Positions 1 through 64,000 of a stretch of DNA of 64,000 bases are shown here, in pieces; position 1 is the stretch's first letter, and the number at the start of each line of letters is the position of its first letter. The notes under the pieces are model-generated. The model searched no databases, was not told the DNA's origin, and was given only the letters and a program-made list of their open reading frames with translations. The position numbers were made by a program, and so were the translations under genes. Origin of the DNA: Verrucomicrobia bacterium Tous-C9LFEB. GTDB taxonomy: Bacteria; Acidobacteriota; Terriglobia; Terriglobales; Acidobacteriaceae. The stretch lies in assembly GCA_903970445.1 (NCBI GenBank), contig CAJCIP010000062.1, positions 1-64,000 of the forward strand. Direction: 5' to 3'.

Positions 1-800
1 ACCATCTTGCTGGTGTCCTTCATCGCCGCAATCGCCTCATCGTAACGGCCGCGCAGAGAGTTCGACCGGATCTCTGCCATCTCTTCCAGCATCTTCATGC
101 CGTCCCTCAGATAGCTCATACGGCTGCGCTCATCATGTCCCCAGGTTACGGGCACTTCCACAACGGTGTACTTCAGCTTGCGAGCGATAAACAAAATCTC
201 CGGATCAAATCCCCAACGCTCGATCGTCTGCAACCGGAAAATCGTCTGTGCCGCATCGCGTTTGAAAGCCTTGAAGCCGCACTGCGTGTCCTTGAACGGC
301 AGACCCATCACCTTGCGCGTCAACCAGTTGAAGCACCGCCCGAAGAACCGTCGGTAGAGCGGTTGATGCTTCGTCTGCCGCTGCTTATCCAGCCATCGCG
401 AACCGATGGCGACATCCGCACCCGCATCGAGCGCCGCAAACAACAAATCAGCTTCTTCCATCGGTGCGGAAAGGTCCGCGTCGGTGAACATCACGATGTC
501 GCCGGCTGCCTGCAACAAACCGTTGCGCACGGAGTACCCCTTGCCCTTGTTCCCCAGATTTTTCACCAGGTGCAGGCGCTCGTGCTTCTGCATCCAGCGC
601 TGCACAATCTGCGGCGTCTCATCGGTCGAGCCGTCGTCGATCACGAGCACTTCCGCGTCCCACTTCCGCTCGTCGACGCACGCCAGCACCCGCGCCAGCG
701 TGTTCTCAATGCGCGCACACTCGTTAAAGGCCGGAATGACAATGCTTAACTGCGGATGTGACACGTCGTCTCGTGGTCTTTCTGCGCTGGTCAGCTCCAC
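1..800 (-). CDS. Family 2 glycosyltransferase, polyprenyl-phosphate hexose synthase type (3' end outside window)
   Basis: Transfers a sugar from a nucleotide donor, in this subfamily usually to a polyprenyl phosphate at the inner face of the membrane. The frame is open from a GTG at 800 to the window edge (266 codons). The N-terminal GT-A fold shows the start strand LSIVIPAFNE (residues 18-27), the donor-site motif DDGSTD (55-60), FTDADLS (105-111) and the QCGFKAF stretch typical of dolichol-phosphate mannosyltransferase relatives. GTG was chosen because an in-frame TGA lies directly upstream and a GGGGA stretch sits five bases before it. The C-terminus is cut by the window, so membrane segments after the catalytic domain cannot be judged. 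Divergent from sppA. Confidence 0.85.
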   Translation of the reverse strand, partial: MELTSAERPRDDVSHPQLSIVIPAFNECARIENTLARVLACVDERKWDAEVLVIDDGSTDETPQIVQRWMQKHERLHLVKNLGNKGKGYSVRNGLLQAAGDIVMFTDADLSAPMEEADLLFAALDAGADVAIGSRWLDKQRQTKHQPLYRRFFGRCFNWLTRKVMGLPFKDTQCGFKAFKRDAAQTIFRLQTIERWGFDPEILFIARKLKYTVVEVPVTWGHDERSRMSYLRDGMKMLEEMAEIRSNSLRGRYDEAIAAMKDTSKM

Positions 801-1100
801 TCATTTCCCCAGTTGGCCCATGTGAAGCGTTGGAAACAACGCGCTCCATCATACCGCACTCAGGCGACGGTACGGCAGTCCGCATTCTGGAAGCCCACTC
901 ATCGCAGCTTCCTAGAGAGGATGCCTCACCGGCAGTTCCAAGACACAGCCGCTCGAGACCTAGGTGACTACTTTAGCTTCCAGATGGCTTCAACCTTGGC
1001 GGATTAGTCCCTTATGAAGAAGCGCGTCTTGGATTAGCGTCTTTCCTTACAGCTCCCGCTCGCAGCAGCCTCCATGGCGCTTCGCTGCTAAACTTCTCCC
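801..1100. other. Intergenic region between divergent glycosyltransferase and sppA
   Basis: 300 bases without a convincing gene. It should hold the promoters of both divergent genes, but I could not pick out a confident -35/-10 pair on either strand. Short open frames here have no start signal and no recognisable protein. Confidence 0.5.
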
Positions 1101-2150
1101 ATGCCGGAAGACTTCCCCCCGAACGTTCCCGTGACACCCCCCGCAACATCGACCGGCAGCTTCAATCAACCGCCTCAGCCTCCTGATTACCGCGGCGTTT
1201 ACGATGGTTCGCAACGTGCGCAGTTTCCGGCGCCTTACCCGCCGGCGCCTCGCCGTTCGGGCTGGTTCTGGGCTTCGATTCTCGCTGGCATCGGCGCCGT
1301 AGTAGTCATTGCGATCTGCGTCACGCTTGCTTCCCTGGCAAAATCTGTCGGCGACGCATCCACGTCCTTCGGCACCGATTCCATTGCGGTCGTCGACATC
1401 AACGGCGTCATCATCGACGCCGACAAGACCAATAAACAGCTCCGGAAGTTCGGCGAAGACTCAAACGTCAAAGCCATCCTGCTACACATCAACTCGCCAG
1501 GCGGTGGAGCGGCTGCCTCGCAGGAGATCTATCACGAGGTCCTGCGGGTCAGGCAGGAAGACCACAAGAAAATCGTCGCTTCTGTCGAAAGCGTCGGTGC
1601 CTCCGGCGCGTATTACATCGCTTCCGCTTGCGACAAGATCTACGCGAACCCAGCGTCGGTCGTCGGTTCGGTCGGCGTCATCATGGAGTGGACCAACTAC
1701 GGCGACCTGCTGCGCTGGGCGAAGATGAAGAACGTCGTCATACACGCCGGTGAGCTGAAAGATGCCGGCGATCCAACCCGTGACATGACGCCGAAAGAGG
1801 AAGCCTACTTTCAATCGTTGGTCGACAACATGTACGGCCAGTTCGTGCACGACGTAGCCACTGGACGGCACACCACAGACGACAAGATCAAGCCGCTTGC
1901 CACCGGCCAGGTTTGGACGGGCGAACAGGCCCAGCCCCTCGGCCTCATCGACGCTCAGGGTGGCTTTCGCCTGGCGCTCATCGAAACTGCGCGCTCCGTC
2001 GGCATCAACGGCGAGCCGAACGTCGTAAAGCCCGCAAAGGAAAAGCATGGCCTCATGGCTTTACTCAACGGTGATGCGGGAGATGAGCTCTTTCAAACGC
2101 CGTCGCAGCTCCTGAATCATTCCCCGGGTTTTTACTTTTTGTGGAAGTAA
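1101..2150 (+). CDS. sppA: Signal peptide peptidase SppA, short single-domain form
   Basis: Membrane-bound serine protease that cleaves left-over signal peptides in the membrane (S49 family). Residues 1-52 are Pro-rich and cytoplasmic, followed by one membrane segment at about 54-80. The protease domain starts near 93 (IAVVDINGVI). The nucleophile is Ser168 in VGASGAYY and the general base is Lys220 in GELKDAGDPTRD, the Ser/Lys dyad of the family. At 349 residues it is the short Bacillus/archaeal type with one catalytic domain, not the tandem 618-residue E. coli type. The Pro-rich tail before the membrane segment is an extension of unknown role. Followed after 163 bases by the HU gene, with hairpins between. 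Confidence 0.93.
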   Translation: MPEDFPPNVPVTPPATSTGSFNQPPQPPDYRGVYDGSQRAQFPAPYPPAPRRSGWFWASILAGIGAVVVIAICVTLASLAKSVGDASTSFGTDSIAVVDINGVIIDADKTNKQLRKFGEDSNVKAILLHINSPGGGAAASQEIYHEVLRVRQEDHKKIVASVESVGASGAYYIASACDKIYANPASVVGSVGVIMEWTNYGDLLRWAKMKNVVIHAGELKDAGDPTRDMTPKEEAYFQSLVDNMYGQFVHDVATGRHTTDDKIKPLATGQVWTGEQAQPLGLIDAQGGFRLALIETARSVGINGEPNVVKPAKEKHGLMALLNGDAGDELFQTPSQLLNHSPGFYFLWK

Positions 2151-2180
2151 TATAGGGCCAAAGGCCGGTTTTATAATCGG

Positions 2181-2197
2181 CTGGGCCGCAGGCCCAG
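2181..2197. terminator. Short GC-rich hairpin after sppA
   Basis: A perfect 7-base stem with a GCA loop (CTGGGCC / GGCCCAG) 31 bases after the sppA stop. A smaller GGCC-AAA-GGCC inverted repeat precedes it. There is no clear T-run afterwards, so it may be a weak terminator, an mRNA 3' end protector, or one of the dispersed GGGCC-type hairpins of these genomes. Confidence 0.4.
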
Positions 2198-2313
2198 GTA
2201 CGCAAGCACAATCTTAAATAGAGCGCGGTAGGCGCGACGCAAAGGTCGCCGTCTCCAGGAGCAATCGGCCCGCATCTCATTACATTGAATCGTAGCTTCC
2301 GGAGCGCATCGCC

Positions 2314-2670
2314 ATGACCAAAGCCGAACTCGTCGACCGCGTCACTGCTCTTGGCGATCTCACGCGCCACGACGGTGAAGTCATCGTCGAAACCCTCTTT
2401 GATTCCATCATTGGAGCGTTAAAAGCGGGCGATAAAGTGGAGGTGCGCGGCTTCGGCAGCTTCCGCACTCGGCAGCGCAACTCGCGCACCGGCAGGAATC
2501 CCAAAACCGGTACCAGCGTGCCGGTTCCCGCGAAACGCGTTCCCTTCTTCAAGCCCAGCAAAGAGCTCCGTGACCTCGTCAACCCCGACGAGAAAAAGAT
2601 CTCTTCAAAGCGCGCTGCACCCAAAGAAGAGCACATGCATGTCGATCCTTATGACCCGCCGGCAATGTAG
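2314..2670 (+). CDS. HU/IHF-family DNA-binding protein
   Basis: Small basic histone-like protein that bends DNA as a dimer and helps organise the nucleoid. The first 90 residues are a standard HU/IHF fold, including GFGSFRTRQRNSRTGRNPKTG-type arm residues around 47-68, where the DNA-inserting beta arm lies. It differs from a minimal 90-residue HU by an extra tail of about 25 residues ending in His/Asp/Pro-rich sequence. It resembles IHF-alpha more than HU in the arm, but the two are not separable by eye. The start is supported by a GGAG nine bases upstream of ATG. Confidence 0.93.
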   Translation: MTKAELVDRVTALGDLTRHDGEVIVETLFDSIIGALKAGDKVEVRGFGSFRTRQRNSRTGRNPKTGTSVPVPAKRVPFFKPSKELRDLVNPDEKKISSKRAAPKEEHMHVDPYDPPAM

Positions 2671-3058
2671 CTTCCTGGAAATCTTGTCAAGACCCTTTGA
2701 ACACCCGAACTCACGTAAACCCTGCAATAACAAGGGCTTACGAGAGGCAGAATCTTGGCATGATATTTCCACCCAGCTTGGTAAACTAGTATGAATCTGG
2801 TACCGCCAGCGTTCAGCTACGGGTCGATTCGTGCCTCTCCAAACACACGAGCAGCGCTATGTCCCCAGGGTGCTTCACTGTTCGAGACAACAGCAACATG
2901 GCGAACGTGGGCTAAACGGGACATTCGAGACACTTTAGTCGTAAGGTATCTCGAATAAGACTTTAGCGCGGACCGTCGAACATAACTCCAACAAACCAGA
3001 GACTTAGGTGACCAAAGGTAGGGGAGGGGGTACCCTGCTGCAAGGTAGACTTGCGCTG
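2671..3058. other. 388-base non-coding region before the ABC exporter
   Basis: No protein or tRNA is recognised here. It contains an 8-base inverted repeat (2923-2930 with 2949-2956), and close to the ABC gene a segment with GACTTAGGTGACCAAAG followed by a G-rich GGGGGTACCC run. That segment resembles part of another intergenic element at 33671-33745. The composition is less GC-rich than the genes. A promoter for the ABC operon must lie here, but I cannot place it with confidence. Confidence 0.45.
2923..2956. promoter_or_regulatory. Inverted repeat, possible operator
   Basis: ATTCGAGA and TCTCGAAT form a perfect 8-base inverted repeat separated by 18 bases, about 100 bases before the ABC ATPase start. 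The half-sites are spaced 26 bases centre to centre, about 2.5 helical turns, which would suit a dimeric regulator or a hairpin in the leader RNA. No T-run follows, so it is not a normal terminator. Confidence 0.3.
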
Positions 3059-3901
3059 ATGCCTCCAGCGATATCAGCACGGGACTTATCACGTTCTTTC
3101 AACACATTCACCGCTGTCGATGGCATCAACCTGAACGTCGAGGCCGGTCAGTTCTTCGGCTTCCTCGGTCCCAACGGTGCCGGTAAATCCACCACCATCA
3201 AGATGCTCACCGGCCTGCTCGCGCCCACAAGCGGCTCCATCAGCATCCTCGGTCGGGACCTGGTACAGAATCCACTCGAAGTGAAGCGCCAGATCGGTGT
3301 CGTTCCGGAAGGCATGGCGCTGTTCGGCAAGCTCACCGCGAGCGAGTACCTGCACTTCGTCGGGCGCATGTACGGTCTGGACAAAGCAACCACTGCTCAG
3401 CGATCGGAAGAACTGCTGGAGTTCATGGGCTTAGCTGACGAGCGCAAGAAGCTCGTTGCTGACTACTCGCACGGTATGGGCAAGAAACTGGCCCTCGCTG
3501 CCGCCGTGATCCACGGTCCGAAAGTGCTCTTCCTCGACGAACCCTTCGAAGGTGTCGATGCCATCGCCGCCGGCACGCTGAAGGCGATGCTCCAGGGCAT
3601 GATTGCCCGCGGTGCCACGGTCTTCCTCACATCGCACGTGCTGGAAATCGTCGAGCGTCTTTGCTCGCACGTAGCCATCATCCATCGCGGACACATCGTG
3701 GCAAACGGCTCGCTGGACGAGCTTCGTGCCGGGGTCCAGGCGCGCCTCGCTCTGCCCTCCGAGGATGGAACTATTCATCCCATCGCCAGCTTTGGCGAGC
3801 GCCTGACGCTCGAGGAGATATTCCTCAACGTAGTCGGCGCGACGGACGGCTCTACACAGGGCATCACCCACCCTGAGCAGGAACTAGCATGGCTCAGCTG
3901 A
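3059..3901 (+). CDS. ABC-2 type transporter ATP-binding protein
   Basis: ATPase subunit that powers the export permease encoded next to it. Visible motifs: Walker A GPNGAGKST, a signature region of the ABC-2 subfamily (YSHGMGKKLALA instead of LSGGQ) and Walker B VLFLDEPFEGVDA, with the switch His in LTSHVLE. The ATG at 3059 puts the start a few residues before the conserved fold. An in-frame GTG at 3008 would add 17 residues with no homology-like character. Its last 13 bases overlap the permease start, so the two are translationally coupled. The substrate cannot be deduced. Confidence 0.9.
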   Translation: MPPAISARDLSRSFNTFTAVDGINLNVEAGQFFGFLGPNGAGKSTTIKMLTGLLAPTSGSISILGRDLVQNPLEVKRQIGVVPEGMALFGKLTASEYLHFVGRMYGLDKATTAQRSEELLEFMGLADERKKLVADYSHGMGKKLALAAAVIHGPKVLFLDEPFEGVDAIAAGTLKAMLQGMIARGATVFLTSHVLEIVERLCSHVAIIHRGHIVANGSLDELRAGVQARLALPSEDGTIHPIASFGERLTLEEIFLNVVGATDGSTQGITHPEQELAWLS

Positions 3902-5604
3902 GCACCCCGCCGCTGCCGGAACGGTGGACGGTCCGCCAGACCAACGCGCAGTATGCCGCCATCGTGCAACTGCGCTGGAGCATCTGGGCCAACGGCCTCC
4001 GTCGTAGAGGAGGCGGCGGTGAGCTATTCGGTCGCATCTTCACAATCTTCGTCGCAGTCGTACTGCTGATTCTGCCCACGGTCGGCGTGGGCGCGGGAGC
4101 ATGGTATTTCGCCGCGCACGACGACATGAAGCTTCTTTCCTTTCTGCTTTGGGGCATCTTTGCGATGAGCCAACTGCTGAATATCAATCTCGGTCAGCCC
4201 GGCACAACCTTCAACCCCACAGAACTCATTCGCTTTCCTCTCCGCGTGCGTAGTTACGTGTGGATCCGCTTGTTCTTCGGCCTTCTTAGCCCCGCTAACG
4301 TCTTAGTAGTCACGACATCGCTTGCTATCGCGATCGGAGTCATCGTCGCGGTTCCGGCGCTGTGGACATACGCGCTTCCGGCAATGCTGGTTTTCGCGGC
4401 TACTAATGTGCTGTTCACACGCATGGTCTTCGCCTGGGTCGATCGTTGGATGTCCACGCGGCGCGCACGCGAGGTGTTTACAGCCATCATCTTCACGATT
4501 TCACTCGGCTTTCAGGTCACATTCAATCCTGCCTACACCCACCACCTCAAGCGACACGTGAGCAGCCATCGATTGGCTATCGCCGAACATCTCTATCACC
4601 GCGCCGAACCTGTGATGAGAGCTTTGCCGCCAGGGCTGACTGTGAGCTCTATCGTCTTCGCCGAACAGAACCAGCGCGCCATCGCTTATGCAGAGATCGC
4701 TGCGTGTGCTTGTTTCGGACTGCTCTTCCTTGCCGTTTTTGCACTCAGGACGAGCACGGAATTTCACGGTGAAAACCTGAGCGACGTGGCGAATGTGGTC
4801 TCCGCCAAACATCTGGGCCGCCGGTCGAGACATGCACCCGTTCCCGCAACATCTGCACCTCTCGGAAGAAGCACAAACTCCTTTGGGATGTCCTCTACCG
4901 TGTTTACTGTCTTCGGCAAGGAGTTTCTTTACCTTCGCCGCAACACAGGCCTCTTCTATGGCCTGATCGCGCCGATGGTGATGGTGTTCCTCTTTGCCGG
5001 CAGGCTCGCGGTACGCACCTCGAATGAGTGGCTCTTTCCGACAGCACTGGCCTACGCCCTGATGGGGATTGCACCGCTCGCCTATAACTCCTTCGGCCTG
5101 GAAGGCGCGGGCACTCAGTTCTACTTTCTCGCTCCGGTGCGACTGCGTGACGTTTTCCTCGGCAAGAACCTGATGAGCTTGCTCCTGGCTTTTGTCGAAA
5201 TCGCTGCGGTTCTCATCATTTTGACTTATGTAGCTTCGCCGCCCCCGCTGGAGATGATCGGCGTAGGCGTGAGCTGGGCTGTGGGTACAACGCTGGTCAA
5301 TATCAGCATTGGCAATCTTCGCTCCGTTTCGGCACCAAAGAAGATTGATCCGAACCGCACAGCAAATAAACAAGCTTCGCCGCTCAGCGCGCTGATGAGC
5401 CTTGGCATACTGCTGGTCGCCGCCGCATTCGCTGCGGGCGTCCTGATCGTGGGACACATCTTTGCAGTGCAGCGGGTGGTATTGCCGATCATGGTTGCCT
5501 ATGCTGCCGTTGGCTTGTTCGTTTATCTCGCGAATCTCAAATCGATAGACCGCTTCTCAATGACTCGGCGAGAGGGCATGTTCGAAGAGTTGTGCAAGCG
5601 CTAA
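3889..5604 (+). CDS. ABC-2 type transporter permease
   Basis: Integral membrane partner of the preceding ATPase. The 571-residue protein has a cytoplasmic start followed by clusters of hydrophobic helices at about 45-105, 120-195, 260-290, 360-420, 440-480 and 500-550. The spacing fits a large, two-part permease of the type that works with a single ATPase gene. No substrate-binding protein gene is nearby, so the pair is an exporter rather than an importer. It ends only four bases from the convergent pgeF stop at 5609, so there is no room for a separate terminator. Confidence 0.82.
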   Translation: MAQLSTPPLPERWTVRQTNAQYAAIVQLRWSIWANGLRRRGGGGELFGRIFTIFVAVVLLILPTVGVGAGAWYFAAHDDMKLLSFLLWGIFAMSQLLNINLGQPGTTFNPTELIRFPLRVRSYVWIRLFFGLLSPANVLVVTTSLAIAIGVIVAVPALWTYALPAMLVFAATNVLFTRMVFAWVDRWMSTRRAREVFTAIIFTISLGFQVTFNPAYTHHLKRHVSSHRLAIAEHLYHRAEPVMRALPPGLTVSSIVFAEQNQRAIAYAEIAACACFGLLFLAVFALRTSTEFHGENLSDVANVVSAKHLGRRSRHAPVPATSAPLGRSTNSFGMSSTVFTVFGKEFLYLRRNTGLFYGLIAPMVMVFLFAGRLAVRTSNEWLFPTALAYALMGIAPLAYNSFGLEGAGTQFYFLAPVRLRDVFLGKNLMSLLLAFVEIAAVLIILTYVASPPPLEMIGVGVSWAVGTTLVNISIGNLRSVSAPKKIDPNRTANKQASPLSALMSLGILLVAAAFAAGVLIVGHIFAVQRVVLPIMVAYAAVGLFVYLANLKSIDRFSMTRREGMFEELCKR

Positions 5605-5608
5605 GTTT

Positions 5609-6661
5609 CTACTCTTCAGTCCCGATGCCGATAACGCTGAGCATTCGCCCGGTGAAGCCATGCTCCCCTCGGTGCGAAAAGTATTTTCGCGAACCGCTCC
5701 TCACGTAGGTACACGCTGTACATTCGCCAACCACGCTAATGTTCTCGGCGAACACGCCGGCATCCAGAAGCTGCCGTCGATTCGCTTCAACAAGATTCAG
5801 ATGAATCTGCGGACCAATGTTGGAATGGCCCGGTGCCCGCGCCGTGAGGAAGAGCAGCGGATATTTTTCGCGTACCGGATCAGAGTCGTAGACCTCCGAA
5901 AAAAGCGCGCCGCAGTAAGCGAACTGACTTTCGAAATCAAAGCGGACTTCTTCGCCGACGGCAAAGCAACACGGTCCAATACAAGGCCCGATGGCTGCGA
6001 CGATGTCTTTGGTCTTTGAACCGTAGCGCAGAACAAAATCGCCGATACCACGCTCCACAATGCGTGACAGAGTTCCGCGCCAACCAGCATGAAATGCGGC
6101 AACAATGCGACGCTTCGTGTCGGCGACGAGCACCGGAACACAGTCTGCCGTTTGAACGCCCAACAGCAGCCCCGGCACATCGGTGATGACTGCGTCGCCG
6201 CGCAACACTGCTTTGCCCTCCGCTGTTTCGAGAGGGCCATGCGCCGCGTCTACTTTACAGATCAGATTGCTATGGAATTGCCGTACTGCGGCAAGTTCCG
6301 AGCGCTCACTTCCAGTGACTGCTGCGAAAAAGCGTTGTCTGTTTCGCACCACAATGTCAGGGGAATCTGCCGCAGTCCAACCTAAATTGAGATCGCCTTT
6401 GCCATAAACAGTTGACGCACCGCCCAGGCGCGTACTGAAGCCCGCATGAAGCCAGGGGTATTTCCTCCAGGCTTCGATCTGAATCGCGCTCGCTTGGACG
6501 CTTAAGCCGGTTCGTTCATTCGATCGCTTCGGTTCTTTGACTCGCTCGCCCTGTTTCCAGCTTCCTTGGCGCGTCGCGCGACGACCATGTGTCAATCCGA
6601 CAGCCGCAAGTACCTCATCTACCGCTCCGATTGCCTCGGAACTTTCCGTCCAACTGCCCAT
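5609..6661 (-). CDS. pgeF: Purine nucleoside phosphorylase/laccase-domain protein (PgeF/YfiH family)
   Basis: Cytosolic zinc enzyme of the PgeF (YfiH, formerly polyphenol oxidase) family. Members cleave purine nucleosides and, in E. coli, correct wrong L-Ser in peptidoglycan stems. Conserved His/Cys residues are visible in VRQFHSN, VQTADCVPVL and AAFHAGWRGT, the Zn/active-site set. The fold begins near residue 65 (KYPWLHAGFSTRLGG). The first 45-50 residues are an unusual extension with no clear ribosome-binding site before the ATG at 6661, so the real start may lie downstream at a non-ATG codon. Transcribed divergently from aroDE. Confidence 0.85.
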   Translation of the reverse strand: MGSWTESSEAIGAVDEVLAAVGLTHGRRATRQGSWKQGERVKEPKRSNERTGLSVQASAIQIEAWRKYPWLHAGFSTRLGGASTVYGKGDLNLGWTAADSPDIVVRNRQRFFAAVTGSERSELAAVRQFHSNLICKVDAAHGPLETAEGKAVLRGDAVITDVPGLLLGVQTADCVPVLVADTKRRIVAAFHAGWRGTLSRIVERGIGDFVLRYGSKTKDIVAAIGPCIGPCCFAVGEEVRFDFESQFAYCGALFSEVYDSDPVREKYPLLFLTARAPGHSNIGPQIHLNLVEANRRQLLDAGVFAENISVVGECTACTYVRSGSRKYFSHRGEHGFTGRMLSVIGIGTEE

Positions 6662-6971
6662 ACGCTAAGTTTAGGGGTTAAAGGAACTGGGCCCGTCTTC
6701 CGACGGGCCCGAGAGAGGCATTTTGGGGGAGGGGAAAAATCAGAGGAATCAGTAGAGGTGCCTAAAAGAAGGCAAAGTGGATCAACTATCGGTAGGACAA
6801 ACTGGAATTGCCTCTCAGTTACTAATTTAGACGTTGAAGGTAATGAAAGGTTGTACAAAGGTCACAGCGGAAGGGTGACCGCACAGATCGAGACGACATC
6901 ACGCACGTTCTGAGATATAGAACCGCTTAGTCATTCGGCAGAAAAAGCGTTAAAGCCGCGAATCATGCGGA
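6662..6971. other. 310-base divergent intergenic region pgeF / aroDE
   Basis: Must contain promoters for both divergent genes. The only strong structure is a GC-rich hairpin at 6689-6710. No gene, tRNA or T-box-like element was recognised, and short ORFs here lack ribosome-binding sites. Confidence 0.45.
6689..6710. promoter_or_regulatory. Perfect GC-rich hairpin in the pgeF leader
   Basis: GGGCCCGTC-TTCC-GACGGGCCC forms a 9-base perfect stem with a four-base loop. It lies 28-49 bases upstream of the annotated pgeF ATG on that gene's strand, and far upstream of aroDE on the other. There is no U-run immediately after it on either strand, so an intrinsic terminator is not certain. An attenuator or RNA-stability role is possible. 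Confidence 0.4.
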
Positions 6972-8843
6972 ATGTCTTGCATCTCAAATAGTTCGGCGCT
7001 ACGATACCGCGACTGCTCAAGCATGTCTACAAGCACACAAGTCGCAACCCATCTCCTCCGATCTCGTATCGGGAAGGTATGCATTGCCCTGACGGGCATT
7101 TCGGCAGAAGAGATGATCGAACGCGCCACGGAGGCGCTCAAAGAAACTTCGTTCATCGAACTTCGTCTGGATTATCTGCCGAAGCCCGCGAATGCAATTC
7201 CGTTACTGAGTGAGTTCCTGAACGCCCACGGTGGTGTAACAGTGATAGCAACCTGTCGTTGCGAAGAGAACGGGGGCAGGTTCAAGGGCTCGAGCAAAGC
7301 TGCCTGCGAGGTTTTGATGAAGGCGGCTGAGGCCGGCTTTCACCTCGTCGATCTCGAACTAGAATCTGCCGAGAAGCTGCCAAAAGACACTGTTTCGAGA
7401 ATCCGCCTTTCAGGCGCCGGCGTGATGATCAGCTATCACGACTTCAAAGCGACGAAGGATCTTGAGAAGGTCTACCAGCGAATCGAGCCGTTTGCGCCGG
7501 ACTTTGTAAAGATCGTTTCTACAGCTCGGTCACTGGGCGACAACCTGACAATGATGCGTTTTCTGGAGCAAATGGAAGATCGCTCCAACGGCAGCCTCGT
7601 CGGAATTTGCATGGGCGAGCCCGGAGTGATTTCGCGGATCCTCGGGCTCCGTGCCGGCTCGGCCTTCACGTTTGCCGCCGCGAATACAGGCGAAGAAACG
7701 GCTCCCGGCCAGATCACAGCACGTGCGCTCATTGAGACCTTTCGCATTGAGGGTGTGGACAAGGCCACCAAAGTTTACGGAGTGGCGGGGGAGCCGATAC
7801 GCTCCTCTTTGTCACCGCTCATGATGAACGCAGCGTTCCGCCGGGAAACGGTCAACTCGGTGTATTTGGCGTTACAAACGGCAAAGGCTGAAGATCTCAT
7901 AAAGCTCGCGAAAGAAATCCCTCTTCAGGGCTTGAGCGTGACGATGCCGCTTAAAGAGACTGTCATTCCTCTGCTCGAGCGATGCGACGCACTTTCAACG
8001 AAGATTGGTGCCGTTAACACAATCCTGCGTGCGCAGGATGGCAAGTTCTATGGGTTCAATACTGACGTTGCCGGAATTGTTGGGCCGCTGGAACGGCGCT
8101 TGAACTTGAAGGGCGCGAGAGTTCTCGTTCTCGGTGCGGGAGGAGCGGCACGAGCGGCCGTGTTTGGATGCCGAGATAAAGGAGCCGAAGTCTGGGTATG
8201 GAATCGAACTTCGGAGACGGCACAGAAACTCGCCAAGCAATCTGGAGCAAAGAGCATAAAGAGCGAAGCTGTGCCCAAGATGACGTTCGATGTTGTTATC
8301 AACGCAACGCCGGTAGGCATGAACGGTTTAAAGGGCGCACCACTCCTTGACGTCGCAGAGCTTAACACGCGGCTGGTGTTTGATTTGGTGTACAACCCGC
8401 TCGAAACGCCGCTGCTCCGAGCTGCGCGCTCCAAAGGCTTAGCGGTCATTTCGGGTGTCGAGATGTTTGTCGCCCAGGGCGTGCGGCAGTTCGAAATCTG
8501 GACCGGGAAACCAGCTCCGGCAGAAGACATGCTGCGCGTCGTGCTTCATTCGCTCCGTCAGGCTGCGGAAAAATCCGAGGCACCTATTCAGGATGTGCCT
8601 GCAGCCATGAACGTCTCACCAAGCGTTCCACGGGCTCCTTCTACGGATGCAGTGGAGGCGGCTCGGGCCGCCGCGAAGGCTACCGTCCGGAGGACGTCGA
8701 ATCCTGCCGAAGCTATCACCGTGCGAGCTTCGAAACGATTGGAAGCGGCGAAGCCAGAACCGATGGCACCCGCGAAAGCAACCAAGCCGACGGCCAAAAA
8801 GTCACCGAAGCAGCTGCCGAAACCAAAAAGCACAAAAAGATAG
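6972..8843 (+). CDS. aroDE: Bifunctional 3-dehydroquinate dehydratase / shikimate dehydrogenase
   Basis: Catalyses two successive steps of aromatic amino acid synthesis: 3-dehydroquinate to 3-dehydroshikimate, then NADPH-dependent reduction to shikimate. Residues 34-260 are a type I dehydratase with His156 in SYHDF and the Schiff-base Lys180 in FVKIVSTA. Residues 265-530 are shikimate dehydrogenase, with VAGEPIRSSLSP at the substrate site, the FNTDVAG strand and the Rossmann loop VLGAGGAARAA. The order is that of the plant enzyme. About 90 C-terminal residues form an Ala/Lys/Pro-rich basic tail not needed for either fold. ATG at 7023 (residue 18) is an alternative start, since residues 1-30 are not part of the fold. 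Confidence 0.93.
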   Translation: MSCISNSSALRYRDCSSMSTSTQVATHLLRSRIGKVCIALTGISAEEMIERATEALKETSFIELRLDYLPKPANAIPLLSEFLNAHGGVTVIATCRCEENGGRFKGSSKAACEVLMKAAEAGFHLVDLELESAEKLPKDTVSRIRLSGAGVMISYHDFKATKDLEKVYQRIEPFAPDFVKIVSTARSLGDNLTMMRFLEQMEDRSNGSLVGICMGEPGVISRILGLRAGSAFTFAAANTGEETAPGQITARALIETFRIEGVDKATKVYGVAGEPIRSSLSPLMMNAAFRRETVNSVYLALQTAKAEDLIKLAKEIPLQGLSVTMPLKETVIPLLERCDALSTKIGAVNTILRAQDGKFYGFNTDVAGIVGPLERRLNLKGARVLVLGAGGAARAAVFGCRDKGAEVWVWNRTSETAQKLAKQSGAKSIKSEAVPKMTFDVVINATPVGMNGLKGAPLLDVAELNTRLVFDLVYNPLETPLLRAARSKGLAVISGVEMFVAQGVRQFEIWTGKPAPAEDMLRVVLHSLRQAAEKSEAPIQDVPAAMNVSPSVPRAPSTDAVEAARAAAKATVRRTSNPAEAITVRASKRLEAAKPEPMAPAKATKPTAKKSPKQLPKPKSTKR

Positions 8844-8844
8844 T

Positions 8845-10854
8845 TCAGGCAGCTACGCTCTGCTGAATCCAAGCCCTGAGCGTATCGGTGTTCACTCTAC
8901 GCCCAAGGAACGACTCGACGAGCTCGCGGGCGGGTTTCGACCCACCAGGCTCGAGCACCTCGCGCCGATACCGCTGCGCGGTTTCTCCACCAAGCATGCT
9001 CGGCTCGGCGTCTTTTGCAAACTCTGCAAAGAACTCCAGCGCCATCACCTTGTCATAAAGGTAGGTGTAGTAGTTTGACGTGTATCCGACGAGGTGCGTG
9101 AATGCGGCGTACATGCGATTGCCGTCGATGAACTCGTAATGGCTAAAGCGGCTGTAACCCTCCTGAAGCAATGCATCAAGGTCCAGTTCTTTTGCGTTAC
9201 GATCGTGGGTCTCAAGCGAGTAGGTCGCGTATAAGACCTGTGTTAGTGTGCTCAAGGCGCGGCCGTGCGCACTCGCACGAGTCATTTTCTCCACAACGTC
9301 ATAAGGGATCGGCTCGGCAGTTTGGTAGTGCTTTGCGAATGTGCGCAGGAGCTCTGCATCCTCAAAAAACTCCTCCAGCATCTGCGAAGGAACCTCTACA
9401 AAATCGCCCTCTGTGGCGATACCGCTCTGCCCTGCCCAGCGTTGTCTGCCTCCGAGAATCTCATGCATCAGGTGACCAAACTCGTGAAAGTAAGTCACGA
9501 CATCGGCATACTGCATCAAGCCCGGATCCGAGTCCGTGGGCTCAGGAAAATTGCAGACCAGTGAAGCTTCCGGAATCTGTTCGCCGAGCACACCGCCGAC
9601 GAGGGAGCACTCGCTGAACCATTTGCTTTTGCCTTCGCGCGGATGCATATCCAGATAAATGCGTCCTACGGTCTCGCCTTTACACGCTGTCTCATCGATT
9701 ACGTTGAAAGCCTTGACGCTTGCGTCCCAGACTGGAGCATCGGCGACGTGTTCAAAGCTCACGCCGAAGAGCTTCCCTGCAGTGGCAAGGATTCCGGCCT
9801 GAACAGGTTCATATGGGAAGTAAGGGCGCACACTCTGCGAGTCAAAGTCGTAGTGCGCACGGCGGTATTGCTCTTCCCAGTAGCGCGCATCGCTCAGAGC
9901 AAGTGGCAATGCATCCGCGTCGCGTTCGCGCACAAACTTTTGTAGCTCCTCGAACTCACGGTGGGCCGTGTCACGCGACGCGTCTTCTACCTCATGGAGG
10001 AAGCGACGCATGTTTTCGGCAGATCCCATCATCTGATCGGTTGTGGCTAGATCCGCCCAGCTGCGAAAGCCGAGAAGCTCCGCAAGCTCCTGCCGAGCGT
10101 GCAACAGATCGAGAAGAACCTGCTTGTTCTCTGGGTATCCACGACCGTTGTAAGCCAGGTGGACGCGTCGACGCAGGCTCCTACTCACTGCGTAGTTCAT
10201 GACGGGTGACATGTCAGGAGGATCGGTTGTGATGGTGACCGGGCGTTCTGCGACGAGCTTCTTGCTACCGTCCGCATCGACTCTAGAGATGATTCCTTTA
10301 CGCGCCAGGTAATCGTCCGGCAGGCCAAGCAACTCGTTGGGGTTGTCCACGTCAACTTTCCGAACGTCGTCCTGCACCCTGCGGCTGAACGTCATACTGA
10401 GTTCTGTCATGCGATCTGAGAGTGCGCGAATCTTCTCACGCGTTGGGTTGTCCCGGTCAACACCCGCGAGCTTGTATCCAAGCAGCGTGCGCTCCAGGTA
10501 ATAGCGCGTGCGCTCGTCCTCACTTGCCGCATCAATGGCCTTCAATGCATGGTAGACATCCTGGTTCAAGCTGAGCGCCACACCTTCTGCACCAATCACC
10601 TGCGTAAGGGCCTGCGCTGTATCACGAACTTCTGCGGAAGGATGCACCATGAACATCACGCCGGTTTGACCGCCGGCCATACGAAGATGCCACTGCGCCT
10701 TATCGAAAGGTACCAGCGTGTTTTTTACGGTGCGTTCGCCGTTCACCGCCAGCAGCGTAATGATGCACGTGCGCGATTGCTCCAGATGATGCTCCGTCCA
10801 GGCCTTCGTTGAATCTGCACTGTTTCCACTGTTCCAGAGACGCAAGATGTCCAT
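8845..10854 (-). CDS. M3-family oligopeptidase (thimet oligopeptidase / PepF-like)
   Basis: Zinc metallopeptidase that degrades short peptides in the cytoplasm. The zinc site is HEFGH followed by LMHEILGG (near residue 457), with the third ligand Glu in GDFVEVPSQ about 28 residues later. The helical lid and the C-terminal motif YTSNYYTYLYDKV are typical of M3A enzymes, as is the length (669 residues from this start). ATG at 10854 was chosen because it follows the upstream NUDIX stop by 17 bases with a purine-rich GGAAG stretch. An ATG at 10914 would overlap NUDIX by 43 bases. No signal peptide. It is the last gene of the GH15-treY-treZ-NUDIX series. Confidence 0.92.
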   Translation of the reverse strand: MDILRLWNSGNSADSTKAWTEHHLEQSRTCIITLLAVNGERTVKNTLVPFDKAQWHLRMAGGQTGVMFMVHPSAEVRDTAQALTQVIGAEGVALSLNQDVYHALKAIDAASEDERTRYYLERTLLGYKLAGVDRDNPTREKIRALSDRMTELSMTFSRRVQDDVRKVDVDNPNELLGLPDDYLARKGIISRVDADGSKKLVAERPVTITTDPPDMSPVMNYAVSRSLRRRVHLAYNGRGYPENKQVLLDLLHARQELAELLGFRSWADLATTDQMMGSAENMRRFLHEVEDASRDTAHREFEELQKFVRERDADALPLALSDARYWEEQYRRAHYDFDSQSVRPYFPYEPVQAGILATAGKLFGVSFEHVADAPVWDASVKAFNVIDETACKGETVGRIYLDMHPREGKSKWFSECSLVGGVLGEQIPEASLVCNFPEPTDSDPGLMQYADVVTYFHEFGHLMHEILGGRQRWAGQSGIATEGDFVEVPSQMLEEFFEDAELLRTFAKHYQTAEPIPYDVVEKMTRASAHGRALSTLTQVLYATYSLETHDRNAKELDLDALLQEGYSRFSHYEFIDGNRMYAAFTHLVGYTSNYYTYLYDKVMALEFFAEFAKDAEPSMLGGETAQRYRREVLEPGGSKPARELVESFLGRRVNTDTLRAWIQQSVAA

Positions 10855-10871
10855 TGTTCCAACTTCCACTT

Positions 10872-11429
10872 CTATGTCGGGTTGCGTTCGCGCCAAACGC
10901 GGTAAATGGCCCACGCGGCAGCGCTACAGTTGTCCATAACGCGCCCATCGAGCAGCATGGATTCGAATTCCAATACAGCTACGCGATGCACGGTCATATC
11001 TTCTTCTTCGGCGTCGCGAGCAACTTCGCCTTGTGAAAGATTCTCAGCCAGGTACACGTGGTGCAGTTGACGCATGACGCCATAGCCAATCCATAAGGAC
11101 GCAAGCCGTTTCATGCTGCCAGCGCGGAGACCGGTCTCTTCGGCTAGTTCGCCATGAGCCATAACGGTTGGATCTGCGCCAATGTTCTGCTCCCAGCCAC
11201 CCTGAGGCAACTCATAGTATGTGCCGCCCACGGTGTAGCGGTACTGACGTACGAGCCAGACAGAATCACCGCTGGGCGTGTGTTCGACAGGGACAATGAT
11301 GCAGGCGGGTTCCTTATCAACAACGCCGTAAATACCCCGGGTTCCACTGCTCCGCTCGATGACGTCTTCTCGGACACTCGTCCAACGATTGCGGTAAACT
11401 TCACGGCTGCTGATTGTCTTGATCGACAA
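10872..11429 (-). CDS. NUDIX hydrolase, ADP-sugar pyrophosphatase-like
   Basis: Likely hydrolyses a nucleoside diphosphate linked to a sugar or other group. The Nudix box runs from GGWEQN to ELAEETGL (about residues 76-102). The overall pattern, with QYRYTVGGTYYELPQGG before the box, is that of ADP-ribose/ADP-glucose pyrophosphatases. The conserved Arg of the REUxEE core is Gly here (HGELAEETG), while the metal-binding Glu pair is kept. The start is TTG with GAGG five bases upstream. It sits 35 bases after treZ, which makes ADP-glucose or a related sugar nucleotide a plausible substrate; that is inference from position only. Confidence 0.83.
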   Translation of the reverse strand: MSIKTISSREVYRNRWTSVREDVIERSSGTRGIYGVVDKEPACIIVPVEHTPSGDSVWLVRQYRYTVGGTYYELPQGGWEQNIGADPTVMAHGELAEETGLRAGSMKRLASLWIGYGVMRQLHHVYLAENLSQGEVARDAEEEDMTVHRVAVLEFESMLLDGRVMDNCSAAAWAIYRVWRERNPT

Positions 11430-11464
11430 GAGACCCTCGATGCATTATCTCAGTCGGCGGTCCT

Positions 11465-13234
11465 CTATTTCATCTGACGATTTTCAACGTCCTCTGTTCC
11501 TGAAAGAAGGATGGCGAGGGTTACGGGTGGAATTGTCATTGTTCGTCCGTTCAGCGAGACGCCTTCACGCGAGATGAGCGCCGGAGCTTCTCCTTCAAGC
11601 AAGTCGAACATATAGGGCGCATCTCCAAAATTGACAAACACGCGTACTTCATCACGATGCATCATTAAGGTCTTTCGAACACTGTCTGAGGACACAATTA
11701 GCCGATGCATGCTGCCGTCATTAAGGCAAACGGAACTGCGACGGAGCTTGATAAGCGCTTTGGTCCAGGCGAGCATTTCCGCGTGCTTGCCTTCCTTGAT
11801 CTCGTCCCAATTCAGCTTCGACCGTTCAAACGTTTCCATGTCCTCCGGATTCGGTACGTCCGCTCCAAAGCCGAACGCCGCAAAATCATTTCTGCGGCCC
11901 TCGGCCACGAGTTTGCGCATGTCTTCGTCTTCATGGTCGGCAAAGTACAGGAACGGGGAGGATGTCACCCACTCTTCACCCATGAAAAGCATTGGAACGT
12001 AGGGCGCGGTGAGCACTAGACCAATAGCGACTTTCGCCGCGTCCAGACCACAAAGATGTTCTAGACGCTCACCGAACGCGCGATTCCCTACCTGATCGTG
12101 GTTTTGATCGAAGTGGACGAAGTGGTGAGCGGACAAGCCTTCTACAGGGCGGCCATGCTTGTGCTTTCTATACTTCGAGTACTCGCCGTCGTAGATGAAG
12201 GCGTGTTTCAAAGCTTTGTGCAGGTCGGTGATGGAACCGAAGTCATCGTAGTATCCCATGCCGGGCTCTTTGGTGTAGAGCAATGTGAACAAGGAGTGGT
12301 GAAAGTCATCGCTCCATTGGGAATCCATGCCGTAGCCATTCGCTTCGCGAGGTCGAATCACGCGCGGATCATTGAGGTCGCTTTCTGCGATGAGATAGAA
12401 GTCTTTATTTAGGGTTGAACCGAGACGCTCTACCTCGATAGAAAGCTGCTCCATGAAATGGACCGCGGAACGGTCGATAAATTCATGAACCGCGTCAAAG
12501 CGGAGACCGTCGCAGTGATACTCGCGCAGCCACATGAGGGCGTTGTCGATGAAGAAGCGTCGTACTTCATCACTGCCGCCTTCGTCCAGGTTGACGGCTT
12601 CGCCCCACGGCGTGCGATGTTTGCTGGTGAGGTATGGCGCGAACTTGTTGGCATAGTTCCCAACCGGTCCGAAGTGATTGTAAACAACATCAAGAATGAC
12701 GCTTAGGCCCTTTGCGTGGCATGCGTCCACAAAGCGCTTCAGGCCGTCCGGACCGCCATATGGCTCATGCGTAGCGAACAGAGCGACACCGTCGTAACCC
12801 CATCCACGTTCCCCCGCAAATTCTGCAACAGGCAGGAGCTCAAGGTGGGTGACGCCTAGATCGGCAAGATAGTCGAGGTGCTGGATAGCACCATCGAACG
12901 TGCCTTCTTTGCTGAATGTCCCAATGTGTAGCTCGTAAATGACTGCGCCACTCTTCAGGCCGCCTCGCCACGACTGGTCATGCCATTGAAAGCTCCCATG
13001 GTCATACAGGCGGGAGGTACCGTGGACGCCGTCGGGCTGGCTGAGGCTGCGTGGGTCAGGGTATGGCGTTGGATCATCGTCAATCAGGAACGCGTACTGG
13101 TCGTCGCACTCTGCCTCCGCGACTTCCAGGTTCCACCAGCCACGCTTATTGGGTTTGTCCATTGGAATGACCTTGTCTCCGAATTGCAGAGCCATCTTTG
13201 TTGCCTTCGGAGCCCAAATCCCAAACCTATGCAT
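11465..13234 (-). CDS. treZ: Malto-oligosyltrehalose trehalohydrolase TreZ
   Basis: Releases free trehalose from maltooligosyl-trehalose by cutting the alpha-1,4 bond next to the trehalose unit. GH13 protein of 589 residues with an N-terminal beta domain (1-90), the (beta/alpha)8 barrel from about 95, the catalytic nucleophile Asp247 in GLRFDAVHEF and the acid Glu284 in IAESDLNDPRV. The C-terminal beta domain carries the usual ARTKALIKLRR-like helix before it. AGGAGA lies five bases before the ATG. It follows treY by 32 bases, so both are expressed together. Substrate specificity is assigned by the adjacent TreY as well as by the TreZ-type barrel spacing. Confidence 0.95.
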   Translation of the reverse strand: MHRFGIWAPKATKMALQFGDKVIPMDKPNKRGWWNLEVAEAECDDQYAFLIDDDPTPYPDPRSLSQPDGVHGTSRLYDHGSFQWHDQSWRGGLKSGAVIYELHIGTFSKEGTFDGAIQHLDYLADLGVTHLELLPVAEFAGERGWGYDGVALFATHEPYGGPDGLKRFVDACHAKGLSVILDVVYNHFGPVGNYANKFAPYLTSKHRTPWGEAVNLDEGGSDEVRRFFIDNALMWLREYHCDGLRFDAVHEFIDRSAVHFMEQLSIEVERLGSTLNKDFYLIAESDLNDPRVIRPREANGYGMDSQWSDDFHHSLFTLLYTKEPGMGYYDDFGSITDLHKALKHAFIYDGEYSKYRKHKHGRPVEGLSAHHFVHFDQNHDQVGNRAFGERLEHLCGLDAAKVAIGLVLTAPYVPMLFMGEEWVTSSPFLYFADHEDEDMRKLVAEGRRNDFAAFGFGADVPNPEDMETFERSKLNWDEIKEGKHAEMLAWTKALIKLRRSSVCLNDGSMHRLIVSSDSVRKTLMMHRDEVRVFVNFGDAPYMFDLLEGEAPALISREGVSLNGRTMTIPPVTLAILLSGTEDVENRQMK

Positions 13235-13266
13235 TCCTATCTCCTGATTCTCTTAGCAACCACGAT

Positions 13267-15918
13267 CTACGCTTGGCGGTTGAGCAGCGCGACCGGGAAA
13301 TCCTTTAGCAAGACTGAGAGATCCACCCTGCCGCCAGTGAAGTCTTCACCGGTAAGTTCGTTTTTCCATGTGCCCGCAGGCAGTGCAATTGCCGTGTCTG
13401 ACCAGTTCGGCGTTGAAGAAAGTGTGCGAAGTGGCGCGACGCCAATCACCTGATCGCCTCGCTGCACTGCAACCACATTTTCTAGTCGCGCACCGGATGC
13501 GAACAACGGCCTGTAGTCTGCTTCCGCTCCGAAGGCCTCTCTTTTCGCCTTCCGAAGCCGAAGCGCGCGATGCAAAAGCCACAACTTCGGCAGACCGTCG
13601 TCCATGCGCGCTGTTATGTCTGCTGGGCTAAGAGTTTGCGCTTCTTTCAGCAACTTTCGGCGCAGATCGAAATCTACTGGTCTCCGGTTGTCGGGATCAA
13701 CGAGCGACAAATCCCATAACTCCGCGCCTTGATAAAGGTCAGGAACACCAGGGCAAATAGATTTGAGCAGTGTCTGTGTGAGCGAGTTGATGCGCCCTGC
13801 ATGCTTGACCCTGTCAACGAAAGCTTCAAAGTCTGCCATGAAGATTTCATCATCGAGGATTTGTTCGATGAATGACTTGAGCGCATTTTCGTAATCAGCG
13901 TTGTTGCTTACCCAGCTCGTCCGGAGCTTGGCTTCGCGCATGGCCTTCATCATGTACTCGGTGACGCGCTCTTTGGTGATGGGCCACGCGCCTAGCAGCG
14001 TTTGGTACAGGAACCACTCAGTGCCGCGATCAGGTAGGCCTGCGTCCGTGCGAAAGCTGGCGTTCATTTCGTTCCAGCGCCACACTGCATCGCCAAAGTC
14101 ATCAGGAATCTCGCTCAGCACAGCCAGACGAGCACGAACATCGTCTGAGCGCTTGGTGTCGTGCGTGCTTAGAGTCGTCATCGTCTCGGGATGAGTACGC
14201 TGCATGGTCGCGTTGTACTCATGAAACTCCTGGACGGTGAGACCATCGCGAGCTGGATCAGAGCCGACCTCATTCAAGCTGGTGAGGCGGTTCGAGCAAT
14301 AGAACGCCGTGTCTTCCACACCCTTGGCCATGACGGGGCTGGTGAATTGTTGGAACCGTGCAACGAACTCCGCTTCGTCCGTCCCTTTTTCCTTCAGGGT
14401 AAGAATGTCGCGTATGAAAGTGAATAGACCTTCATCGATATCCGTCCGCCTGTCACTCGCGCATTCGGTCGCCTTTCGAATGACGTCGCGGTCTTCATCG
14501 GTAATCTCTTCACGTTGCGGCACCACGTAGGTGCGGTACACAGCAAAGCACGCGCCGATTTCCCTGATCGCACGCCGCATCTCAGCTCGGGTGAAATCAC
14601 GATACTCGCGATGGTTCTCGCAGATGTTCACGAGAATATTTGTAAGTCTGTTGACGTCACTCCCTAATGCTTCCTGCTCGACGTTGAGCTTCTTGTCATG
14701 TGCGACCGCAGAAAACGTGGCAGTGTCACCTGTAAACTCCGCGTAGATTTCTCCCAGCCGAAGCACGCCATCCTGATCGACGAGCAAACCGTTCACCACG
14801 TTGAGGAAGTCATAGCCGCTGGTTCCCTGCAGCGGCCACTCTTCGCGGAGAAATTCACCCGGCTCGAGAATTTTTTCACCGACGATCCACGCGTCCGGAG
14901 CACAGTTGCGTAGTCGCTGGCAGTACTCCAATGGATCACGCAGTCCGTCCGGATGATCGATGCGTACACCGTCAAGCACACCCAGCTTCAACCACTTCAC
15001 AATCAGCGCATGAGTCTCATCGAAGACATATTCACGCTCTACACGCAGACCAATTAACGTATTTACATCAAAGAAGCGCCTGTAGCCAAGCTGCTGATCC
15101 GAAGCCTTCCAGTACGCCAGTCGAAAGTTCTGGCTGTTCAGAAATTCATCGAGAAGATCGGGAATACTGTTGAGCTCCTTAACCGCGCGATCGATTGCCT
15201 GACAGCTTGCTTCGTTCTCAGAGCATTCGCGATCCAACAGGCCGTTCACAACGTTCTTGTCTCGGTGCCGCGCAAGAACAGTGCGCCGGTCATAAAAGGC
15301 GGGCTTCGGCAGACGGCCATAACTCGCTGCTAGAAAACTCAAGGTGTCAGAGCGTGCGTAGTCGGCAGCGCGGCTAAGAAGATTGCTGAGGCTTTCCGGG
15401 GCTACGGGAAGAGTTTGCCCCGATGCCTCGACAAGAAATGTGCTTCCGATGCGAATCACCTTGATGCCACCGTCATCGAGGACGCGACCATATTGATCGC
15501 CCAGAATGGGCACTAACACTTTTTCGCGAAGACGCTCCTCCGGAGAGTTCCAGTCGATGTCAAAGAAACTCGCGTATCTGCTGCTTACCCCGTTCTCGAG
15601 CACGTCCCACCAGTAACGGTTCTGCTCGCCAAGGCTCATGTGGTTCGGCACGATATCCAGAACCTGGCCCAACCCGTTCTCGCCGAGAATCCTACAGAAA
15701 CGTTCGTGTGCGGCTTCTCCACCGAGCTCTTCGTTCACCTTCCGGTGATCCACTACGTCGTAGCCATGCATGCTGCCGGGAGCTGCCTGTAAATACGGTG
15801 AACTGTACAGATGGCTGACGCCGAGATCCCAAAGGTAGTCAGCGACCGCTGCCGCATCGTCAAACGTGAATCCTTTATGAAGTTGCATGCGGTACGTCGA
15901 CGCTGGCGTTTTCGACAT
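13267..15918 (-). CDS. treY: Maltooligosyl trehalose synthase TreY
   Basis: Intramolecular transglucosidase that turns the reducing-end alpha-1,4 bond of a glucan chain into alpha-1,1, giving maltooligosyl-trehalose for TreZ. The 883-residue GH13 protein begins with the typical TYRMQLHKGFTFDDA, then YLWDLGVSHLYSSPYLQA. It carries the nucleophile Asp in GVRIDHPDGLRDP, the acid Glu in WIVGEKIL, and a C-terminal FTGG(R)VDL region of the family. The length matches TreY exactly in type (700-900). ATG at 15918 has GAAGGGA about 11 bases upstream. A 12-base palindrome lies 31 bases before the start. Confidence 0.95.
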   Translation of the reverse strand: MSKTPASTYRMQLHKGFTFDDAAAVADYLWDLGVSHLYSSPYLQAAPGSMHGYDVVDHRKVNEELGGEAAHERFCRILGENGLGQVLDIVPNHMSLGEQNRYWWDVLENGVSSRYASFFDIDWNSPEERLREKVLVPILGDQYGRVLDDGGIKVIRIGSTFLVEASGQTLPVAPESLSNLLSRAADYARSDTLSFLAASYGRLPKPAFYDRRTVLARHRDKNVVNGLLDRECSENEASCQAIDRAVKELNSIPDLLDEFLNSQNFRLAYWKASDQQLGYRRFFDVNTLIGLRVEREYVFDETHALIVKWLKLGVLDGVRIDHPDGLRDPLEYCQRLRNCAPDAWIVGEKILEPGEFLREEWPLQGTSGYDFLNVVNGLLVDQDGVLRLGEIYAEFTGDTATFSAVAHDKKLNVEQEALGSDVNRLTNILVNICENHREYRDFTRAEMRRAIREIGACFAVYRTYVVPQREEITDEDRDVIRKATECASDRRTDIDEGLFTFIRDILTLKEKGTDEAEFVARFQQFTSPVMAKGVEDTAFYCSNRLTSLNEVGSDPARDGLTVQEFHEYNATMQRTHPETMTTLSTHDTKRSDDVRARLAVLSEIPDDFGDAVWRWNEMNASFRTDAGLPDRGTEWFLYQTLLGAWPITKERVTEYMMKAMREAKLRTSWVSNNADYENALKSFIEQILDDEIFMADFEAFVDRVKHAGRINSLTQTLLKSICPGVPDLYQGAELWDLSLVDPDNRRPVDFDLRRKLLKEAQTLSPADITARMDDGLPKLWLLHRALRLRKAKREAFGAEADYRPLFASGARLENVVAVQRGDQVIGVAPLRTLSSTPNWSDTAIALPAGTWKNELTGEDFTGGRVDLSVLLKDFPVALLNRQA

Positions 15919-15948
15919 TCGTTGGAGATTCCCTTCGTCGCAGGTTCG

Positions 15949-15960
15949 AGATTCGAATCT
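15949..15960. promoter_or_regulatory. 12-base perfect palindrome upstream of treY
   Basis: AGATTCGAATCT, flanked by GCAG-type and CTGC-type arms that lengthen the symmetry imperfectly. It is located between the GH15 stop and the treY start. Position and symmetry suggest an operator or a short RNA hairpin controlling treYZ within the longer operon. No regulator gene is adjacent. Confidence 0.3.
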
Positions 15961-16080
15961 GCACCTAGTAATGAAGCTAAGGTCTTGATCTGCTAGGCGC
16001 GGCTATAGAACCAGAGACAGTTCGCCCTGAATGGGTTGTTAGAACAGTAGAAGCTGCCGCGGTCGCAACAGGTTGCATGA

Positions 16081-17925
16081 CTAGCCGGGCTGGTGGCCGG
16101 CTTCGGGTTTCCACTGCCCTGAGATCGCAAGTGCCGCGTGCGCGAGCGAAATGTGCGTCAATGCCTGCGGAAAGTTGCCAAGCATTCGCTTTGCTATCGG
16201 ATCGTACTCTTCACTCAGCAGCCCAACGTCATTACGGAGCTTTAGCAGACGCTCAAACATTTCGCGCGCCTCGGTCTTTCGTCCGCTCAGCCAGTATGCT
16301 GTGACCAACCAGAAGCTACAGGCCAAGAACGTTCCCTCGGAGCCCTTGAGTCCGTCAGGCGATCGCTCCACGTTGTAGCGAGCGACAAGACCATTACGAA
16401 GGAGACGCTCTTCCACGGCGGCAACCGTACCAAGAATTCGAGGATCATCCGCTGGAAGAAATCCGACCATAGCCATTCTGAGTAAGCTGGCATCGATCGT
16501 TTTCGAGCCATAGCTTTGCGTGAAGCTGTTGAGGCGCTTGTCGAAGCCCTTCTTGCAAATCTCGTGGTGAAGCAGATCGCGATTCTTCTTCCACCTCTTC
16601 AGGTCACCTTTACTGCCGTAGCGTTCGTGATTTTTGATCCCACGGTCCAGGGCGACCCAGGCCATTACCTTGCTGTGCACGAAGTGCTTGCGACCGCCAC
16701 GGGTTTCCCAAATGCCCTCGTCTGGTAACGTCCAAATGTTGCATACGTGGTCAATAATCGATGCTTCCAGGTCTGCTGACGGGGTCCGAACATCGTCATC
16801 CACCTGCGGCGCGCGGCTGAGAGCGAGTGCGACTTCACCATAAACATCTAACTGGAACTGACCTGCGGCGGCGTTCCCCATGCGGACCGGCTTTGATTTT
16901 TCGTATCCTGACAGCCATCCTGCTGTCCACTCGGGAAGGCGGTGCTCTCCAGCAAGGCCATAGACGCTTTGCACCTGCTTTGACGATCCGGCAACGGCAC
17001 GTAGCAACCATCCGCGCCAATGGAGAGCTTCTTCGGTATAGCCCGCACGCATCAGCAGAAGCAGGGTGAAAGAAGTGTCTCTCAACCAGCAGTAACGGTA
17101 GTCCCAGTTCCGTTCGCCGCCTAAAGCTTCCGGCAAAGACGTTGTCACCGCCGCAACCATACCGCCGGTAGGCGCGTAGGTCATAGCTTTCAGAGTCATC
17201 AGGCTTCGATGAACGGCTTCTTTGTAGTCGCCTTCGTACGCGTTCTTCGCGCTCCACTCCGTCCAGAAGTTCTGCGTATCCTTCAGCGCATCATCAACTG
17301 CGACTGACTCTGGAAGGTCTTCAAACGAGTTGCTGTACGTCAGCACAAAGCAGGTTCGGTACCCTTCGCGCGTGATGAAGGTTGAGACTGTGGAAAGTCC
17401 CTCGCCATGCAATTCCGGAGCCTTGCCTCTTGCACATTCGCTTCGCAGAATGACCCGGTCAGGGCCGGCCATGGCATGCAACTCATGATTTGCCCTTGTG
17501 ACCCACGGCACCGTCATTCCATAGTCGAAACGAAGAACGAGATCCATCCGCATAGCAACCTTGCCGCTGACGCCTTCCACGATCCGTATGACATGCGAGT
17601 GCTTGCCGCGGGGGGGCATGAAGTCGGTGATACATACTTCGCCGTCCTTAGTGACGAAGGTGGTCTTGAGAATCATGGTGTCGGGCAGGTACCGGCGCCG
17701 GACCTCGAGGATGGGTCGCTCTGGACATATACGCCAGAATCCGTTTTCACCCGTGCCGAGCAAGCTTGCGAAGCAAGCGGGAGACGCAAAGGATGGCCAA
17801 CAGAGCCAATCAATGGAGCCGTCACGACTAACGAGCGCGGATGTTTCAAGGTCGCCGATGATGGCGTAGTCTTCAATGCGCGCTGCGTGCCGCGGCTGTT
17901 CTCTCTTACCAAACCATCCTGCCAA
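16081..17925 (-). CDS. Glycoside hydrolase family 15 (glucoamylase/trehalase type)
   Basis: Inverting hydrolase that releases glucose from the ends of alpha-glucans or splits trehalose. The N-terminal beta domain shows GDLETSALVSRDGSIDWLCWPSF, and the (alpha/alpha)6 domain carries the general acid in DEGIWETRG and the general base in LLSEEYDP, both in normal places. At 614 residues it fits the bacterial GH15 group that includes actinobacterial trehalases, so glucoamylase and trehalase cannot be told apart from sequence alone. There is no signal peptide, so it is cytoplasmic. The start is TTG, supported by GGAGG six bases upstream. First gene of the minus-strand trehalose operon, 162 bases before treY. 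Confidence 0.9.
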   Translation of the reverse strand: MAGWFGKREQPRHAARIEDYAIIGDLETSALVSRDGSIDWLCWPSFASPACFASLLGTGENGFWRICPERPILEVRRRYLPDTMILKTTFVTKDGEVCITDFMPPRGKHSHVIRIVEGVSGKVAMRMDLVLRFDYGMTVPWVTRANHELHAMAGPDRVILRSECARGKAPELHGEGLSTVSTFITREGYRTCFVLTYSNSFEDLPESVAVDDALKDTQNFWTEWSAKNAYEGDYKEAVHRSLMTLKAMTYAPTGGMVAAVTTSLPEALGGERNWDYRYCWLRDTSFTLLLLMRAGYTEEALHWRGWLLRAVAGSSKQVQSVYGLAGEHRLPEWTAGWLSGYEKSKPVRMGNAAAGQFQLDVYGEVALALSRAPQVDDDVRTPSADLEASIIDHVCNIWTLPDEGIWETRGGRKHFVHSKVMAWVALDRGIKNHERYGSKGDLKRWKKNRDLLHHEICKKGFDKRLNSFTQSYGSKTIDASLLRMAMVGFLPADDPRILGTVAAVEERLLRNGLVARYNVERSPDGLKGSEGTFLACSFWLVTAYWLSGRKTEAREMFERLLKLRNDVGLLSEEYDPIAKRMLGNFPQALTHISLAHAALAISGQWKPEAGHQPG

Positions 17926-18135
17926 TCAAGGCCTCCGGCAAAGATCACCTGGGACCGGCAACCGGACCGTCCGGCTATCGCATCCCTTTGCCTGATACTG
18001 GGCAGGCGGCGTGTGGGCGTCCACTTGTGCAATCTTTCTCTCTCAACCTTGAGATGCACGTGAACTGAAGGCGGCAAACGAAGACGTCGAAAACCAGGCA
18101 AGTTATGGAACTAGAAGCGCGAGGAGGCGCCCAGA

Positions 18136-20193
18136 ATGAAACCCGAGAACGGACGATCCCGCGTCATTATTGAGGAAATCAGCCCTGTCATCGATGGCGG
18201 TCGTTACCCCGCCAAACGTGTCGCAGGAGACCAGGTGAAGGTTACAGCGGCGATTTTCAGCGATGGGCATGACCATGTCGCTGCCCGTCTCCTGTATCGC
18301 CCTGCTTCAACACAGGCCTGGAAGACAGTTCCGTTCACCCCGCTTACGAATGACATGTGGGAGGCCGAGTTCGTCGTGGAGGAGCTCGGCGAATGGTTCT
18401 TCACGATTGAAGCTTGGATCGATCACTTCGATACCTGGGTGCATGATCTCGGCAAGCGCCTCGCGGCCCAGCCCGATCCGCAGGAGCCCACGCAGCAGGT
18501 GGTAGGGCCACAGGATATCCCTCTCGCGCTACGCATCGGTGCTGCACATTTGCAAGCCGCCGCTACCAGGGCAAAGGGCGCCGACGCGAAGAAGTTGACG
18601 GCAGCGGCGACAGAATTGCTCTCGCTGGCTGATAGGAATCACTCGCATTACGCATCGCCAGTTGACGAGAATCTGGTCGAAATCGCCGCCAAATATCCAG
18701 ATACGAGCCACTCCACGAAGTGCGGCAGAGAACTTCCACTGTGGGTTGACCGCGAGCGCGCACGCTTCTCCAGCTGGTATGAACTTTTCCCAAGGTCCTG
18801 CGGTGTAATGCCAGGCCAACATGGCACCTTCCGCGACGTGATTGCGCGTATTCCGCAGATCGCGCTCATGGGATTCGACATTCTCTATATGCCGCCAATC
18901 CATCCAATCGGTGTCGCTTACCGCAAGGGAAAAAATAACTCTGTCACGGCGGAGCCTGGCGATGTCGGCAGTCCATGGGCAGTTGGCGCGAAGGAAGGTG
19001 GCCACACAGCGCTGCTTCCGGAACTCGGCAATCTCGACGACTTTGACGGGTTGGTGAAAACAGCACAAGCGAACGGCATGGATGTTGCCTTAGATATTGC
19101 TTTTCAGTGCTCCCCAGATCATCCCTGGGTTACCGAACATCCTGACTGGTTCGTCATTCGGCCGGACGGCACCATTCAGTACGCTGAAAATCCGCCAAAG
19201 AAGTACCAGGACATTTATCCACTGAACTTTGAATCGAATGACTGGCAGGGTTTATGGGACGCACTCTTGGGTGTTTTCACGTATTGGATGGATCGAGGCG
19301 TCCGCGTCTTTCGTGTCGATAACCCACACACGAAAGCATTGCCGTTTTGGGAATGGTGTATCGCTGAGATCCACAAAGAAGCGCCGGATGTCATCTTCCT
19401 CGCTGAAGCCTTCACGCGCCCCCATGTAATGTATTCGCTTGCAAAGAGTGGATATTCGCAGGGCTATACATACTTCACATGGCGAAACACAAAGGCCGAC
19501 TTAGAGGCTTACTTTGATGAAATCTGCAACCCGCCCGTCCGCGATTTCTTCCGGCCCAACGTCTGGCCGAACACCCCGGATATTCTTCACGAGCAGCTGC
19601 AAGTTGTGGATCCCGACGAGCGCCGATCCGTCTTTCTCCAGCGAGTCATTCTTGCCTCAACGCTATCGGCGAATTATGGCATCTACGGCCCAGCCTACGA
19701 GCTTTGCGAAGGCCGCGCCGCTAAGCCTGCAGCAGGCAAGAAGGGTTCTGAAGAATATCTGGACAGTGAGAAATATCAGCTACGCACGTGGAATTTAGAA
19801 GATCCGATATCGATTGCGCCGACGATCACGCTACTCAACCAGATTCGCCATGAGAATCCTGCGTTGCAGCGCAACGAGGGGCTCTGGTTTCACACCGCTC
19901 AAAATGATCAGATCATGGTCTATTCGAAGGCGACAGAAGACTTTGCCAACGTAATTCTGATTGTAGTCAACCTCGATAACAAAGGCGAGCAAAGTGCATG
20001 GATGAAGCTGCGTATGGACAAACTCGGGTTGCCCTGGGACAGTGAATTCGTAGTTGAGGACCTGCTTACGAACAGGATCTACACCTGGAAAGAATGGAGC
20101 TATGCTGCCCTACAACCAGAGCTGCCCGCCCACATTTTTCGCATCATTCGGCCTGCGGTTCATTCCGACAAAGCCTCTTTGAGCGCAGCCTGA
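18136..20193 (+). CDS. glgE: Alpha-1,4-glucan:maltose-1-phosphate maltosyltransferase GlgE
   Basis: Extends alpha-1,4-glucan two glucose units at a time using maltose-1-phosphate. The GH13_3 protein has an N-terminal beta domain (1-110), a helical insert domain and the catalytic barrel from about 215. The nucleophile is in FRVDNPHTKALPFWEW and the acid in IFLAEAFTRP. The barrel entry sequence SWYELFPRS is diagnostic for GlgE. A strong GAGGAGG lies eight bases before the ATG. The donor is supplied by the maltokinase domain of the treS gene 0.8 kb downstream. Divergent from GH15. Its last 34 bases overlap the 3' end of the racemase gene on the other strand. Confidence 0.95.
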   Translation: MKPENGRSRVIIEEISPVIDGGRYPAKRVAGDQVKVTAAIFSDGHDHVAARLLYRPASTQAWKTVPFTPLTNDMWEAEFVVEELGEWFFTIEAWIDHFDTWVHDLGKRLAAQPDPQEPTQQVVGPQDIPLALRIGAAHLQAAATRAKGADAKKLTAAATELLSLADRNHSHYASPVDENLVEIAAKYPDTSHSTKCGRELPLWVDRERARFSSWYELFPRSCGVMPGQHGTFRDVIARIPQIALMGFDILYMPPIHPIGVAYRKGKNNSVTAEPGDVGSPWAVGAKEGGHTALLPELGNLDDFDGLVKTAQANGMDVALDIAFQCSPDHPWVTEHPDWFVIRPDGTIQYAENPPKKYQDIYPLNFESNDWQGLWDALLGVFTYWMDRGVRVFRVDNPHTKALPFWEWCIAEIHKEAPDVIFLAEAFTRPHVMYSLAKSGYSQGYTYFTWRNTKADLEAYFDEICNPPVRDFFRPNVWPNTPDILHEQLQVVDPDERRSVFLQRVILASTLSANYGIYGPAYELCEGRAAKPAAGKKGSEEYLDSEKYQLRTWNLEDPISIAPTITLLNQIRHENPALQRNEGLWFHTAQNDQIMVYSKATEDFANVILIVVNLDNKGEQSAWMKLRMDKLGLPWDSEFVVEDLLTNRIYTWKEWSYAALQPELPAHIFRIIRPAVHSDKASLSAA

Positions 20194-20861
20194 ACATGGA
20201 TGGCCGTGGTGTCGAACAGGGGAACTGGACTATCTTCGCCTGAAATCAGCAACATAATTTCTGTGCAGCCGAGGATGATTGCCTCAGCTCCGCGCTCTAC
20301 TAATCGCTGGATTACGTCACGGTAGAACTGGCGAGAGGCGTCCAGCGTTTGCCCGAGGCACAGTTCGCTGAAGATGACCTTGTGCACGTTTGCGCGATCA
20401 CCTTCTTCTGGAATGAGAACCTCGAGCCCAAAGCCTTCAGCCACACGTTCCCGATAGAACGTTTGCTCCATGGTGTAGAGCGTCCCGAGCAGACCCACCT
20501 TCTTCAAGCCCGCCTGTGCGATGCGTGCTCCTGTCACATCCGCAATGTGCACCAGAGGAATGCCGGCGGCAGCCTGGACTTCGTCCGCCATGCGATGCAT
20601 GGTGTTGGTGCAGATCAGCAATAGTTCGGCGCCTGCTTGCTCCAGCGCCTGTGCACACCCGATCATCTTCTTTGTGAGAGCAGCCCAGTCGCCGGCACGC
20701 TGCAATGTGGCGATTTCGTTGAAATCGACGCTAAACAAGATGCACGGTGCTGAGTGAAGATCGCCAAACCGGGCTCGAACTGTTTCATTCAGGAGTCGGT
20801 AATATTCCGATGAACTCTCCCAGCTCATCCCGCCGATAAGGCCGATCGTCTTACATCGCAT
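20160..20861 (-). CDS. Aspartate/glutamate racemase family protein
   Basis: Cofactor-independent amino acid racemase of the YgeA/aspartate racemase type. The two catalytic cysteines are visible in LICTNTMH and ILGCTEIMLL, and the N-terminal strand is TIGLIGGMSWESS, characteristic of the family. ATG at 20861 was chosen because GGAGAG lies six bases before it; an upstream ATG at 20891 adds ten unlikely residues. The length (233 residues) is normal. The gene points against glgE and overlaps its last 34 bases, which is unusual between such different enzymes. The substrate (Asp, Glu or another amino acid) cannot be chosen from the sequence. Confidence 0.87.
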   Translation of the reverse strand: MRCKTIGLIGGMSWESSSEYYRLLNETVRARFGDLHSAPCILFSVDFNEIATLQRAGDWAALTKKMIGCAQALEQAGAELLLICTNTMHRMADEVQAAAGIPLVHIADVTGARIAQAGLKKVGLLGTLYTMEQTFYRERVAEGFGLEVLIPEEGDRANVHKVIFSELCLGQTLDASRQFYRDVIQRLVERGAEAIILGCTEIMLLISGEDSPVPLFDTTAIHVQAALKEALSE

Positions 20862-21014
20862 GTACATCTCTCCAGGGCTTGCGCGGCTCATTCTGAGGAT
20901 ATCTGCAAAAAGGTGGTGTATTGCGGAAGAACACGACCCCTGGAATCGGAACGATGACCCACCCTTGTAGGACTGCCGTGCATCTCAGACTGATGAGTCA
21001 AAATCTGTAACGCT

Positions 21015-24000
21015 GTGATGACTCGCAACTCGCCTGGGAGAGACCTTTTGCCCGAAAAGAAGTTCAGCAGCGTCAGCGATCAACTTTGGTACAAAGACGC
21101 GATCATCTATGAGCTTCACGTGCGTGCCTTCGCCGATTCCAACGCCGATGGGATCGGTGACCTACAAGGCCTCATTTCGAAACTGGACTACCTGCAGGAG
21201 TTGGGTGTCACCTGCCTGTGGCTTCTGCCATTTTTCCCATCGCCGCTGCGTGACGATGGGTACGACATCGCGGACTACATGTCCGTGAACCCTTCGTATG
21301 GCACAATCGAAGACTTTCAGCAGTTCCTCGATGAAGCGCACTCACGCAACATGCAGGTGATGATCGAGCTGGTCATCAATCACACGAGCGACCAGCATCC
21401 ATGGTTCCAATTGGCGCGCAGGTCGCCCAAAGGTTCGCCCGAACGAAACATGTATGTGTGGAGCGACACGGACAAGCTCTATGACGGTGTGCGCATCATT
21501 TTCACCGACACGGAAAAGAGCAACTGGACATGGGACGAGGTGGCACAGCAGTACTACTGGCATCGCTTCTTCTCACACCAGCCCGACCTGAACTTTGACA
21601 ATCCGGCGGTGATGGAAGAGGTCCTACGAGCCATGCGCTTCTGGCTCGACATGGGAGTCGACGGACTGCGATTGGACGCGATTCCTTACCTCATTGAACG
21701 CGATGGAACGAGTTGCGAAAACGTCCCCGAGACCCATGTCAAGATCAAAGCGATTCGTAAGGTGATCGACGAGGAATATGAGAATCGTCTCATCCTCGCC
21801 GAGGCCAACATGTGGCCGGCAGATGTCCGGCCCTACTTTGGCGATGGTGATGAGTGCCACATGGCATTCCACTTCCCGCTGATGCCGCGCATCTACATGG
21901 CGATTCGGCAGGAAGATCGTTTGCCAATCACCGACATCATGGCACAGACGCCGGATATCCCCCCGAACTGCCAGTGGGGTATCTTCCTCCGTAATCATGA
22001 CGAGCTTACGCTCGAAATGGTCACAGACGACGAACGCGATTACATGTACATGGCCTACTCTGCTGATCCACGCATGAGGATCAATGTGGGTATTCGTCGG
22101 CGCCTTGCTCCGCTCGTCGACAATAACCGCCGGCGCATCGAGCTTCTGAACTCACTTCTTTTTTCCATGCCTGGAACGCCCATCATGTACTACGGCGACG
22201 AGATCGGCATGGGAGACAACATCTATCTGGGCGACCGCAATGGCGTGCGGACACCGATGCAGTGGAACTCCGACCGCAATGCCGGCTTTTCGACGGCCGT
22301 GCCGGCAAAACTTTATTTTCCCGTAATCATGGACCCGGTTTGGGGGTACCAGGCGATCAATGTTGAAGCGCAGCAGAGCGACCCCTCATCGCTGCTGCAT
22401 TGGACGCGCAACATGATTGCCCTGCGGAAACTGTTTCAGGTGTTTGGACGAGGGTCGCTGGAGTTTCTACACCCTGAAAACCGTAAGGCTCTTGCATATA
22501 TTCGCGATTACCAGAGCGAAGACGGCTTGCATTCGGAAACGGTTCTCTGTGTCGCGAATCTTTCTCGCTTTGCTCAGCCTGTATCGCTCGATCTCTCGAA
22601 GTTCGCAGGAAGACAGCCCGTCGAAATGCTCGGCTATGTTCCCTTCCCTCCTATCGATAACACGCCGTATGCGTTGACACTGGCGCCATACAGTTTCTTC
22701 TGGTTGGAACTGCAACCGGCCGCACCGCAGGCGGAAACCCCCGTCCTAATCTCTACGCCCGAGGAAGCTGCTCCAACGCTCACTGAGGGCGTGGCCACGA
22801 CCGCTTCGCTCGCGAATCTGCTTGAAGGTTCAGGCCGAGAGATGGTCCACGACCTGCTTCCTGAATATCTCGTGCAGCAGCGCTGGTTTGGCGGCAAATC
22901 TCGCACGATTACCTCAGCGGAGATCGCTTCTTCGATCAAGCTGGATGATGAGTTTGCCATAGCTACCGTTGCGGTCAAGTATCAAGACAACAGTGAAGAA
23001 ACATACCAGCTGCCACTCGGCATCGCGACGAGCGACGCGGCAGAAGATCTGAAAGCAAACAGCTCGAAGGCAGTATTTGCATCTCTCTCAGAAAGCGGAG
23101 CTGTACTTTACGATGCCTCGGCAAGCGAGCATTTTCGGCAGCGCTTGCTTCAGTTGTTCCTTCGTTCCGAGGATGGTGCAGAAGCGAGTGAGGACGAAGT
23201 CGCGGTTTCAAGATCGCTCTTTTTTGATCCCGCCAAACTGGTCGGGTTGCCGTCGCGCGTAGGTTCCGCGGAGCAGTCGAATACGAGCATCCTCTTCGGC
23301 AACCAGGCCATAATGAAGCTCTTTCGCCGGCTGCAACCGAGCAAGAATCCGGATGTAGAAATTTGTGCATTCCTTACCGACGTCGCCCACTTCGATTACA
23401 TTCCTCCTTACCTCGGGGAAATTCATCGCGTGTCGGACGGCGCGACGCTTGCCTTTTTGCAGGCATTCGCGCCTAACGAAGGAGACGGATGGGCCTGGTT
23501 TACTGAAGAACTGAATCAATATTTCGAATTGGTGGCGAACTGCCCTCGGCCCCAGAGTCTCGGCAGTTCGCCGAGCTTCCTCCAATCAGGTGAGCTGCCG
23601 GGAGAAGCTCGTGAACGAGCCGGGCTCTCCATCGACGCAGCCTCGGTGCTCGGCACACGAACTGCGCAGATGCACCTTGCGCTTGCCACACCAACCGAAG
23701 ACGCCGCTTTTGCTGCAGAGATAACAGGTAAGGACAAATTGTCCGCTGACGCCAATCGCCTGCTGCAACAAACCGAGATATCTTTGAGCGCGCTCGAGCG
23801 AACAATGCCATTGCTAGCAGAAGAGGCTAAGGAAGACGCCCGATGGCTTCTGGAAAACCGTGACAGCGTACGCGCACGAGCTACCGTTTTTACCTCGATG
23901 CTTCCTGAAAGCGCAGGCCGCCGAATTCGCATTCACGGCGACTACCATCTCGGCCAACTGCTGCGCTCGCGCCACGACTTCCTCATCGTTGATTTTGAAG

Positions 24001-24386
24001 GCGAGCCGGCCCGGCCGCTTGAGGAGCGTCGAGAAAAGCAATCGCCTCTCCGTGATGTCGCAGGAATGCTGCGCAGCTATAGCTACGCGGCACAGTCAGC
24101 GGCAGATCGCTATGCACAGCGGCGGCCCGATCAGGCAGCAGCATTGCCAACGTGGGCTACGCTCTGGGAGAACGCAATTGGGACAGCCTTCCTGCAGGCT
24201 TACCGCGAAAAGATTCACGAGACTCCGGGTCTGATCCCACAGCAGGATGGAGCCGCCGAAGCATTACTGGCGTCCTTCATCTTGGAAAAATGCCTCTACG
24301 AGTTGCTGTATGAGTTGAACAACAGACCGACATGGGTGCATATTCCCCTAAGCGGCCTGCTAGCAATTGTGAAGAAGCCATCTTGA
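21015..24386 (+). CDS. treS: Fused trehalose synthase (TreS) / maltokinase
   Basis: Two enzymes in one chain. Residues 20-575 are TreS, which interconverts trehalose and maltose. The GH13 barrel shows [16 protein letters not shown], the acid Glu in LILAEANMW and [10 protein letters not shown]. Residues 600-1123 are a maltokinase (Pep2) that makes maltose-1-phosphate from [22 protein letters not shown] marks its start, the catalytic loop is HGDYHLGQ and the metal site DFEGEP. The product feeds GlgE. The start is GTG-ATG at 21015/21018 with a weak site; TTG at 21048 with GGGAGAG just upstream is an equally good start and loses nothing conserved. Followed after 22 bases by the GT-like gene. Confidence 0.94.
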
Positions 24387-24408
24387 GTGCAAAAGGTAAC
24401 TGACGTCT

Positions 24409-25647
24409 ATGTCTTCTTTGCCAATGACAGAAGTTTCGGACCATAGTTCGAGTAAAACGCTGGTCAACGACAATGTTTCTGCTCACGCAACAGTTCTCGT
24501 GTGCCTTCCTTCCATGTCAGCTGAAGGCGTTCACGCCTTGGCCGGAGACCTGAAGGCTACTTCACCGCATATAAATTTTCTGTTAGCGAGCTGTAACACG
24601 CCGTCCGACTCAATCGACGGAAGCGGTCGTGTGCGAATGATTGAATATCCAGATCAACCGGCACACTCCGGTTGGATACTCACAGCTTCGGATTATTTAA
24701 ACGCTGCGAACCTCGCGCTTGAGTATAGGGCTTCAGCGACGATGCTTCTTGGAACTGAGGCGGCAACCTTACCCCACGAAGCTTTGCAGACCCTCTACAC
24801 TGCGGCTCTTGAAGGAGGCGGTGACCTAATTCTGCCGCGTTACCCAGCCGGGCCGCACGAAGGTTTGGTGAGCGCAGCCTTGCTCCACCCTTTGTCGCGG
24901 GCCCTCTATGGAATCGACGCGCGCATGCCGTTACCTCTTGATGTCGCGTTCTCTCCTCGCATGGCTTCACGTTTTCAAACTGCTGCAAAGCGCGCCGTCA
25001 GTTCTGTCGGTGGCGAGGCGCTACTTTGGCCGGCAACGGAGGCGGCGGTGGCTTCCTTCCTGACTCATGAGGTTGCTGTTGGGCGCAGAGTACTGCCGCA
25101 GCCGGCGGTAGATGATCTGAATTCACTGCTTGCCCATATCGCTGGATCGCTATTTGCGGACATCGAGACGAAAGCAGCTTTCTGGCAGCGCGTGCGCTCC
25201 GTCATACCCGCCCAAAAAACCAATGCCACTGCAAAGCAGACCGCAGGCGATGACGATTTGGCAGAAGTCCGTCCTATGATTGCGGACTTCCGCAACGCAT
25301 ACACCAATCTTCAGGAGATTTGGTCTTTGGTGCTCCCGCCTCAGTCGCTCCTCGCGCTCAAGAAGCTTTCGCTAGCAGAACCCGAAGCATTCACGATGCC
25401 TGCTAATCTTTGGGCGCGTACGGTGTACGATTTCGTTCTCGCATTCCGCCTTCGCACCATAAACCGCGGACATCTGCTGGGTGCACTCACGCCGTTGTAT
25501 TTAGCGTGGGTAGCATCGCATCTGCGTATTGCGGATGACGACCAGACGCGGGCAGAGCAGCACATTGAAGAAACATCTGCTGCATTTATCGCTGAGAAGC
25601 CGTACATCGTTTCGCGGTGGCGGTGGCCTGACCGCTTCAACCCCTAG
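24409..25647 (+). CDS. Glucosylglycerate-synthase-like protein with degenerate catalytic site
   Basis: Not a named enzyme. The middle (residues 110-190) and C-terminus (335-372) follow the pattern of GpgS/GgS-type glycosyltransferases (GT81-like): LPRYP...EGLVSAALLHPLSRALYGIDARMPLPLDVAFS, later NLWARTVYDFVLAF and LTPLYLAWVAS. In those enzymes the first region contains a DxD metal/donor motif and then PIGGDFG. Here the corresponding positions read GTEA (115-118) and PLPLDVAFS, so the metal site is missing. The chain may therefore be a pseudoenzyme or have another function. 22 bases after treS and 51 bases before the membrane protein; AAGGTAA lies nine bases before the ATG. Cytoplasmic, no membrane segment. 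Family assignment is by memory of motifs. Confidence 0.6.
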   Translation: MSSLPMTEVSDHSSSKTLVNDNVSAHATVLVCLPSMSAEGVHALAGDLKATSPHINFLLASCNTPSDSIDGSGRVRMIEYPDQPAHSGWILTASDYLNAANLALEYRASATMLLGTEAATLPHEALQTLYTAALEGGGDLILPRYPAGPHEGLVSAALLHPLSRALYGIDARMPLPLDVAFSPRMASRFQTAAKRAVSSVGGEALLWPATEAAVASFLTHEVAVGRRVLPQPAVDDLNSLLAHIAGSLFADIETKAAFWQRVRSVIPAQKTNATAKQTAGDDDLAEVRPMIADFRNAYTNLQEIWSLVLPPQSLLALKKLSLAEPEAFTMPANLWARTVYDFVLAFRLRTINRGHLLGALTPLYLAWVASHLRIADDDQTRAEQHIEETSAAFIAEKPYIVSRWRWPDRFNP

Positions 25648-25698
25648 TCTTCCGTGCAACGAACCGACATCAACGATTTTTCCGAAGGAGCTACACAG

Positions 25699-26460
25699 AT
25701 GGGTCAGCAAATCGCAAGCGCACTGCATCAATCCATGGACCGCGTTCTCGTGATGCTGGTGAGATTTCTTCCTGGTTTGCTGGCGTTTTTCCTCGCATTA
25801 TTGATCCTCTGGTTCATCGGATGGGCGATATCGGCGCTTGCAAGGCGCATTCTGACGTCTGCCCGTTTCGATGAACGTGTCGCGGCGCGAGAAGGGACGG
25901 GCTCAGCTGCAAGTCTTGCAGATTGGTCACCGGCGAACTCGCCCACACTTCTGGTCTCGCGAGCCATTCAGTGGATCTGCATACTGGCGGGCCTTGCACT
26001 CGGGATCTCCGCATTCAACGCGTCGTATTCCTCCACTCCGGAAATCTCACTCTTTCTGCTGCCTTATCTCACGCACCTCACCGGTGCAATCCTTCTGCTG
26101 GTCATTGGTGTGCTTCTCGCACGCTTTTTGTCACGCTCGGTCCTTATAGGATCGGTCAATGCTCAGCTGCAGTACGCTCGCTTTCTTTCGCTCGGTGTGA
26201 AATGGCTTGTTCTCGTTCTCACGGCCGCTATGGCGCTGGATCATTTGCGCATTGCCGGAGGCATCGTGGACTTGGCCTTTGGCATTCTGTTCGGTGGCAT
26301 CGTATTGACGTTGTCGCTCGCGATCGGCCTTGGCTCGCGTGACCTTGTCAGCCGGTCGATCGAGAAGACTATCGATAAGCCGTTGCCATCGCGTCCGGTT
26401 GAGTTTTCACGAGAGACTGACGTCGCAGAACCGCCCCGCCCGAAGCTACGGCATTTCTAG
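25699..26460 (+). CDS. Five-helix membrane protein, CmpX/mechanosensitive-channel-like
   Basis: 253 residues with five hydrophobic helices at about 14-45, 80-102, 115-150, 160-180 and 188-215. The last one is followed by a Gly-rich turn (FGILFGGIVLTLSLAIGLG) and a polar tail. This is the pattern of the 'conserved TM helix' proteins (CmpX-type) related to small mechanosensitive channels, but the soluble MscS beta domain is missing, so a channel role is not proved. ATG at 25699 is backed by AAGGAG eight bases upstream; a reading frame from 25654 starts before that site. It is third in the treS run, which suggests a link with osmotic stress. Confidence 0.7.
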   Translation: MGQQIASALHQSMDRVLVMLVRFLPGLLAFFLALLILWFIGWAISALARRILTSARFDERVAAREGTGSAASLADWSPANSPTLLVSRAIQWICILAGLALGISAFNASYSSTPEISLFLLPYLTHLTGAILLLVIGVLLARFLSRSVLIGSVNAQLQYARFLSLGVKWLVLVLTAAMALDHLRIAGGIVDLAFGILFGGIVLTLSLAIGLGSRDLVSRSIEKTIDKPLPSRPVEFSRETDVAEPPRPKLRHF

Positions 26461-26552
26461 ATTCGGCATAAGTGAGGTATTCGGTCTCGTGACGCATAAC
26501 GCGCGTTCGGCTATCCTTCTCGGATATCCGCAAGTGCGAGGCTGCTGTTCCT

Positions 26553-28925
26553 ATGCCGGAAAATTCGATTCTTGGCTCTTCTCCACTTCGTAAAGAGGGC
26601 CGCGCCAAAGTTTTGGGTGAGGCGAAATACGTCGACGACTTATCGCTGCCCGGCATGTGGTTCGGAGCAACTGTTCGCTCAACAATAGCGCGCGGAAAAA
26701 TCAGGAAAATCACGTTTTCCCAAGACGTGAATTGGTCTGAGTACGCCATCGTTACGGCATCGGATGTTCCTGGCGAGAACACCATTGTTCATTTGACAAG
26801 GGACCATCCCTGCCTTGCCGCCGAGCAGGTAAATCATCCAGAAGAGCCCATTCTTCTATTGGCGCATCCTGACAAGAAAGCCCTGCTAGCCGCGACCGCC
26901 GGCGTTCACATCGATTACGAAGAGCTGCCAGGAGTCTTCACGATTGAAGAATCCGAAGCAGCTGTTGAGAACGGTGACACTGAGCGCATCATCTGGCCGG
27001 GAAGCGATGCAGGGGGAACCGCAAATTGCTTCAAGCAATATTTGATGTATTCGGCTGACGCGAAAGACACCGAACAAGGCCTCGCGCTTGCCTTTGAGAA
27101 TGCCGACTACATCGTCCAAGGCGAATACTCGACCGGCGCCCAGGAACAACTCTACATCGAGAACAACGGTGTCATCGCTGAATGCAATAAAGATGCGGAC
27201 GGGCGTGTCACCGACGTTTGCGTGCGGGGATCGATGCAGTGTCCTTACTACCTGGTACATGCGTTGACCCTGGTATTCGGACTTCCAGAAGAAAAGTGCC
27301 GTGTCATTCAAACGGAGACGGGCGGAGCTTTTGGCGGCAAGGAAGATTTCCCTTCTGTCATCGGATCGCATGCGGCGTTGCTCGCGATGAAATGTGGCCA
27401 CCCGGTGAAGATCACCTATGACCGCGCGGAAGATATGGCGGCAACGACCAAACGCCATCCCTCCCGAACGCGTCATCGCACCGCGGTGTCAAAAGATGGA
27501 AAGCTACTCGGAGGCACAATCGAGTTTGCGATCGACGGCGGAGCCTATGCCACGCTCTCGCCCGTCGTTCTTTCGCGCGGAACGATTCATGCGCCCGGAC
27601 CATACAAATGGCCTTACCTTCGCGTGCGTGCGAAAGCGATGGCTACGAACGTTCCGCCACATGGAGCCTTTCGTGGCTTTGGCGCACCGCAATCACTCTT
27701 CGCGCTTGAGCGGCACATGGATAAGGTCGCGAAAGTTGTCGGATTGACGCCGGAGGAACTGCGCCGTCGCAACTTCCTGAGCACAGGTGACTGCACAGCC
27801 ACTGGGCAACCGCTGAACGACCCGGTCGACATGCAGAAGCTGCTTACACGCGCACTGGAAGAACACGGCTACCACGAAAAGCTGAAGCGCTTCGCCGAAG
27901 AAAATAAGCACTCCTCCATTAAAAGGGGCGTTGGCTTTGCTACGTTCATGCACGGCGCAGGATTCACCGGATCAGGGGAACGGCGCCTGAATTCACTCGT
28001 TCACGTTGAGGTGAACGCAGACGGTCGACCAAACCTACTCGTCTCGTCGACCGAATTCGGACAGGGTACAAACACGATCCTTTGCCAGGTAGCGGCGCAG
28101 GCGCTCAGCCTGCCATACGAAAACATATCGATCGCGCAACCGGATACGCGTGTTGTCCCCAATTCCGGACCGACGGTCGCGAGCCGCACCGCGATGATTG
28201 TGGGAAAACTTGTGGAACGCGCATGCAAAAAGCTGCTGACGACGCTTCAGGACTACGCCAGCCTTCCACCCCAACACACTCCGGGAGAGTTTCGGAAGGC
28301 CGCGGGCTTTTACGTTGCAGAGCATGGCTCTCTTCGAAGCTCTGTGCGATACGAGCCCGTCAAGCCAATCTTCTGGGACGATGAACTTTATCGTGGTGAC
28401 GCGTATCCCGCCTACGCGTGGGCCGTATATGTCGCCGAAGTGGCTGTCGACCTGAACACATACATGGCGACCGTAACGCGGTTCGACGCACTGCAGGAAG
28501 TTGGCAAAGTCATGCATCCTGTCTTGGCAAAAGGCCAGGTGGAAGGTGGCGTAGCCCAGGGTATCGGGTACGCGCTCTACGAAAAATGCGTTTGGAAGAA
28601 CGGTCGAATGTTGAACAATCAAATGACCAACTACATCATGCCGACAAGCGCTGACTTGCCACCCATCCATGTTCATTTTGAAGAAGTGCCGAGCGCTCAC
28701 GGCCCTGGCGGAGCAAAGGGCATCGGCGAACTGCCGATGGACGGCCCAGCGCCAGCGATATTGAACGCCATAGAAAACGCGACGGGCGTCGCCTTTCACA
28801 GCATTCCACTCTTGCCTGAAGATCTCTTCGAACGCTTCGCCAGCTTCACTGAGAGAGCTCATGGAGGCAGCGAAGAGTTAGACGGATCGATAGATCGAGA
28901 TACCCGAACAGAGGTGGATGCATGA
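26553..28925 (+). CDS. Xanthine dehydrogenase family protein, molybdenum-binding subunit
   Basis: Catalytic large subunit of a molybdenum hydroxylase. The domain order is usual: small alpha/beta domain (1-150), then molybdopterin-binding regions with GGAFGGKEDF, RGFGAPQSLFALE, EFGQGTNTIL and QPDTRVVPNSGPTVASRT, ending in the catalytic Glu of GGAKGIGELP. These match the XdhA/XDH group more than CO or aldehyde dehydrogenases, but the substrate (hypoxanthine/xanthine or another heterocycle) is not proved. No twin-arginine leader, so it is cytoplasmic. First gene of a three-gene set, which is the reverse of the small-medium-large order of many clusters. GAGG lies about 11 bases before the ATG. 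Confidence 0.9.
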   Translation: MPENSILGSSPLRKEGRAKVLGEAKYVDDLSLPGMWFGATVRSTIARGKIRKITFSQDVNWSEYAIVTASDVPGENTIVHLTRDHPCLAAEQVNHPEEPILLLAHPDKKALLAATAGVHIDYEELPGVFTIEESEAAVENGDTERIIWPGSDAGGTANCFKQYLMYSADAKDTEQGLALAFENADYIVQGEYSTGAQEQLYIENNGVIAECNKDADGRVTDVCVRGSMQCPYYLVHALTLVFGLPEEKCRVIQTETGGAFGGKEDFPSVIGSHAALLAMKCGHPVKITYDRAEDMAATTKRHPSRTRHRTAVSKDGKLLGGTIEFAIDGGAYATLSPVVLSRGTIHAPGPYKWPYLRVRAKAMATNVPPHGAFRGFGAPQSLFALERHMDKVAKVVGLTPEELRRRNFLSTGDCTATGQPLNDPVDMQKLLTRALEEHGYHEKLKRFAEENKHSSIKRGVGFATFMHGAGFTGSGERRLNSLVHVEVNADGRPNLLVSSTEFGQGTNTILCQVAAQALSLPYENISIAQPDTRVVPNSGPTVASRTAMIVGKLVERACKKLLTTLQDYASLPPQHTPGEFRKAAGFYVAEHGSLRSSVRYEPVKPIFWDDELYRGDAYPAYAWAVYVAEVAVDLNTYMATVTRFDALQEVGKVMHPVLAKGQVEGGVAQGIGYALYEKCVWKNGRMLNNQMTNYIMPTSADLPPIHVHFEEVPSAHGPGGAKGIGELPMDGPAPAILNAIENATGVAFHSIPLLPEDLFERFASFTERAHGGSEELDGSIDRDTRTEVDA

Positions 28926-29036
28926 TCGGTTTGGAACTGCCCCTCATCAGCCCTTGCGTGTTCGGTGACGGCTCTATATATCTTTCGCTCCGCGCACTTT
29001 TGATCACTCGTCGCGTTTCTCCTTTCTAGCCGCCCT

Positions 29037-29522
29037 ATGTCAGACATTCGAATCACAATTAACGGTCAGGCTCGCTCACTCAACGTTCCTTCCATGAAAC
29101 GTCTTCTCGACGTGATCCGCGAAGACCTGCAGCTTACCGGAACGAAAGAAGGCTGCGGCGAAGGTGAGTGTGGAGCATGTGCAGTGTTGATGAACGGCGA
29201 GCTTGTAAACTCCTGCCTGGTGCCGGCGCTGCAGGCGAACGGTGCGAGCGTCTGCACAATTGAGGGCGTAGCCATCGATGGCCGTCTGCATCCTGTACAA
29301 CAATGCTTCCTTGAAAATGGTGGAGCGCAGTGCGGCATCTGCACGCCAGGCATGATTCTGGCCACCCAGCATCTGCTCAACAAGTATCCGCGGCCTACGT
29401 ATGAACAAATCCAGGAAGGCCTGGCGGGTAACCTCTGCCGCTGCACGGGCTACATGCGAATTTTTGAATCGGTTTGCAAGGCTGCTGAGGCCGACTACCT
29501 TCCAGACAGAGGAAAAGCCTGA
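29037..29522 (+). CDS. 2Fe-2S subunit of molybdenum hydroxylase
   Basis: Carries the two [2Fe-2S] clusters that pass electrons from molybdenum to FAD. The N-terminal plant-ferredoxin-type cluster is CGEGECGACAV plus a Cys in LVNSC. The C-terminal helical cluster is CGICTPGM plus GNLCRCTGY. 161 residues is the standard size. 111 bases after the large subunit and three bases before the FAD subunit, so all three are probably one transcript. Only a weak Shine-Dalgarno is visible before the ATG, since the preceding bases are C/T-rich. Confidence 0.95.
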   Translation: MSDIRITINGQARSLNVPSMKRLLDVIREDLQLTGTKEGCGEGECGACAVLMNGELVNSCLVPALQANGASVCTIEGVAIDGRLHPVQQCFLENGGAQCGICTPGMILATQHLLNKYPRPTYEQIQEGLAGNLCRCTGYMRIFESVCKAAEADYLPDRGKA

Positions 29523-29525
29523 CGC

Positions 29526-30395
29526 ATGCGTTCCGATGTCACACAATTTGAGCTGACTGCGCCGGCAACCCTCACGGAGGTTCTCAGGCGACTCGCGGAC
29601 AATCCGGGAAGGCATACCGTGCTTGCAGGTGGAACGGAGTTGATGGTCGCCCTCAACACTGGCCGGCTTGCCACACATTCATTTTTATCCATTCAGCATC
29701 TACGCGAGTTGCGGTTCATCCGAGAGACACCCGACACCATTCAGATCGGCGCAGGAGCGACATTCACAGACATTCGTGGCAGCAAGATCATTTGCGCAGA
29801 GCTGCCGTTGCTGGCACAGTCGGCATCGTGGACAGGCAGCGTCGCAAATCAGAATAGAGGCACGCTCGGGGGAAACATCTGCAATGCCTCGCCCGCCGCG
29901 GATACGCCGCCGGCATTGCTCGCCTACGACGCAAACGTGACGCTCATCAGCGCTGCGAGCATGCGCGAGCTGCCGTACCGCGATTTTCATCTCGGCTATA
30001 AAAGGACCGCCATGCGCAGCGACGAATTGCTGCACACGATCACCCTACCGCGCATCTATGCCGGTCATCGCCAATACATCCGCAAGGTAGGCACACGCAA
30101 TGCCCAGGCTATTTCCAAGGTTGCGCTGGCAGCCATCGCTCTTGTCGAGGCGGGCCGCATCATCGACATCAGGGTTGGAGCTGCATCGTTAGCGGATCGG
30201 CCGCTCCGTTGCACCGCAGCGGAAACAGTATTGATCGGTCAGACAATCGGCGGCGAGGGAATGGAAGCTCTCGTCCGGAAGGCGCGTGCGGCTTTGGCCG
30301 GCGAAGCTGAACCAATTGACGACATTCGCTCGACGGCAAAATACAGGATTGCAGTTGGAGCAAACCTCCTCGAAGAGTTTCTTCGCTCCCTTTAG
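29526..30395 (+). CDS. FAD-binding subunit of molybdenum hydroxylase
   Basis: Medium subunit that binds FAD and passes electrons to the final acceptor (NAD+ or another). The FAD loops are visible as VLAGGTELMVALNTG (about residues 36-50) and NQNRGTLGGNICNASPAAD (about 113-131), followed by the CO-dehydrogenase-flavoprotein C-terminal domain. The length of 289 is normal. It ends nine bases from the stop of mocA on the opposite strand, so transcription of the two groups converges here without an obvious hairpin. Confidence 0.93.
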   Translation: MRSDVTQFELTAPATLTEVLRRLADNPGRHTVLAGGTELMVALNTGRLATHSFLSIQHLRELRFIRETPDTIQIGAGATFTDIRGSKIICAELPLLAQSASWTGSVANQNRGTLGGNICNASPAADTPPALLAYDANVTLISAASMRELPYRDFHLGYKRTAMRSDELLHTITLPRIYAGHRQYIRKVGTRNAQAISKVALAAIALVEAGRIIDIRVGAASLADRPLRCTAAETVLIGQTIGGEGMEALVRKARAALAGEAEPIDDIRSTAKYRIAVGANLLEEFLRSL

Positions 30396-30403
30396 CTTGC
30401 CCC

Positions 30404-30979
30404 CTACGCGATCTCATTTGCTTTCGCTAGGTCTTCAGATGTGTCCACATCAACATCATTGCCAAGCCTTATTCTCGGCGAGTCTTTGAGAAGCTTGCGC
30501 GCACCTACATCTCCGCGAAGCGCCAGAAGATCAGGAAACGATGCGCGCAAAAAACAAGCGGGAACACCGGACCAACCTTCACCCTCGGAAGCGGCGCTTT
30601 GCTGCTTCTCTTCGGCCAACGCAACCAGAGCACGAAGGTGGTCTGCGGTGACAAAGGGCATGTCGCAGGTAAGAAGAACAGCGGCATCGCAATCTCTACC
30701 TTCGAGGGCAGAGATACCCTCATAAATAGAAGAAGCTGATCCACACTCCCAAGCCTCATTTCTGAGGATCACTGCTGCCGACAAACGGCAGGCTGTCTCA
30801 ATCTCGTCCGCTCTTGCACCTAAGACGACGAAGACTGGAGAAAGCTCAGCCGCCACACAGGTATCTACCGTTCGTTCGAGCAGTCGTTGGCCACCTACGA
30901 TCGCCAACTGCTTTGCGCTACCAAGACGCCTCGACGCCCCCGCCGCAAGGATGATGGCTGCAGCTTTCACATCGCACAT
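30404..30979 (-). CDS. mocA: Molybdenum cofactor cytidylyltransferase-like nucleotidyltransferase (MocA)
   Basis: GT-A-fold nucleotidyltransferase that adds CMP (or GMP) to molybdopterin for xanthine-dehydrogenase-type enzymes. The nucleotide loop is IILAAGASRRLGSAKQL (residues 9-25) and LLTCDMPFV holds the metal-binding Asp. At 191 residues it is the typical MocA/MobA-like size. It overlaps the end of the xdhC gene by 13 bases, so both are made from one transcript and serve the hydroxylase encoded on the opposite strand. Confidence 0.9.
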   Translation of the reverse strand: MCDVKAAAIILAAGASRRLGSAKQLAIVGGQRLLERTVDTCVAAELSPVFVVLGARADEIETACRLSAAVILRNEAWECGSASSIYEGISALEGRDCDAAVLLTCDMPFVTADHLRALVALAEEKQQSAASEGEGWSGVPACFLRASFPDLLALRGDVGARKLLKDSPRIRLGNDVDVDTSEDLAKANEIA

Positions 30980-32013
30980 TCCGATTGCAGATAGCGCGAA
31001 GCGCCGCCCAACGTCACTTGTTCTTCCACAGTGTGGGTTGTCATGCGCCTTGATTGGACCAACTTGCCTTCGACACAGGCCTGCATTTCGGCAAGGACGG
31101 CAAGAGCAATGGCTTCTGCTCCATCACCACCAAGATCCAGTCCGACCGGCGCAAACAGCTGATCGCAAACCTGTTCCAGCGGCCAGCCGAGCATGTCTGC
31201 CACTTCGCTCGCGAGCAGCGCACTGCGATGCCTGGCGCCGAGAAGGCCGAGGTACCTTGGCCGGGCTGGAAGCAATCGCTTCAGCCACTCGCGGTCCTGC
31301 TCGTAGCTGTGGGTCATGATCACAGCAACGTCGCTTCTCTGCATAGCCAGATCATTGGCGTTAGGATCATCCGGGGCTAGAACCCGTTCTGCATCCGGGA
31401 AGCGATGAGCCTTCGCCCACTGCGGACGTCCGTCGGCAACATGAACCCGCCAGCCAAGTAACGCGGCCATGCTGACGAGCGGTTGCGCATCATCGCCGGC
31501 GCCGATCACCAACAAACGCTGAGGAGGTTCGATCCGCTCGACGAAAACCTCGTTCGCTTCCTGGTCCGCAGCCGCAATCAACCCTGTGTCTACAACGCGC
31601 GTGAGCGATCGGCCTTTCTCCGGCAAGCGTGTTAGAACATCGATGGTCTCGCCTTCCAATGATCGGCGCAGCGCGTCCATGAGAAGCTCAAATTCGGGGG
31701 TTCCGGCCGGCTCCAGAAGAAGATCGACTGTGCCACCGCAACCTAAGCCATACGGAATATCCGCAGTATCATCGAACAAAGTAGAGTAGCGATGCACGCA
31801 TGCCCCGTCTCGTACAAGCCACGTCAACTTCCGCACAACTTCAGCTTCCAGGCAGCCGCCAGAGATCGATCCAATGTAATCACCGTTGGTGGCGACCATC
31901 ATCCGCGCGCCAACTTTGCGGTAGCTGGAACCTTCTACACGCACAAGCGTAGCTAAGGCAGCGGCATCGCCTCGCTGCCACATTTCGACGAGCTTTCTTC
32001 GCTCAGGCATCAT
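30967..32013 (-). CDS. xdhC: XdhC/CoxI-family molybdenum hydroxylase maturation protein
   Basis: Accessory protein that binds the molybdenum cofactor and inserts its sulfurated form into xanthine dehydrogenase. The N-terminal XdhC domain has GSISGGCLEAEV with the key Cys, and the C-terminal Rossmann domain starts at LLVIGAGDDAQPL. ATG at 32013 (MMPERRKLVEMW) was taken because the fold begins just after it. A reading frame open to 32172 would add 53 unrelated residues. An AAGGAG lies about 14 bases upstream, longer than usual, so the start is not fully certain. Upstream of mocA in the same operon. Confidence 0.88.
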   Translation of the reverse strand: MMPERRKLVEMWQRGDAAALATLVRVEGSSYRKVGARMMVATNGDYIGSISGGCLEAEVVRKLTWLVRDGACVHRYSTLFDDTADIPYGLGCGGTVDLLLEPAGTPEFELLMDALRRSLEGETIDVLTRLPEKGRSLTRVVDTGLIAAADQEANEVFVERIEPPQRLLVIGAGDDAQPLVSMAALLGWRVHVADGRPQWAKAHRFPDAERVLAPDDPNANDLAMQRSDVAVIMTHSYEQDREWLKRLLPARPRYLGLLGARHRSALLASEVADMLGWPLEQVCDQLFAPVGLDLGGDGAEAIALAVLAEMQACVEGKLVQSRRMTTHTVEEQVTLGGASRYLQSECAM

Positions 32014-32143
32014 GGGTATGTTCGTGGCTCCTTCCGCTTTGGATGGTTTGCGCTCGTCGGTAGATACTGCGCACGCCGAAACGCGCTTGCGTACAATCAT
32101 GCCGATGCCGCTTGTTGACGAAGATACCAAGATATCTCCTGTG

Positions 32144-33181
32144 ATGAAGAGTCTCCTCACCTGCCTCTGCATGATCGTGTTTTGCCCTCTTCTACGCGCA
32201 GAAAAGCATCAGCTGGCGCTGGGATGCCTGGCGCAACCTGATAGCGTGCATCCAGGAGTGGCTGTCGACGTGACGGGAACAGCGCTCGGCGAAGACCCAC
32301 GCAAGCCGAGCACTTTTACATGGGAAAGTACAGGCGGACGGCTATCCTCCGCAGGCAATACCGCGCGGATCAACACTTCCGGCCTGAATGCTGGCGAGTA
32401 CACGATCACTGGAAAGGTCGTTCAAGGCGACAAGCCCAATCAGCAGGCGACCTGTACGGCGCGATTCAAGGTCGTTCCTTTTGAGCCCCCCAGTGTGAGC
32501 TGCCGTGCCGTTCCAAACCAAGTACCGTCTGGTTCCACCGTTGACATTCTCACGACCGCCGCAAGCGCTCAGAACCGGCCGCTCACGTACGCATACAGTG
32601 TCTCTGCAGGCAAGCTGTCAGGCACTGGCGCAGCAGCAAAGTTGAGCACGCAGAGCGTACAGGCGGGCACGATCAATGTGACCTGCTACGTGGTCGATGA
32701 TCGCGGCCTGAGTGCGTCGGCGAATACTCAGGTGGTTGTGGGCAAGCCAGTCTCTGGTGTGCTTACCGCGGGCAAGCAGGTGTGTGGGTTGAACTTCATG
32801 AGCGACCGGCAGCATTCTGTGCGTGTAGATGCCGCTGCTGAGAGCTGCCTCGATTCGGTGTCTTACATGCTTCGCCAGAGTCCGGGCGCGATGCTCATGA
32901 TTGTGGGTAACGCCTCGCCTACCGAGCCGCCGGAGAACGCTGCGGAACGGGCGATGAATGCGCGTCAGTACCTTGTCGATGTGCGCAAGGTAAGTGCTGC
33001 TCGCATCGACGTGCGCGTTGGCGAAACATCGGGTCCCACGGCCCGACTAGCAATCATCCCTGCAGGCGAATTGCTGCCGACAGGAGGTGGACAGGAGTTC
33101 GACGAAGCGCTCATTGTGCGACACGGTGAGCCTTACGTGCGGCCCGGAGCTTCTTCACCTGCTTGTCGCCGCGCGCGTTAG
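32144..33181 (+). CDS. Secreted Ig-like repeat protein with OmpA-like C-terminus
   Basis: Sec signal peptide MKSLLTCLCMIVFCPLLRA at the N-terminus (about residues 1-19), so ATG 32144 was preferred over an earlier in-frame start at 32012. It is followed by two beta-rich Ig-like segments of about 90-100 residues (CLAQPDSVHPGVAVDVT, then CRAVPNQVPSGSTVDIL). The last 120 residues look like a relaxed OmpA domain: MLMIVGNASPTEP, ERAMNARQYLVDVRKVSAARI. The classic peptidoglycan-binding TD...R pattern is not complete, so anchoring to the wall is uncertain. Divergent from xdhC with 130 bases between starts. Confidence 0.7.
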   Translation: MKSLLTCLCMIVFCPLLRAEKHQLALGCLAQPDSVHPGVAVDVTGTALGEDPRKPSTFTWESTGGRLSSAGNTARINTSGLNAGEYTITGKVVQGDKPNQQATCTARFKVVPFEPPSVSCRAVPNQVPSGSTVDILTTAASAQNRPLTYAYSVSAGKLSGTGAAAKLSTQSVQAGTINVTCYVVDDRGLSASANTQVVVGKPVSGVLTAGKQVCGLNFMSDRQHSVRVDAAAESCLDSVSYMLRQSPGAMLMIVGNASPTEPPENAAERAMNARQYLVDVRKVSAARIDVRVGETSGPTARLAIIPAGELLPTGGGQEFDEALIVRHGEPYVRPGASSPACRRAR

Positions 33182-33194
33182 CCAGCAAAAGCAA

Positions 33195-33214
33195 AGGCGG
33201 CCCGAAGGCCGCCT
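33195..33214 (-). terminator. Intrinsic terminator of rplS
   Basis: AGGCGGCC-CGAA-GGCCGCCT is an 8-base perfect stem with a four-base loop. Read on the minus strand it is followed by TTTGCTTTT, giving a good U-run for transcripts ending after rplS. It also sits 13 bases after the convergent OmpA-like gene, so it may serve both. Confidence 0.7.
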
Positions 33215-33236
33215 CTGCATGGAGAGTCTTGATGCT

Positions 33237-33593
33237 TTAGGAAGCGCGCTCGACTTCGCGGAGGCGGGCAGCCTTCCCCCGGAGACCGCGGATGTAGAAA
33301 AGCTTGGCGCGGCGAACGCGGAAGGAGCGGATCTTCTCGACCTTATCGACGACCTTGGAATTGTAAGGAAAGATGCGCTCGACACCCTGGCCGAAGCTCA
33401 TCTTGCGGACGGTGAAGGAACCCTGAGGGCCCTTCTTGCATGCGATAACCAGACCCTCGAATGCCTGCAGGCGCTCCTTTTCCCCTTCCTTGATCTTGAC
33501 CTGGACGCGGATGGTGTCGCCAGGTTTGAAGTCGGGGAGGTCGGTGCGCTGGAGCTTATCGGCCAGCTTCTGCATGATGGGAGAGATTGACAT
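33237..33593 (-). CDS. rplS: Ribosomal protein L19
   Basis: Component of the large ribosomal subunit at the interface with the 30S subunit. The sequence is diagnostic: [22 protein letters not shown], then [26 protein letters not shown] and [19 protein letters not shown] at the C-terminus. The 118-residue length is standard. Normally last in the rpsP-rimM-trmD-rplS operon. Here trmD lies 303 bases upstream with a repeat-rich gap, so L19 may be made from its own promoter within the gap. Confidence 0.97.
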
Positions 33594-33896
33594 GACACAA
33601 ATCCTTGCTTGAAGTCGCAGGACTTAGTGTACCGCACAAGATGATGTCTCTCCAAGACGCTCTTGGAGTAACCGTACCCACCCCCGTACTTTAGTACGCA
33701 AAGTCTTCATAAGAGACGACTTAGGTCTAGACCAACTTTGCGGTTCTAGAAGTGCATGCAGAAGCGAGATTTGGCTCCCGCATTGCTTCTATTTTATAAG
33801 GCCTGTCAAGCATCGGCATGACAACCCAGGCGTTTCGCCAGTGACTCGGCTGTCATTTCATCGCTGCGCGACTGGCGAAATACGGAGGTCCTTCGC
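33594..33896. other. 303-base non-coding gap between rplS and trmD
   Basis: No gene visible. It contains a GTACCCACCCCCGTAC-type element with the downstream words GCAAAGTCTTCAT and GACTTAGGT (33671-33745), and near trmD a segment with GGCGAAATACGG and GGATGACG, similar to the dispersed repeat ends seen elsewhere. It probably also holds an rplS promoter, which I cannot locate. Confidence 0.45.
33671..33745. repeat. Possible dispersed intergenic element (GTACCC / AAAGTCTTCAT / GACTTAGGT words)
   Basis: The order GTACCCACCCCCGTAC, GCAAAGTCTTCAT, GACTTAGGT recalls a C-rich element I remember from intergenic sites of Terriglobia genomes. Within this window only part of it recurs, at 2998-3045, where GACTTAGGTGACCAAAG is followed by GGGGGTACCC. 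With one full and one partial copy the family is tentative. Confidence 0.35.
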
Positions 33897-34721
33897 CTAC
33901 GGCTCAGGATGACGCTCCATTGGGTTCTTGCGAAGGAATTCGCGATCTTTTTTTGACAAGTCTGCATTCTCGAGGAGGTCGGGGCGATTTTGCTGCGTTT
34001 TCGCCAGAGCGGCGAGGCGGCGCCAGCGGCGGATGGCGGTATGGTCGCCGCCGCCGAGGACTTCGGGGATGGGGACTCCGCGAAATTCGGCGGGGCGAGT
34101 GTAATGCGGGTAATCGAGCAGGCCACCGGAGCCGTGGGTGGCGCGGGGGACGCCGTCGGCGGTCATCAGGTCGGCTGGGTCGTCACCTTCGCCGAAGCTT
34201 TCGTAGCGTGAGGAGTCGGCGTGGCCGAGAACGCCCGGTAGCAGCCGGACGACGGAATCCACGATGACCGCGGCCGCTAGTTCGCCGCCCGAGAGCACGT
34301 AGTCGCCAATGGAAAGCTCTTCATCGCAGAGAAGCTGGCTTACGCGCTCGTCGACGCCTTCGTAGCGTCCACAGATCAACACGACGCGCTTCAGTGAGGA
34401 GAGGCGGCGGGCTACGGCCTGGGTGTAGCGCTTGCCCTGAGCGGAAAGCAGGATGACTGATTCGTGTGAGGTGTCGCGTTGCTGTTTCGCGGTGATGCCG
34501 AGGGATTCGACGCACTCGAAGATAGGCTGCGGCTTGAGCACCATACCTTCGCCGCCGCCGAATGGGCGATCGTCGACTGTGCGGTGCCGGTCGTGGGTAA
34601 ACGCGCGGAGGTCGTGGATGTGCGTCTCGACGATGCCGGAGCGGAGGGCGCGGGTGAGGATGCCGTGGTCAAACGGGCCGCGAAAGAACTCCGGAAAGAT
34701 GGTGACGATGTCGAAGCGCAT
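33897..34721 (-). CDS. trmD: tRNA (guanine37-N1)-methyltransferase TrmD
   Basis: Methylates G37 next to the anticodon of a subset of tRNAs, preventing frameshifts; SPOUT-class enzyme acting as a dimer. The deep-trefoil-knot S-adenosylmethionine site is seen in LICGRYEGVDERV (about 138-150) and IGDYVLSGGELAA (about 158-170). The N-terminal MRFDIVTIFPEFF is typical. The C-terminal helical domain is complete, and 274 residues fits. Start ATG at 34721. 237 bases after rimM, and the intervening gap contains a copy of the dispersed repeat described at 34863. Confidence 0.96.
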   Translation of the reverse strand: MRFDIVTIFPEFFRGPFDHGILTRALRSGIVETHIHDLRAFTHDRHRTVDDRPFGGGEGMVLKPQPIFECVESLGITAKQQRDTSHESVILLSAQGKRYTQAVARRLSSLKRVVLICGRYEGVDERVSQLLCDEELSIGDYVLSGGELAAAVIVDSVVRLLPGVLGHADSSRYESFGEGDDPADLMTADGVPRATHGSGGLLDYPHYTRPAEFRGVPIPEVLGGGDHTAIRRWRRLAALAKTQQNRPDLLENADLSKKDREFLRKNPMERHPEP

Positions 34722-34862
34722 AAGGGCAGAGTGTAGAGGGTAGATAGCAGAGCGTAGACTTAGGAGTTCCGCTCTCGAATCGTATCGCAGGGTCGGTTCG
34801 TCGTTCCTGTTGTTCTTAGCTTTGGCGGTGAGGCCCTTATCGGCATCTTGGGCGGTGATGCT

Positions 34863-34933
34863 AAATACAGGGGTCTGTCCACTTCGCCCCTTCGAATCAC
34901 TTCGTTCGCTCAGGGCCTCCCGGTCGAGATGAC
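34863..34933 (+). repeat. Dispersed repeat family, copy A (trmD-rimM gap)
   Basis: Begins AAATACAGGGGTCTGTCC and ends CCCGGTCGAGATGAC. The same end words occur at 38847-38896, 53971-54025 and, reversed and amplified, at 61739-61940. The centre differs between copies while the ends are conserved, as in short mobile or structural REP-like elements. Confidence 0.7.
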
Positions 34934-34958
34934 GATTCGGTGGGGTGAACCTGCAGAC

Positions 34959-35537
34959 TCAGGGGTTGACGCTAGCTTCGAACAAACCCTCCGGGAGATG
35001 CATGACGACTCGCCGGTTCGCGATGTCGACATTGTCAAGATAGATCTTCACGAATGGAATCAGCGTCGGGTCTTCAATGGCCGAAGTTTCGACCTCAAGA
35101 AGAGGGGCGGCGTCTTCGAGACGCACTCGGCCGTCGGCCGATGTGGCGAATTGGACGTCGATGATGGTGCCAACCGGATCGCTTCCGTTCCAGAGCGTGC
35201 AGCCGACGAGGTCGCGGATGTAGAAGGTGTCCTCTTCCAGCTTGGGCAGGTTAGAGACAGGGATGAGGACGTCGAGTCCGGCGAGGGTTTCTGCTTCGGA
35301 AATGCTGTTTGAGCCGGCAAGTTTGAGGACAATGCGTCCCGCGTTTTTGCCTACGGGCAGCCAGTGGTCTTCCAGAGTGTGTTCTTTCGCGGGAGCTGAT
35401 GGTGATGTGGCAAGGGCCAAGCTGCGGCCAGGGCGGAACTCGTCCATTCGATCTGTCAGGAGGTCGGCGAGGACTTCGCCCTTGCGTCCTTGCGGACGGA
35501 GGATGTGGGCAATCGCAATGAGGTCTTCGGTGGGCAC
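34959..35537 (-). CDS. rimM: Ribosome maturation factor RimM
   Basis: Assists 30S maturation by binding S19 and the 16S 3' domain. The N-terminal RimM domain begins IAIAHILRPQGRKGEVLADLLTD (about residues 6-28), and the C-terminal PRC-barrel contains FYIRDLVGCTLWNGSDPVGTI (about 108-128). 192 residues is typical. In most bacteria rpsP and a KH-domain gene lie directly upstream; here the upstream neighbour is an OmpA-family gene 239 bases away. Precedes trmD on the same strand. Confidence 0.93.
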   Translation of the reverse strand: MPTEDLIAIAHILRPQGRKGEVLADLLTDRMDEFRPGRSLALATSPSAPAKEHTLEDHWLPVGKNAGRIVLKLAGSNSISEAETLAGLDVLIPVSNLPKLEEDTFYIRDLVGCTLWNGSDPVGTIIDVQFATSADGRVRLEDAAPLLEVETSAIEDPTLIPFVKIYLDNVDIANRRVVMHLPEGLFEASVNP

Positions 35538-35571
35538 GTGGCTAGGTTATCGCGGCTGCGGCCTTCCCTCA

Positions 35572-35623
35572 GGGGCTGAAGCCCCCCTGGGATGTACGGG
35601 TTGATGAACGGGCTGAAGCCCGT
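35572..35623. repeat. Two tandem GGGCTGAAGCCC hairpins
   Basis: GGGGCT-GA-AGCCCC at 35572-35585 and ACGGGCT-GA-AGCCCGT at 35608-35623 form two short, nearly identical hairpins 36 bases apart in the rimM-ompA gap. They are perfect inverted repeats with a two-base centre. Such GGCTGAAGCC pairs are known to me from intergenic regions of acidobacterial genomes, but no function is established. Confidence 0.6.
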
Positions 35624-35776
35624 CCCTTTCAAAGCACAAGGAAAGCAAGAACGGGCGCGCGGCTCTGCCGTGCGAGAAACAGATTCCTTGCTGCGCTCGG
35701 AATGACAATCTGAAAGTCCACAAAGGCTGCGCAGCGCGAACTTGGATCGACGCAGACTTTCTGCAAGAAGCAGCTG

Positions 35777-36592
35777 CTACTGCTTCACGAGTTCGACACG
35801 GCGGTTGAGTGTGCGGCCGTCTTCCGTGTCATTCGATGAGATGGGCGCGTACGGACCGTTGCCGAAGGAGGTAAGACGGGAGGCAGCGGGAGGATACTTA
35901 GCGACGATTGCCTGGACGACGGCTGCGGCGCGGCGTTTGGAGAGGTCGAGATTCGCGGCGAGCGACCCGACGTTATCGGTGTGGCCGACGACGTAGAACT
36001 TGATCGCACCATCTTGCTGCAGCAGCTTGACTACTTCATCCAGCGCGGGAGCTGATTCGGGTTTGACGTCTGCCTTGCCTGTATCGAAGAGGATGCCGTT
36101 GACGATGGTATGGCCCGCGGAAGTAATGCCGCTCGACATGGTCGTCGCGTCGGCCACGACATCCTGCGTGACCGTGGTCGGGGTGAGAAATGTCTCGTCA
36201 TAGGTGTTGTCCGAGTTGACCTGAAACAGGATGTAGGTCTTACCCATGTGCACGGTGAAGTCGCCATAATCGCCCGAGTCGTAGTCAAAGGCCCAGCCGG
36301 CATTCTTCATGGCGGTATGCACGTTGCGCAGGACCTGCGCCTTGCTTGCGGTTTTGGGATAGATGTAATGAATTTCCGCGAACTTCCCTTCAAGCTCCAG
36401 GTCAGGATTGCCTTTGCCCATGGGAAAGCGGAACTTGTTGTCGTCCAGCTGACGGCAGGCCCGAATGACCGAGCCGGGAAAACGCGTGATGATGGGCGAA
36501 TCCTTGCAGCCGGGCTCGTCCTGCCGCTGGGCTGTGCAAACTGGAACGGCAATAGAGGCGAACAACAACACGACATACGGGAGAGATTTCAC
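35777..36592 (-). CDS. OmpA-family periplasmic/outer-membrane protein
   Basis: The signal peptide is about residues 1-21 (MKSLPYVVLLFASIAVPVCTA). A unique 120-residue domain follows (residues 25-145). The C-terminal OmpA domain (about 160-271) shows VNGILFDTGKADVKPES, FYVVGHTDNVGS, LSKRRAAAVV and GRTLNRRVEL, the complete peptidoglycan-binding pattern. It probably tethers the envelope to the cell wall. The start is GTG with GGAG six bases upstream. Divergent from the VOC gene. Confidence 0.88.
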   Translation of the reverse strand: MKSLPYVVLLFASIAVPVCTAQRQDEPGCKDSPIITRFPGSVIRACRQLDDNKFRFPMGKGNPDLELEGKFAEIHYIYPKTASKAQVLRNVHTAMKNAGWAFDYDSGDYGDFTVHMGKTYILFQVNSDNTYDETFLTPTTVTQDVVADATTMSSGITSAGHTIVNGILFDTGKADVKPESAPALDEVVKLLQQDGAIKFYVVGHTDNVGSLAANLDLSKRRAAAVVQAIVAKYPPAASRLTSFGNGPYAPISSNDTEDGRTLNRRVELVKQ

Positions 36593-36700
36593 GGCGTTCT
36601 CCAGACTGGAATCGGGGCCCTGAAACTTCTGTGCGACGAGTTCGCATTCAAGCTACCACAGCGGAGGTGAACCCTGAAGCGGTGTTAAGCTGGCTGACAA

Positions 36701-37090
36701 ATGAGACTGCCCGCCGCCGTTCCGGAGATTCCCGTAGCCAGCATCGATAAGGCCGTGGCTTACTACGTCGATGCGTTGGGTTTTCGTCGTGACTGGGCCG
36801 ACGAAGATGGCGGTATCGCGGGTGTTTCGCGAGAGGACTGCAGGCTGTTCCTCACAAGCGGCTGTTTCCGTGAACAGTTTGGTAATGCTGCGCCCGTCCT
36901 CATCTGGATCAATCTGAATAGCAAGGCTGAAGTTGACGCGCTCTTTGCGGAATGGCAGGCTGCGAAGGCGAAGATTGTGTCTGAGCCGCAAGATAAGCCG
37001 TGGAAGCTGCACGAGTTTGTGACCGCTGATGTTGACGGCAATTTGATTCGGGTGTTCTATGACTTTCGATTGGATGAAGGAAGCGCATGA
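36701..37090 (+). CDS. VOC-superfamily protein (glyoxalase/bleomycin resistance type)
   Basis: Small metal-binding or ligand-binding fold of 129 residues. The pattern PVASIDKAVAYYVDALGF at the start and EFVTADVDGNLIRVFYDF at the end is characteristic of VOC proteins. The first metal-ligand position is Glu/Pro-like and the last Glu is replaced by Val-Phe, so an enzymatic metal site is doubtful. An antibiotic-binding or unknown ligand role is possible. The start is supported only by position. Confidence 0.72.
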   Translation: MRLPAAVPEIPVASIDKAVAYYVDALGFRRDWADEDGGIAGVSREDCRLFLTSGCFREQFGNAAPVLIWINLNSKAEVDALFAEWQAAKAKIVSEPQDKPWKLHEFVTADVDGNLIRVFYDFRLDEGSA

Positions 37091-37254
37091 AGCGGGCACG
37101 CAGTTCCGCAGCGCGAAAAGTAGATTCGTCGGCTGCGCACGGAATGACCAAGAAAAGCAGTGGTTAGTGGCAATGATTAGTGACGAGTGGTTATGCGTTC
37201 CACAGTCGGCCAGCCATAAGCCATTACTCTTCGGTAAACTCAGAGGCTAGAACG

Positions 37255-38094
37255 ATGCCGGCTCTGTTTAAATTTCCCGTGCCGATCGGCGTGACGAAGG
37301 CCACGGCGAAGCAGCAAATGCTGAAGCAGCTGGTCTGCAGCAACGCGCCGGAGCAGGCTCTGCGCTACCACGGCTACAAACGAATCGCGGGCGTCGATGA
37401 GGTCGGGCGAGGAGCACTCTTCGGGCCGGTGGTTGCGGCGGCGGTCATTCTGCCGGAGAAGGTTGGCGCGCTGACGCGCATGGGCTTGAAGGACTCCAAG
37501 CAGTTGACGCGTGAAGAGCGTGAGAAGCTGGACCGCAAGGTGCGCGCCATGGCAATTGCGTATGCGGTGGCTGAAGTGGATGCGGAGACGATTGATCGCG
37601 TGAACATCTACCAGGCGACACGCATGGCTATGCTGCTGGCGGTGAAGCAGTTGCAGGTGGAACCGGATCACCTGATTTTGGACGCAATGTTGATCGACCA
37701 TGCGTGCGCGCAGACGAAGCTGTTTTACGGCGACGCGCTTTGTTTATCCATTGCGGCGGCTTCGGTAATTGCGAAGGTGCACCGCGATGGTTTGCTGCGC
37801 GAGATGCATACGATGTATCCGCAGTATGGCTTTGCGCAGCACAAAGGCTATGCCACGCCGGAACACCGAAAGGCGCTTGAGGAGCATGGGCCGACGGAGC
37901 TGCATCGCAAGAGCTTTGCACCGTGCCGGGCGGCTGATCCGAACGCGGCGCTGGAAGAGCGGATGGAGTCGGGTGATTTGTTTTTCGATGAGGAGGTTGG
38001 TGGCTGGGATGGGACAGCAGATCCTCCCGCTTCGCCGAAGGATGGCAACCAGAAGAGTAGCGAAGCAAGCTGGGAGAGCACGCGTTGGGTTTGA
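37255..38094 (+). CDS. rnhB: Ribonuclease HII
   Basis: Removes misincorporated ribonucleotides and RNA from RNA-DNA hybrids. The active-site signature GVDEVGRGALFGPVV (residues about 46-60) supplies two acidic residues; the others are Asp in LILDAMLID and Asp in AKVHRDGLL. ATG at 37255 follows AGAGG with eight bases spacing; the open frame from 37180 includes 25 unrelated residues. The chain is 279 residues, longer than the usual 200-230, because of a C-terminal tail rich in Ala/Glu/Ser from about residue 245. The tail ends inside the next gene by ten bases. Confidence 0.94.
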   Translation: MPALFKFPVPIGVTKATAKQQMLKQLVCSNAPEQALRYHGYKRIAGVDEVGRGALFGPVVAAAVILPEKVGALTRMGLKDSKQLTREEREKLDRKVRAMAIAYAVAEVDAETIDRVNIYQATRMAMLLAVKQLQVEPDHLILDAMLIDHACAQTKLFYGDALCLSIAAASVIAKVHRDGLLREMHTMYPQYGFAQHKGYATPEHRKALEEHGPTELHRKSFAPCRAADPNAALEERMESGDLFFDEEVGGWDGTADPPASPKDGNQKSSEASWESTRWV

Positions 38095-38816
38095 GGCTGT
38101 TGTGCGTTGTGGCGCATCCGGATGATGAATGTTTTGCGTTTGGCGGAGCGCTTTTGCTGGCAGCGGATCGCGGCGTTCGCACGAGCGTGATATGCCTGAC
38201 CGACGGGCAAGCTGCAACGCATCGTGGTGAGTCAAAGAGCGCCGAAGAGCTCGGCGCGATGCGGCGGGCGGAGTTTGTGGCTTCGTGCAGGATTCTCGGC
38301 GTGGCGCATGAGGAGATTTGGGACTACCAGGATGCTCAGCTCGAGTTTGCGGATTTCTCGAAACTCGCCGGCAGGCTGGTCGCGACAATACGCACGTTTC
38401 AACCCAATGTAGTGATCACGTTTGGCGGCGAGGGGGCTCTGAACTCGCATCCTGATCACACGATGGTGTCGGCTGCGACGACTGCGGCGTTTCATTGGGC
38501 CGGAAATCCGAAGCGTTACATAGATGCTGGTGAGATTTTTCAACCGGAGCGGTTGTTCTACCTGTCGAGCAATTTTTTTCTGCCGGATCGGCGGCCGCCG
38601 CTGCTTGCGCCATGGACATTGACGCTCGATATACGTGCTGTGTTCGCGCGCAAGCAGGAGGCGTTTGCGGCACATGCGTCACAGGCTCCGCTGATGGAGC
38701 GCACGCGTGCATTATTCGAGGAACATGGGCAAGACGAGCGGTACGTGCTCGCGGCGGCGATGGAACCGCATGCAGCGACGCAATCGGTGGATATGTTTGA
38801 GGGTTTGGCGGAATAG
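38085..38816 (+). CDS. PIG-L family N-acetylglucosaminyl deacetylase-like protein
   Basis: Zinc hydrolase that removes an acetyl group from an N-acetylated sugar or related thiol/sugar conjugate (LmbE/MshB/BshB family). The zinc site is seen in AHPDDE (residues 10-15) and SHPDHT (about 122-127). The start is TTG at 38085, ten bases inside rnhB. The N-terminal strand LRLLCVVAHPDDE fits that codon. It is similar to BshB-type enzymes of bacillithiol synthesis, but no other bacillithiol gene is visible here, so the substrate is unknown. Confidence 0.85.
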   Translation: MGLRLLCVVAHPDDECFAFGGALLLAADRGVRTSVICLTDGQAATHRGESKSAEELGAMRRAEFVASCRILGVAHEEIWDYQDAQLEFADFSKLAGRLVATIRTFQPNVVITFGGEGALNSHPDHTMVSAATTAAFHWAGNPKRYIDAGEIFQPERLFYLSSNFFLPDRRPPLLAPWTLTLDIRAVFARKQEAFAAHASQAPLMERTRALFEEHGQDERYVLAAAMEPHAATQSVDMFEGLAE

Positions 38817-38846
38817 GCGGACTTGCTCGCGCCGCGCTCGCTTCCC

Positions 38847-38896
38847 AGATACAGGGGTCTCTCCGCTACGCGCTCCCCGCTTCGGTCGAGATGACA
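38847..38896 (+). repeat. Dispersed repeat family, copy B
   Basis: AGATACAGGGGTCTCTCCGC at the left end and CGGTCGAGATGACA at the right, with a short different centre. It lies between convergent PIG-L and DUF1800 genes, 30 bases after the PIG-L stop. It shares its end words with the copies at 34863, 53971 and 61739. Confidence 0.75.
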
Positions 38897-38925
38897 GTCA
38901 CTTTTAAGGTCGATTTGCACCCACA

Positions 38926-41103
38926 CTAGCGCAGCTGGAACTCGGGCGAGCCAAGAATGAGCGCGGTGAGCAGGTTCAGCGTGTCGGAGGGGCTGCTGTT
39001 TGCGGGCTGTTGCGCGAGCTGGTCGCTGATGAGCTTATTCGTCTGCGCGGATACCGGCGCATTGACGACGGTGTACTCCAGCACGCGCATTGCGGTGAGG
39101 GAGCCGCTGCTTGGTGGAAGCGTTGACGTAGCCGATGAACTAGGTGGGGGCGGACTGGTAACGCCCATGAGCTTTGGTTGCGCACTGAGCTTCAGGGAGC
39201 CGAGTTGAGGCGGCGCAGGTGGTTCGGCCATGGGCACGGAAGCGCCGGGCGACATCAGGCCGACGGCGAGGAGTTTCGGTGAATCGAACTTCTGGTTGGC
39301 GAACTTGTTTGTGGTGAGTTGGTAGGAAAAGTTGAGGCGGTCGATCAGTGCGGTGGAGTTCATCCACTGGTCGGCCGTGAGGTAGTAGCCGGTGGGCGGC
39401 AGCGCATAGTAGAGCGGCATGCCCATCGTTTTGATCGTGTTGACGAGCGCGCCTGGGTTGGCGGGATCGGTGCCGGTGGCGCGGAACGATGAGGCGATGA
39501 ACTCGACGGGTGTCTTGACCTTGGTGTGAAAGTACTGGCGTGAGTTGAACTCGGGGGAGGCAATGATGGCGCGCAGGATGGTTTTGATGTCGCCGTTGCT
39601 GGTGAGATAGGTCTGCGTAAGGCGCTCGACGAGTGCGGGCGGCGGTGTGTCGGCGACGAAGTACTGCGCGAGCAGCGTGGAGATGAAGTGCGCGGTTTGC
39701 GGGCTGGCGGCAAGGATGTTCAGCGCAGCGATGCCCTGCTTGATACTGTCGGGCGTGGCTGGATCTGGGCTCGGCCCGAAGGTCTGTACCGGCGCAGCGA
39801 CATTGCGCGCTAGGATTTGGCCGTTGTCAGCGATCTGGTAACCGAGCCAGGTTTTCGGGCCCGGCTCATGGCGCTTGGGGTCGAACGCGAAAGGACCGCC
39901 GACGTTTGGATCGTCGACTCCCCAGCCGGTAAGTATGGCGGCGAGCGCGGTGACGTCGGCCTGCGTGTATCCGCCGTTCACGCCAACCGTGTGCAGCTCC
40001 ATGACTTCGCGGCCGTAATTTTCGTTGATGCCCTTGTTGCCGCGCTTTGCTTTCGGATTCTTCGGGTTGACTCCGTTGGCGAGCGAGTCAGGGCCGATGG
40101 ACAGGAAATTGTCGAGGTAGACCATCATTGCCGGTGATTGCGCGGTGGCAAGAAGCAGGTCGCGGAAGCTGCCAAGCGCGTGCTTGCGAATGACGTCGCG
40201 TTCGTAGCTGGTGGTGTACCACTGATCGGAATCTTTGCCGATGTAGATGTTGAAGTGGTTGAACCAGAAGTCGGACATGACGGCTTGCAGCTGGCGCTCG
40301 GAAAGAATGTCGCGCAGGATATGTCCCTGCGCAATTTCGTTGGCGATGTTGCCGCTCGAGCTGACCTGGCCGGCCATGGCCTGAAATGTCTGGCGCTCAC
40401 GTGCATTGAAGTCGGCGAAGAGAAGGTTGCGTTGGTCGCCGGTGAGATTGCCGTTGGCCGTGAGTACGATGCGGTCGTCGACGGGCATTGTGATGATGGC
40501 GTTCATGCGCTGCTGCTTCGGCATCGCGATAAGTTCGCCGAAAATGCGCGAGGCGGTGGCCTGATCGCGCTTCTTGGCCTCGGCTTTCTCGGCGTCTGTA
40601 GGCTCGGGGAGCGGCTGAGCGGATTTCTTCGCGTCCTTATCTACCTTTTCGCGGTTCGCTTTCTCGATCTGCACGGCAAAGACGGCGCTTTCAAGAGGGT
40701 CGCTGGGAGAATTGGCTTTGCCGCTGAGGACAGCATTCACCTGCGCGCGGTCTGGGAACACGGCGAGTGCCTGGGCGGGTGTCATGTTGAGCGTTGGATA
40801 GTCGTTCAGGCGTTTGGCCAGAACCGGGTCGGGGATGCTGTCAGGATTAAGTTGCTGCTCGAACCACTGATCGGCGCCCTGGGCGAGCACACGGTCGACT
40901 TCGCCAGGGCGTGGGCCGTAGGTGAAGCGGTCCAATAGCTGAACAACGCGCTCGCGAGGCGTGAGCGGCGCCAATGCCGGAGGCTTTGGTACAGGGTGCG
41001 CGAGAGGCTTCTTTCGCTGCGCGTCGTGTTGTGCTCGGGATTGTGCTCCGTACGGGGAAAAGATGCTGCCGCAGATGAGGCCGAGAATCAGCAGACGCTG
41101 CAT
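38926..41103 (-). CDS. Secreted DUF1800 domain protein
   Basis: Uncharacterised family often encoded together with DUF1501. Sec-type signal peptide of about 24 residues (MQRLLILGLICGSIFSPYG), then Ala/Pro-rich linker, then DUF1800 from about residue 60: VLDRFTYGPRPGEV, the conserved WFNHFNIYIGKD core and YGREVMELHTVGV. The C-terminus has a Ser/Pro/Thr-rich insert (around 610-680). ATG at 41103 has AAGGAG nine bases upstream; the frame open to 41436 would start with unrelated residues. Length 725. No DUF1501 gene is next to it, which is unlike most clusters. Confidence 0.85.
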   Translation of the reverse strand: MQRLLILGLICGSIFSPYGAQSRAQHDAQRKKPLAHPVPKPPALAPLTPRERVVQLLDRFTYGPRPGEVDRVLAQGADQWFEQQLNPDSIPDPVLAKRLNDYPTLNMTPAQALAVFPDRAQVNAVLSGKANSPSDPLESAVFAVQIEKANREKVDKDAKKSAQPLPEPTDAEKAEAKKRDQATASRIFGELIAMPKQQRMNAIITMPVDDRIVLTANGNLTGDQRNLLFADFNARERQTFQAMAGQVSSSGNIANEIAQGHILRDILSERQLQAVMSDFWFNHFNIYIGKDSDQWYTTSYERDVIRKHALGSFRDLLLATAQSPAMMVYLDNFLSIGPDSLANGVNPKNPKAKRGNKGINENYGREVMELHTVGVNGGYTQADVTALAAILTGWGVDDPNVGGPFAFDPKRHEPGPKTWLGYQIADNGQILARNVAAPVQTFGPSPDPATPDSIKQGIAALNILAASPQTAHFISTLLAQYFVADTPPPALVERLTQTYLTSNGDIKTILRAIIASPEFNSRQYFHTKVKTPVEFIASSFRATGTDPANPGALVNTIKTMGMPLYYALPPTGYYLTADQWMNSTALIDRLNFSYQLTTNKFANQKFDSPKLLAVGLMSPGASVPMAEPPAPPQLGSLKLSAQPKLMGVTSPPPPSSSATSTLPPSSGSLTAMRVLEYTVVNAPVSAQTNKLISDQLAQQPANSSPSDTLNLLTALILGSPEFQLR

Positions 41104-41162
41104 AGCGACTCGCTCCTTGCTGCAAGTGTAGACCTGCGCGGTGGGAGGGAGTTGCGGTGAAC

Positions 41163-41876
41163 TTATGCGGCCGCTGCGGATTGTGACGCAAGGGCAGACC
41201 GTCTGCGCAGACGCTGGATGATCCAGTAGACGACGCGCGCGAGGATCAGTATCCAGAAGATGAGTGTTTCTTTGGTCGGTAGCGGCACACCTTTCTTCAA
41301 CGACCACCAGTAGTGAACGAGAGCGAGGAAACCGGCGGCGTAGATGAGGTAGTGAAGGCGCTGCCAGTTCTTGCCGCCCATGGCTCGCAGGACACGCTGC
41401 GGGCTGGTAACGGCGAGGGTGAGCAGGATGATCCATGTGACAAGGCCGACCTGGATGAAGCGACGCTTCTCGAGGTCGTCGAGCATAGTGGGCCAGATGG
41501 CGACAAGCTGCCGCCAGGGCTCGGCGAAATGGCCTGCGTGCAGACCCGCTAGCGCGGTTTGAACGTCATAGCCGGAGAAGAGGAAGATGTAGGTCAGCAA
41601 GTGCAGGGTGGCGTAGAAGAACGCGTAGAGGCCGACCATGCGGCGGAAGCGAATCAACCAGGCGAGCATCGGAGTCAAGCGGCGGACGGGTGTGATGGCA
41701 AGATCCGTTAGCAGTATCCAGAGAGTCCACTTACCGGTGAAGTGGGTGATGAAGTTCACCGGGTCCGCTTGCGCTGCCAAGGCTCCGTTGCGATACATCT
41801 GCAGAAGATGCAGCGCCGGCAGTAGGCACAGGAGATGCACGAGTGCTTTGAGGTATGGGATTGCTCGCGAAGGCAT
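41163..41876 (-). CDS. msrQ: Methionine sulfoxide reductase heme-binding subunit MsrQ
   Basis: Membrane heme b protein that passes electrons to MsrP for repair of oxidised periplasmic proteins. Six hydrophobic helices are visible, with the conserved WTLWILLTDLAITPVRR, FRRMVGLYAFFYATLHLLTY (heme His) and QRLHYLIYAAGFLALVHYWW (two heme His). The Met at 41876 gives a normal 237-residue length; a TTG at 41948 or ATG at 41927 would add a polar extension, and none of the three has a strong ribosome site. It follows msrP by 86 bases on the same strand. Confidence 0.9.
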   Translation of the reverse strand: MPSRAIPYLKALVHLLCLLPALHLLQMYRNGALAAQADPVNFITHFTGKWTLWILLTDLAITPVRRLTPMLAWLIRFRRMVGLYAFFYATLHLLTYIFLFSGYDVQTALAGLHAGHFAEPWRQLVAIWPTMLDDLEKRRFIQVGLVTWIILLTLAVTSPQRVLRAMGGKNWQRLHYLIYAAGFLALVHYWWSLKKGVPLPTKETLIFWILILARVVYWIIQRLRRRSALASQSAAAA

Positions 41877-41962
41877 ACGTGCTTTCTTTATACCCTCGCT
41901 CTCTGAAAGAAGCAGATCCTCCCGCATCGCGGAAAGAATACAACCCAAGGGGCGAGATCGCC

Positions 41963-42931
41963 TCAGTAGTACTTGCTGAGGTCCATGCCGTTGTAGAGGC
42001 TCGCAACCTGGTCACCGTAGCCGTTGAACATCTGGGTGGCCACGATCTTTGGGAAGATGCTGCTGCTGGAATCCAGGCGGCGGTCGTGCGAGCGCGAGGA
42101 GTGGTCGCCATCAAGATTTGGATTCACGTTGGAGTAGAAGCCGTAAGCAGGCGGGTTCAGATCGTTCCACGTCGTGCTCGGCTGCTTGTCAACAAAGCGG
42201 ATTTTGACGATGGCTTTCGGCGACTTGTAGCCGTACTTCCAAGGCACGATGACGCGAACCGGGGCACCCTGCTGGTTCGCGAGAGTCTCTCCGTAGGAGC
42301 CGAAGGTGAGGAGTGTGAGCGGATGCATGGCTTCGTCCATGCGCAAGCCCTCCTGATACGCGCCTTCAAAGCCGGAGCCATTCAGGTTGGGCATCTGCGA
42401 GGAATCTGCCAGTGAATTGAACACAATATATTTCGCGCTCGGTAGCGGTTCAACGAAGTTGATCAACTCCGAGAGCGAGTAGCCGTCCCAAGGAATCACC
42501 ATCGACCAGGCTTCCACGCAGCGGAACCGGTAGACGCGCTGTTCGAGCGGCCGGTAGTGCATAAGGGCATCAATGTCGATGGTTTGCGGCTTCTTGACGA
42601 GGCCTTCCACTTTGACAGTCCACGGCCGCGTGCGAAGTGAGCCCGCAGTGTGCGCGGGTTCGCTCTTGTCGATGCCGAACTCGTAGTAGTTGTTGTAGCT
42701 CTGTGCTTTCGATTCCGGCGTGACTGTGTCGCTCACGTTGAACTTGCCGGAAACGGTTTGCAGTTTGTTGAGCGCGTTCGCTGCGCTTGGAAACATCGCC
42801 GCGGCGGCAGCACCCACGCCCAGCATACCGGCGCGCGCGAGGAACGCGCGTCGGCCGGCCCGAAAGCTTTGATAGTTGTCCTTGGCCGTGATCTCAGAAG
42901 AGGGAATGGCTTTTTCAGTGCGTATCAGCAT
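41963..42931 (-). CDS. msrP: Methionine sulfoxide reductase molybdenum subunit MsrP
   Basis: Twin-arginine-exported molybdenum enzyme that reduces methionine sulfoxide in periplasmic proteins. The Tat motif GRRAFLARAG begins at about residue 26, followed by a hydrophobic stretch and ANALNK. The Mo-binding Cys is in YRFRCVEAWSM (about 170), and WDGYSLSELI and PVRVIVPWKYGYKS are family signatures. ATG at 42931 has GGAG seven bases upstream, so it was preferred to the start at 42967. Operon with msrQ. Confidence 0.94.
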   Translation of the reverse strand: MLIRTEKAIPSSEITAKDNYQSFRAGRRAFLARAGMLGVGAAAAAMFPSAANALNKLQTVSGKFNVSDTVTPESKAQSYNNYYEFGIDKSEPAHTAGSLRTRPWTVKVEGLVKKPQTIDIDALMHYRPLEQRVYRFRCVEAWSMVIPWDGYSLSELINFVEPLPSAKYIVFNSLADSSQMPNLNGSGFEGAYQEGLRMDEAMHPLTLLTFGSYGETLANQQGAPVRVIVPWKYGYKSPKAIVKIRFVDKQPSTTWNDLNPPAYGFYSNVNPNLDGDHSSRSHDRRLDSSSSIFPKIVATQMFNGYGDQVASLYNGMDLSKYY

Positions 42932-42991
42932 TTCGGAACTCCGATGGGCGACAACTTGAAGACCCACGTATAAGACGCGCTCCCAAGGCCC

Positions 42992-44446
42992 TTAGGTATT
43001 AAACGTTTCGCTTGCCGTTGTGGATGGTCGGCTACTGCAACGTGCAAGAAAGACGACTGAGCCAACGATGGCAACCAAGGCAGCGAGCAGCAGTTCTCGT
43101 GTGAAGTTTGGTCTCGCAAAGACCACATACGCAAAGCCAAGTAGCGCCAGAACCGGCGGCAGCGGATACAACCAGATGCGAAACGGGCGTGGAAGATCAG
43201 GCCGGCGTACGCGAAGCACCATCACGCCAATGTGCTGCACGGCGAATTGCAAGACGATACGCAGGACTACGAGCGCGGCAATGAGATCGCCAAGTGAGAG
43301 GAAGCAGCAGAGGCAGGCGACTCCAGCCAGGGCTAGCAGCGAGACATAGGGGAAGTTGCGGGTTGGATGCAGTCGACCGAAAGCACTGATGAAGTTGCCG
43401 TCACGCGCAGCAGCGAAGGGTATGCGGGAGTAGCCGAGCAGCAGGGCGAACACGCTTGCGAACGCGGTGACCATGACGAGCACCGCTGCTGCGTTCGCAA
43501 GGACAGATGCGACGTGCGCACCGAGCGAGGGAGCATACGCGGTCTGCATGTATTGAGATAGCATCGCGCGGCGGGAATCAAGATCAGCGGCAGTGATCAG
43601 TTGAGATGAAGGAATCACCGAGAGAACGCTGATGTTCAATCCGAGATAGAGTGCGGTGACGATCGCGATCGAAAGCAACACCGCGTGTGGAATGGTTTTA
43701 CCCGGGTTGCGTACTTCCCCGCCGAGGAACGTGACGTTGTAGTAGCCCCAGTAGTCGTACGTGGCTACAAGCATTGCTGAACCGAGGCCGACGAAGAAGC
43801 GATGGTCGAGGTGAAAAGCATCATGCGGGAAAGTGAAGGCTTGTCTCAGATGCCCATAGAGCAGTCCGGTGGCGACAGCCCACAGCAGCGTGAGGAGCAC
43901 CAGTGTGAGCAGCACGAAGCTCAACCCGCGTATGTGTGCCAAGTTTCGGTACTGCAGGGCCGCAGCCAATGCCAGCGCCGCCATGGCGACAAACGTAGAG
44001 ATTCCGTGCGTGATGCCTACGCTGTAGGTACCAAGGTGCAAGAGATGAACAGGGGTCTGCGTTGCGAGTAATGGAATGAGCCGCCCTGCGTATTGCGCAA
44101 GACCTACGCAGCCACTGGCAATGGAGAGCGGAGCGGAGAAGCAGAGTTGGAAAACAAAGAGGAAGCTGAGCCATCGGCCCAAGCGACCTGGAAAGATCGT
44201 GCTGAGATAGCGATAAGTGCCACCGGCTTCCGGTATGGCGGCGCCGAGTTCGGCCCAGACCAGCCCGTCGCAGATGGCAAGCCCCGCCCCGAAAAGCCAG
44301 CCAAGCATCGCCTGGGGGCCGCCCATCGTTGCGACCAGCAGCGGCAACGTAAGGAACGGGCCGACACCGATGACGTCCAGCAGATTGAGCGCGGTCGCAC
44401 TGCTGAGCGTCAGGCTGCGGTCAAGTTGTTGAGGCTGGCTGCTCAT
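42992..44446 (-). CDS. APC-family amino acid permease
   Basis: Inner-membrane secondary transporter. 484 residues with about twelve hydrophobic helices. The first helices show ATALNLLDVIGVGPFLTLPLL and the Gly-rich helix-break typical of APC proteins, then YRYLSTIFPGRLGRWLSF. The helix-loop pattern is like the bacterial amino acid/amine permeases of the LAT or YfnA group, but the substrate is not clear. It lies 60 bases upstream (5') of msrP on the same strand. Divergent from the MntA/HepT pair. Confidence 0.85.
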   Translation of the reverse strand: MSSQPQQLDRSLTLSSATALNLLDVIGVGPFLTLPLLVATMGGPQAMLGWLFGAGLAICDGLVWAELGAAIPEAGGTYRYLSTIFPGRLGRWLSFLFVFQLCFSAPLSIASGCVGLAQYAGRLIPLLATQTPVHLLHLGTYSVGITHGISTFVAMAALALAAALQYRNLAHIRGLSFVLLTLVLLTLLWAVATGLLYGHLRQAFTFPHDAFHLDHRFFVGLGSAMLVATYDYWGYYNVTFLGGEVRNPGKTIPHAVLLSIAIVTALYLGLNISVLSVIPSSQLITAADLDSRRAMLSQYMQTAYAPSLGAHVASVLANAAAVLVMVTAFASVFALLLGYSRIPFAAARDGNFISAFGRLHPTRNFPYVSLLALAGVACLCCFLSLGDLIAALVVLRIVLQFAVQHIGVMVLRVRRPDLPRPFRIWLYPLPPVLALLGFAYVVFARPNFTRELLLAALVAIVGSVVFLARCSSRPSTTASETFNT

Positions 44447-44576
44447 TCCTGCCCGAGTCTATCGCTCCAAGCAGTGCCGCTGCCCACTTGGTAAGTTCGT
44501 TGACCGAAACCGCCCTCATGACAAGCAAGATGCTGTCCTAATGGCTAGTCGAAACGAACTACTCTAAAATTGAAAT

Positions 44577-44867
44577 ATGAAGCCCTCTCAAGCATTTACC
44601 CTGCATCGTGAGGCCATACGTGAGGTTGTCGCTGCGTCGAAACTGGAGAATCCGCGGCTGTTTGGGTCCGCCCTGCATGGCGACGATATAGAGGGCAGCG
44701 ATCTCGACATCTTGGTGGACGCACCTAGCGGCACAAGCCTGTTCGATTTGGCGAGACTTCAGATTGCGCTGGAAGCTCAGGTTGGTATCGCTGTTGACGT
44801 TCGAACGGCATTCGAGCTACCGGAAAAATTCCGCTCGTGTGTTCTCGCCGAAGCACTTCCCGTATGA
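44577..44867 (+). CDS. MntA-type nucleotidyltransferase (antitoxin)
   Basis: Small polymerase-beta-like nucleotidyltransferase of 96 residues. The motif LFGSALHGDDIEGSDLDIL contains GS followed by the SDLD metal pair in the spacing of MntA antitoxins. Family members AMPylate the partner HepT, disabling its RNase. It overlaps the next gene by four bases (ATGA), so the pair is expressed together. A TAAAAT box lies about 13 bases before the ATG; it may be a -10 element with a very short leader. Confidence 0.88.
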   Translation: MKPSQAFTLHREAIREVVAASKLENPRLFGSALHGDDIEGSDLDILVDAPSGTSLFDLARLQIALEAQVGIAVDVRTAFELPEKFRSCVLAEALPV

Positions 44868-45232
44868 GCCGTCATGCCTTACGAGCACCCGATTACATGC
44901 AGCACATGCTAGATGCCGCTAATCGTGTAGCACTGTACATACAAGGCAAGCGTTACGAGTTCGTCGCAGACCGCTTAGTACAGGATGCTGTCTTGCACAA
45001 CCTACTGATTCTGGGTGAGGCGTCGAGGAATTTCTTGAAGGTTCTCCCCAACGCACCAGACTACTTTCCTGCTATTCCATTCGCTGACATCTATGCAACG
45101 CGAAACCGTCTGATACACGGCTATTTCCTGATCGATTTTGAGATCGTCTGGGCTTTAGTCAGCGAGGAAATTCCAGAGCTTCGTGTCACCCTGCGGAACG
45201 CCATTGAGTCATGGCCATCACACTTACCTTAG
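44864..45232 (+). CDS. HepT-like ribonuclease toxin (DUF86)
   Basis: Helical HEPN-domain protein of about 122 residues. The RNase motif RX4-6HXY is present as RNRLIHGYF (about residues 90-98), with the Tyr that would be the AMPylation target. The preceding ILGEASRNF and FADIYATRNR are typical of the family. ATG at 44864 overlaps the MntA stop, the usual coupling. An upstream GTG-type frame start at 44837 lies within mntA and is unlikely. Confidence 0.88.
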   Translation: MSRHALRAPDYMQHMLDAANRVALYIQGKRYEFVADRLVQDAVLHNLLILGEASRNFLKVLPNAPDYFPAIPFADIYATRNRLIHGYFLIDFEIVWALVSEEIPELRVTLRNAIESWPSHLP

Positions 45233-45245
45233 AAAGTCAGAGCCA

Positions 45246-47990
45246 ATGGGTTATTCGATCAGGAACTTTACCCTTCAGGGAGTAGTTTTCGCCCTGATCG
45301 GTCTGAGCGCCTCAGGAGCGCAAACGATCTTCACCGATCCAGCAAACCTGCGCGGCGAGCGCGTGAAGCCCCGGGATGGCCGCGAGTTGCCCATCGACCA
45401 GGGCGCGCGCGGACTGGAACAGACGCTGCGCAAGCTGAACACGCGTGCATCGCTGATGTTCATCGTGGCGCACCCCGACGACGAAGACGGCGGGATGTTG
45501 ACGTATTGCTCGCGCGGACTGGGCGCGCGTGTAGCGATGCTGACGCTGACCCGCGGCGAGGGCGGACAGAATGCCATGACCGGCGACTTCGAAGACGCGC
45601 TTGGGCTTCTACGTACGCAGGAGCTGCTGGCGGCTGACCGGTATTTCGGCGTCGATCAAATGTTTGGAACGGAAGTTGATTTTGGTTTCTCGAAAACGAA
45701 AGAAGAGGCGTTCAGCAAGTGGACGCACGAGCGCGTGCTTTACGACGCGGTACGGGCCGTACGGCTATACCGGCCGATGGTGATTGCGGCGACGTTCATC
45801 GGCGGTGTGACGGATGGCCATGGACAGCACCAGGTGTCGGGTGAGATTGCACAGGAAGTGTTCAAAGCCGCGGGGGACCCGAAGGTATTTCCGGAGCTGG
45901 CGAAGGAAGGCATTCTACCGTGGCAACCGCTGAAGGTGTACGCCCGTGTGCCGCGAGGTGCCATTACGTCGCAGGGCCTGTTTGACTATGCAACCAACCA
46001 ATACACGCCGGCGAAGTTCACGAACTATGTGACAGGGGAAGTGACCACGACAACTCCTTCTGCAGATGTGATCGTTCACGAGGGAAAGATCGACCCACTA
46101 TTGAGCGCACCAGGTGAAGCGGCCAAAAGCTATGTGCAGTTTGCGCGCGCTGGTCTGGGTCAGCAGAAGTCGCAGATTGGCGGTAATGAGCGTGTGCCAC
46201 CGGCGGGTGTGTATGACGTGGGGTATCACAGGTATGGGTCGAGGGTAGCGACGCAGAAAGATGGACCTGAGGCAAGCTTTTTTGAAGGCTTAGATACCTC
46301 TGTCGCGAGTATTCAAACGCTGCTGCCAGCCATGTCAGAAGACCTCCGCAAACAGTTAGCAAAATTGAGTCTGGAGCTGGAATACCCCACTCATCTTTTG
46401 GACGGCAGGAGTCCGGAAACGCTGGCGCCAGGTCTCGCAGGTGCGATGCGAACGACGGATGCGCTTCTCTTGGAAATTCAGAAGAGGTACCCACCTGAGG
46501 CCGGAGCAAACGCGCTTCACGAGCTTCGAGTAAAACGCGCTCAGATCAACGATGCGCTGGTTCTTGCGCTCGGACTCTCGATGCAAGTTGAAACGAAGGA
46601 CAGCGTCGCGCCTGCAGGAGCACCCGCATCGGCGCATGAGCGTGTCGAGCAGACGAGTCGCACGCAACTGCAATACGTGCGGGGATGGAGTTCTGGAAGC
46701 AATGGACATGGCATAGGCGATGGTGCTGCCGGTGATGGTGGGCCGAGCTTTCACCTTGCAGCTGAAAAACCCCTGGAGCGTGATTGTGGGCTGTCCGCGG
46801 ACGACGCGGAGATAACGCGGCCTTACTTCTCACGAAAGAACATCGAGCAGCCGCATTATGACTTGCTCGTTCCTGCTTTGCGCAATGCGCCCACAACTCC
46901 GGCCGCGATGACCTGCTGGAACGAGCTGAAGTTCGACGGGGTCGCGGTTCAGTTCGGAGCTGTCGTGCAACACGAGCGGCAGTCGGTGAGCTTCAATCCA
47001 CCAGCAAGCCTTTCCCTTTCTGCACACGCGCAGATTTTCCCAAGCTCAGCGAGCAGCGTCGATTTCTCCGCGCTTCTGCTTCCCGCGACGGTTGGGACAG
47101 TTCAGCGAACGCTGAAGATCGGCGCAGGCTGGCAGACGGGCCTCGGCATGGGCGATATGAGCGTCGCCGGGCAGACCACGCTCCGGATCAAGAAGATCTC
47201 CCCAAACGCAGGACCGACAATGCTGCAAGCCAGCGTCAAGCTCCCAGACGGTACGTCGATTAGTGAGGGCTTCCGTTCGGTTGGATACGGCGACCTCCCC
47301 AGAACGAACTTCTACAGACCAGCCACGATACGGGTGGTACCGGCAGATCTGAAGCTGCCCTTGCACGCGCGCATCGGCTATTTGCCAGGCACCGGAGATG
47401 GGGTTCTCGACGCTCTATCCTCGATCGGTCTGGCGCCGACTGTGTTGTCTGTGGATGACTTGAACGCGCAGAAGCTCGCGCAGTACGACACCGTCATTCT
47501 GGGTGTGAGGACCTATGCGGCGCATGCTGATCTGCATGGCGCGCCGACGAGGGCCCTGCTGGAGTTCGCGCGTAGTGGCGGCAACGTTGTGCTGCAGTAT
47601 CAAACTTCGGAATTTGTGGGAGACGACGCTCCGTTTCCACTCGCTTTGGGAAACGCTGAGAAGGTTGTCGACGAGACGGACGCGGTGAGATTGCTCGATC
47701 CGTCGGCTGCGTCGCTTTCAAGTCCGAACAAACTCAACTCCGCAGATTTCCATGGCTGGGTCGAGGAGCGGGGGCATGGATTTCTGCAGAGCTGGGATGC
47801 GCAATACACAGCACTGACGGAGACAGCTGATCCAGGCCAGGCACCGCAGCGTGGCGGATGGGTCACAGCCCGCGTAGGTCGCGGGAACTGGACATACTGC
47901 GGGTTTGCGCTCTACCGGCAGTTGCCTGAGGCGGTGCCGGGAGCCTATCGCATCCTCATGAATCAGCTTGCCTTGGCAGATCAGCAATAA
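45246..47990 (+). CDS. Large secreted PIG-L family protein
   Basis: Probable exported zinc deacetylase of 914 residues. A 25-residue signal peptide is likely (GVVFALIGLSASGAQT). The catalytic PIG-L domain is at about residues 70-330, with AHPDDEDGGMLTY and GVTDGHGQHQVSG providing the zinc ligands. The remainder (400-914) is a beta-rich extension without a named family to my eye; it ends with a region resembling glutamine amidotransferase-like folds (YLPGTGDGVLDALSSIG...YDTVILGVRTYAAH). The substrate is unknown, perhaps an extracellular acetylated polysaccharide. ATG at 45246 gives a proper signal peptide; the earlier frame at 45183 overlaps HepT. Confidence 0.8.
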   Translation: MGYSIRNFTLQGVVFALIGLSASGAQTIFTDPANLRGERVKPRDGRELPIDQGARGLEQTLRKLNTRASLMFIVAHPDDEDGGMLTYCSRGLGARVAMLTLTRGEGGQNAMTGDFEDALGLLRTQELLAADRYFGVDQMFGTEVDFGFSKTKEEAFSKWTHERVLYDAVRAVRLYRPMVIAATFIGGVTDGHGQHQVSGEIAQEVFKAAGDPKVFPELAKEGILPWQPLKVYARVPRGAITSQGLFDYATNQYTPAKFTNYVTGEVTTTTPSADVIVHEGKIDPLLSAPGEAAKSYVQFARAGLGQQKSQIGGNERVPPAGVYDVGYHRYGSRVATQKDGPEASFFEGLDTSVASIQTLLPAMSEDLRKQLAKLSLELEYPTHLLDGRSPETLAPGLAGAMRTTDALLLEIQKRYPPEAGANALHELRVKRAQINDALVLALGLSMQVETKDSVAPAGAPASAHERVEQTSRTQLQYVRGWSSGSNGHGIGDGAAGDGGPSFHLAAEKPLERDCGLSADDAEITRPYFSRKNIEQPHYDLLVPALRNAPTTPAAMTCWNELKFDGVAVQFGAVVQHERQSVSFNPPASLSLSAHAQIFPSSASSVDFSALLLPATVGTVQRTLKIGAGWQTGLGMGDMSVAGQTTLRIKKISPNAGPTMLQASVKLPDGTSISEGFRSVGYGDLPRTNFYRPATIRVVPADLKLPLHARIGYLPGTGDGVLDALSSIGLAPTVLSVDDLNAQKLAQYDTVILGVRTYAAHADLHGAPTRALLEFARSGGNVVLQYQTSEFVGDDAPFPLALGNAEKVVDETDAVRLLDPSAASLSSPNKLNSADFHGWVEERGHGFLQSWDAQYTALTETADPGQAPQRGGWVTARVGRGNWTYCGFALYRQLPEAVPGAYRILMNQLALADQQ

Positions 47991-48023
47991 CGAGCGCTCA
48001 GGGAACCGGGAGCGAGCTAAGTA

Positions 48024-48064
48024 CAACCACAATGGCCTCCCGTTGCGGGAGGCCATTGTGGTTG
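48024..48064. terminator. Strong bidirectional terminator
   Basis: A 19-base perfect inverted repeat (CAACCACAATGGCCTCCCG and its complement) with a three-base TTG loop lies between the convergent PIG-L and TPR-like genes. It is flanked by A/T-rich bases on both sides, though a long T-run is not present. It is the strongest hairpin in the window. Confidence 0.85.
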
Positions 48065-48078
48065 AGGCGTAGGTGTTC

Positions 48079-49485
48079 TTAGCGACGGCGAGGCGCAGGG
48101 CGACGAACCGGAGCAGCAGCCTTCTTCGGAACAATGGCACCATCGCTCATGGTGATGAGCAAGGGAGCCGATGTGTACGCTGAGTAGGTTCCAGTGAGTG
48201 AGACCTTGGTGAACGCTGCCGGAACCTTTGCCGCAGGCAGCGGGTCCTTCAGGTCAAACTCAAAGTCTGGCGTCTTGCTTTGCACCGCATCGTCAGATAC
48301 GGCGACGAGCACCTTGGTCGGTGTGGCGCTCACAACGAGCACATCCGGGAACTCCACGGACTTTCCTTTAACCGAGTTGAATGCCTTATCGGCATTCGTT
48401 GGGCAAGCAGCAGGCGCAGCAGCAGGAGCGGGCGTTGCCGCAGTCGCGGAGGAGTCTGCCGATGCGGGGGCCGCTGCCGGCGTGGCAGCTCCGGCGCACT
48501 TGGGATCGGGGTCAGCGCCATACTGCAGCACGAACTCGCGATCGCTGACAGCGAGCGTGGAAAGATCAGGCGTCGTTGCGATCAGGTTGCTGACAATGTC
48601 CGCAGGCTTGGGAGCAGGCTTGATGTTGGCGATTGCTGCCGGAGGATCGAGACTGGTAGGCGCCAGGGCAGCGATCTGATCGTAACCATCCTTGCTGCCG
48701 TGGTATTTGGCATAGCAATACTGTGCGAGTTTGGTCACGTCCGGTTTGAGCGCTGGAGGCGCGTAGTAGCCGGCGCGTGTTGCCCACCATGTGCAGTTCA
48801 GGTAGTCGGGCGGATTGGACGTGTAGTATGCGTTGGCGAGCGTCAGCATGTCCTGCAGCACAGGGCTCGGCTTCTGCGTGTCAGCAACAGGCGCATTGTC
48901 TACTTCTGTCTTCAGCGCAGCGATTGCGCCGGCATTGTCTTTCTTCGCTAGGTCGTCGTCCGCAATCGCGCTTTCGAAGGTGGGCATTGCTGCCTTCTTC
49001 AGCGTGTCGAAATCCGAATCAGACATGTCCTTCGGCTTGGAGGCGTTCAAACCCGTCTGGGCGAAGGTCGCTACTTTGTCGAGGGCCGCCTGCTTTGCGG
49101 CCGGGTCGGTCATTGCATCCGCGTCGGTGCGCCGCAGGTAGACCTCGAAGGTCAACGCGCGAAGATTGTTGGGGTCTACCTGAAGCAGACGGTCGGCGGC
49201 ATCGAGCGTCTTCGCGGTGTCATTGGACTGGCTGTATGCGAAGAGAAGCTGCGCGAGAACGTCAGGCTTCACAGCAGAATTCGGATATGCCTTTAGGTAG
49301 TCTTCAAATGCCGCCGCTTTGGCGGCAGGCGTTGTGGCCGTGTTGGCGGCGTTGTACTTCGCATACTCATCTGCGGACATCTGGACCTGTCCCGCTTGAG
49401 CGGCCTGTGGCTGAGCAAAGCTGTATGGCGCGAAAGGCGCGACGCTGGCCACAGCCAGAAGAGAAGCAAGTACGACCTTCTTCAT
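48079..49485 (-). CDS. Secreted TPR-like protein, unknown function
   Basis: 468 residues with a clear signal peptide (MKKVVLASLLAVASVAPFAPYSFAQ, about 25 residues). Residues 35-230 contain helical Ala-rich repeats resembling tetratricopeptides (AFEDYLKAYPNSAVKPDVLAQLLFAY-type units). A central Ala/Pro-rich low-complexity linker is at about 340-370. The last 90 residues are a beta-rich domain ending in a basic tail. The name is not recognised; periplasmic assembly or cell-envelope roles would fit. GAGGAG eight bases before the ATG, and a near-consensus sigma70 promoter 108-136 bases upstream. Confidence 0.75.
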   Translation of the reverse strand: MKKVVLASLLAVASVAPFAPYSFAQPQAAQAGQVQMSADEYAKYNAANTATTPAAKAAAFEDYLKAYPNSAVKPDVLAQLLFAYSQSNDTAKTLDAADRLLQVDPNNLRALTFEVYLRRTDADAMTDPAAKQAALDKVATFAQTGLNASKPKDMSDSDFDTLKKAAMPTFESAIADDDLAKKDNAGAIAALKTEVDNAPVADTQKPSPVLQDMLTLANAYYTSNPPDYLNCTWWATRAGYYAPPALKPDVTKLAQYCYAKYHGSKDGYDQIAALAPTSLDPPAAIANIKPAPKPADIVSNLIATTPDLSTLAVSDREFVLQYGADPDPKCAGAATPAAAPASADSSATAATPAPAAAPAACPTNADKAFNSVKGKSVEFPDVLVVSATPTKVLVAVSDDAVQSKTPDFEFDLKDPLPAAKVPAAFTKVSLTGTYSAYTSAPLLITMSDGAIVPKKAAAPVRRPAPRRR

Positions 49486-49802
49486 AAACAGAACTCCTCG
49501 GTAATCCCGATGATCAGATGGTATTGAAGTAGCGCAAGGCGCCCTGTGGAACCGCTCCCCTGCTACAGCGGAGACTACGGTGGATGATGCGGATTATAGA
49601 AACCATGTTGCCCTGACGCAACTTAGGTCCGATTGCGACAGAATCAAGGGGTCTGTGTGCAGCCAGAACTGAAGATGGCAGAGCGTGAAAGCCGGGATGC
49701 GCAAGATGTAGGTTCTGCCCTGCCTTATCCACAACATCTTGGCGTCGGCTGTTGATTCCACGGGTTCGCGCACCATACGATTCGACCTAGAAGCCGCACG
49801 GC
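49486..49802. other. 317-base divergent intergenic region before SMC
   Basis: Contains the sigma70-type promoter of the minus-strand TPR-like gene (49593-49621) and no gene. No strong promoter for SMC was recognised. Composition is slightly more AT-rich than the genes. Confidence 0.5.
49593..49621 (-). promoter_or_regulatory. Sigma70-type promoter of the TPR-like gene
   Basis: On the minus strand TTGCGT (-35) is followed by exactly 17 bases and a perfect TATAAT (-10). The start would be about seven bases further on, giving a leader of about 100 bases before the ATG at 49485. It is the clearest housekeeping promoter in the window. Confidence 0.75.
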
Positions 49803-52800
49803 GTGCGTCCACACAATCAAGAGGTCCTTACTTCATTGCTCAAGCTCAAGAAAGTCCAGATTCTCGGCTTCAAATCGTTTTGCGACCGCACAGAGTTGCA
49901 GCTGGCCGGTGAAGGCATTGCCGCGGTGGTCGGACCGAACGGGTGCGGCAAGTCGAATATCTCGGATGCAATTACGTGGGTGCTGGGTGAGCAGTCGGCG
50001 AAGTCTCTGCGCGGGATCAAGATGGAAGATGTCATTTTCGCGGGGACACGTGACCGTAAGCCGACGGGTATGGCTGAGGTTTCGCTGACTCTGGTGGACC
50101 CGGAAGTGTACGACGGCGCGACGCTGGCGGAAGGCGAGCCTGAGATTTACTCGGACGGGCAGCCAGTTTCTAACGCGCCGACGCCGATCTCCGGCGAGGA
50201 CTGGGACGAATCAGCTCTGCGTGCACAGTCCGCAGAGGAAACAGAAGAAGCAGTAGCGGAAGCTCAGCCGGGCGTGACATACGAGGCGGAGAGCGCGAAG
50301 AAAGATGGCGAGGAGCAGGTTAGCGCTGAGGCTGCCGAGGGCGTCAGCTCGAACAACGTGGTGTTAAAGATCCGGCGACGCAAGTTTGGGCGTGCGCCGG
50401 TGCGTGCGGGTGAAATCACAGTCACCCGCCGGCTGTTTCGTACGGGCGACTCGGAATACCTCCTGAATGGCAAGATCTGCCGCCTTCGCGACATCCAGGA
50501 CATCTTCATGGGCACCGGTCTTGGTGGCGAGAGCTACGCGATCATCGGGCAGGAGCGCATTGGGCAGATTCTTTCGTCGAAACCGCTCGATCGTCGCGGA
50601 ATTATTGAGGAAGCTGCGGGCATCACTCGCTTCAAGACAAAGAAGCGGCTGGCTGAGCTGCGGCTTGAAAGCGCGAAGCAGAACCTGTCGCGGGTGAACG
50701 ACATCTTTGAAGAAGTTACCCGGCAAATGGGAACGCTGAAACGCCAGGCCGCAAAGGCCGAGCGTTACGGCGCACTGCGCGAAGAGCTTCGCGGCAAGCT
50801 GCGCGTCGTGCTGGCAAGCCGCTTATCGCAAATGGACGCGGAGCAGAGCGCGGCGTACGCGGAGATCGCGCGCTTGGCATCGCTGGTTGACGCGCAGTCC
50901 GCGGATCTCGAACGCATGGACGCAGAGCACTCCGCTGGTGTCGCTCGTGGCTACGAGCTGGACGGACGCATTCGTGAGGCCGGAGCAAAAGCGAATTCCA
51001 GCGCGGTGGAGCTGGAGCGCATTGCTTCACGCACGCAGTCGAATACGGAGCGCGTTTCCGATCTTACGCAGCGGATCGCCAGCAGCAATGATGAACTGAG
51101 CCACGCACGCGCACAGCTCGAAACGCTGTCGGGTGAGCTGGAGCAGCATCGCAGCTTCCTGGAAAACGCGACCTCTGAGTCAACGAACTCGCGTGACGCA
51201 GCACAGGCGCAGCAAGCGCAGGCGCAGGCCGCGACGCGGGAAGTGCTCGCGGCGGAAGCATTGGCGGAGAATCAGCGGCGTAGTGCGATTGGCTCGATGC
51301 AGCGCGCCAATCAGGCTCGCAATGAGCAGGCTCAAGCTGAGGCTGCGCTAGCTGGACTAGAGCGCGAAAGCGAGCGGCTTAGTGGTGAGTCGGAGCATGC
51401 GCGAGCGGAGCTCGAACAGCTCGGACAGCAGCGCGGACAAGCGAGGCTTTCGTTTGAGGATGTGACGGAGCGGTTGAAGCGGCTGGAAAGCGAGATTGTT
51501 GATCTTCGCCACAGCCTGGAACAGAAGCGCTTGCAGGAAACGCAGTCGCGTCGTCGCGGCGATGAGCTACGCGCGGAGCTGGCGACATACATGGGCCGTC
51601 GCAGCTCGCTGGAAGCGCTGATTCGTGAGCACAGCTACTCCACGGATACCGTGCGGAATATCTTTCGCGAGAACGCAAAACGCTCACAACAGAACGCGGC
51701 TGGACTCGCGCCCGTGGGCACACTCGCTGACTTTCTCGAGGTGCAGGGCCAGTACGAAAACGTGGTCGATGAGTTTCTGCGCGAAGAGCTGAACTACGTT
51801 GTGGTGAAGAGCTGGGATGCGGCAAACGAAGGCATGCGCATGCTCCAGTCCGAGGTCGCCGGGCGCGCAACCTTCCTTGTGCATCCGAACGATTCGCAAG
51901 CGGCGTTCCCGTTCGCGGATGGCATGGTAAGCGCCACGCACCCCAGCAATTCCGGCGTGGTGCCGTTGAAAGATTGCATCCGCGTGCTGGATGGCTTCGG
52001 TCGCTCGCTCGAAGTAATTCTGCCGAAGCTGCGCGAGGGCTTCGTGGCACCGGATTCCGAGACGGCGCGCACCCTTGCTCTGTCGAATCCGCAATCATTC
52101 TTCCTCTCTCCCAATGGCGAGACGTTCCACAACGTCACCGTGACCGGCGGACGGCAGCGCGAGCAAGGACCCCTGGCGCTGAAGCGTGAGCTTGCCGAAG
52201 TGCAGACCAAGATTGCAGCGCTCGAAGCCGATTTCTCTCAGATCGAAATGGCAACGCTGGCGCTTTCACGTGACATCGCGGAGACAACGAGCGCCCTCGA
52301 CAGCAAGAACCATGAACGACGCGACGCGGAGCGCGAGAGCGCGAACTCGGGCGCGGCCCTGCGGCAGATGGAGTCCGAAGTCGGTCGCATCGAGCGGCGT
52401 CTGCAGGAGTGGCTGATTTCTGCCGAGCGCAACAAGGACAGCCGCCGGCAGAAGCAGGATCTGATCGCTCGCAAGGGCGAAGAAGCCGGACGCTTCGAAG
52501 CAGAACGCGAGGGCATTGAGCAGCAAGTCGCGGAGCTGACCGAGAAGATTGCAGCGCTCCGCGCAAACCGGGAAGAGCTGCAAGCAGCGGCCAGCGAGGC
52601 GAACGCGGCCCTGGCAGGACTGGAAGAGCGGCGCCGCAATGCAGCTGCGAACTTCGAGCAGACGCGTCGCTTGTTTGAAAGCCAGCAGCAGCGGATAGGG
52701 CAGCTTGAGCAAGGCATCGCGAACGCTGCTTCCGAAAAGCAGCGCCGCGAAGAAGAAACGGCAACGCTCGCAGCGCAGCACACGGAGTTGACGGAGATGC

Positions 52801-53744
52801 GCGCGCAGGCTGTTGCCGAGAGCGAAGTGCTAAGCAGCGAAGCAGCCAGTCTGCGCGCAACAATCGCCGAACTCGATGGCAAGCTACGTCAGCTGCGGCA
52901 TGAGACAGAAGCGCTGCGCGAACAGCGTTCCGGCTTCCTGGCGCGCTCCGCGAAACTGACTTCGGACCTCGAACACTTGCAAGAGACCTGCATCAACGAT
53001 CTCTCCGTGGAAGCAAAGACACTTCGCGAAGACGAATCGATTGCGCGGATTGAAGCTGATGCGCTACACGCGGAAGACGAAGCTGCGCGAGCGCTGAAGC
53101 AACGTCTCGAAGCGATGGGACCGGTGAACATGATGGCGCTCGAGGAATATACCGAGACGGCAGAACGCCACGGGTTCCTGGAGACGCAGCGCAGGGACCT
53201 GCTGGAATCCATCGAAAACACGCAGGCTTCCATCAAAGAAATCGACGAAGTGTCGCGCGAGAAGTTCGATCATGCTTTCAAGATCATCAACGAGAACTTC
53301 GCTGTAACGTTCACCAAGCTCTTCGGCGGCGGACAGGCGTACATGAAGCTGACGGACGAAGCAAACTCCGCCGAAAGCGGCATCGACATCATCGCGTCAC
53401 CGCCTGGCAAGAAGCTGCAGAATGTGCTGCTGCTTTCCGGTGGCGAGAAGGCGCTGACTGCGCTGTCGCTGCTGGTCGGCATATTCCAGTTCCAGCCCGC
53501 ACCGTTCTGCGTGCTGGACGAAGTGGATGCGCCTCTGGATGAAACGAATGTGGGGCGCTTCGCGCGCCTAATCGGCGACATGTCTGCCACGACGCAGTTT
53601 GTTGTTATTACGCACTCGAAGCGCACGATGGAGCAGGCGGACGTGATGTATGGCGTGACGATGCAGGAGCCGGGCGTGTCGAAGATTGTGAGTGTGTCAC
53701 TGGGCGGCAGGTCGCGGGGACGTGAGGCGCGGACGGCGGCGTAA
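49803..53744 (+). CDS. smc: Chromosome segregation protein SMC with acidic head insertion
   Basis: ATPase that loops and holds chromosomal DNA together with ScpA/ScpB (not in this window). N-terminal head: Walker A GPNGCGKSN (residues 44-52). Between the strand ending at LTLVDPEVYDG (about 101) and AGEITVTRRLF (about 203) lies a 100-residue acidic, low-complexity stretch instead of the usual short loop. Coiled coils, hinge (about 600-760), and the C-terminal head with LLSGGEKALTALSLL and Walker B FCVLDEVDAPLD are complete. 1313 residues exceeds the usual 1150-1200 mainly by that insertion. The start GTG at 49803 may be replaced by TTG at 49836, which has AGAGG upstream. Confidence 0.96.
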   Translation: MRPHNQEVLTSLLKLKKVQILGFKSFCDRTELQLAGEGIAAVVGPNGCGKSNISDAITWVLGEQSAKSLRGIKMEDVIFAGTRDRKPTGMAEVSLTLVDPEVYDGATLAEGEPEIYSDGQPVSNAPTPISGEDWDESALRAQSAEETEEAVAEAQPGVTYEAESAKKDGEEQVSAEAAEGVSSNNVVLKIRRRKFGRAPVRAGEITVTRRLFRTGDSEYLLNGKICRLRDIQDIFMGTGLGGESYAIIGQERIGQILSSKPLDRRGIIEEAAGITRFKTKKRLAELRLESAKQNLSRVNDIFEEVTRQMGTLKRQAAKAERYGALREELRGKLRVVLASRLSQMDAEQSAAYAEIARLASLVDAQSADLERMDAEHSAGVARGYELDGRIREAGAKANSSAVELERIASRTQSNTERVSDLTQRIASSNDELSHARAQLETLSGELEQHRSFLENATSESTNSRDAAQAQQAQAQAATREVLAAEALAENQRRSAIGSMQRANQARNEQAQAEAALAGLERESERLSGESEHARAELEQLGQQRGQARLSFEDVTERLKRLESEIVDLRHSLEQKRLQETQSRRRGDELRAELATYMGRRSSLEALIREHSYSTDTVRNIFRENAKRSQQNAAGLAPVGTLADFLEVQGQYENVVDEFLREELNYVVVKSWDAANEGMRMLQSEVAGRATFLVHPNDSQAAFPFADGMVSATHPSNSGVVPLKDCIRVLDGFGRSLEVILPKLREGFVAPDSETARTLALSNPQSFFLSPNGETFHNVTVTGGRQREQGPLALKRELAEVQTKIAALEADFSQIEMATLALSRDIAETTSALDSKNHERRDAERESANSGAALRQMESEVGRIERRLQEWLISAERNKDSRRQKQDLIARKGEEAGRFEAEREGIEQQVAELTEKIAALRANREELQAAASEANAALAGLEERRRNAAANFEQTRRLFESQQQRIGQLEQGIANAASEKQRREEETATLAAQHTELTEMRAQAVAESEVLSSEAASLRATIAELDGKLRQLRHETEALREQRSGFLARSAKLTSDLEHLQETCINDLSVEAKTLREDESIARIEADALHAEDEAARALKQRLEAMGPVNMMALEEYTETAERHGFLETQRRDLLESIENTQASIKEIDEVSREKFDHAFKIINENFAVTFTKLFGGGQAYMKLTDEANSAESGIDIIASPPGKKLQNVLLLSGGEKALTALSLLVGIFQFQPAPFCVLDEVDAPLDETNVGRFARLIGDMSATTQFVVITHSKRTMEQADVMYGVTMQEPGVSKIVSVSLGGRSRGREARTAA

Positions 53745-53846
53745 GTTCGTCCGTAGCGCTATCTTGGACCAGGGACGTCCTTTCCATCCCAAGTGCCGAG
53801 ATAGCGAAAGCTGTGAAGGCGGCTTTCAGATGGACGAGGCGGAAGA

Positions 53847-54023
53847 ATGAGCGAGAAGACATTTTCCAAAGTGATGCGGGGTTTGAAGGAGGCGAAAGCC
53901 TACGTCGCTGGTGCGCGCGAGGGCTACAAGGTAAGCGTGCCGCCCAATCAAGATTACGGGCAGCGGAGGCAAAATGCGGGGATCTCTCCGCTGCGCACTC
54001 TTCGAGCGCTCCGGTCGAGATGA
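53847..54023 (+). pseudogene. Remnant of an XRE/HigA-type antitoxin gene
   Basis: 58 codons. The first 35 residues (KTFSKVMRGLKEAKAYVAGAR and EGYKVSVP) read like the N-terminal helix of many HigA/XRE antitoxins, just before the usual helix-turn-helix; that helix-turn-helix is missing. The rest of the frame is read through the dispersed repeat at 53971-54025 and stops at the TGA inside its GGTCGAGATGACA end. GAGG lies seven bases before the ATG. Together with the ATGA overlap upstream it looks like a toxin-antitoxin pair broken by the repeat. Confidence 0.45.
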
Positions 54024-54025
54024 CA
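53971..54025 (+). repeat. Dispersed repeat family, copy C
   Basis: AAAATGCGGGGATCTCTCCGC to CCGGTCGAGATGACA, 55 bases. The left end differs from copies A and B by two or three bases, the right end is identical. Its position at the truncated end of the antitoxin-like ORF suggests that insertion or recombination here broke that gene. Confidence 0.75.
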
Positions 54026-54124
54026 GTTCGTTGGTTGAAGAGCCACTGAGAACATAAGTCACTACTCACTCACTGAGCCTTGTCCCGATACGATTTTGAA
54101 CATGACCTTTAGTGCTGCCTCTGC

Positions 54125-54676
54125 ATGAACCCACTCGACTGGATGCTCGCGATCCTGCTGACGTACTCCGTGGTGCGCGCGGCCCTGAACGGCTTGCTGC
54201 GCGAGGCGTTCTCGCTGGGTGGTATTGTCGTCGGTTTTCTTCTGGCCTGCTGGTATTACCGCGAGCTTGCGCCGCACCTCAGTGGGCTGATCACGTCGCC
54301 GCCGCTTGCCTTGTTCACCGCGTTCTTCGTGCTGCTGGTCGGAACGATGATTGTCGCGCACATCGTGGCGATGATTCTTCGGCGGAGTGCGAAGACGATT
54401 GGACTTGGCTTCATGGACCGGCTGGGTGGCGCGGCGTTCGGTTTGGTGCGCGGATTCCTGCTGGGGACGGCGATCCTTACCGCATTTACAGCGTTTCTGG
54501 CTACTGCACCATGGATGAAAAATTCTTTGCTTGCGCCGTATTTTCTAAGTGCTGCCCATGCTGTATCCTTCGTCATGCCCGCAGACCTGAGTAACCGGTT
54601 CCGTGAAGGCGTCGAGCGCATCAAGCACACGACACCCGACTGGATCAAATCGGTTCCTCCGTCGCACACTAATTGA
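54125..54676 (+). CDS. cvpA: CvpA family inner membrane protein
   Basis: Small polytopic membrane protein of 183 residues, named after colicin V production; function in the cell envelope is not fully known. Four hydrophobic segments at about 5-45, 60-85, 98-118 and 125-145, with NGLLREAFSLGGIVVGF and DRLGGAAFGLVRGFLLG as the conserved helix-loop signatures. 32 bases before the Fis-type regulator gene. Confidence 0.86.
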   Translation: MNPLDWMLAILLTYSVVRAALNGLLREAFSLGGIVVGFLLACWYYRELAPHLSGLITSPPLALFTAFFVLLVGTMIVAHIVAMILRRSAKTIGLGFMDRLGGAAFGLVRGFLLGTAILTAFTAFLATAPWMKNSLLAPYFLSAAHAVSFVMPADLSNRFREGVERIKHTTPDWIKSVPPSHTN

Positions 54677-54707
54677 AGTTCACCTAAAACCAAGGAACCG
54701 CACGCGA

Positions 54708-54995
54708 GTGAAACGCGATCTCGACAGCCTCGTCCTCCAGATGCATACCGCTGGTCTCTCTTACACCGAAGCCGTGCGTGAGTTCAAAAAGCGCTTCATC
54801 ATGGAAGTGATGGCACGGCACCGAGGAAACCAGTGCAAGGCAGCCGAGGAGCTTGGCATGCATCGCAACACGCTAAGCCGCACGCTTTCAGAATTAGATA
54901 TGGACTCGACGCAGATCAAAAAGGGTCTAAAGCGGCCCGTGCGTTCGGTTCGTCCCGTGCGACCGGGCCTGCAGATCGTCTCGGGCGGACGTTAG
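54708..54995 (+). CDS. Fis-type DNA-binding protein
   Basis: 95-residue protein with a single helix-turn-helix of the Fis/NtrC C-terminal type: RFIMEVMARHRGNQCKAAEELGMHRNTLSRTLSEL. The remainder is basic. GTG at 54708 was taken as start because AAGGA lies ten bases upstream; the frame open from 54603 runs through the cvpA gene. It may work like Fis (DNA bending) or as a small transcription regulator. No partner kinase or sigma54 domain. Confidence 0.82.
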   Translation: MKRDLDSLVLQMHTAGLSYTEAVREFKKRFIMEVMARHRGNQCKAAEELGMHRNTLSRTLSELDMDSTQIKKGLKRPVRSVRPVRPGLQIVSGGR

Positions 54996-55074
54996 GGCCC
55001 TTCCACTTCCAACACTCATTTGTATCCTTCGCGAATGAGCGCTTTGTCTAAGGGTGCGTCTACCCCGCGCGCAC

Positions 55075-56985
55075 CTACTGCGGCAACGTCGAGCCATCCA
55101 TCAGCGGCAATTCCAGATGCGACGGGTACTTTGCCGAGCCATAGACCGTCACGGTCTCCGGCTTGTACGCCGAGACCGGAGCACTCATGATGTTCGGCAC
55201 CCAGGTCTGCGGATTCCGGTCATAGAGCGGAAACCATGTCGACTGCACTTCGACCATCAGCTTGTGCCCCTTCAGAAATGTGTGATCGGCGCCGTGCAGA
55301 CTCCACTTGTACTCATTGACTGCACCCGGCGACACCACTTCCGGAGTCGTAAAGCTGTTGCGATACCGCCCTCGCAAGATCTCAGAAGCCACCATCAACT
55401 CATAGCCGTTCTTGCCGCCCGCCTTGTCATCCGGATACACATCGATCAACTTCACGATCCAGTCAGCATCGCTTCCGGTCGTCGCCGCGTAGATGTCTGC
55501 AACGACATCGCCGGTAACTGTCAGATCGCCCGTCAGCACGCCCGTTGAAAACGCTGCGATGTCTTTCCGGTCCGCAACAAACCTTTGATCTTCCACCAGC
55601 CACGTGCGCCACTTCGATCCCTCACTGTAGGTCGACTGGATTGGCCGGTGACGGTACGGAACAGGATTCGCCGGATCGGACACGTACGTAGCGGCAACAG
55701 TGTTGTAGTCGCCTTGCGGCTCCGTGAAGCTCAACGACTTATTCGGCTCTAAGTAGACCCGGTCCTGATGAAAGCCATCCTTCGGCGGCCACATCGCGTA
55801 CCGGTGCCACGCATTCTCGCCTGTTCGGAAACTGGCTGTGTCTTCCAGCGTGAAGTCCGCCCGACTCTTCAGATAGTGCTCGAAGAACGGCGCTTGCAGT
55901 TGCTCGCGGAAGTAGTCGCCCGTGCTCTGGCCGAAGCTGATCTTGCCGAAGTCGGCCCCGAGCTCGTTACCCTTGCCTCCCCAGCCGCCATGGTTCCACG
56001 GCCCAAGCACCATGAAGACCTTGTGCGCTTCCGCGTTCTTCGGCATCTTGCCTTTTCCTTCAGCGTCACGGATTGCCTTCGTCTCTGCCGCGTGCAGCGC
56101 GCCATATTCCGCCTGCGTTCCCCACATATCTTCCTGGTCCCAGTAGCCTCCCACCTCAAGCGTTGGCACTTCCGGGACGCCGAGGTGCGGTTCGACAGCC
56201 ATCGCCTGCCAGAACGGCGAATACTGCGGCTCGCTGAGAAAGTGCTTCGCCGTGGGCAGATCGCTCATCCCTGCTGCCGCGGCCGCACCTGCAAAATTCA
56301 CCTGCTTCAGGAACCAGTCATACTGATCGCCCTTCGCCTCCACCACCTTGTCCGTCTTCTGCGCTTCCATCTCCTGCACATAGTCAAAGCCATAGGTCTG
56401 GCGAAACGCACCATTGTGAAAGAAGTCGTCGCCCATCCAGATGTTCGTCATCGGCGCCTGCGGGCTGATTGCCTTCACGGCGGGATGATGATTGATGCCG
56501 GCCATCATCGCGAGGAAGCCGGGATAGCTGACGCCGGAAACGCCTACCTTGCCCGAGTTGTTCGGCACGTTCTTCACCAGCCACTCGACGGTGTCATACG
56601 TGTCTGTCGTCTCGTCGATGTCCGCCGGGCCGTTGTGCGCCACAATCGGATGGTTCATCACGAACTGGCCTTCGGACTTGTAGCGCCCTCGAATATCCTG
56701 CCCGATATAAATGTATCCACTTAGAACAAGCGGACCCGTTGTGAACTTTTTCGGATCCATGCCATCCACACCGTAGGGCGTACGTTGCATGAGAAACGGC
56801 AGCGGTTCACCGCTTTTGTCGCTGCCCGCTGGTCGAACAATGACGGTATGCAACTTCACGCCATCTCGCATCGGAATCATTACGTCTGTGCGGAAGTACG
56901 TGGGCGGCTTTGCTGTCGTTGCACTTTGCGCGAGGGTCATCCCGCCCGGCAGAAGAATAAGACAATAGATGAGCAGCTTTTTCAC
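55075..56985 (-). CDS. CocE/NonD family hydrolase (X-Pro dipeptidyl-peptidase-like S15)
   Basis: Secreted or periplasmic serine hydrolase. The signal peptide is about residues 1-20 (VKKLLIYCLILLPGGMTLAQ). The alpha/beta-hydrolase core shows GVSGVSYPGFLAMM (nucleophile Ser in GVSYPG, about residue 143), LTSNxYD-like acid and His regions, and the C-terminal jelly-roll domain (about 400-636) of the S15/CocE family. GTG at 56985 has GGAG five bases upstream; the ATG at 57021 would put 12 residues before the signal peptide. 636 residues. Substrate may be an ester or a Pro-peptide. Confidence 0.9.
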   Translation of the reverse strand: MKKLLIYCLILLPGGMTLAQSATTAKPPTYFRTDVMIPMRDGVKLHTVIVRPAGSDKSGEPLPFLMQRTPYGVDGMDPKKFTTGPLVLSGYIYIGQDIRGRYKSEGQFVMNHPIVAHNGPADIDETTDTYDTVEWLVKNVPNNSGKVGVSGVSYPGFLAMMAGINHHPAVKAISPQAPMTNIWMGDDFFHNGAFRQTYGFDYVQEMEAQKTDKVVEAKGDQYDWFLKQVNFAGAAAAAGMSDLPTAKHFLSEPQYSPFWQAMAVEPHLGVPEVPTLEVGGYWDQEDMWGTQAEYGALHAAETKAIRDAEGKGKMPKNAEAHKVFMVLGPWNHGGWGGKGNELGADFGKISFGQSTGDYFREQLQAPFFEHYLKSRADFTLEDTASFRTGENAWHRYAMWPPKDGFHQDRVYLEPNKSLSFTEPQGDYNTVAATYVSDPANPVPYRHRPIQSTYSEGSKWRTWLVEDQRFVADRKDIAAFSTGVLTGDLTVTGDVVADIYAATTGSDADWIVKLIDVYPDDKAGGKNGYELMVASEILRGRYRNSFTTPEVVSPGAVNEYKWSLHGADHTFLKGHKLMVEVQSTWFPLYDRNPQTWVPNIMSAPVSAYKPETVTVYGSAKYPSHLELPLMDGSTLPQ

Positions 56986-57111
56986 GTGGGCTCCTGCATT
57001 CGTTCCGGCTTCTCCGGCCAAGTTCTGTCGTTGTTTATGAGACAGATTACATAGAAAACCGCCCTCGCAGTGATCTGCGAAGACGGTTCAACCTCAGGCC
57101 CGTGCTCCGTT

Positions 57112-57339
57112 TTACTGTCCTGTCAGATTTCCGGGGCTCGTCATGCATTGCCAGTTTTGCCGGGCGTGGGAGCCATCACAGAACGGCCGCTTCTCACTCA
57201 GGCCGCAACGGCAAAGACTGATCGCCGGCTTCCCTGCCAGGTCCCACTCTTTTCCATCGGCATCCTTCAGCACGATGTGTCCTTCCACCCGCAGTGGACC
57301 GTTGGGCTTCACCGTAATGTGTACCGCTTCATCCGCCAT
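57112..57339 (-). CDS. CDGSH iron-sulfur domain protein
   Basis: 75 residues. The cluster motif CRCGLSEKRPFCDGSH (Cys-x-Cys...CDGSH) gives a [2Fe-2S] cluster with three Cys and one His ligand. The rest is the short beta cap of the domain, beginning ITVKPNGPLRV. ATG at 57339 has AAGGAG seven bases upstream; the frame open to 57384 includes 15 non-homologous residues. It belongs to the small-bacterial CDGSH type with one cluster domain. Redox or iron handling is the usual guess. Confidence 0.93.
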   Translation of the reverse strand: MADEAVHITVKPNGPLRVEGHIVLKDADGKEWDLAGKPAISLCRCGLSEKRPFCDGSHARQNWQCMTSPGNLTGQ

Positions 57340-57396
57340 AAACTTTCTCCTTATCCTTTTGCAGCATAGCAGCGCGCCTTGCACCGCCTGTTCTTC

Positions 57397-57669
57397 CTAA
57401 ACCTCTTCCACCATCAACTCATCGACGTAGCACCAGCCCCAATGCTCGCCCGGCTCTACCGTCTGCATCACAGGGTGCTTTGTCGTATGAAAGTGCTTCG
57501 TCGCATGCTTGTTCTTTGAGGAATCGCAGCAGCCCACATGCCCGCAAGCGAGGCACTCGCGCAGGTGCACCCACGCATCACCCATCTTCACGCATGCCTC
57601 ACAACCCCTGGCGTGGCTTGCTCTCGGATGAGAGACAGCTTTCACATCTCTGAAATGTTCACACTTCAT
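57397..57669 (-). CDS. UBP-type zinc-finger protein
   Basis: 90-residue protein consisting of one Zn-finger of the ubiquitin-specific-protease type. Paired Cys/His positions are CEHF, CEACVKMG, CLACGHVGCCDSS and HATKHFHTTKHP, and the GHVGCCDSSKNKHATKH stretch is diagnostic. In bacteria the binding partner is unknown, as there is no ubiquitin. GAGG eight bases before ATG. It precedes the CDGSH gene by 57 bases on the same strand. Confidence 0.92.
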   Translation of the reverse strand: MKCEHFRDVKAVSHPRASHARGCEACVKMGDAWVHLRECLACGHVGCCDSSKNKHATKHFHTTKHPVMQTVEPGEHWGWCYVDELMVEEV

Positions 57670-57696
57670 CGCAGTGTCCTCGTTCTTCCGACTCAG

Positions 57697-58059
57697 CTAC
57701 TCTGACTCCGCCACTTCTTTGAAGACAACATGCGTTCCGTCGCTGAATAGCAGCTCGTAGCTGCGGCTGAACCAGCCTGATTTGCGTTCTTCGTTGTTGA
57801 CGAGCCGGGCCTGATAGTCGCCGGTGTGCAACAGCCCAGTCGCGCCGGCCTCCAGCTCGACATGCGTACCGTTGATCAGCGCTTCGATGTGCAAGACGCT
57901 CTCCGTTCCCGCCATCTGCACTCGCGCATGGGTCACGTGCGCCACCAGCGGATAATCCAACGATTCAGCCTTGCGCGACTCGGAATAACGCTGCTTCTGC
58001 GCGGAACAGACTGGCACACCTAACAGAATCAGCATTGCAGCACTTGCAAATTTGTTCAC
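57697..58059 (-). CDS. Small exported protein, unknown
   Basis: 120 residues with a signal peptide ([20 protein letters not shown]). The mature part is beta-rich and ends in [19 protein letters not shown]. No family recognised. GTG start at 58059 overlaps the rph stop by four bases (GTGA), with GAGG seven bases before it. So it is translated with RNase PH. Confidence 0.72.
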
Positions 58060-58808
58060 GCGCCCACCTCGATGCAGTTCTTCTGCGCGACCAATAACTC
58101 GCGTATGCCTGCTTCTGCCACATCCAGCATTTCATTCAGCCGGGCGCGCGAGTAGGTTTCTTTCTCTGCCGTAGCCTGCGTTTCCACCAGGCCGCCGGAA
58201 GCGGTCATCACGACGTTCATATCCACCTCGGCGCGCGAGTCTTCTTCGTACGCGAGGTCGAGCAGAACACGCCCGTCCACGACACCCACCGAAGTCGCCG
58301 CAACCATCTCACGCATCGGCGACTGCTTGATTGTCCCTGCCTTCTGCAACTTGCCCAACGCGATTGCCAGTGCCGCGCAGGCTCCAGTGATTGCAGCCGT
58401 GCGCGTTCCGCCATCCGCCTGCAGCACATCGCAGTCGAGAATTACGGTTCGCTCGCCCAGTAACTTCATGTCAACAACCGAGCGCAGACTTCGCCCGATC
58501 AGCCGCTGTATCTCATGCGTTCGCCCACCTACCTTGCCGCGCTCGGATTCCCGCGGCGTACGCGTTAGGGTCGCTCGCGGCAACATCCCGTATTCCGCTG
58601 TCACCCAGCCACGGCCCGAGTTGCGCATCCAGCCGGGCACTCCGTTTTCTACCGACGCATTGCAAAGCACGCGTGTGTGCCCAACCTCAATCAATACAGA
58701 CCCCTCGGCTGTCGCCACAAATCCAGGAGTCATCTTCAGCGGCCGCGCCTGCCTCGCGCTGCGATCACCCGTTCGAAACACTTCTTCTATCGTTGCCATC
58801 TCTCCCAT
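58056..58808 (-). CDS. rph: Ribonuclease PH
   Basis: Phosphate-dependent 3'-to-5' exonuclease that trims tRNA precursors. The 250-residue protein shows [12 protein letters not shown] near the start, the phosphate-binding [40 protein letters not shown], and [19 protein letters not shown], all family signatures. The ATG at 58808 lacks a strong ribosome site; an ATG at 58799 is possible and does not affect the fold. Upstream in operon with the small exported protein. Divergent from the regulator gene. Confidence 0.96.
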
Positions 58809-59054
58809 GATAAGCGTCCATGCTCCCTTCTCTGGTCATGCCTGCGCTATGTTCGTCCGTGGTTCAATGACGTCCGGTTGAACAGAGGGTTCCAACTTTC
58901 GTTGCACCCAAGGGCCGCATTTGGGATCTGCACAGAATTCGGGCAGAGTTACAATCGGACCAGTCAAACGCTACATACAAGAATCATTGGTGCGGCGGGA
59001 ACGCCGTGCGGCAAAGATCGGAAGCGAATACAGGCAATAGATCGGGATCACCCT

Positions 59055-60533
<1,479 letters not shown>

Positions 60534-60681
60534 TCTTTAGCTCTTCCCAGCAACATTTCACAAACGCGGCCATGACCTTGGCCCCACTCGTCTGCAAAAT
60601 GATGGAAACTTGACTTGGCATCGACGCCTTACGGAACCACCGTTGTCTCAGGCGCATCGAACGCCCTAGGAGAAACTCTTC

Positions 60682-61671
60682 ATGAAGCTGACACCCGGAA
60701 AGCTCGCGGGCCTGAATGCTGTATCGGATGCGCGTGGCGTGATCGCCGCCGCCGCCATGGACCAACGCGGCTCGCTGCAGAAGTCGCTTGGCGACGCGCG
60801 TGGCGGCATGGCTACGGACAATGACCTGGAGCGCTTTAAGGCGCTCGTCACAGACACGCTCACCAGGCATGCCTCTGCCATTCTTCTCGATCCAGAATTC
60901 GGCCTGCCTGCCGCCAAGATGCGCAACGGCAAAGGGCTGCTGCTCGCCTATGAGAAGACCGGCTACGACTCACAAACTCCCGGCCGCCTTCCTGACCTGC
61001 TCGACCACTGGAGCGTCGTCCGGCTCAAGGAAGCCGGCGCCGACTGCATCAAGATTCTGCTTTATTACACTCCGTTCGAGAAGCCCGACATCAACGACGT
61101 CAAGCACGCCTTCATCGAGCGCATCGGTGACGAGTGCCGCGCCCATGACATTCCCTTCTTCTGCGAGTTCGTTGGCTACGACGCCGACGGCAGCAACGAG
61201 AAATCCATCGAATATGCGCGCAAAAAGCCCTCTATTGTGGCTGGTTCCATGAGCGAGTTTTCAAACCCCATCTATGGCATCGACGTTCTCAAAGTTGAAG
61301 TCCCCATCCAGATGGACTTCGTCGAAGGTACGCACGCATACAAGGGCGCGAAGGCCTACACGCGCGCCGAAGCTCTGCAGCATTTCCGCGATGCCGCCGC
61401 AGTGACCGCTCTGCCATTCATCTATCTCTCGGCGGGCGTTTCCAACCCCGTTTTCATCGAAACCCTCGAGCTCGCAGCGGAATCCGGCGTGGAGTATAAC
61501 GGCGTCCTCTGCGGCCGGGCCACATGGAAGGACGGCATCCCCATCTTCGCCCGTGACGGCGAAGCAGCCTTCATCGATTGGCTCAACACCACAGGCGTCG
61601 AGAACATCGAAAACGTGAACAAGGCCCTGCAAGCCGCAACGCCGTGGAAGAACAGGGTCGAAGCGGCCTAG
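60682..61671 (+). CDS. lacD: Tagatose-1,6-bisphosphate aldolase-like enzyme (LacD family)
   Basis: Class I (Schiff-base) aldolase of 329 residues. The reactive Lys203 is in YGIDVLKVEVP, the N-terminal strand is ARGVIAAAAMDQRGSL, and DPEFGLPAAK and FVEGTHAYKGAKAYTRAEAL are family segments. It splits tagatose-1,6-bisphosphate, or a related ketose bisphosphate or sulfo-sugar phosphate, into two trioses. AGGAGA lies eight bases before the ATG. No tagatose kinase or isomerase gene is adjacent, so the substrate is a guess. 148 bases after the regulator gene. Confidence 0.88.
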   Translation: MKLTPGKLAGLNAVSDARGVIAAAAMDQRGSLQKSLGDARGGMATDNDLERFKALVTDTLTRHASAILLDPEFGLPAAKMRNGKGLLLAYEKTGYDSQTPGRLPDLLDHWSVVRLKEAGADCIKILLYYTPFEKPDINDVKHAFIERIGDECRAHDIPFFCEFVGYDADGSNEKSIEYARKKPSIVAGSMSEFSNPIYGIDVLKVEVPIQMDFVEGTHAYKGAKAYTRAEALQHFRDAAAVTALPFIYLSAGVSNPVFIETLELAAESGVEYNGVLCGRATWKDGIPIFARDGEAAFIDWLNTTGVENIENVNKALQAATPWKNRVEAA

Positions 61672-62095
61672 CGTATCGACATATCGTTTCAGTGTTCTTC
61701 CCAGGCTGACTTGTAAGTTGTTATATCGATGAATGCCCGCAGCCGTCTGACGTGTCATCTCGACCGCAGACCGCAGCCGTCTCACTGTCATCTCGACCGG
61801 AGGCCGCAGCCCATCTCACTTGTCATCTCGACCGGAGGCCGCAGCCCATCCCACTTGTCATCTCGACCGGAGACCGCGGCCGTCTCACTTGTCATCTCGA
61901 CCGGAGGCCGCAGGCCGTAGTGGAGAGACCCCTGTATTTTGGTTGTGCAGCCGAATAGCTTGCCCCCGAAGCAAAATACATGGGCTCTCCCTTACGCTGC
62001 ACGATAAACCGTCCTGCTTCGATTCGACGATCTCTGTTCAAGATATCCATGCGCAACGTGTCGCATCGTCAGACCGAAGCTACACTTAACCCACG
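61672..62095. other. 424-base intergenic region dominated by repeats
   Basis: Contains the tandem repeat array 61739-61940 and no gene. The several open frames in it translate to repeated Ser-Arg-Pro-rich words and are artefacts. The 150 bases before the POTRA gene contain no recognised promoter. Confidence 0.6.
61739..61940 (-). repeat. Tandem amplification of the dispersed repeat (five units, copy D)
   Basis: Five head-to-tail units of 34, 33, 35, 35 and 34 bases, all sharing TGTCATCTCGACCGGAG-type cores, followed by a sixth unit that goes on into GTAGTGGAGAGACCCCTGTATTTT. The last part is the reverse complement of the AAATACAGGGGTCTCTCC end of copies A-C, and the unit core is the reverse complement of their GGTCGAGATGACA end. 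So one end of the family was duplicated in tandem. Units differ by few bases, suggesting recent slippage. It is not a CRISPR array, as no spacers occur. Confidence 0.85.
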
Positions 62096-63355
62096 ATGCG
62101 CCCGCGCCACTTCTTCCTTGCACTCGTCCTCACCGCAGAAGCCGCAGCCCAGACCTACAAGCCAAAACAAATTCGCCTGGAAGGCGCAGACGGACTCGAC
62201 AAGGCTGACATCCTCCGCACCCTCAACCTCAAAGAGGGTACTGCGATGTCCAAGACTGAAATTGAAACTGCCCTGCAGCGTCTTGCCGACAGCGGCGCCT
62301 TCACCGACGTTTCCTACACGGTCAACGACTCCACCCTGATCATCACTCTCAAACCTGCTGAAGGCGCGCAGGCACTGCCAGTGCGCTTCAGCAATTTTGT
62401 CTGGTGGCAGCCCGCGGAGCTCGAAGCTCTCGTCGAAAAACGCGTTCCACTCTTTCACGGCAAGCTCCCACTCACGGGCGAACTCACCAAGGAAGTGATT
62501 GCTGCGCTTTCCGCGCTCGTTGCGGAAAAAGGCGTACCAGACGCAAAGATCAGCGCTGGGCTTTCCACCAGCGAGGGCTCGGGGAACGGCGTCTCTTCCC
62601 TCGCACTCACCATCACCTCACCTCAGATCATCCTCGGCGACATCAAGCTGCTCGGCGCAGCCCCCAACGTGCGGTCGCAGCTCGACGTCGTTTCCTCGAA
62701 GCTCGCCGGGCAGGAATTTGACTCGGTCGAAAGCGCGGCGGCCATTCGCAACAGCATCGCTGACGCACACAAGAACGCCGGCTATCTCGATGCCGCCGTC
62801 GATGCTCCCGAGTTCGGCGCGCCGCATCTCGATATGCTCAGCTACGAAGTCGACGCGTCCGTGCTCGTGCATCCGGGTGAGCTCTATCACGTGAGCTCGC
62901 TCGACCTCAACGTGCCGCCTCCCGTCACTTCTGAGGAGGCTGCCAGGGTGACGGGCCTCCGCGTCGGGCAGGCCGCTGGAGCCATGGACTTCAAAATCGC
63001 TGCCGAGAGTCTCGCTCGCGCCTATGCCAGCCACGGCTTTCTGGAAACGCACATCACGGCCGCGTCGGATCACAACAAAGCAAACCACACCGTTGCATAT
63101 CGCTTCTCCATCGATCCCGGTGTGCTTGACCACGTCACCTCGATCAACGGCTCCGCGCTCTCACTCGAACAGCGGCAAACATTCGCAGAGCAGTTCCAGG
63201 GCAAGCCCGGCGCGCCCGCCGATGCAGCGATGGTTCAAGAGATCCTCCGTGTGCTGCATGCCATGCACGCTGAAAAATCCATCCACATCAGCCAGCATCT
63301 CAATCGCAAAACACACACCGTGGAAATTCTGCTCGAACCCGTGAAGCAGCCATAG
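62096..63355 (+). CDS. Exported protein with POTRA-like domains only
   Basis: 419 residues with a short signal peptide (MRPRHFFLALVLTAEAAAQ). At least three POTRA-like units: residues about 20-85 (KQIRLEGADGLDKADILRTL), 180-270 and 270-345, 345-410 in part, with the alternation of VxxIxGxxLS-type strands and helices. There is no C-terminal beta-barrel and no terminal Phe/Trp. It therefore resembles the soluble part of BamA/TamA without the membrane half; it may be a chaperone-like periplasmic partner of an Omp85 protein encoded elsewhere. Repeats directly precede it. Confidence 0.7.
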   Translation: MRPRHFFLALVLTAEAAAQTYKPKQIRLEGADGLDKADILRTLNLKEGTAMSKTEIETALQRLADSGAFTDVSYTVNDSTLIITLKPAEGAQALPVRFSNFVWWQPAELEALVEKRVPLFHGKLPLTGELTKEVIAALSALVAEKGVPDAKISAGLSTSEGSGNGVSSLALTITSPQIILGDIKLLGAAPNVRSQLDVVSSKLAGQEFDSVESAAAIRNSIADAHKNAGYLDAAVDAPEFGAPHLDMLSYEVDASVLVHPGELYHVSSLDLNVPPPVTSEEAARVTGLRVGQAAGAMDFKIAAESLARAYASHGFLETHITAASDHNKANHTVAYRFSIDPGVLDHVTSINGSALSLEQRQTFAEQFQGKPGAPADAAMVQEILRVLHAMHAEKSIHISQHLNRKTHTVEILLEPVKQP

Positions 63356-63642
63356 TCCCCCCTCGCTTTCGCAATCTCATTGCCTCGAATCGCCCACGTA
63401 CAAAAGAAAATGCCTGCCGACTGTCTCGATAGTGCTCAGCGGAGACAGGCCGACAGGCGGTTACGGTTTTGTTGGCTCGAAACAGCTCAGCGGAACCAAC
63501 CCGTGTTGACTTACGGAGATACTCGCACCCTAAGAAAGAGGTTGCCAATAACACTAAAAATTTATGCACCTGTTTTGATATCACAGCGTCCCAATCCGGG
63601 AATCAAGTCGCTCTGCGACTCGCACCGGGACTCACGTTTCCG

Positions 63643-64000
63643 CTAGAATCCGGCCGGCCGTTCCGCGCTTACGGCAAACGAGGCTTCCAGCGCCAGCCCA
63701 ACCTCGCACATCCGGCCCTCTTCAAACAGCTTGCCGATCAGTGTCACGCCATACGGCACTCTGCGTGGTGTGGTGAACTTCGGCAGCGGGTGCGCCGGGT
63801 CGGGTGCCCAGTCACTGCGAGCTTCTTTCACTTCGACAAAGCCTGCACGCAAGGTAAGCGACGGATGCCCGGTGAAGTTGAAGATGATCAGCGGGTCATT
63901 ACCCAGCGATGGCACCAGCAACATGTCCACGCCGGCCATCACACGAGCTACTTCCAGTGCCACCTTGTGGCGCATGCGGTCTGCCTGAACAAAATCAACA
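63643..64000 (-). CDS. Amidase family protein (5' end outside window)
   Basis: The C-terminal 119 residues of an amidase-signature enzyme. Visible segments are VMAGVDMLLVPSLGNDPLIIFNFTGHPSLTLRAGF and VPYGVTLIGKLFEEGRMCEVGLALE, typical of the last part of the GatA/AtzF/6-aminohexanoate-type hydrolases. The Ser-cisSer-Lys triad lies upstream and is cut off, so the activity cannot be tested here. The frame continues to the window edge without a stop. Confidence 0.85.
   Translation of the reverse strand, partial: VDFVQADRMRHKVALEVARVMAGVDMLLVPSLGNDPLIIFNFTGHPSLTLRAGFVEVKEARSDWAPDPAHPLPKFTTPRRVPYGVTLIGKLFEEGRMCEVGLALEASFAVSAERPAGF

Follow-up and report, generated by a model that had tools for sequence, protein, structure and literature searches.

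In the window, as we call the whole 64,000-nt stretch of DNA analysed here, the region 11465-26460 forms a trehalose/alpha-glucan cluster with the following genes:

11465-13234, minus strand: TreZ, malto-oligosyltrehalose trehalohydrolase (TIGR02402, 704 bits, above cut-off)
13267-15918, minus strand: TreY, malto-oligosyltrehalose synthase (TIGR02401, 931 bits, above cut-off)
16081-17925, minus strand: GH15/trehalase-like hydrolase, a homologue of which adjoins the pseudo-GT gene in four relatives without adjacent treS
18136-20193, plus strand: GlgE maltosyltransferase (PF11896 and PF21702), by synteny an upstream cluster member in many relatives
21015-24386, plus strand: fused trehalose synthase (TreS)-maltokinase, TreS-Mak (TIGR02456, 938 bits; TIGR02457, 417 bits; both above cut-off)
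24409-25647, plus strand: putative pseudo-glycosyltransferase (pseudo-GT), 412 amino acids, with its first base 22 bases past the TreS-maltokinase stop at 24386
25654-26460, plus strand: MscS-transmembrane-helix protein, 268 amino acids from the GTG at 25654, matching PF05552 only, without the MscS beta domain

The 22-base spacing had been noted in an earlier reading made without database searches (the sequence-only reading) and was confirmed. The same reading called the gene fused in position to treS; it is an adjacent gene, and there is no fusion. An apparent 754-aa fusion in two relatives (L035 and L077) was merely an open frame crossing the treS gene in another frame. The true start of the MscS-like gene is probably the ATG at 25700, located behind an AAGGAG, rather than the GTG at 25654. 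The structural model of its product had too little confidence (pLDDT 63.5, pTM 0.39) for a search against known folds. A second TreZ is encoded on another contig of the genome (C129).

Used as a single query, the pseudo-GT had no match in Pfam, in NCBIfam above noise or among PDB sequences, and it was matched neither by the NCBIfam GpgS model (NF010496) nor by the Pfam MgS domain (PF21969). A plasmid search with the protein gave no match. Its 13 first relatives, 45-49% identical in the best segments, come from acidobacterial MAGs, and an alignment of these 13 reached distant relatives phylum-wide, in 75 of 297 genomes. The family set comprised 129 distinct acidobacterial members with their surroundings, namely 92 without the lysine of a GKG motif (degenerate) and 37 intact. 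Intact relatives carry GKG, D(S/A)DLRS, PIGGD and GAKIHD. In profile-profile comparison, the window family was connected with five intact relatives at probability 100 (E 8e-49, 379 columns). Matches of the intact relatives to NF010496 were weak yet unambiguous, at E 3e-11 to 3e-13, and stayed under the curated cut-off; PF21969 was above gathering in two of the three tested; intact members matching PF21969 include L039 and L041.

The AF2 model of the window protein was only fair (pLDDT 66 overall and 84-92 in its best GT-A blocks, pTM 0.54). It superposed on MgS with Z 15 (rmsd 3.0-3.1, 212-216 residues), on R. xylanophilus MpgS with Z 14.9 (rmsd 7.6) and on GpgS structures with Z 13.4-13.9 (rmsd 3.5-4.2, ~205 residues), and hardly any of its C-terminal part was covered by known folds. 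The resemblance to GpgS claimed by the sequence-only reading, which depended on a GT-A fold, was thereby upheld (GpgS Z ~13.5) and extended to MgS (Z 15). As modelled, the protein is a GT-A glycosyltransferase homologue with MgS, MpgS and GpgS as its nearest folds (Z 13-15). It shares the GT-A fold with glucosyl-3-phosphoglycerate synthase (GpgS, GT81) and mannosylglycerate synthase (MgS, GT78) but lacks their nucleotide- and metal-binding residues and matches neither family model.

Two intact loci adjoin a gene for an MPGP-family phosphatase (TIGR01486, E 1e-68 to 1e-69) and further intact loci a GpgS_Meth-like gene, indicating that the ancestral role was very probably compatible-solute synthesis. 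The intact members possibly represent an uncharacterised compatible-solute glycosyltransferase family of Acidobacteriota. Six of them (L054, L063, L064, L068, L117 and L119) lie beside MPGP-family phosphatases or GpgS_Meth-like synthases, often together with an MscS-TM-like gene.

In GpgS, Lys114 (of PGK) lines the UDP pocket, the donor sugar is contacted by Asp134, Lys114 and Glu232, Asp136 is a metal ligand, and His258 is the counterpart of the MgS metal ligand His217; the position of GpgS Glu232 and MgS Asp192 touches O4/O6 of the donor sugar (PMC2581804). The window protein has Thr92, Gly115, Asp178, Glu117 and Leu229 at the positions of Lys114, Asp134, Glu232, Asp136 and His258, respectively, so that the sugar-contacting acid, Asp178, is the only such residue retained. 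All strings quoted in the sequence-only reading were located (PRYP at 143-146, LYG at 166-168, LTPLYLAWVAS at 360-370, GTEA at 115-118 and PLPLDVAFS at 174-182). Its proposal that the DxD and PIGGD motifs are replaced agrees with the profile-profile alignment, in which GTE falls on D-S-D and PLPLD on PIGGD, except that the D of PIGGD (Asp178) is kept. Beyond what that reading described, two further residues are lost, the GKG lysine (Thr92 here) and the metal histidine (Leu229 here), which gives degenerate positions at 92, 115-117 (G115-T116-E117), 176-177 and 229. Additionally, the acceptor-loop motif RHKxDGTITN has become AGPHEGLVSA.

These losses extend through the clade. Among the 87 treS-linked members, the GKG lysine is lost in all, the first Asp of DxD in 82, the His in 78 and the GG in nearly all, while the same donor and metal residues are invariant in intact members. 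What remains of the site is the second Asp in 44, the His in nine and the donor-sugar acid (D/E) in 85 of the 87. D-x-D is retained in treS-linked L050 and L115/L116, but the GKG lysine and the His are missing from each of these three. A second degenerate clade (L121-L144 and relatives) has kept more GT-A residues and has lost the lysine, the first Asp, the GG and mostly the His. The idea of a chance mutant was rejected, since degeneracy is shared by each of the 13 first relatives and by every treS-linked member. Neither of the two outcomes named by the sequence-only reading as refuting it occurred: the model resembles GT-A folds, and homologues that keep DxD fall into a group of their own, never located behind treS, while the sites of the treS-linked members are all degenerate. 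L050 sits on a long branch, with its intact DAD, and has treS-like genes on both sides.

The search for homologues beside treS suggested by the sequence-only reading showed an association. The treS gene lies directly upstream of 87 of the 92 degenerate members, and of 88 when L007 is included, where the end of treS is upstream on a cut contig; it lies upstream of none of the 37 intact members (Fisher p 3e-28 for treS linkage against site loss, describing one or few events, as the rows share ancestry). The remaining four degenerate members (L018, L020, L021 and L084) stand beside GH15 instead of treS and are nested within the treS-linked clade. Directly behind 91 of the 92 degenerate members comes the MscS-like gene, with the PF05552 helix only; among the 37 intact members, at least 15 have it in this position as well. 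At the linked loci, treS encodes a fused TreS-Mak in 40 cases and TreS only in 31. TreS, or its domain, is the likely partner because the linkage spans both forms; dependence on the maltokinase part was ruled out by the 31 unfused genes. In one genome (G406), two pseudo-GT copies (L123 and L124), 95% identical, each have treS upstream.

Across 150 genomes of the family, both genes were found in 73, a member of the pseudo-GT family only in four and treS only in 13. Among the four, G317 has an intact copy only, and the other three are 67-74% complete. Twelve of the 13 treS-only genomes carry a TreS-Mak that is ~46% identical overall and has no GlgE, pseudo-GT or MscS nearby; in the other one, the contig ends at treS. 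Because the treS-only genomes carry this more distant TreS-Mak, the pseudo-GT accompanies particular TreS lineages, with TreS as the common factor.

In trees rooted with the GpgS_Meth-like neighbours, intact members were basal. The degenerate state fell on one side of a branch with support 91 in the full unrooted tree and 70 in a small outgroup tree, and another quick outgroup tree split the degenerate members into two clades; both one and two origins are possible. Two genomes (G340 and G389) have one intact and one degenerate copy each, suggesting that the GT-MscS pair was first duplicated and then captured behind treS. The dN/dS values of 11 degenerate pairs (0.07-0.19) indicate purifying selection and rule out a decaying pseudogene. 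Catalytic residues were thus lost clade-wide under purifying selection, as is characteristic of a pseudoenzyme. The C-terminal part was the more constrained one in 9 of 11 degenerate pairs, and the GT-A part in 6 of 7 intact pairs. Accordingly, mean column information in the GT-A N half was 2.96 bits in intact members versus 1.76 bits in the window's clade, and in the C-terminal part 2.21 versus 3.32 bits. New near-invariant positions in the window's clade include Q260, R261, R263, G358, W367 and the tail 405-412 (RWPDRFNP). The C-terminal features of the pseudo-GT are:

residues ~286-370: conserved C-terminal helical part
residues 403-412: clade-specific tail RWRWPDRFNP

Such a shift of conservation is as expected if catalysis was abandoned and the function passed to a different surface of the protein. 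Judged from these sequence patterns, the non-catalytic character of the partner proposed by the sequence-only reading is favoured, since donor, metal and most acceptor residues were lost jointly and constraint moved C-terminally; the same joint loss leaves its other suggestion, a new donor chemistry, less supported. It is probable that the protein serves trehalose metabolism as a non-catalytic subunit or a regulator and is not an enzyme.

The explanation towards which we lean is that a pseudo-glycosyltransferase without catalysis acts as a non-catalytic subunit of TreS and, with the MscS-TM-like protein, tunes flow by osmotic state. A GT-A protein descended from GpgS/MgS-type compatible-solute glycosyltransferases would have given up catalysis. 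Contact with TreS may be made by the C-terminal helical half and the tail RWRWPDRFNP, and the complex would activate, gate or tune TreS, and with it the trehalose/maltose-1-phosphate flow, the direction of the effect being conjectural. Osmotic state would be the input, with the MscS-TM-like membrane protein of the adjoining gene as the putative osmotic partner. TreS-Mak-GlgE together with TreYZ would be the trehalose-glucan system under the control of such a switch, because TreYZ is encoded in the window and OtsA was not found in the genome.

A comparable arrangement is known from Thermoproteus tenax, where msc-gt-tpsp is an operon, termed unique to Thermoproteales; TPSP shows no TPS activity until GT binds, GT itself has no TPS activity, and MSC matches the MscS TM region only (PMC3634074). 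The same trio, a trehalose-forming enzyme with GT-like and MscS-TM-only genes, stands together in the window, but the parts are not homologous: T. tenax has a GT-B (GT4) protein as its GT and TPSP (GT20) as the enzyme (PMC3634074), compared with GT-A and TreS-Mak here. Binding and activation were shown in T. tenax; the three-part logic here is alike. Because this logic is the same, we propose by analogy that the pseudo-GT may be an activating or gating subunit of TreS. According to PMC6509496, mycobacterial TreS forms a stable two-protein complex with Pep2 at the entry of the GlgE pathway; the partner there is the maltokinase, whereas the maltokinase in the window is already fused to TreS. The yeast complex of Tps1, Tps2, Tsl1 and Tps3 also holds regulatory subunits resembling trehalose-synthesis enzymes, but it is eukaryotic, with TPS/TPP domains and sequences unrelated to those here (per PMC3634074). 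No report of such an arrangement with TreS was found in the open-access literature.

Several observations weigh against a non-catalytic TreS subunit. Some treS-linked members retain part of the site (the second Asp, the His, the donor-sugar acid or D-x-D), the AF2 model is only fair and its C-terminal part barely matched by known folds, four relatives adjoin GH15 instead of treS, and the linkage counts, non-independent by descent, may reflect one or two events. The acid at the GpgS Glu232/MgS Asp192 position, retained in nearly all treS-linked members despite the loss around it, would suit a sugar or nucleotide-sugar sensor, whose relic pocket would bind trehalose, maltose, M1P or a metal-free nucleotide-sugar and signal to TreS or the MscS-like protein. 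With the nucleotide lysine, DxD and His gone, and the retained acid perhaps structural, we consider this sensor unlikely.

A reading in which the protein pairs with the MscS-like membrane protein instead of TreS, with the treS linkage as mere co-regulation with trehalose metabolism, is quite unlikely. The pairing of GT and MscS predates the treS link and is more widespread, as the MscS-like genes behind intact members show, and L018, L020, L021 and L084 have MscS without adjacent treS; yet site loss follows treS linkage and not MscS linkage, and the C-terminal gains are confined to the degenerate clade. Metal-independent GT-A enzymes exist, and some relatives (e.g. L078 and L089) have kept the second Asp and the His, as might be expected if the protein were an active glycosyltransferase that needs no metal or uses an altered donor chemistry to make a trehalose- or maltose-derived product. 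Against it, the window protein lacks equivalents of Lys114, Asp134, Asp136, His258 and PIGG as well as the acceptor R/K/T, no invariant basic residue has taken their place, and conservation within its clade is lowest in the GT-A N half, so activity of this kind is very unlikely.

If a non-catalytic TreS subunit is correct, a whole clade turned a glycosyltransferase into a partner protein, and both intact relatives and intermediates with partial decay survive; GT-like subunits of trehalose synthases, demonstrated to date in a single archaeon, would then be suggested as a recurring solution. We further suggest, tentatively, that TreS, the GT-A pseudoenzyme and the MscS-like protein form a regulatory complex whose origin, through inactivation of a GT already linked to a channel-like gene, was separate from that of the archaeal TPSP-GT-MSC, and which couples trehalose/glycogen flux to turgor in Acidobacteriota. 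A non-catalytic TreS subunit would bear on the adjustment of trehalose and glycogen to drying and osmotic change in abundant soil bacteria, and the idea is directly testable by TreS assays in the presence and absence of the pseudo-GT.

Some minor observations concern the surroundings and the sampled genomes. A gene of the aspartate/glutamate racemase family (20160-20891, minus strand) lies between glgE and treS, and its end overlaps that of glgE. A 3-dehydroquinate dehydratase/shikimate dehydrogenase (AroD-AroE) fusion is encoded at 6972-8843 on the plus strand. Finally, in the pair L006/L011, a MAG filed as Limisphaerales (Verrucomicrobiota), one of those that gave the 13 first relatives, has a locus near-identical in sequence to that of an Acidobacteriaceae MAG, a likeness that makes misbinning likely.
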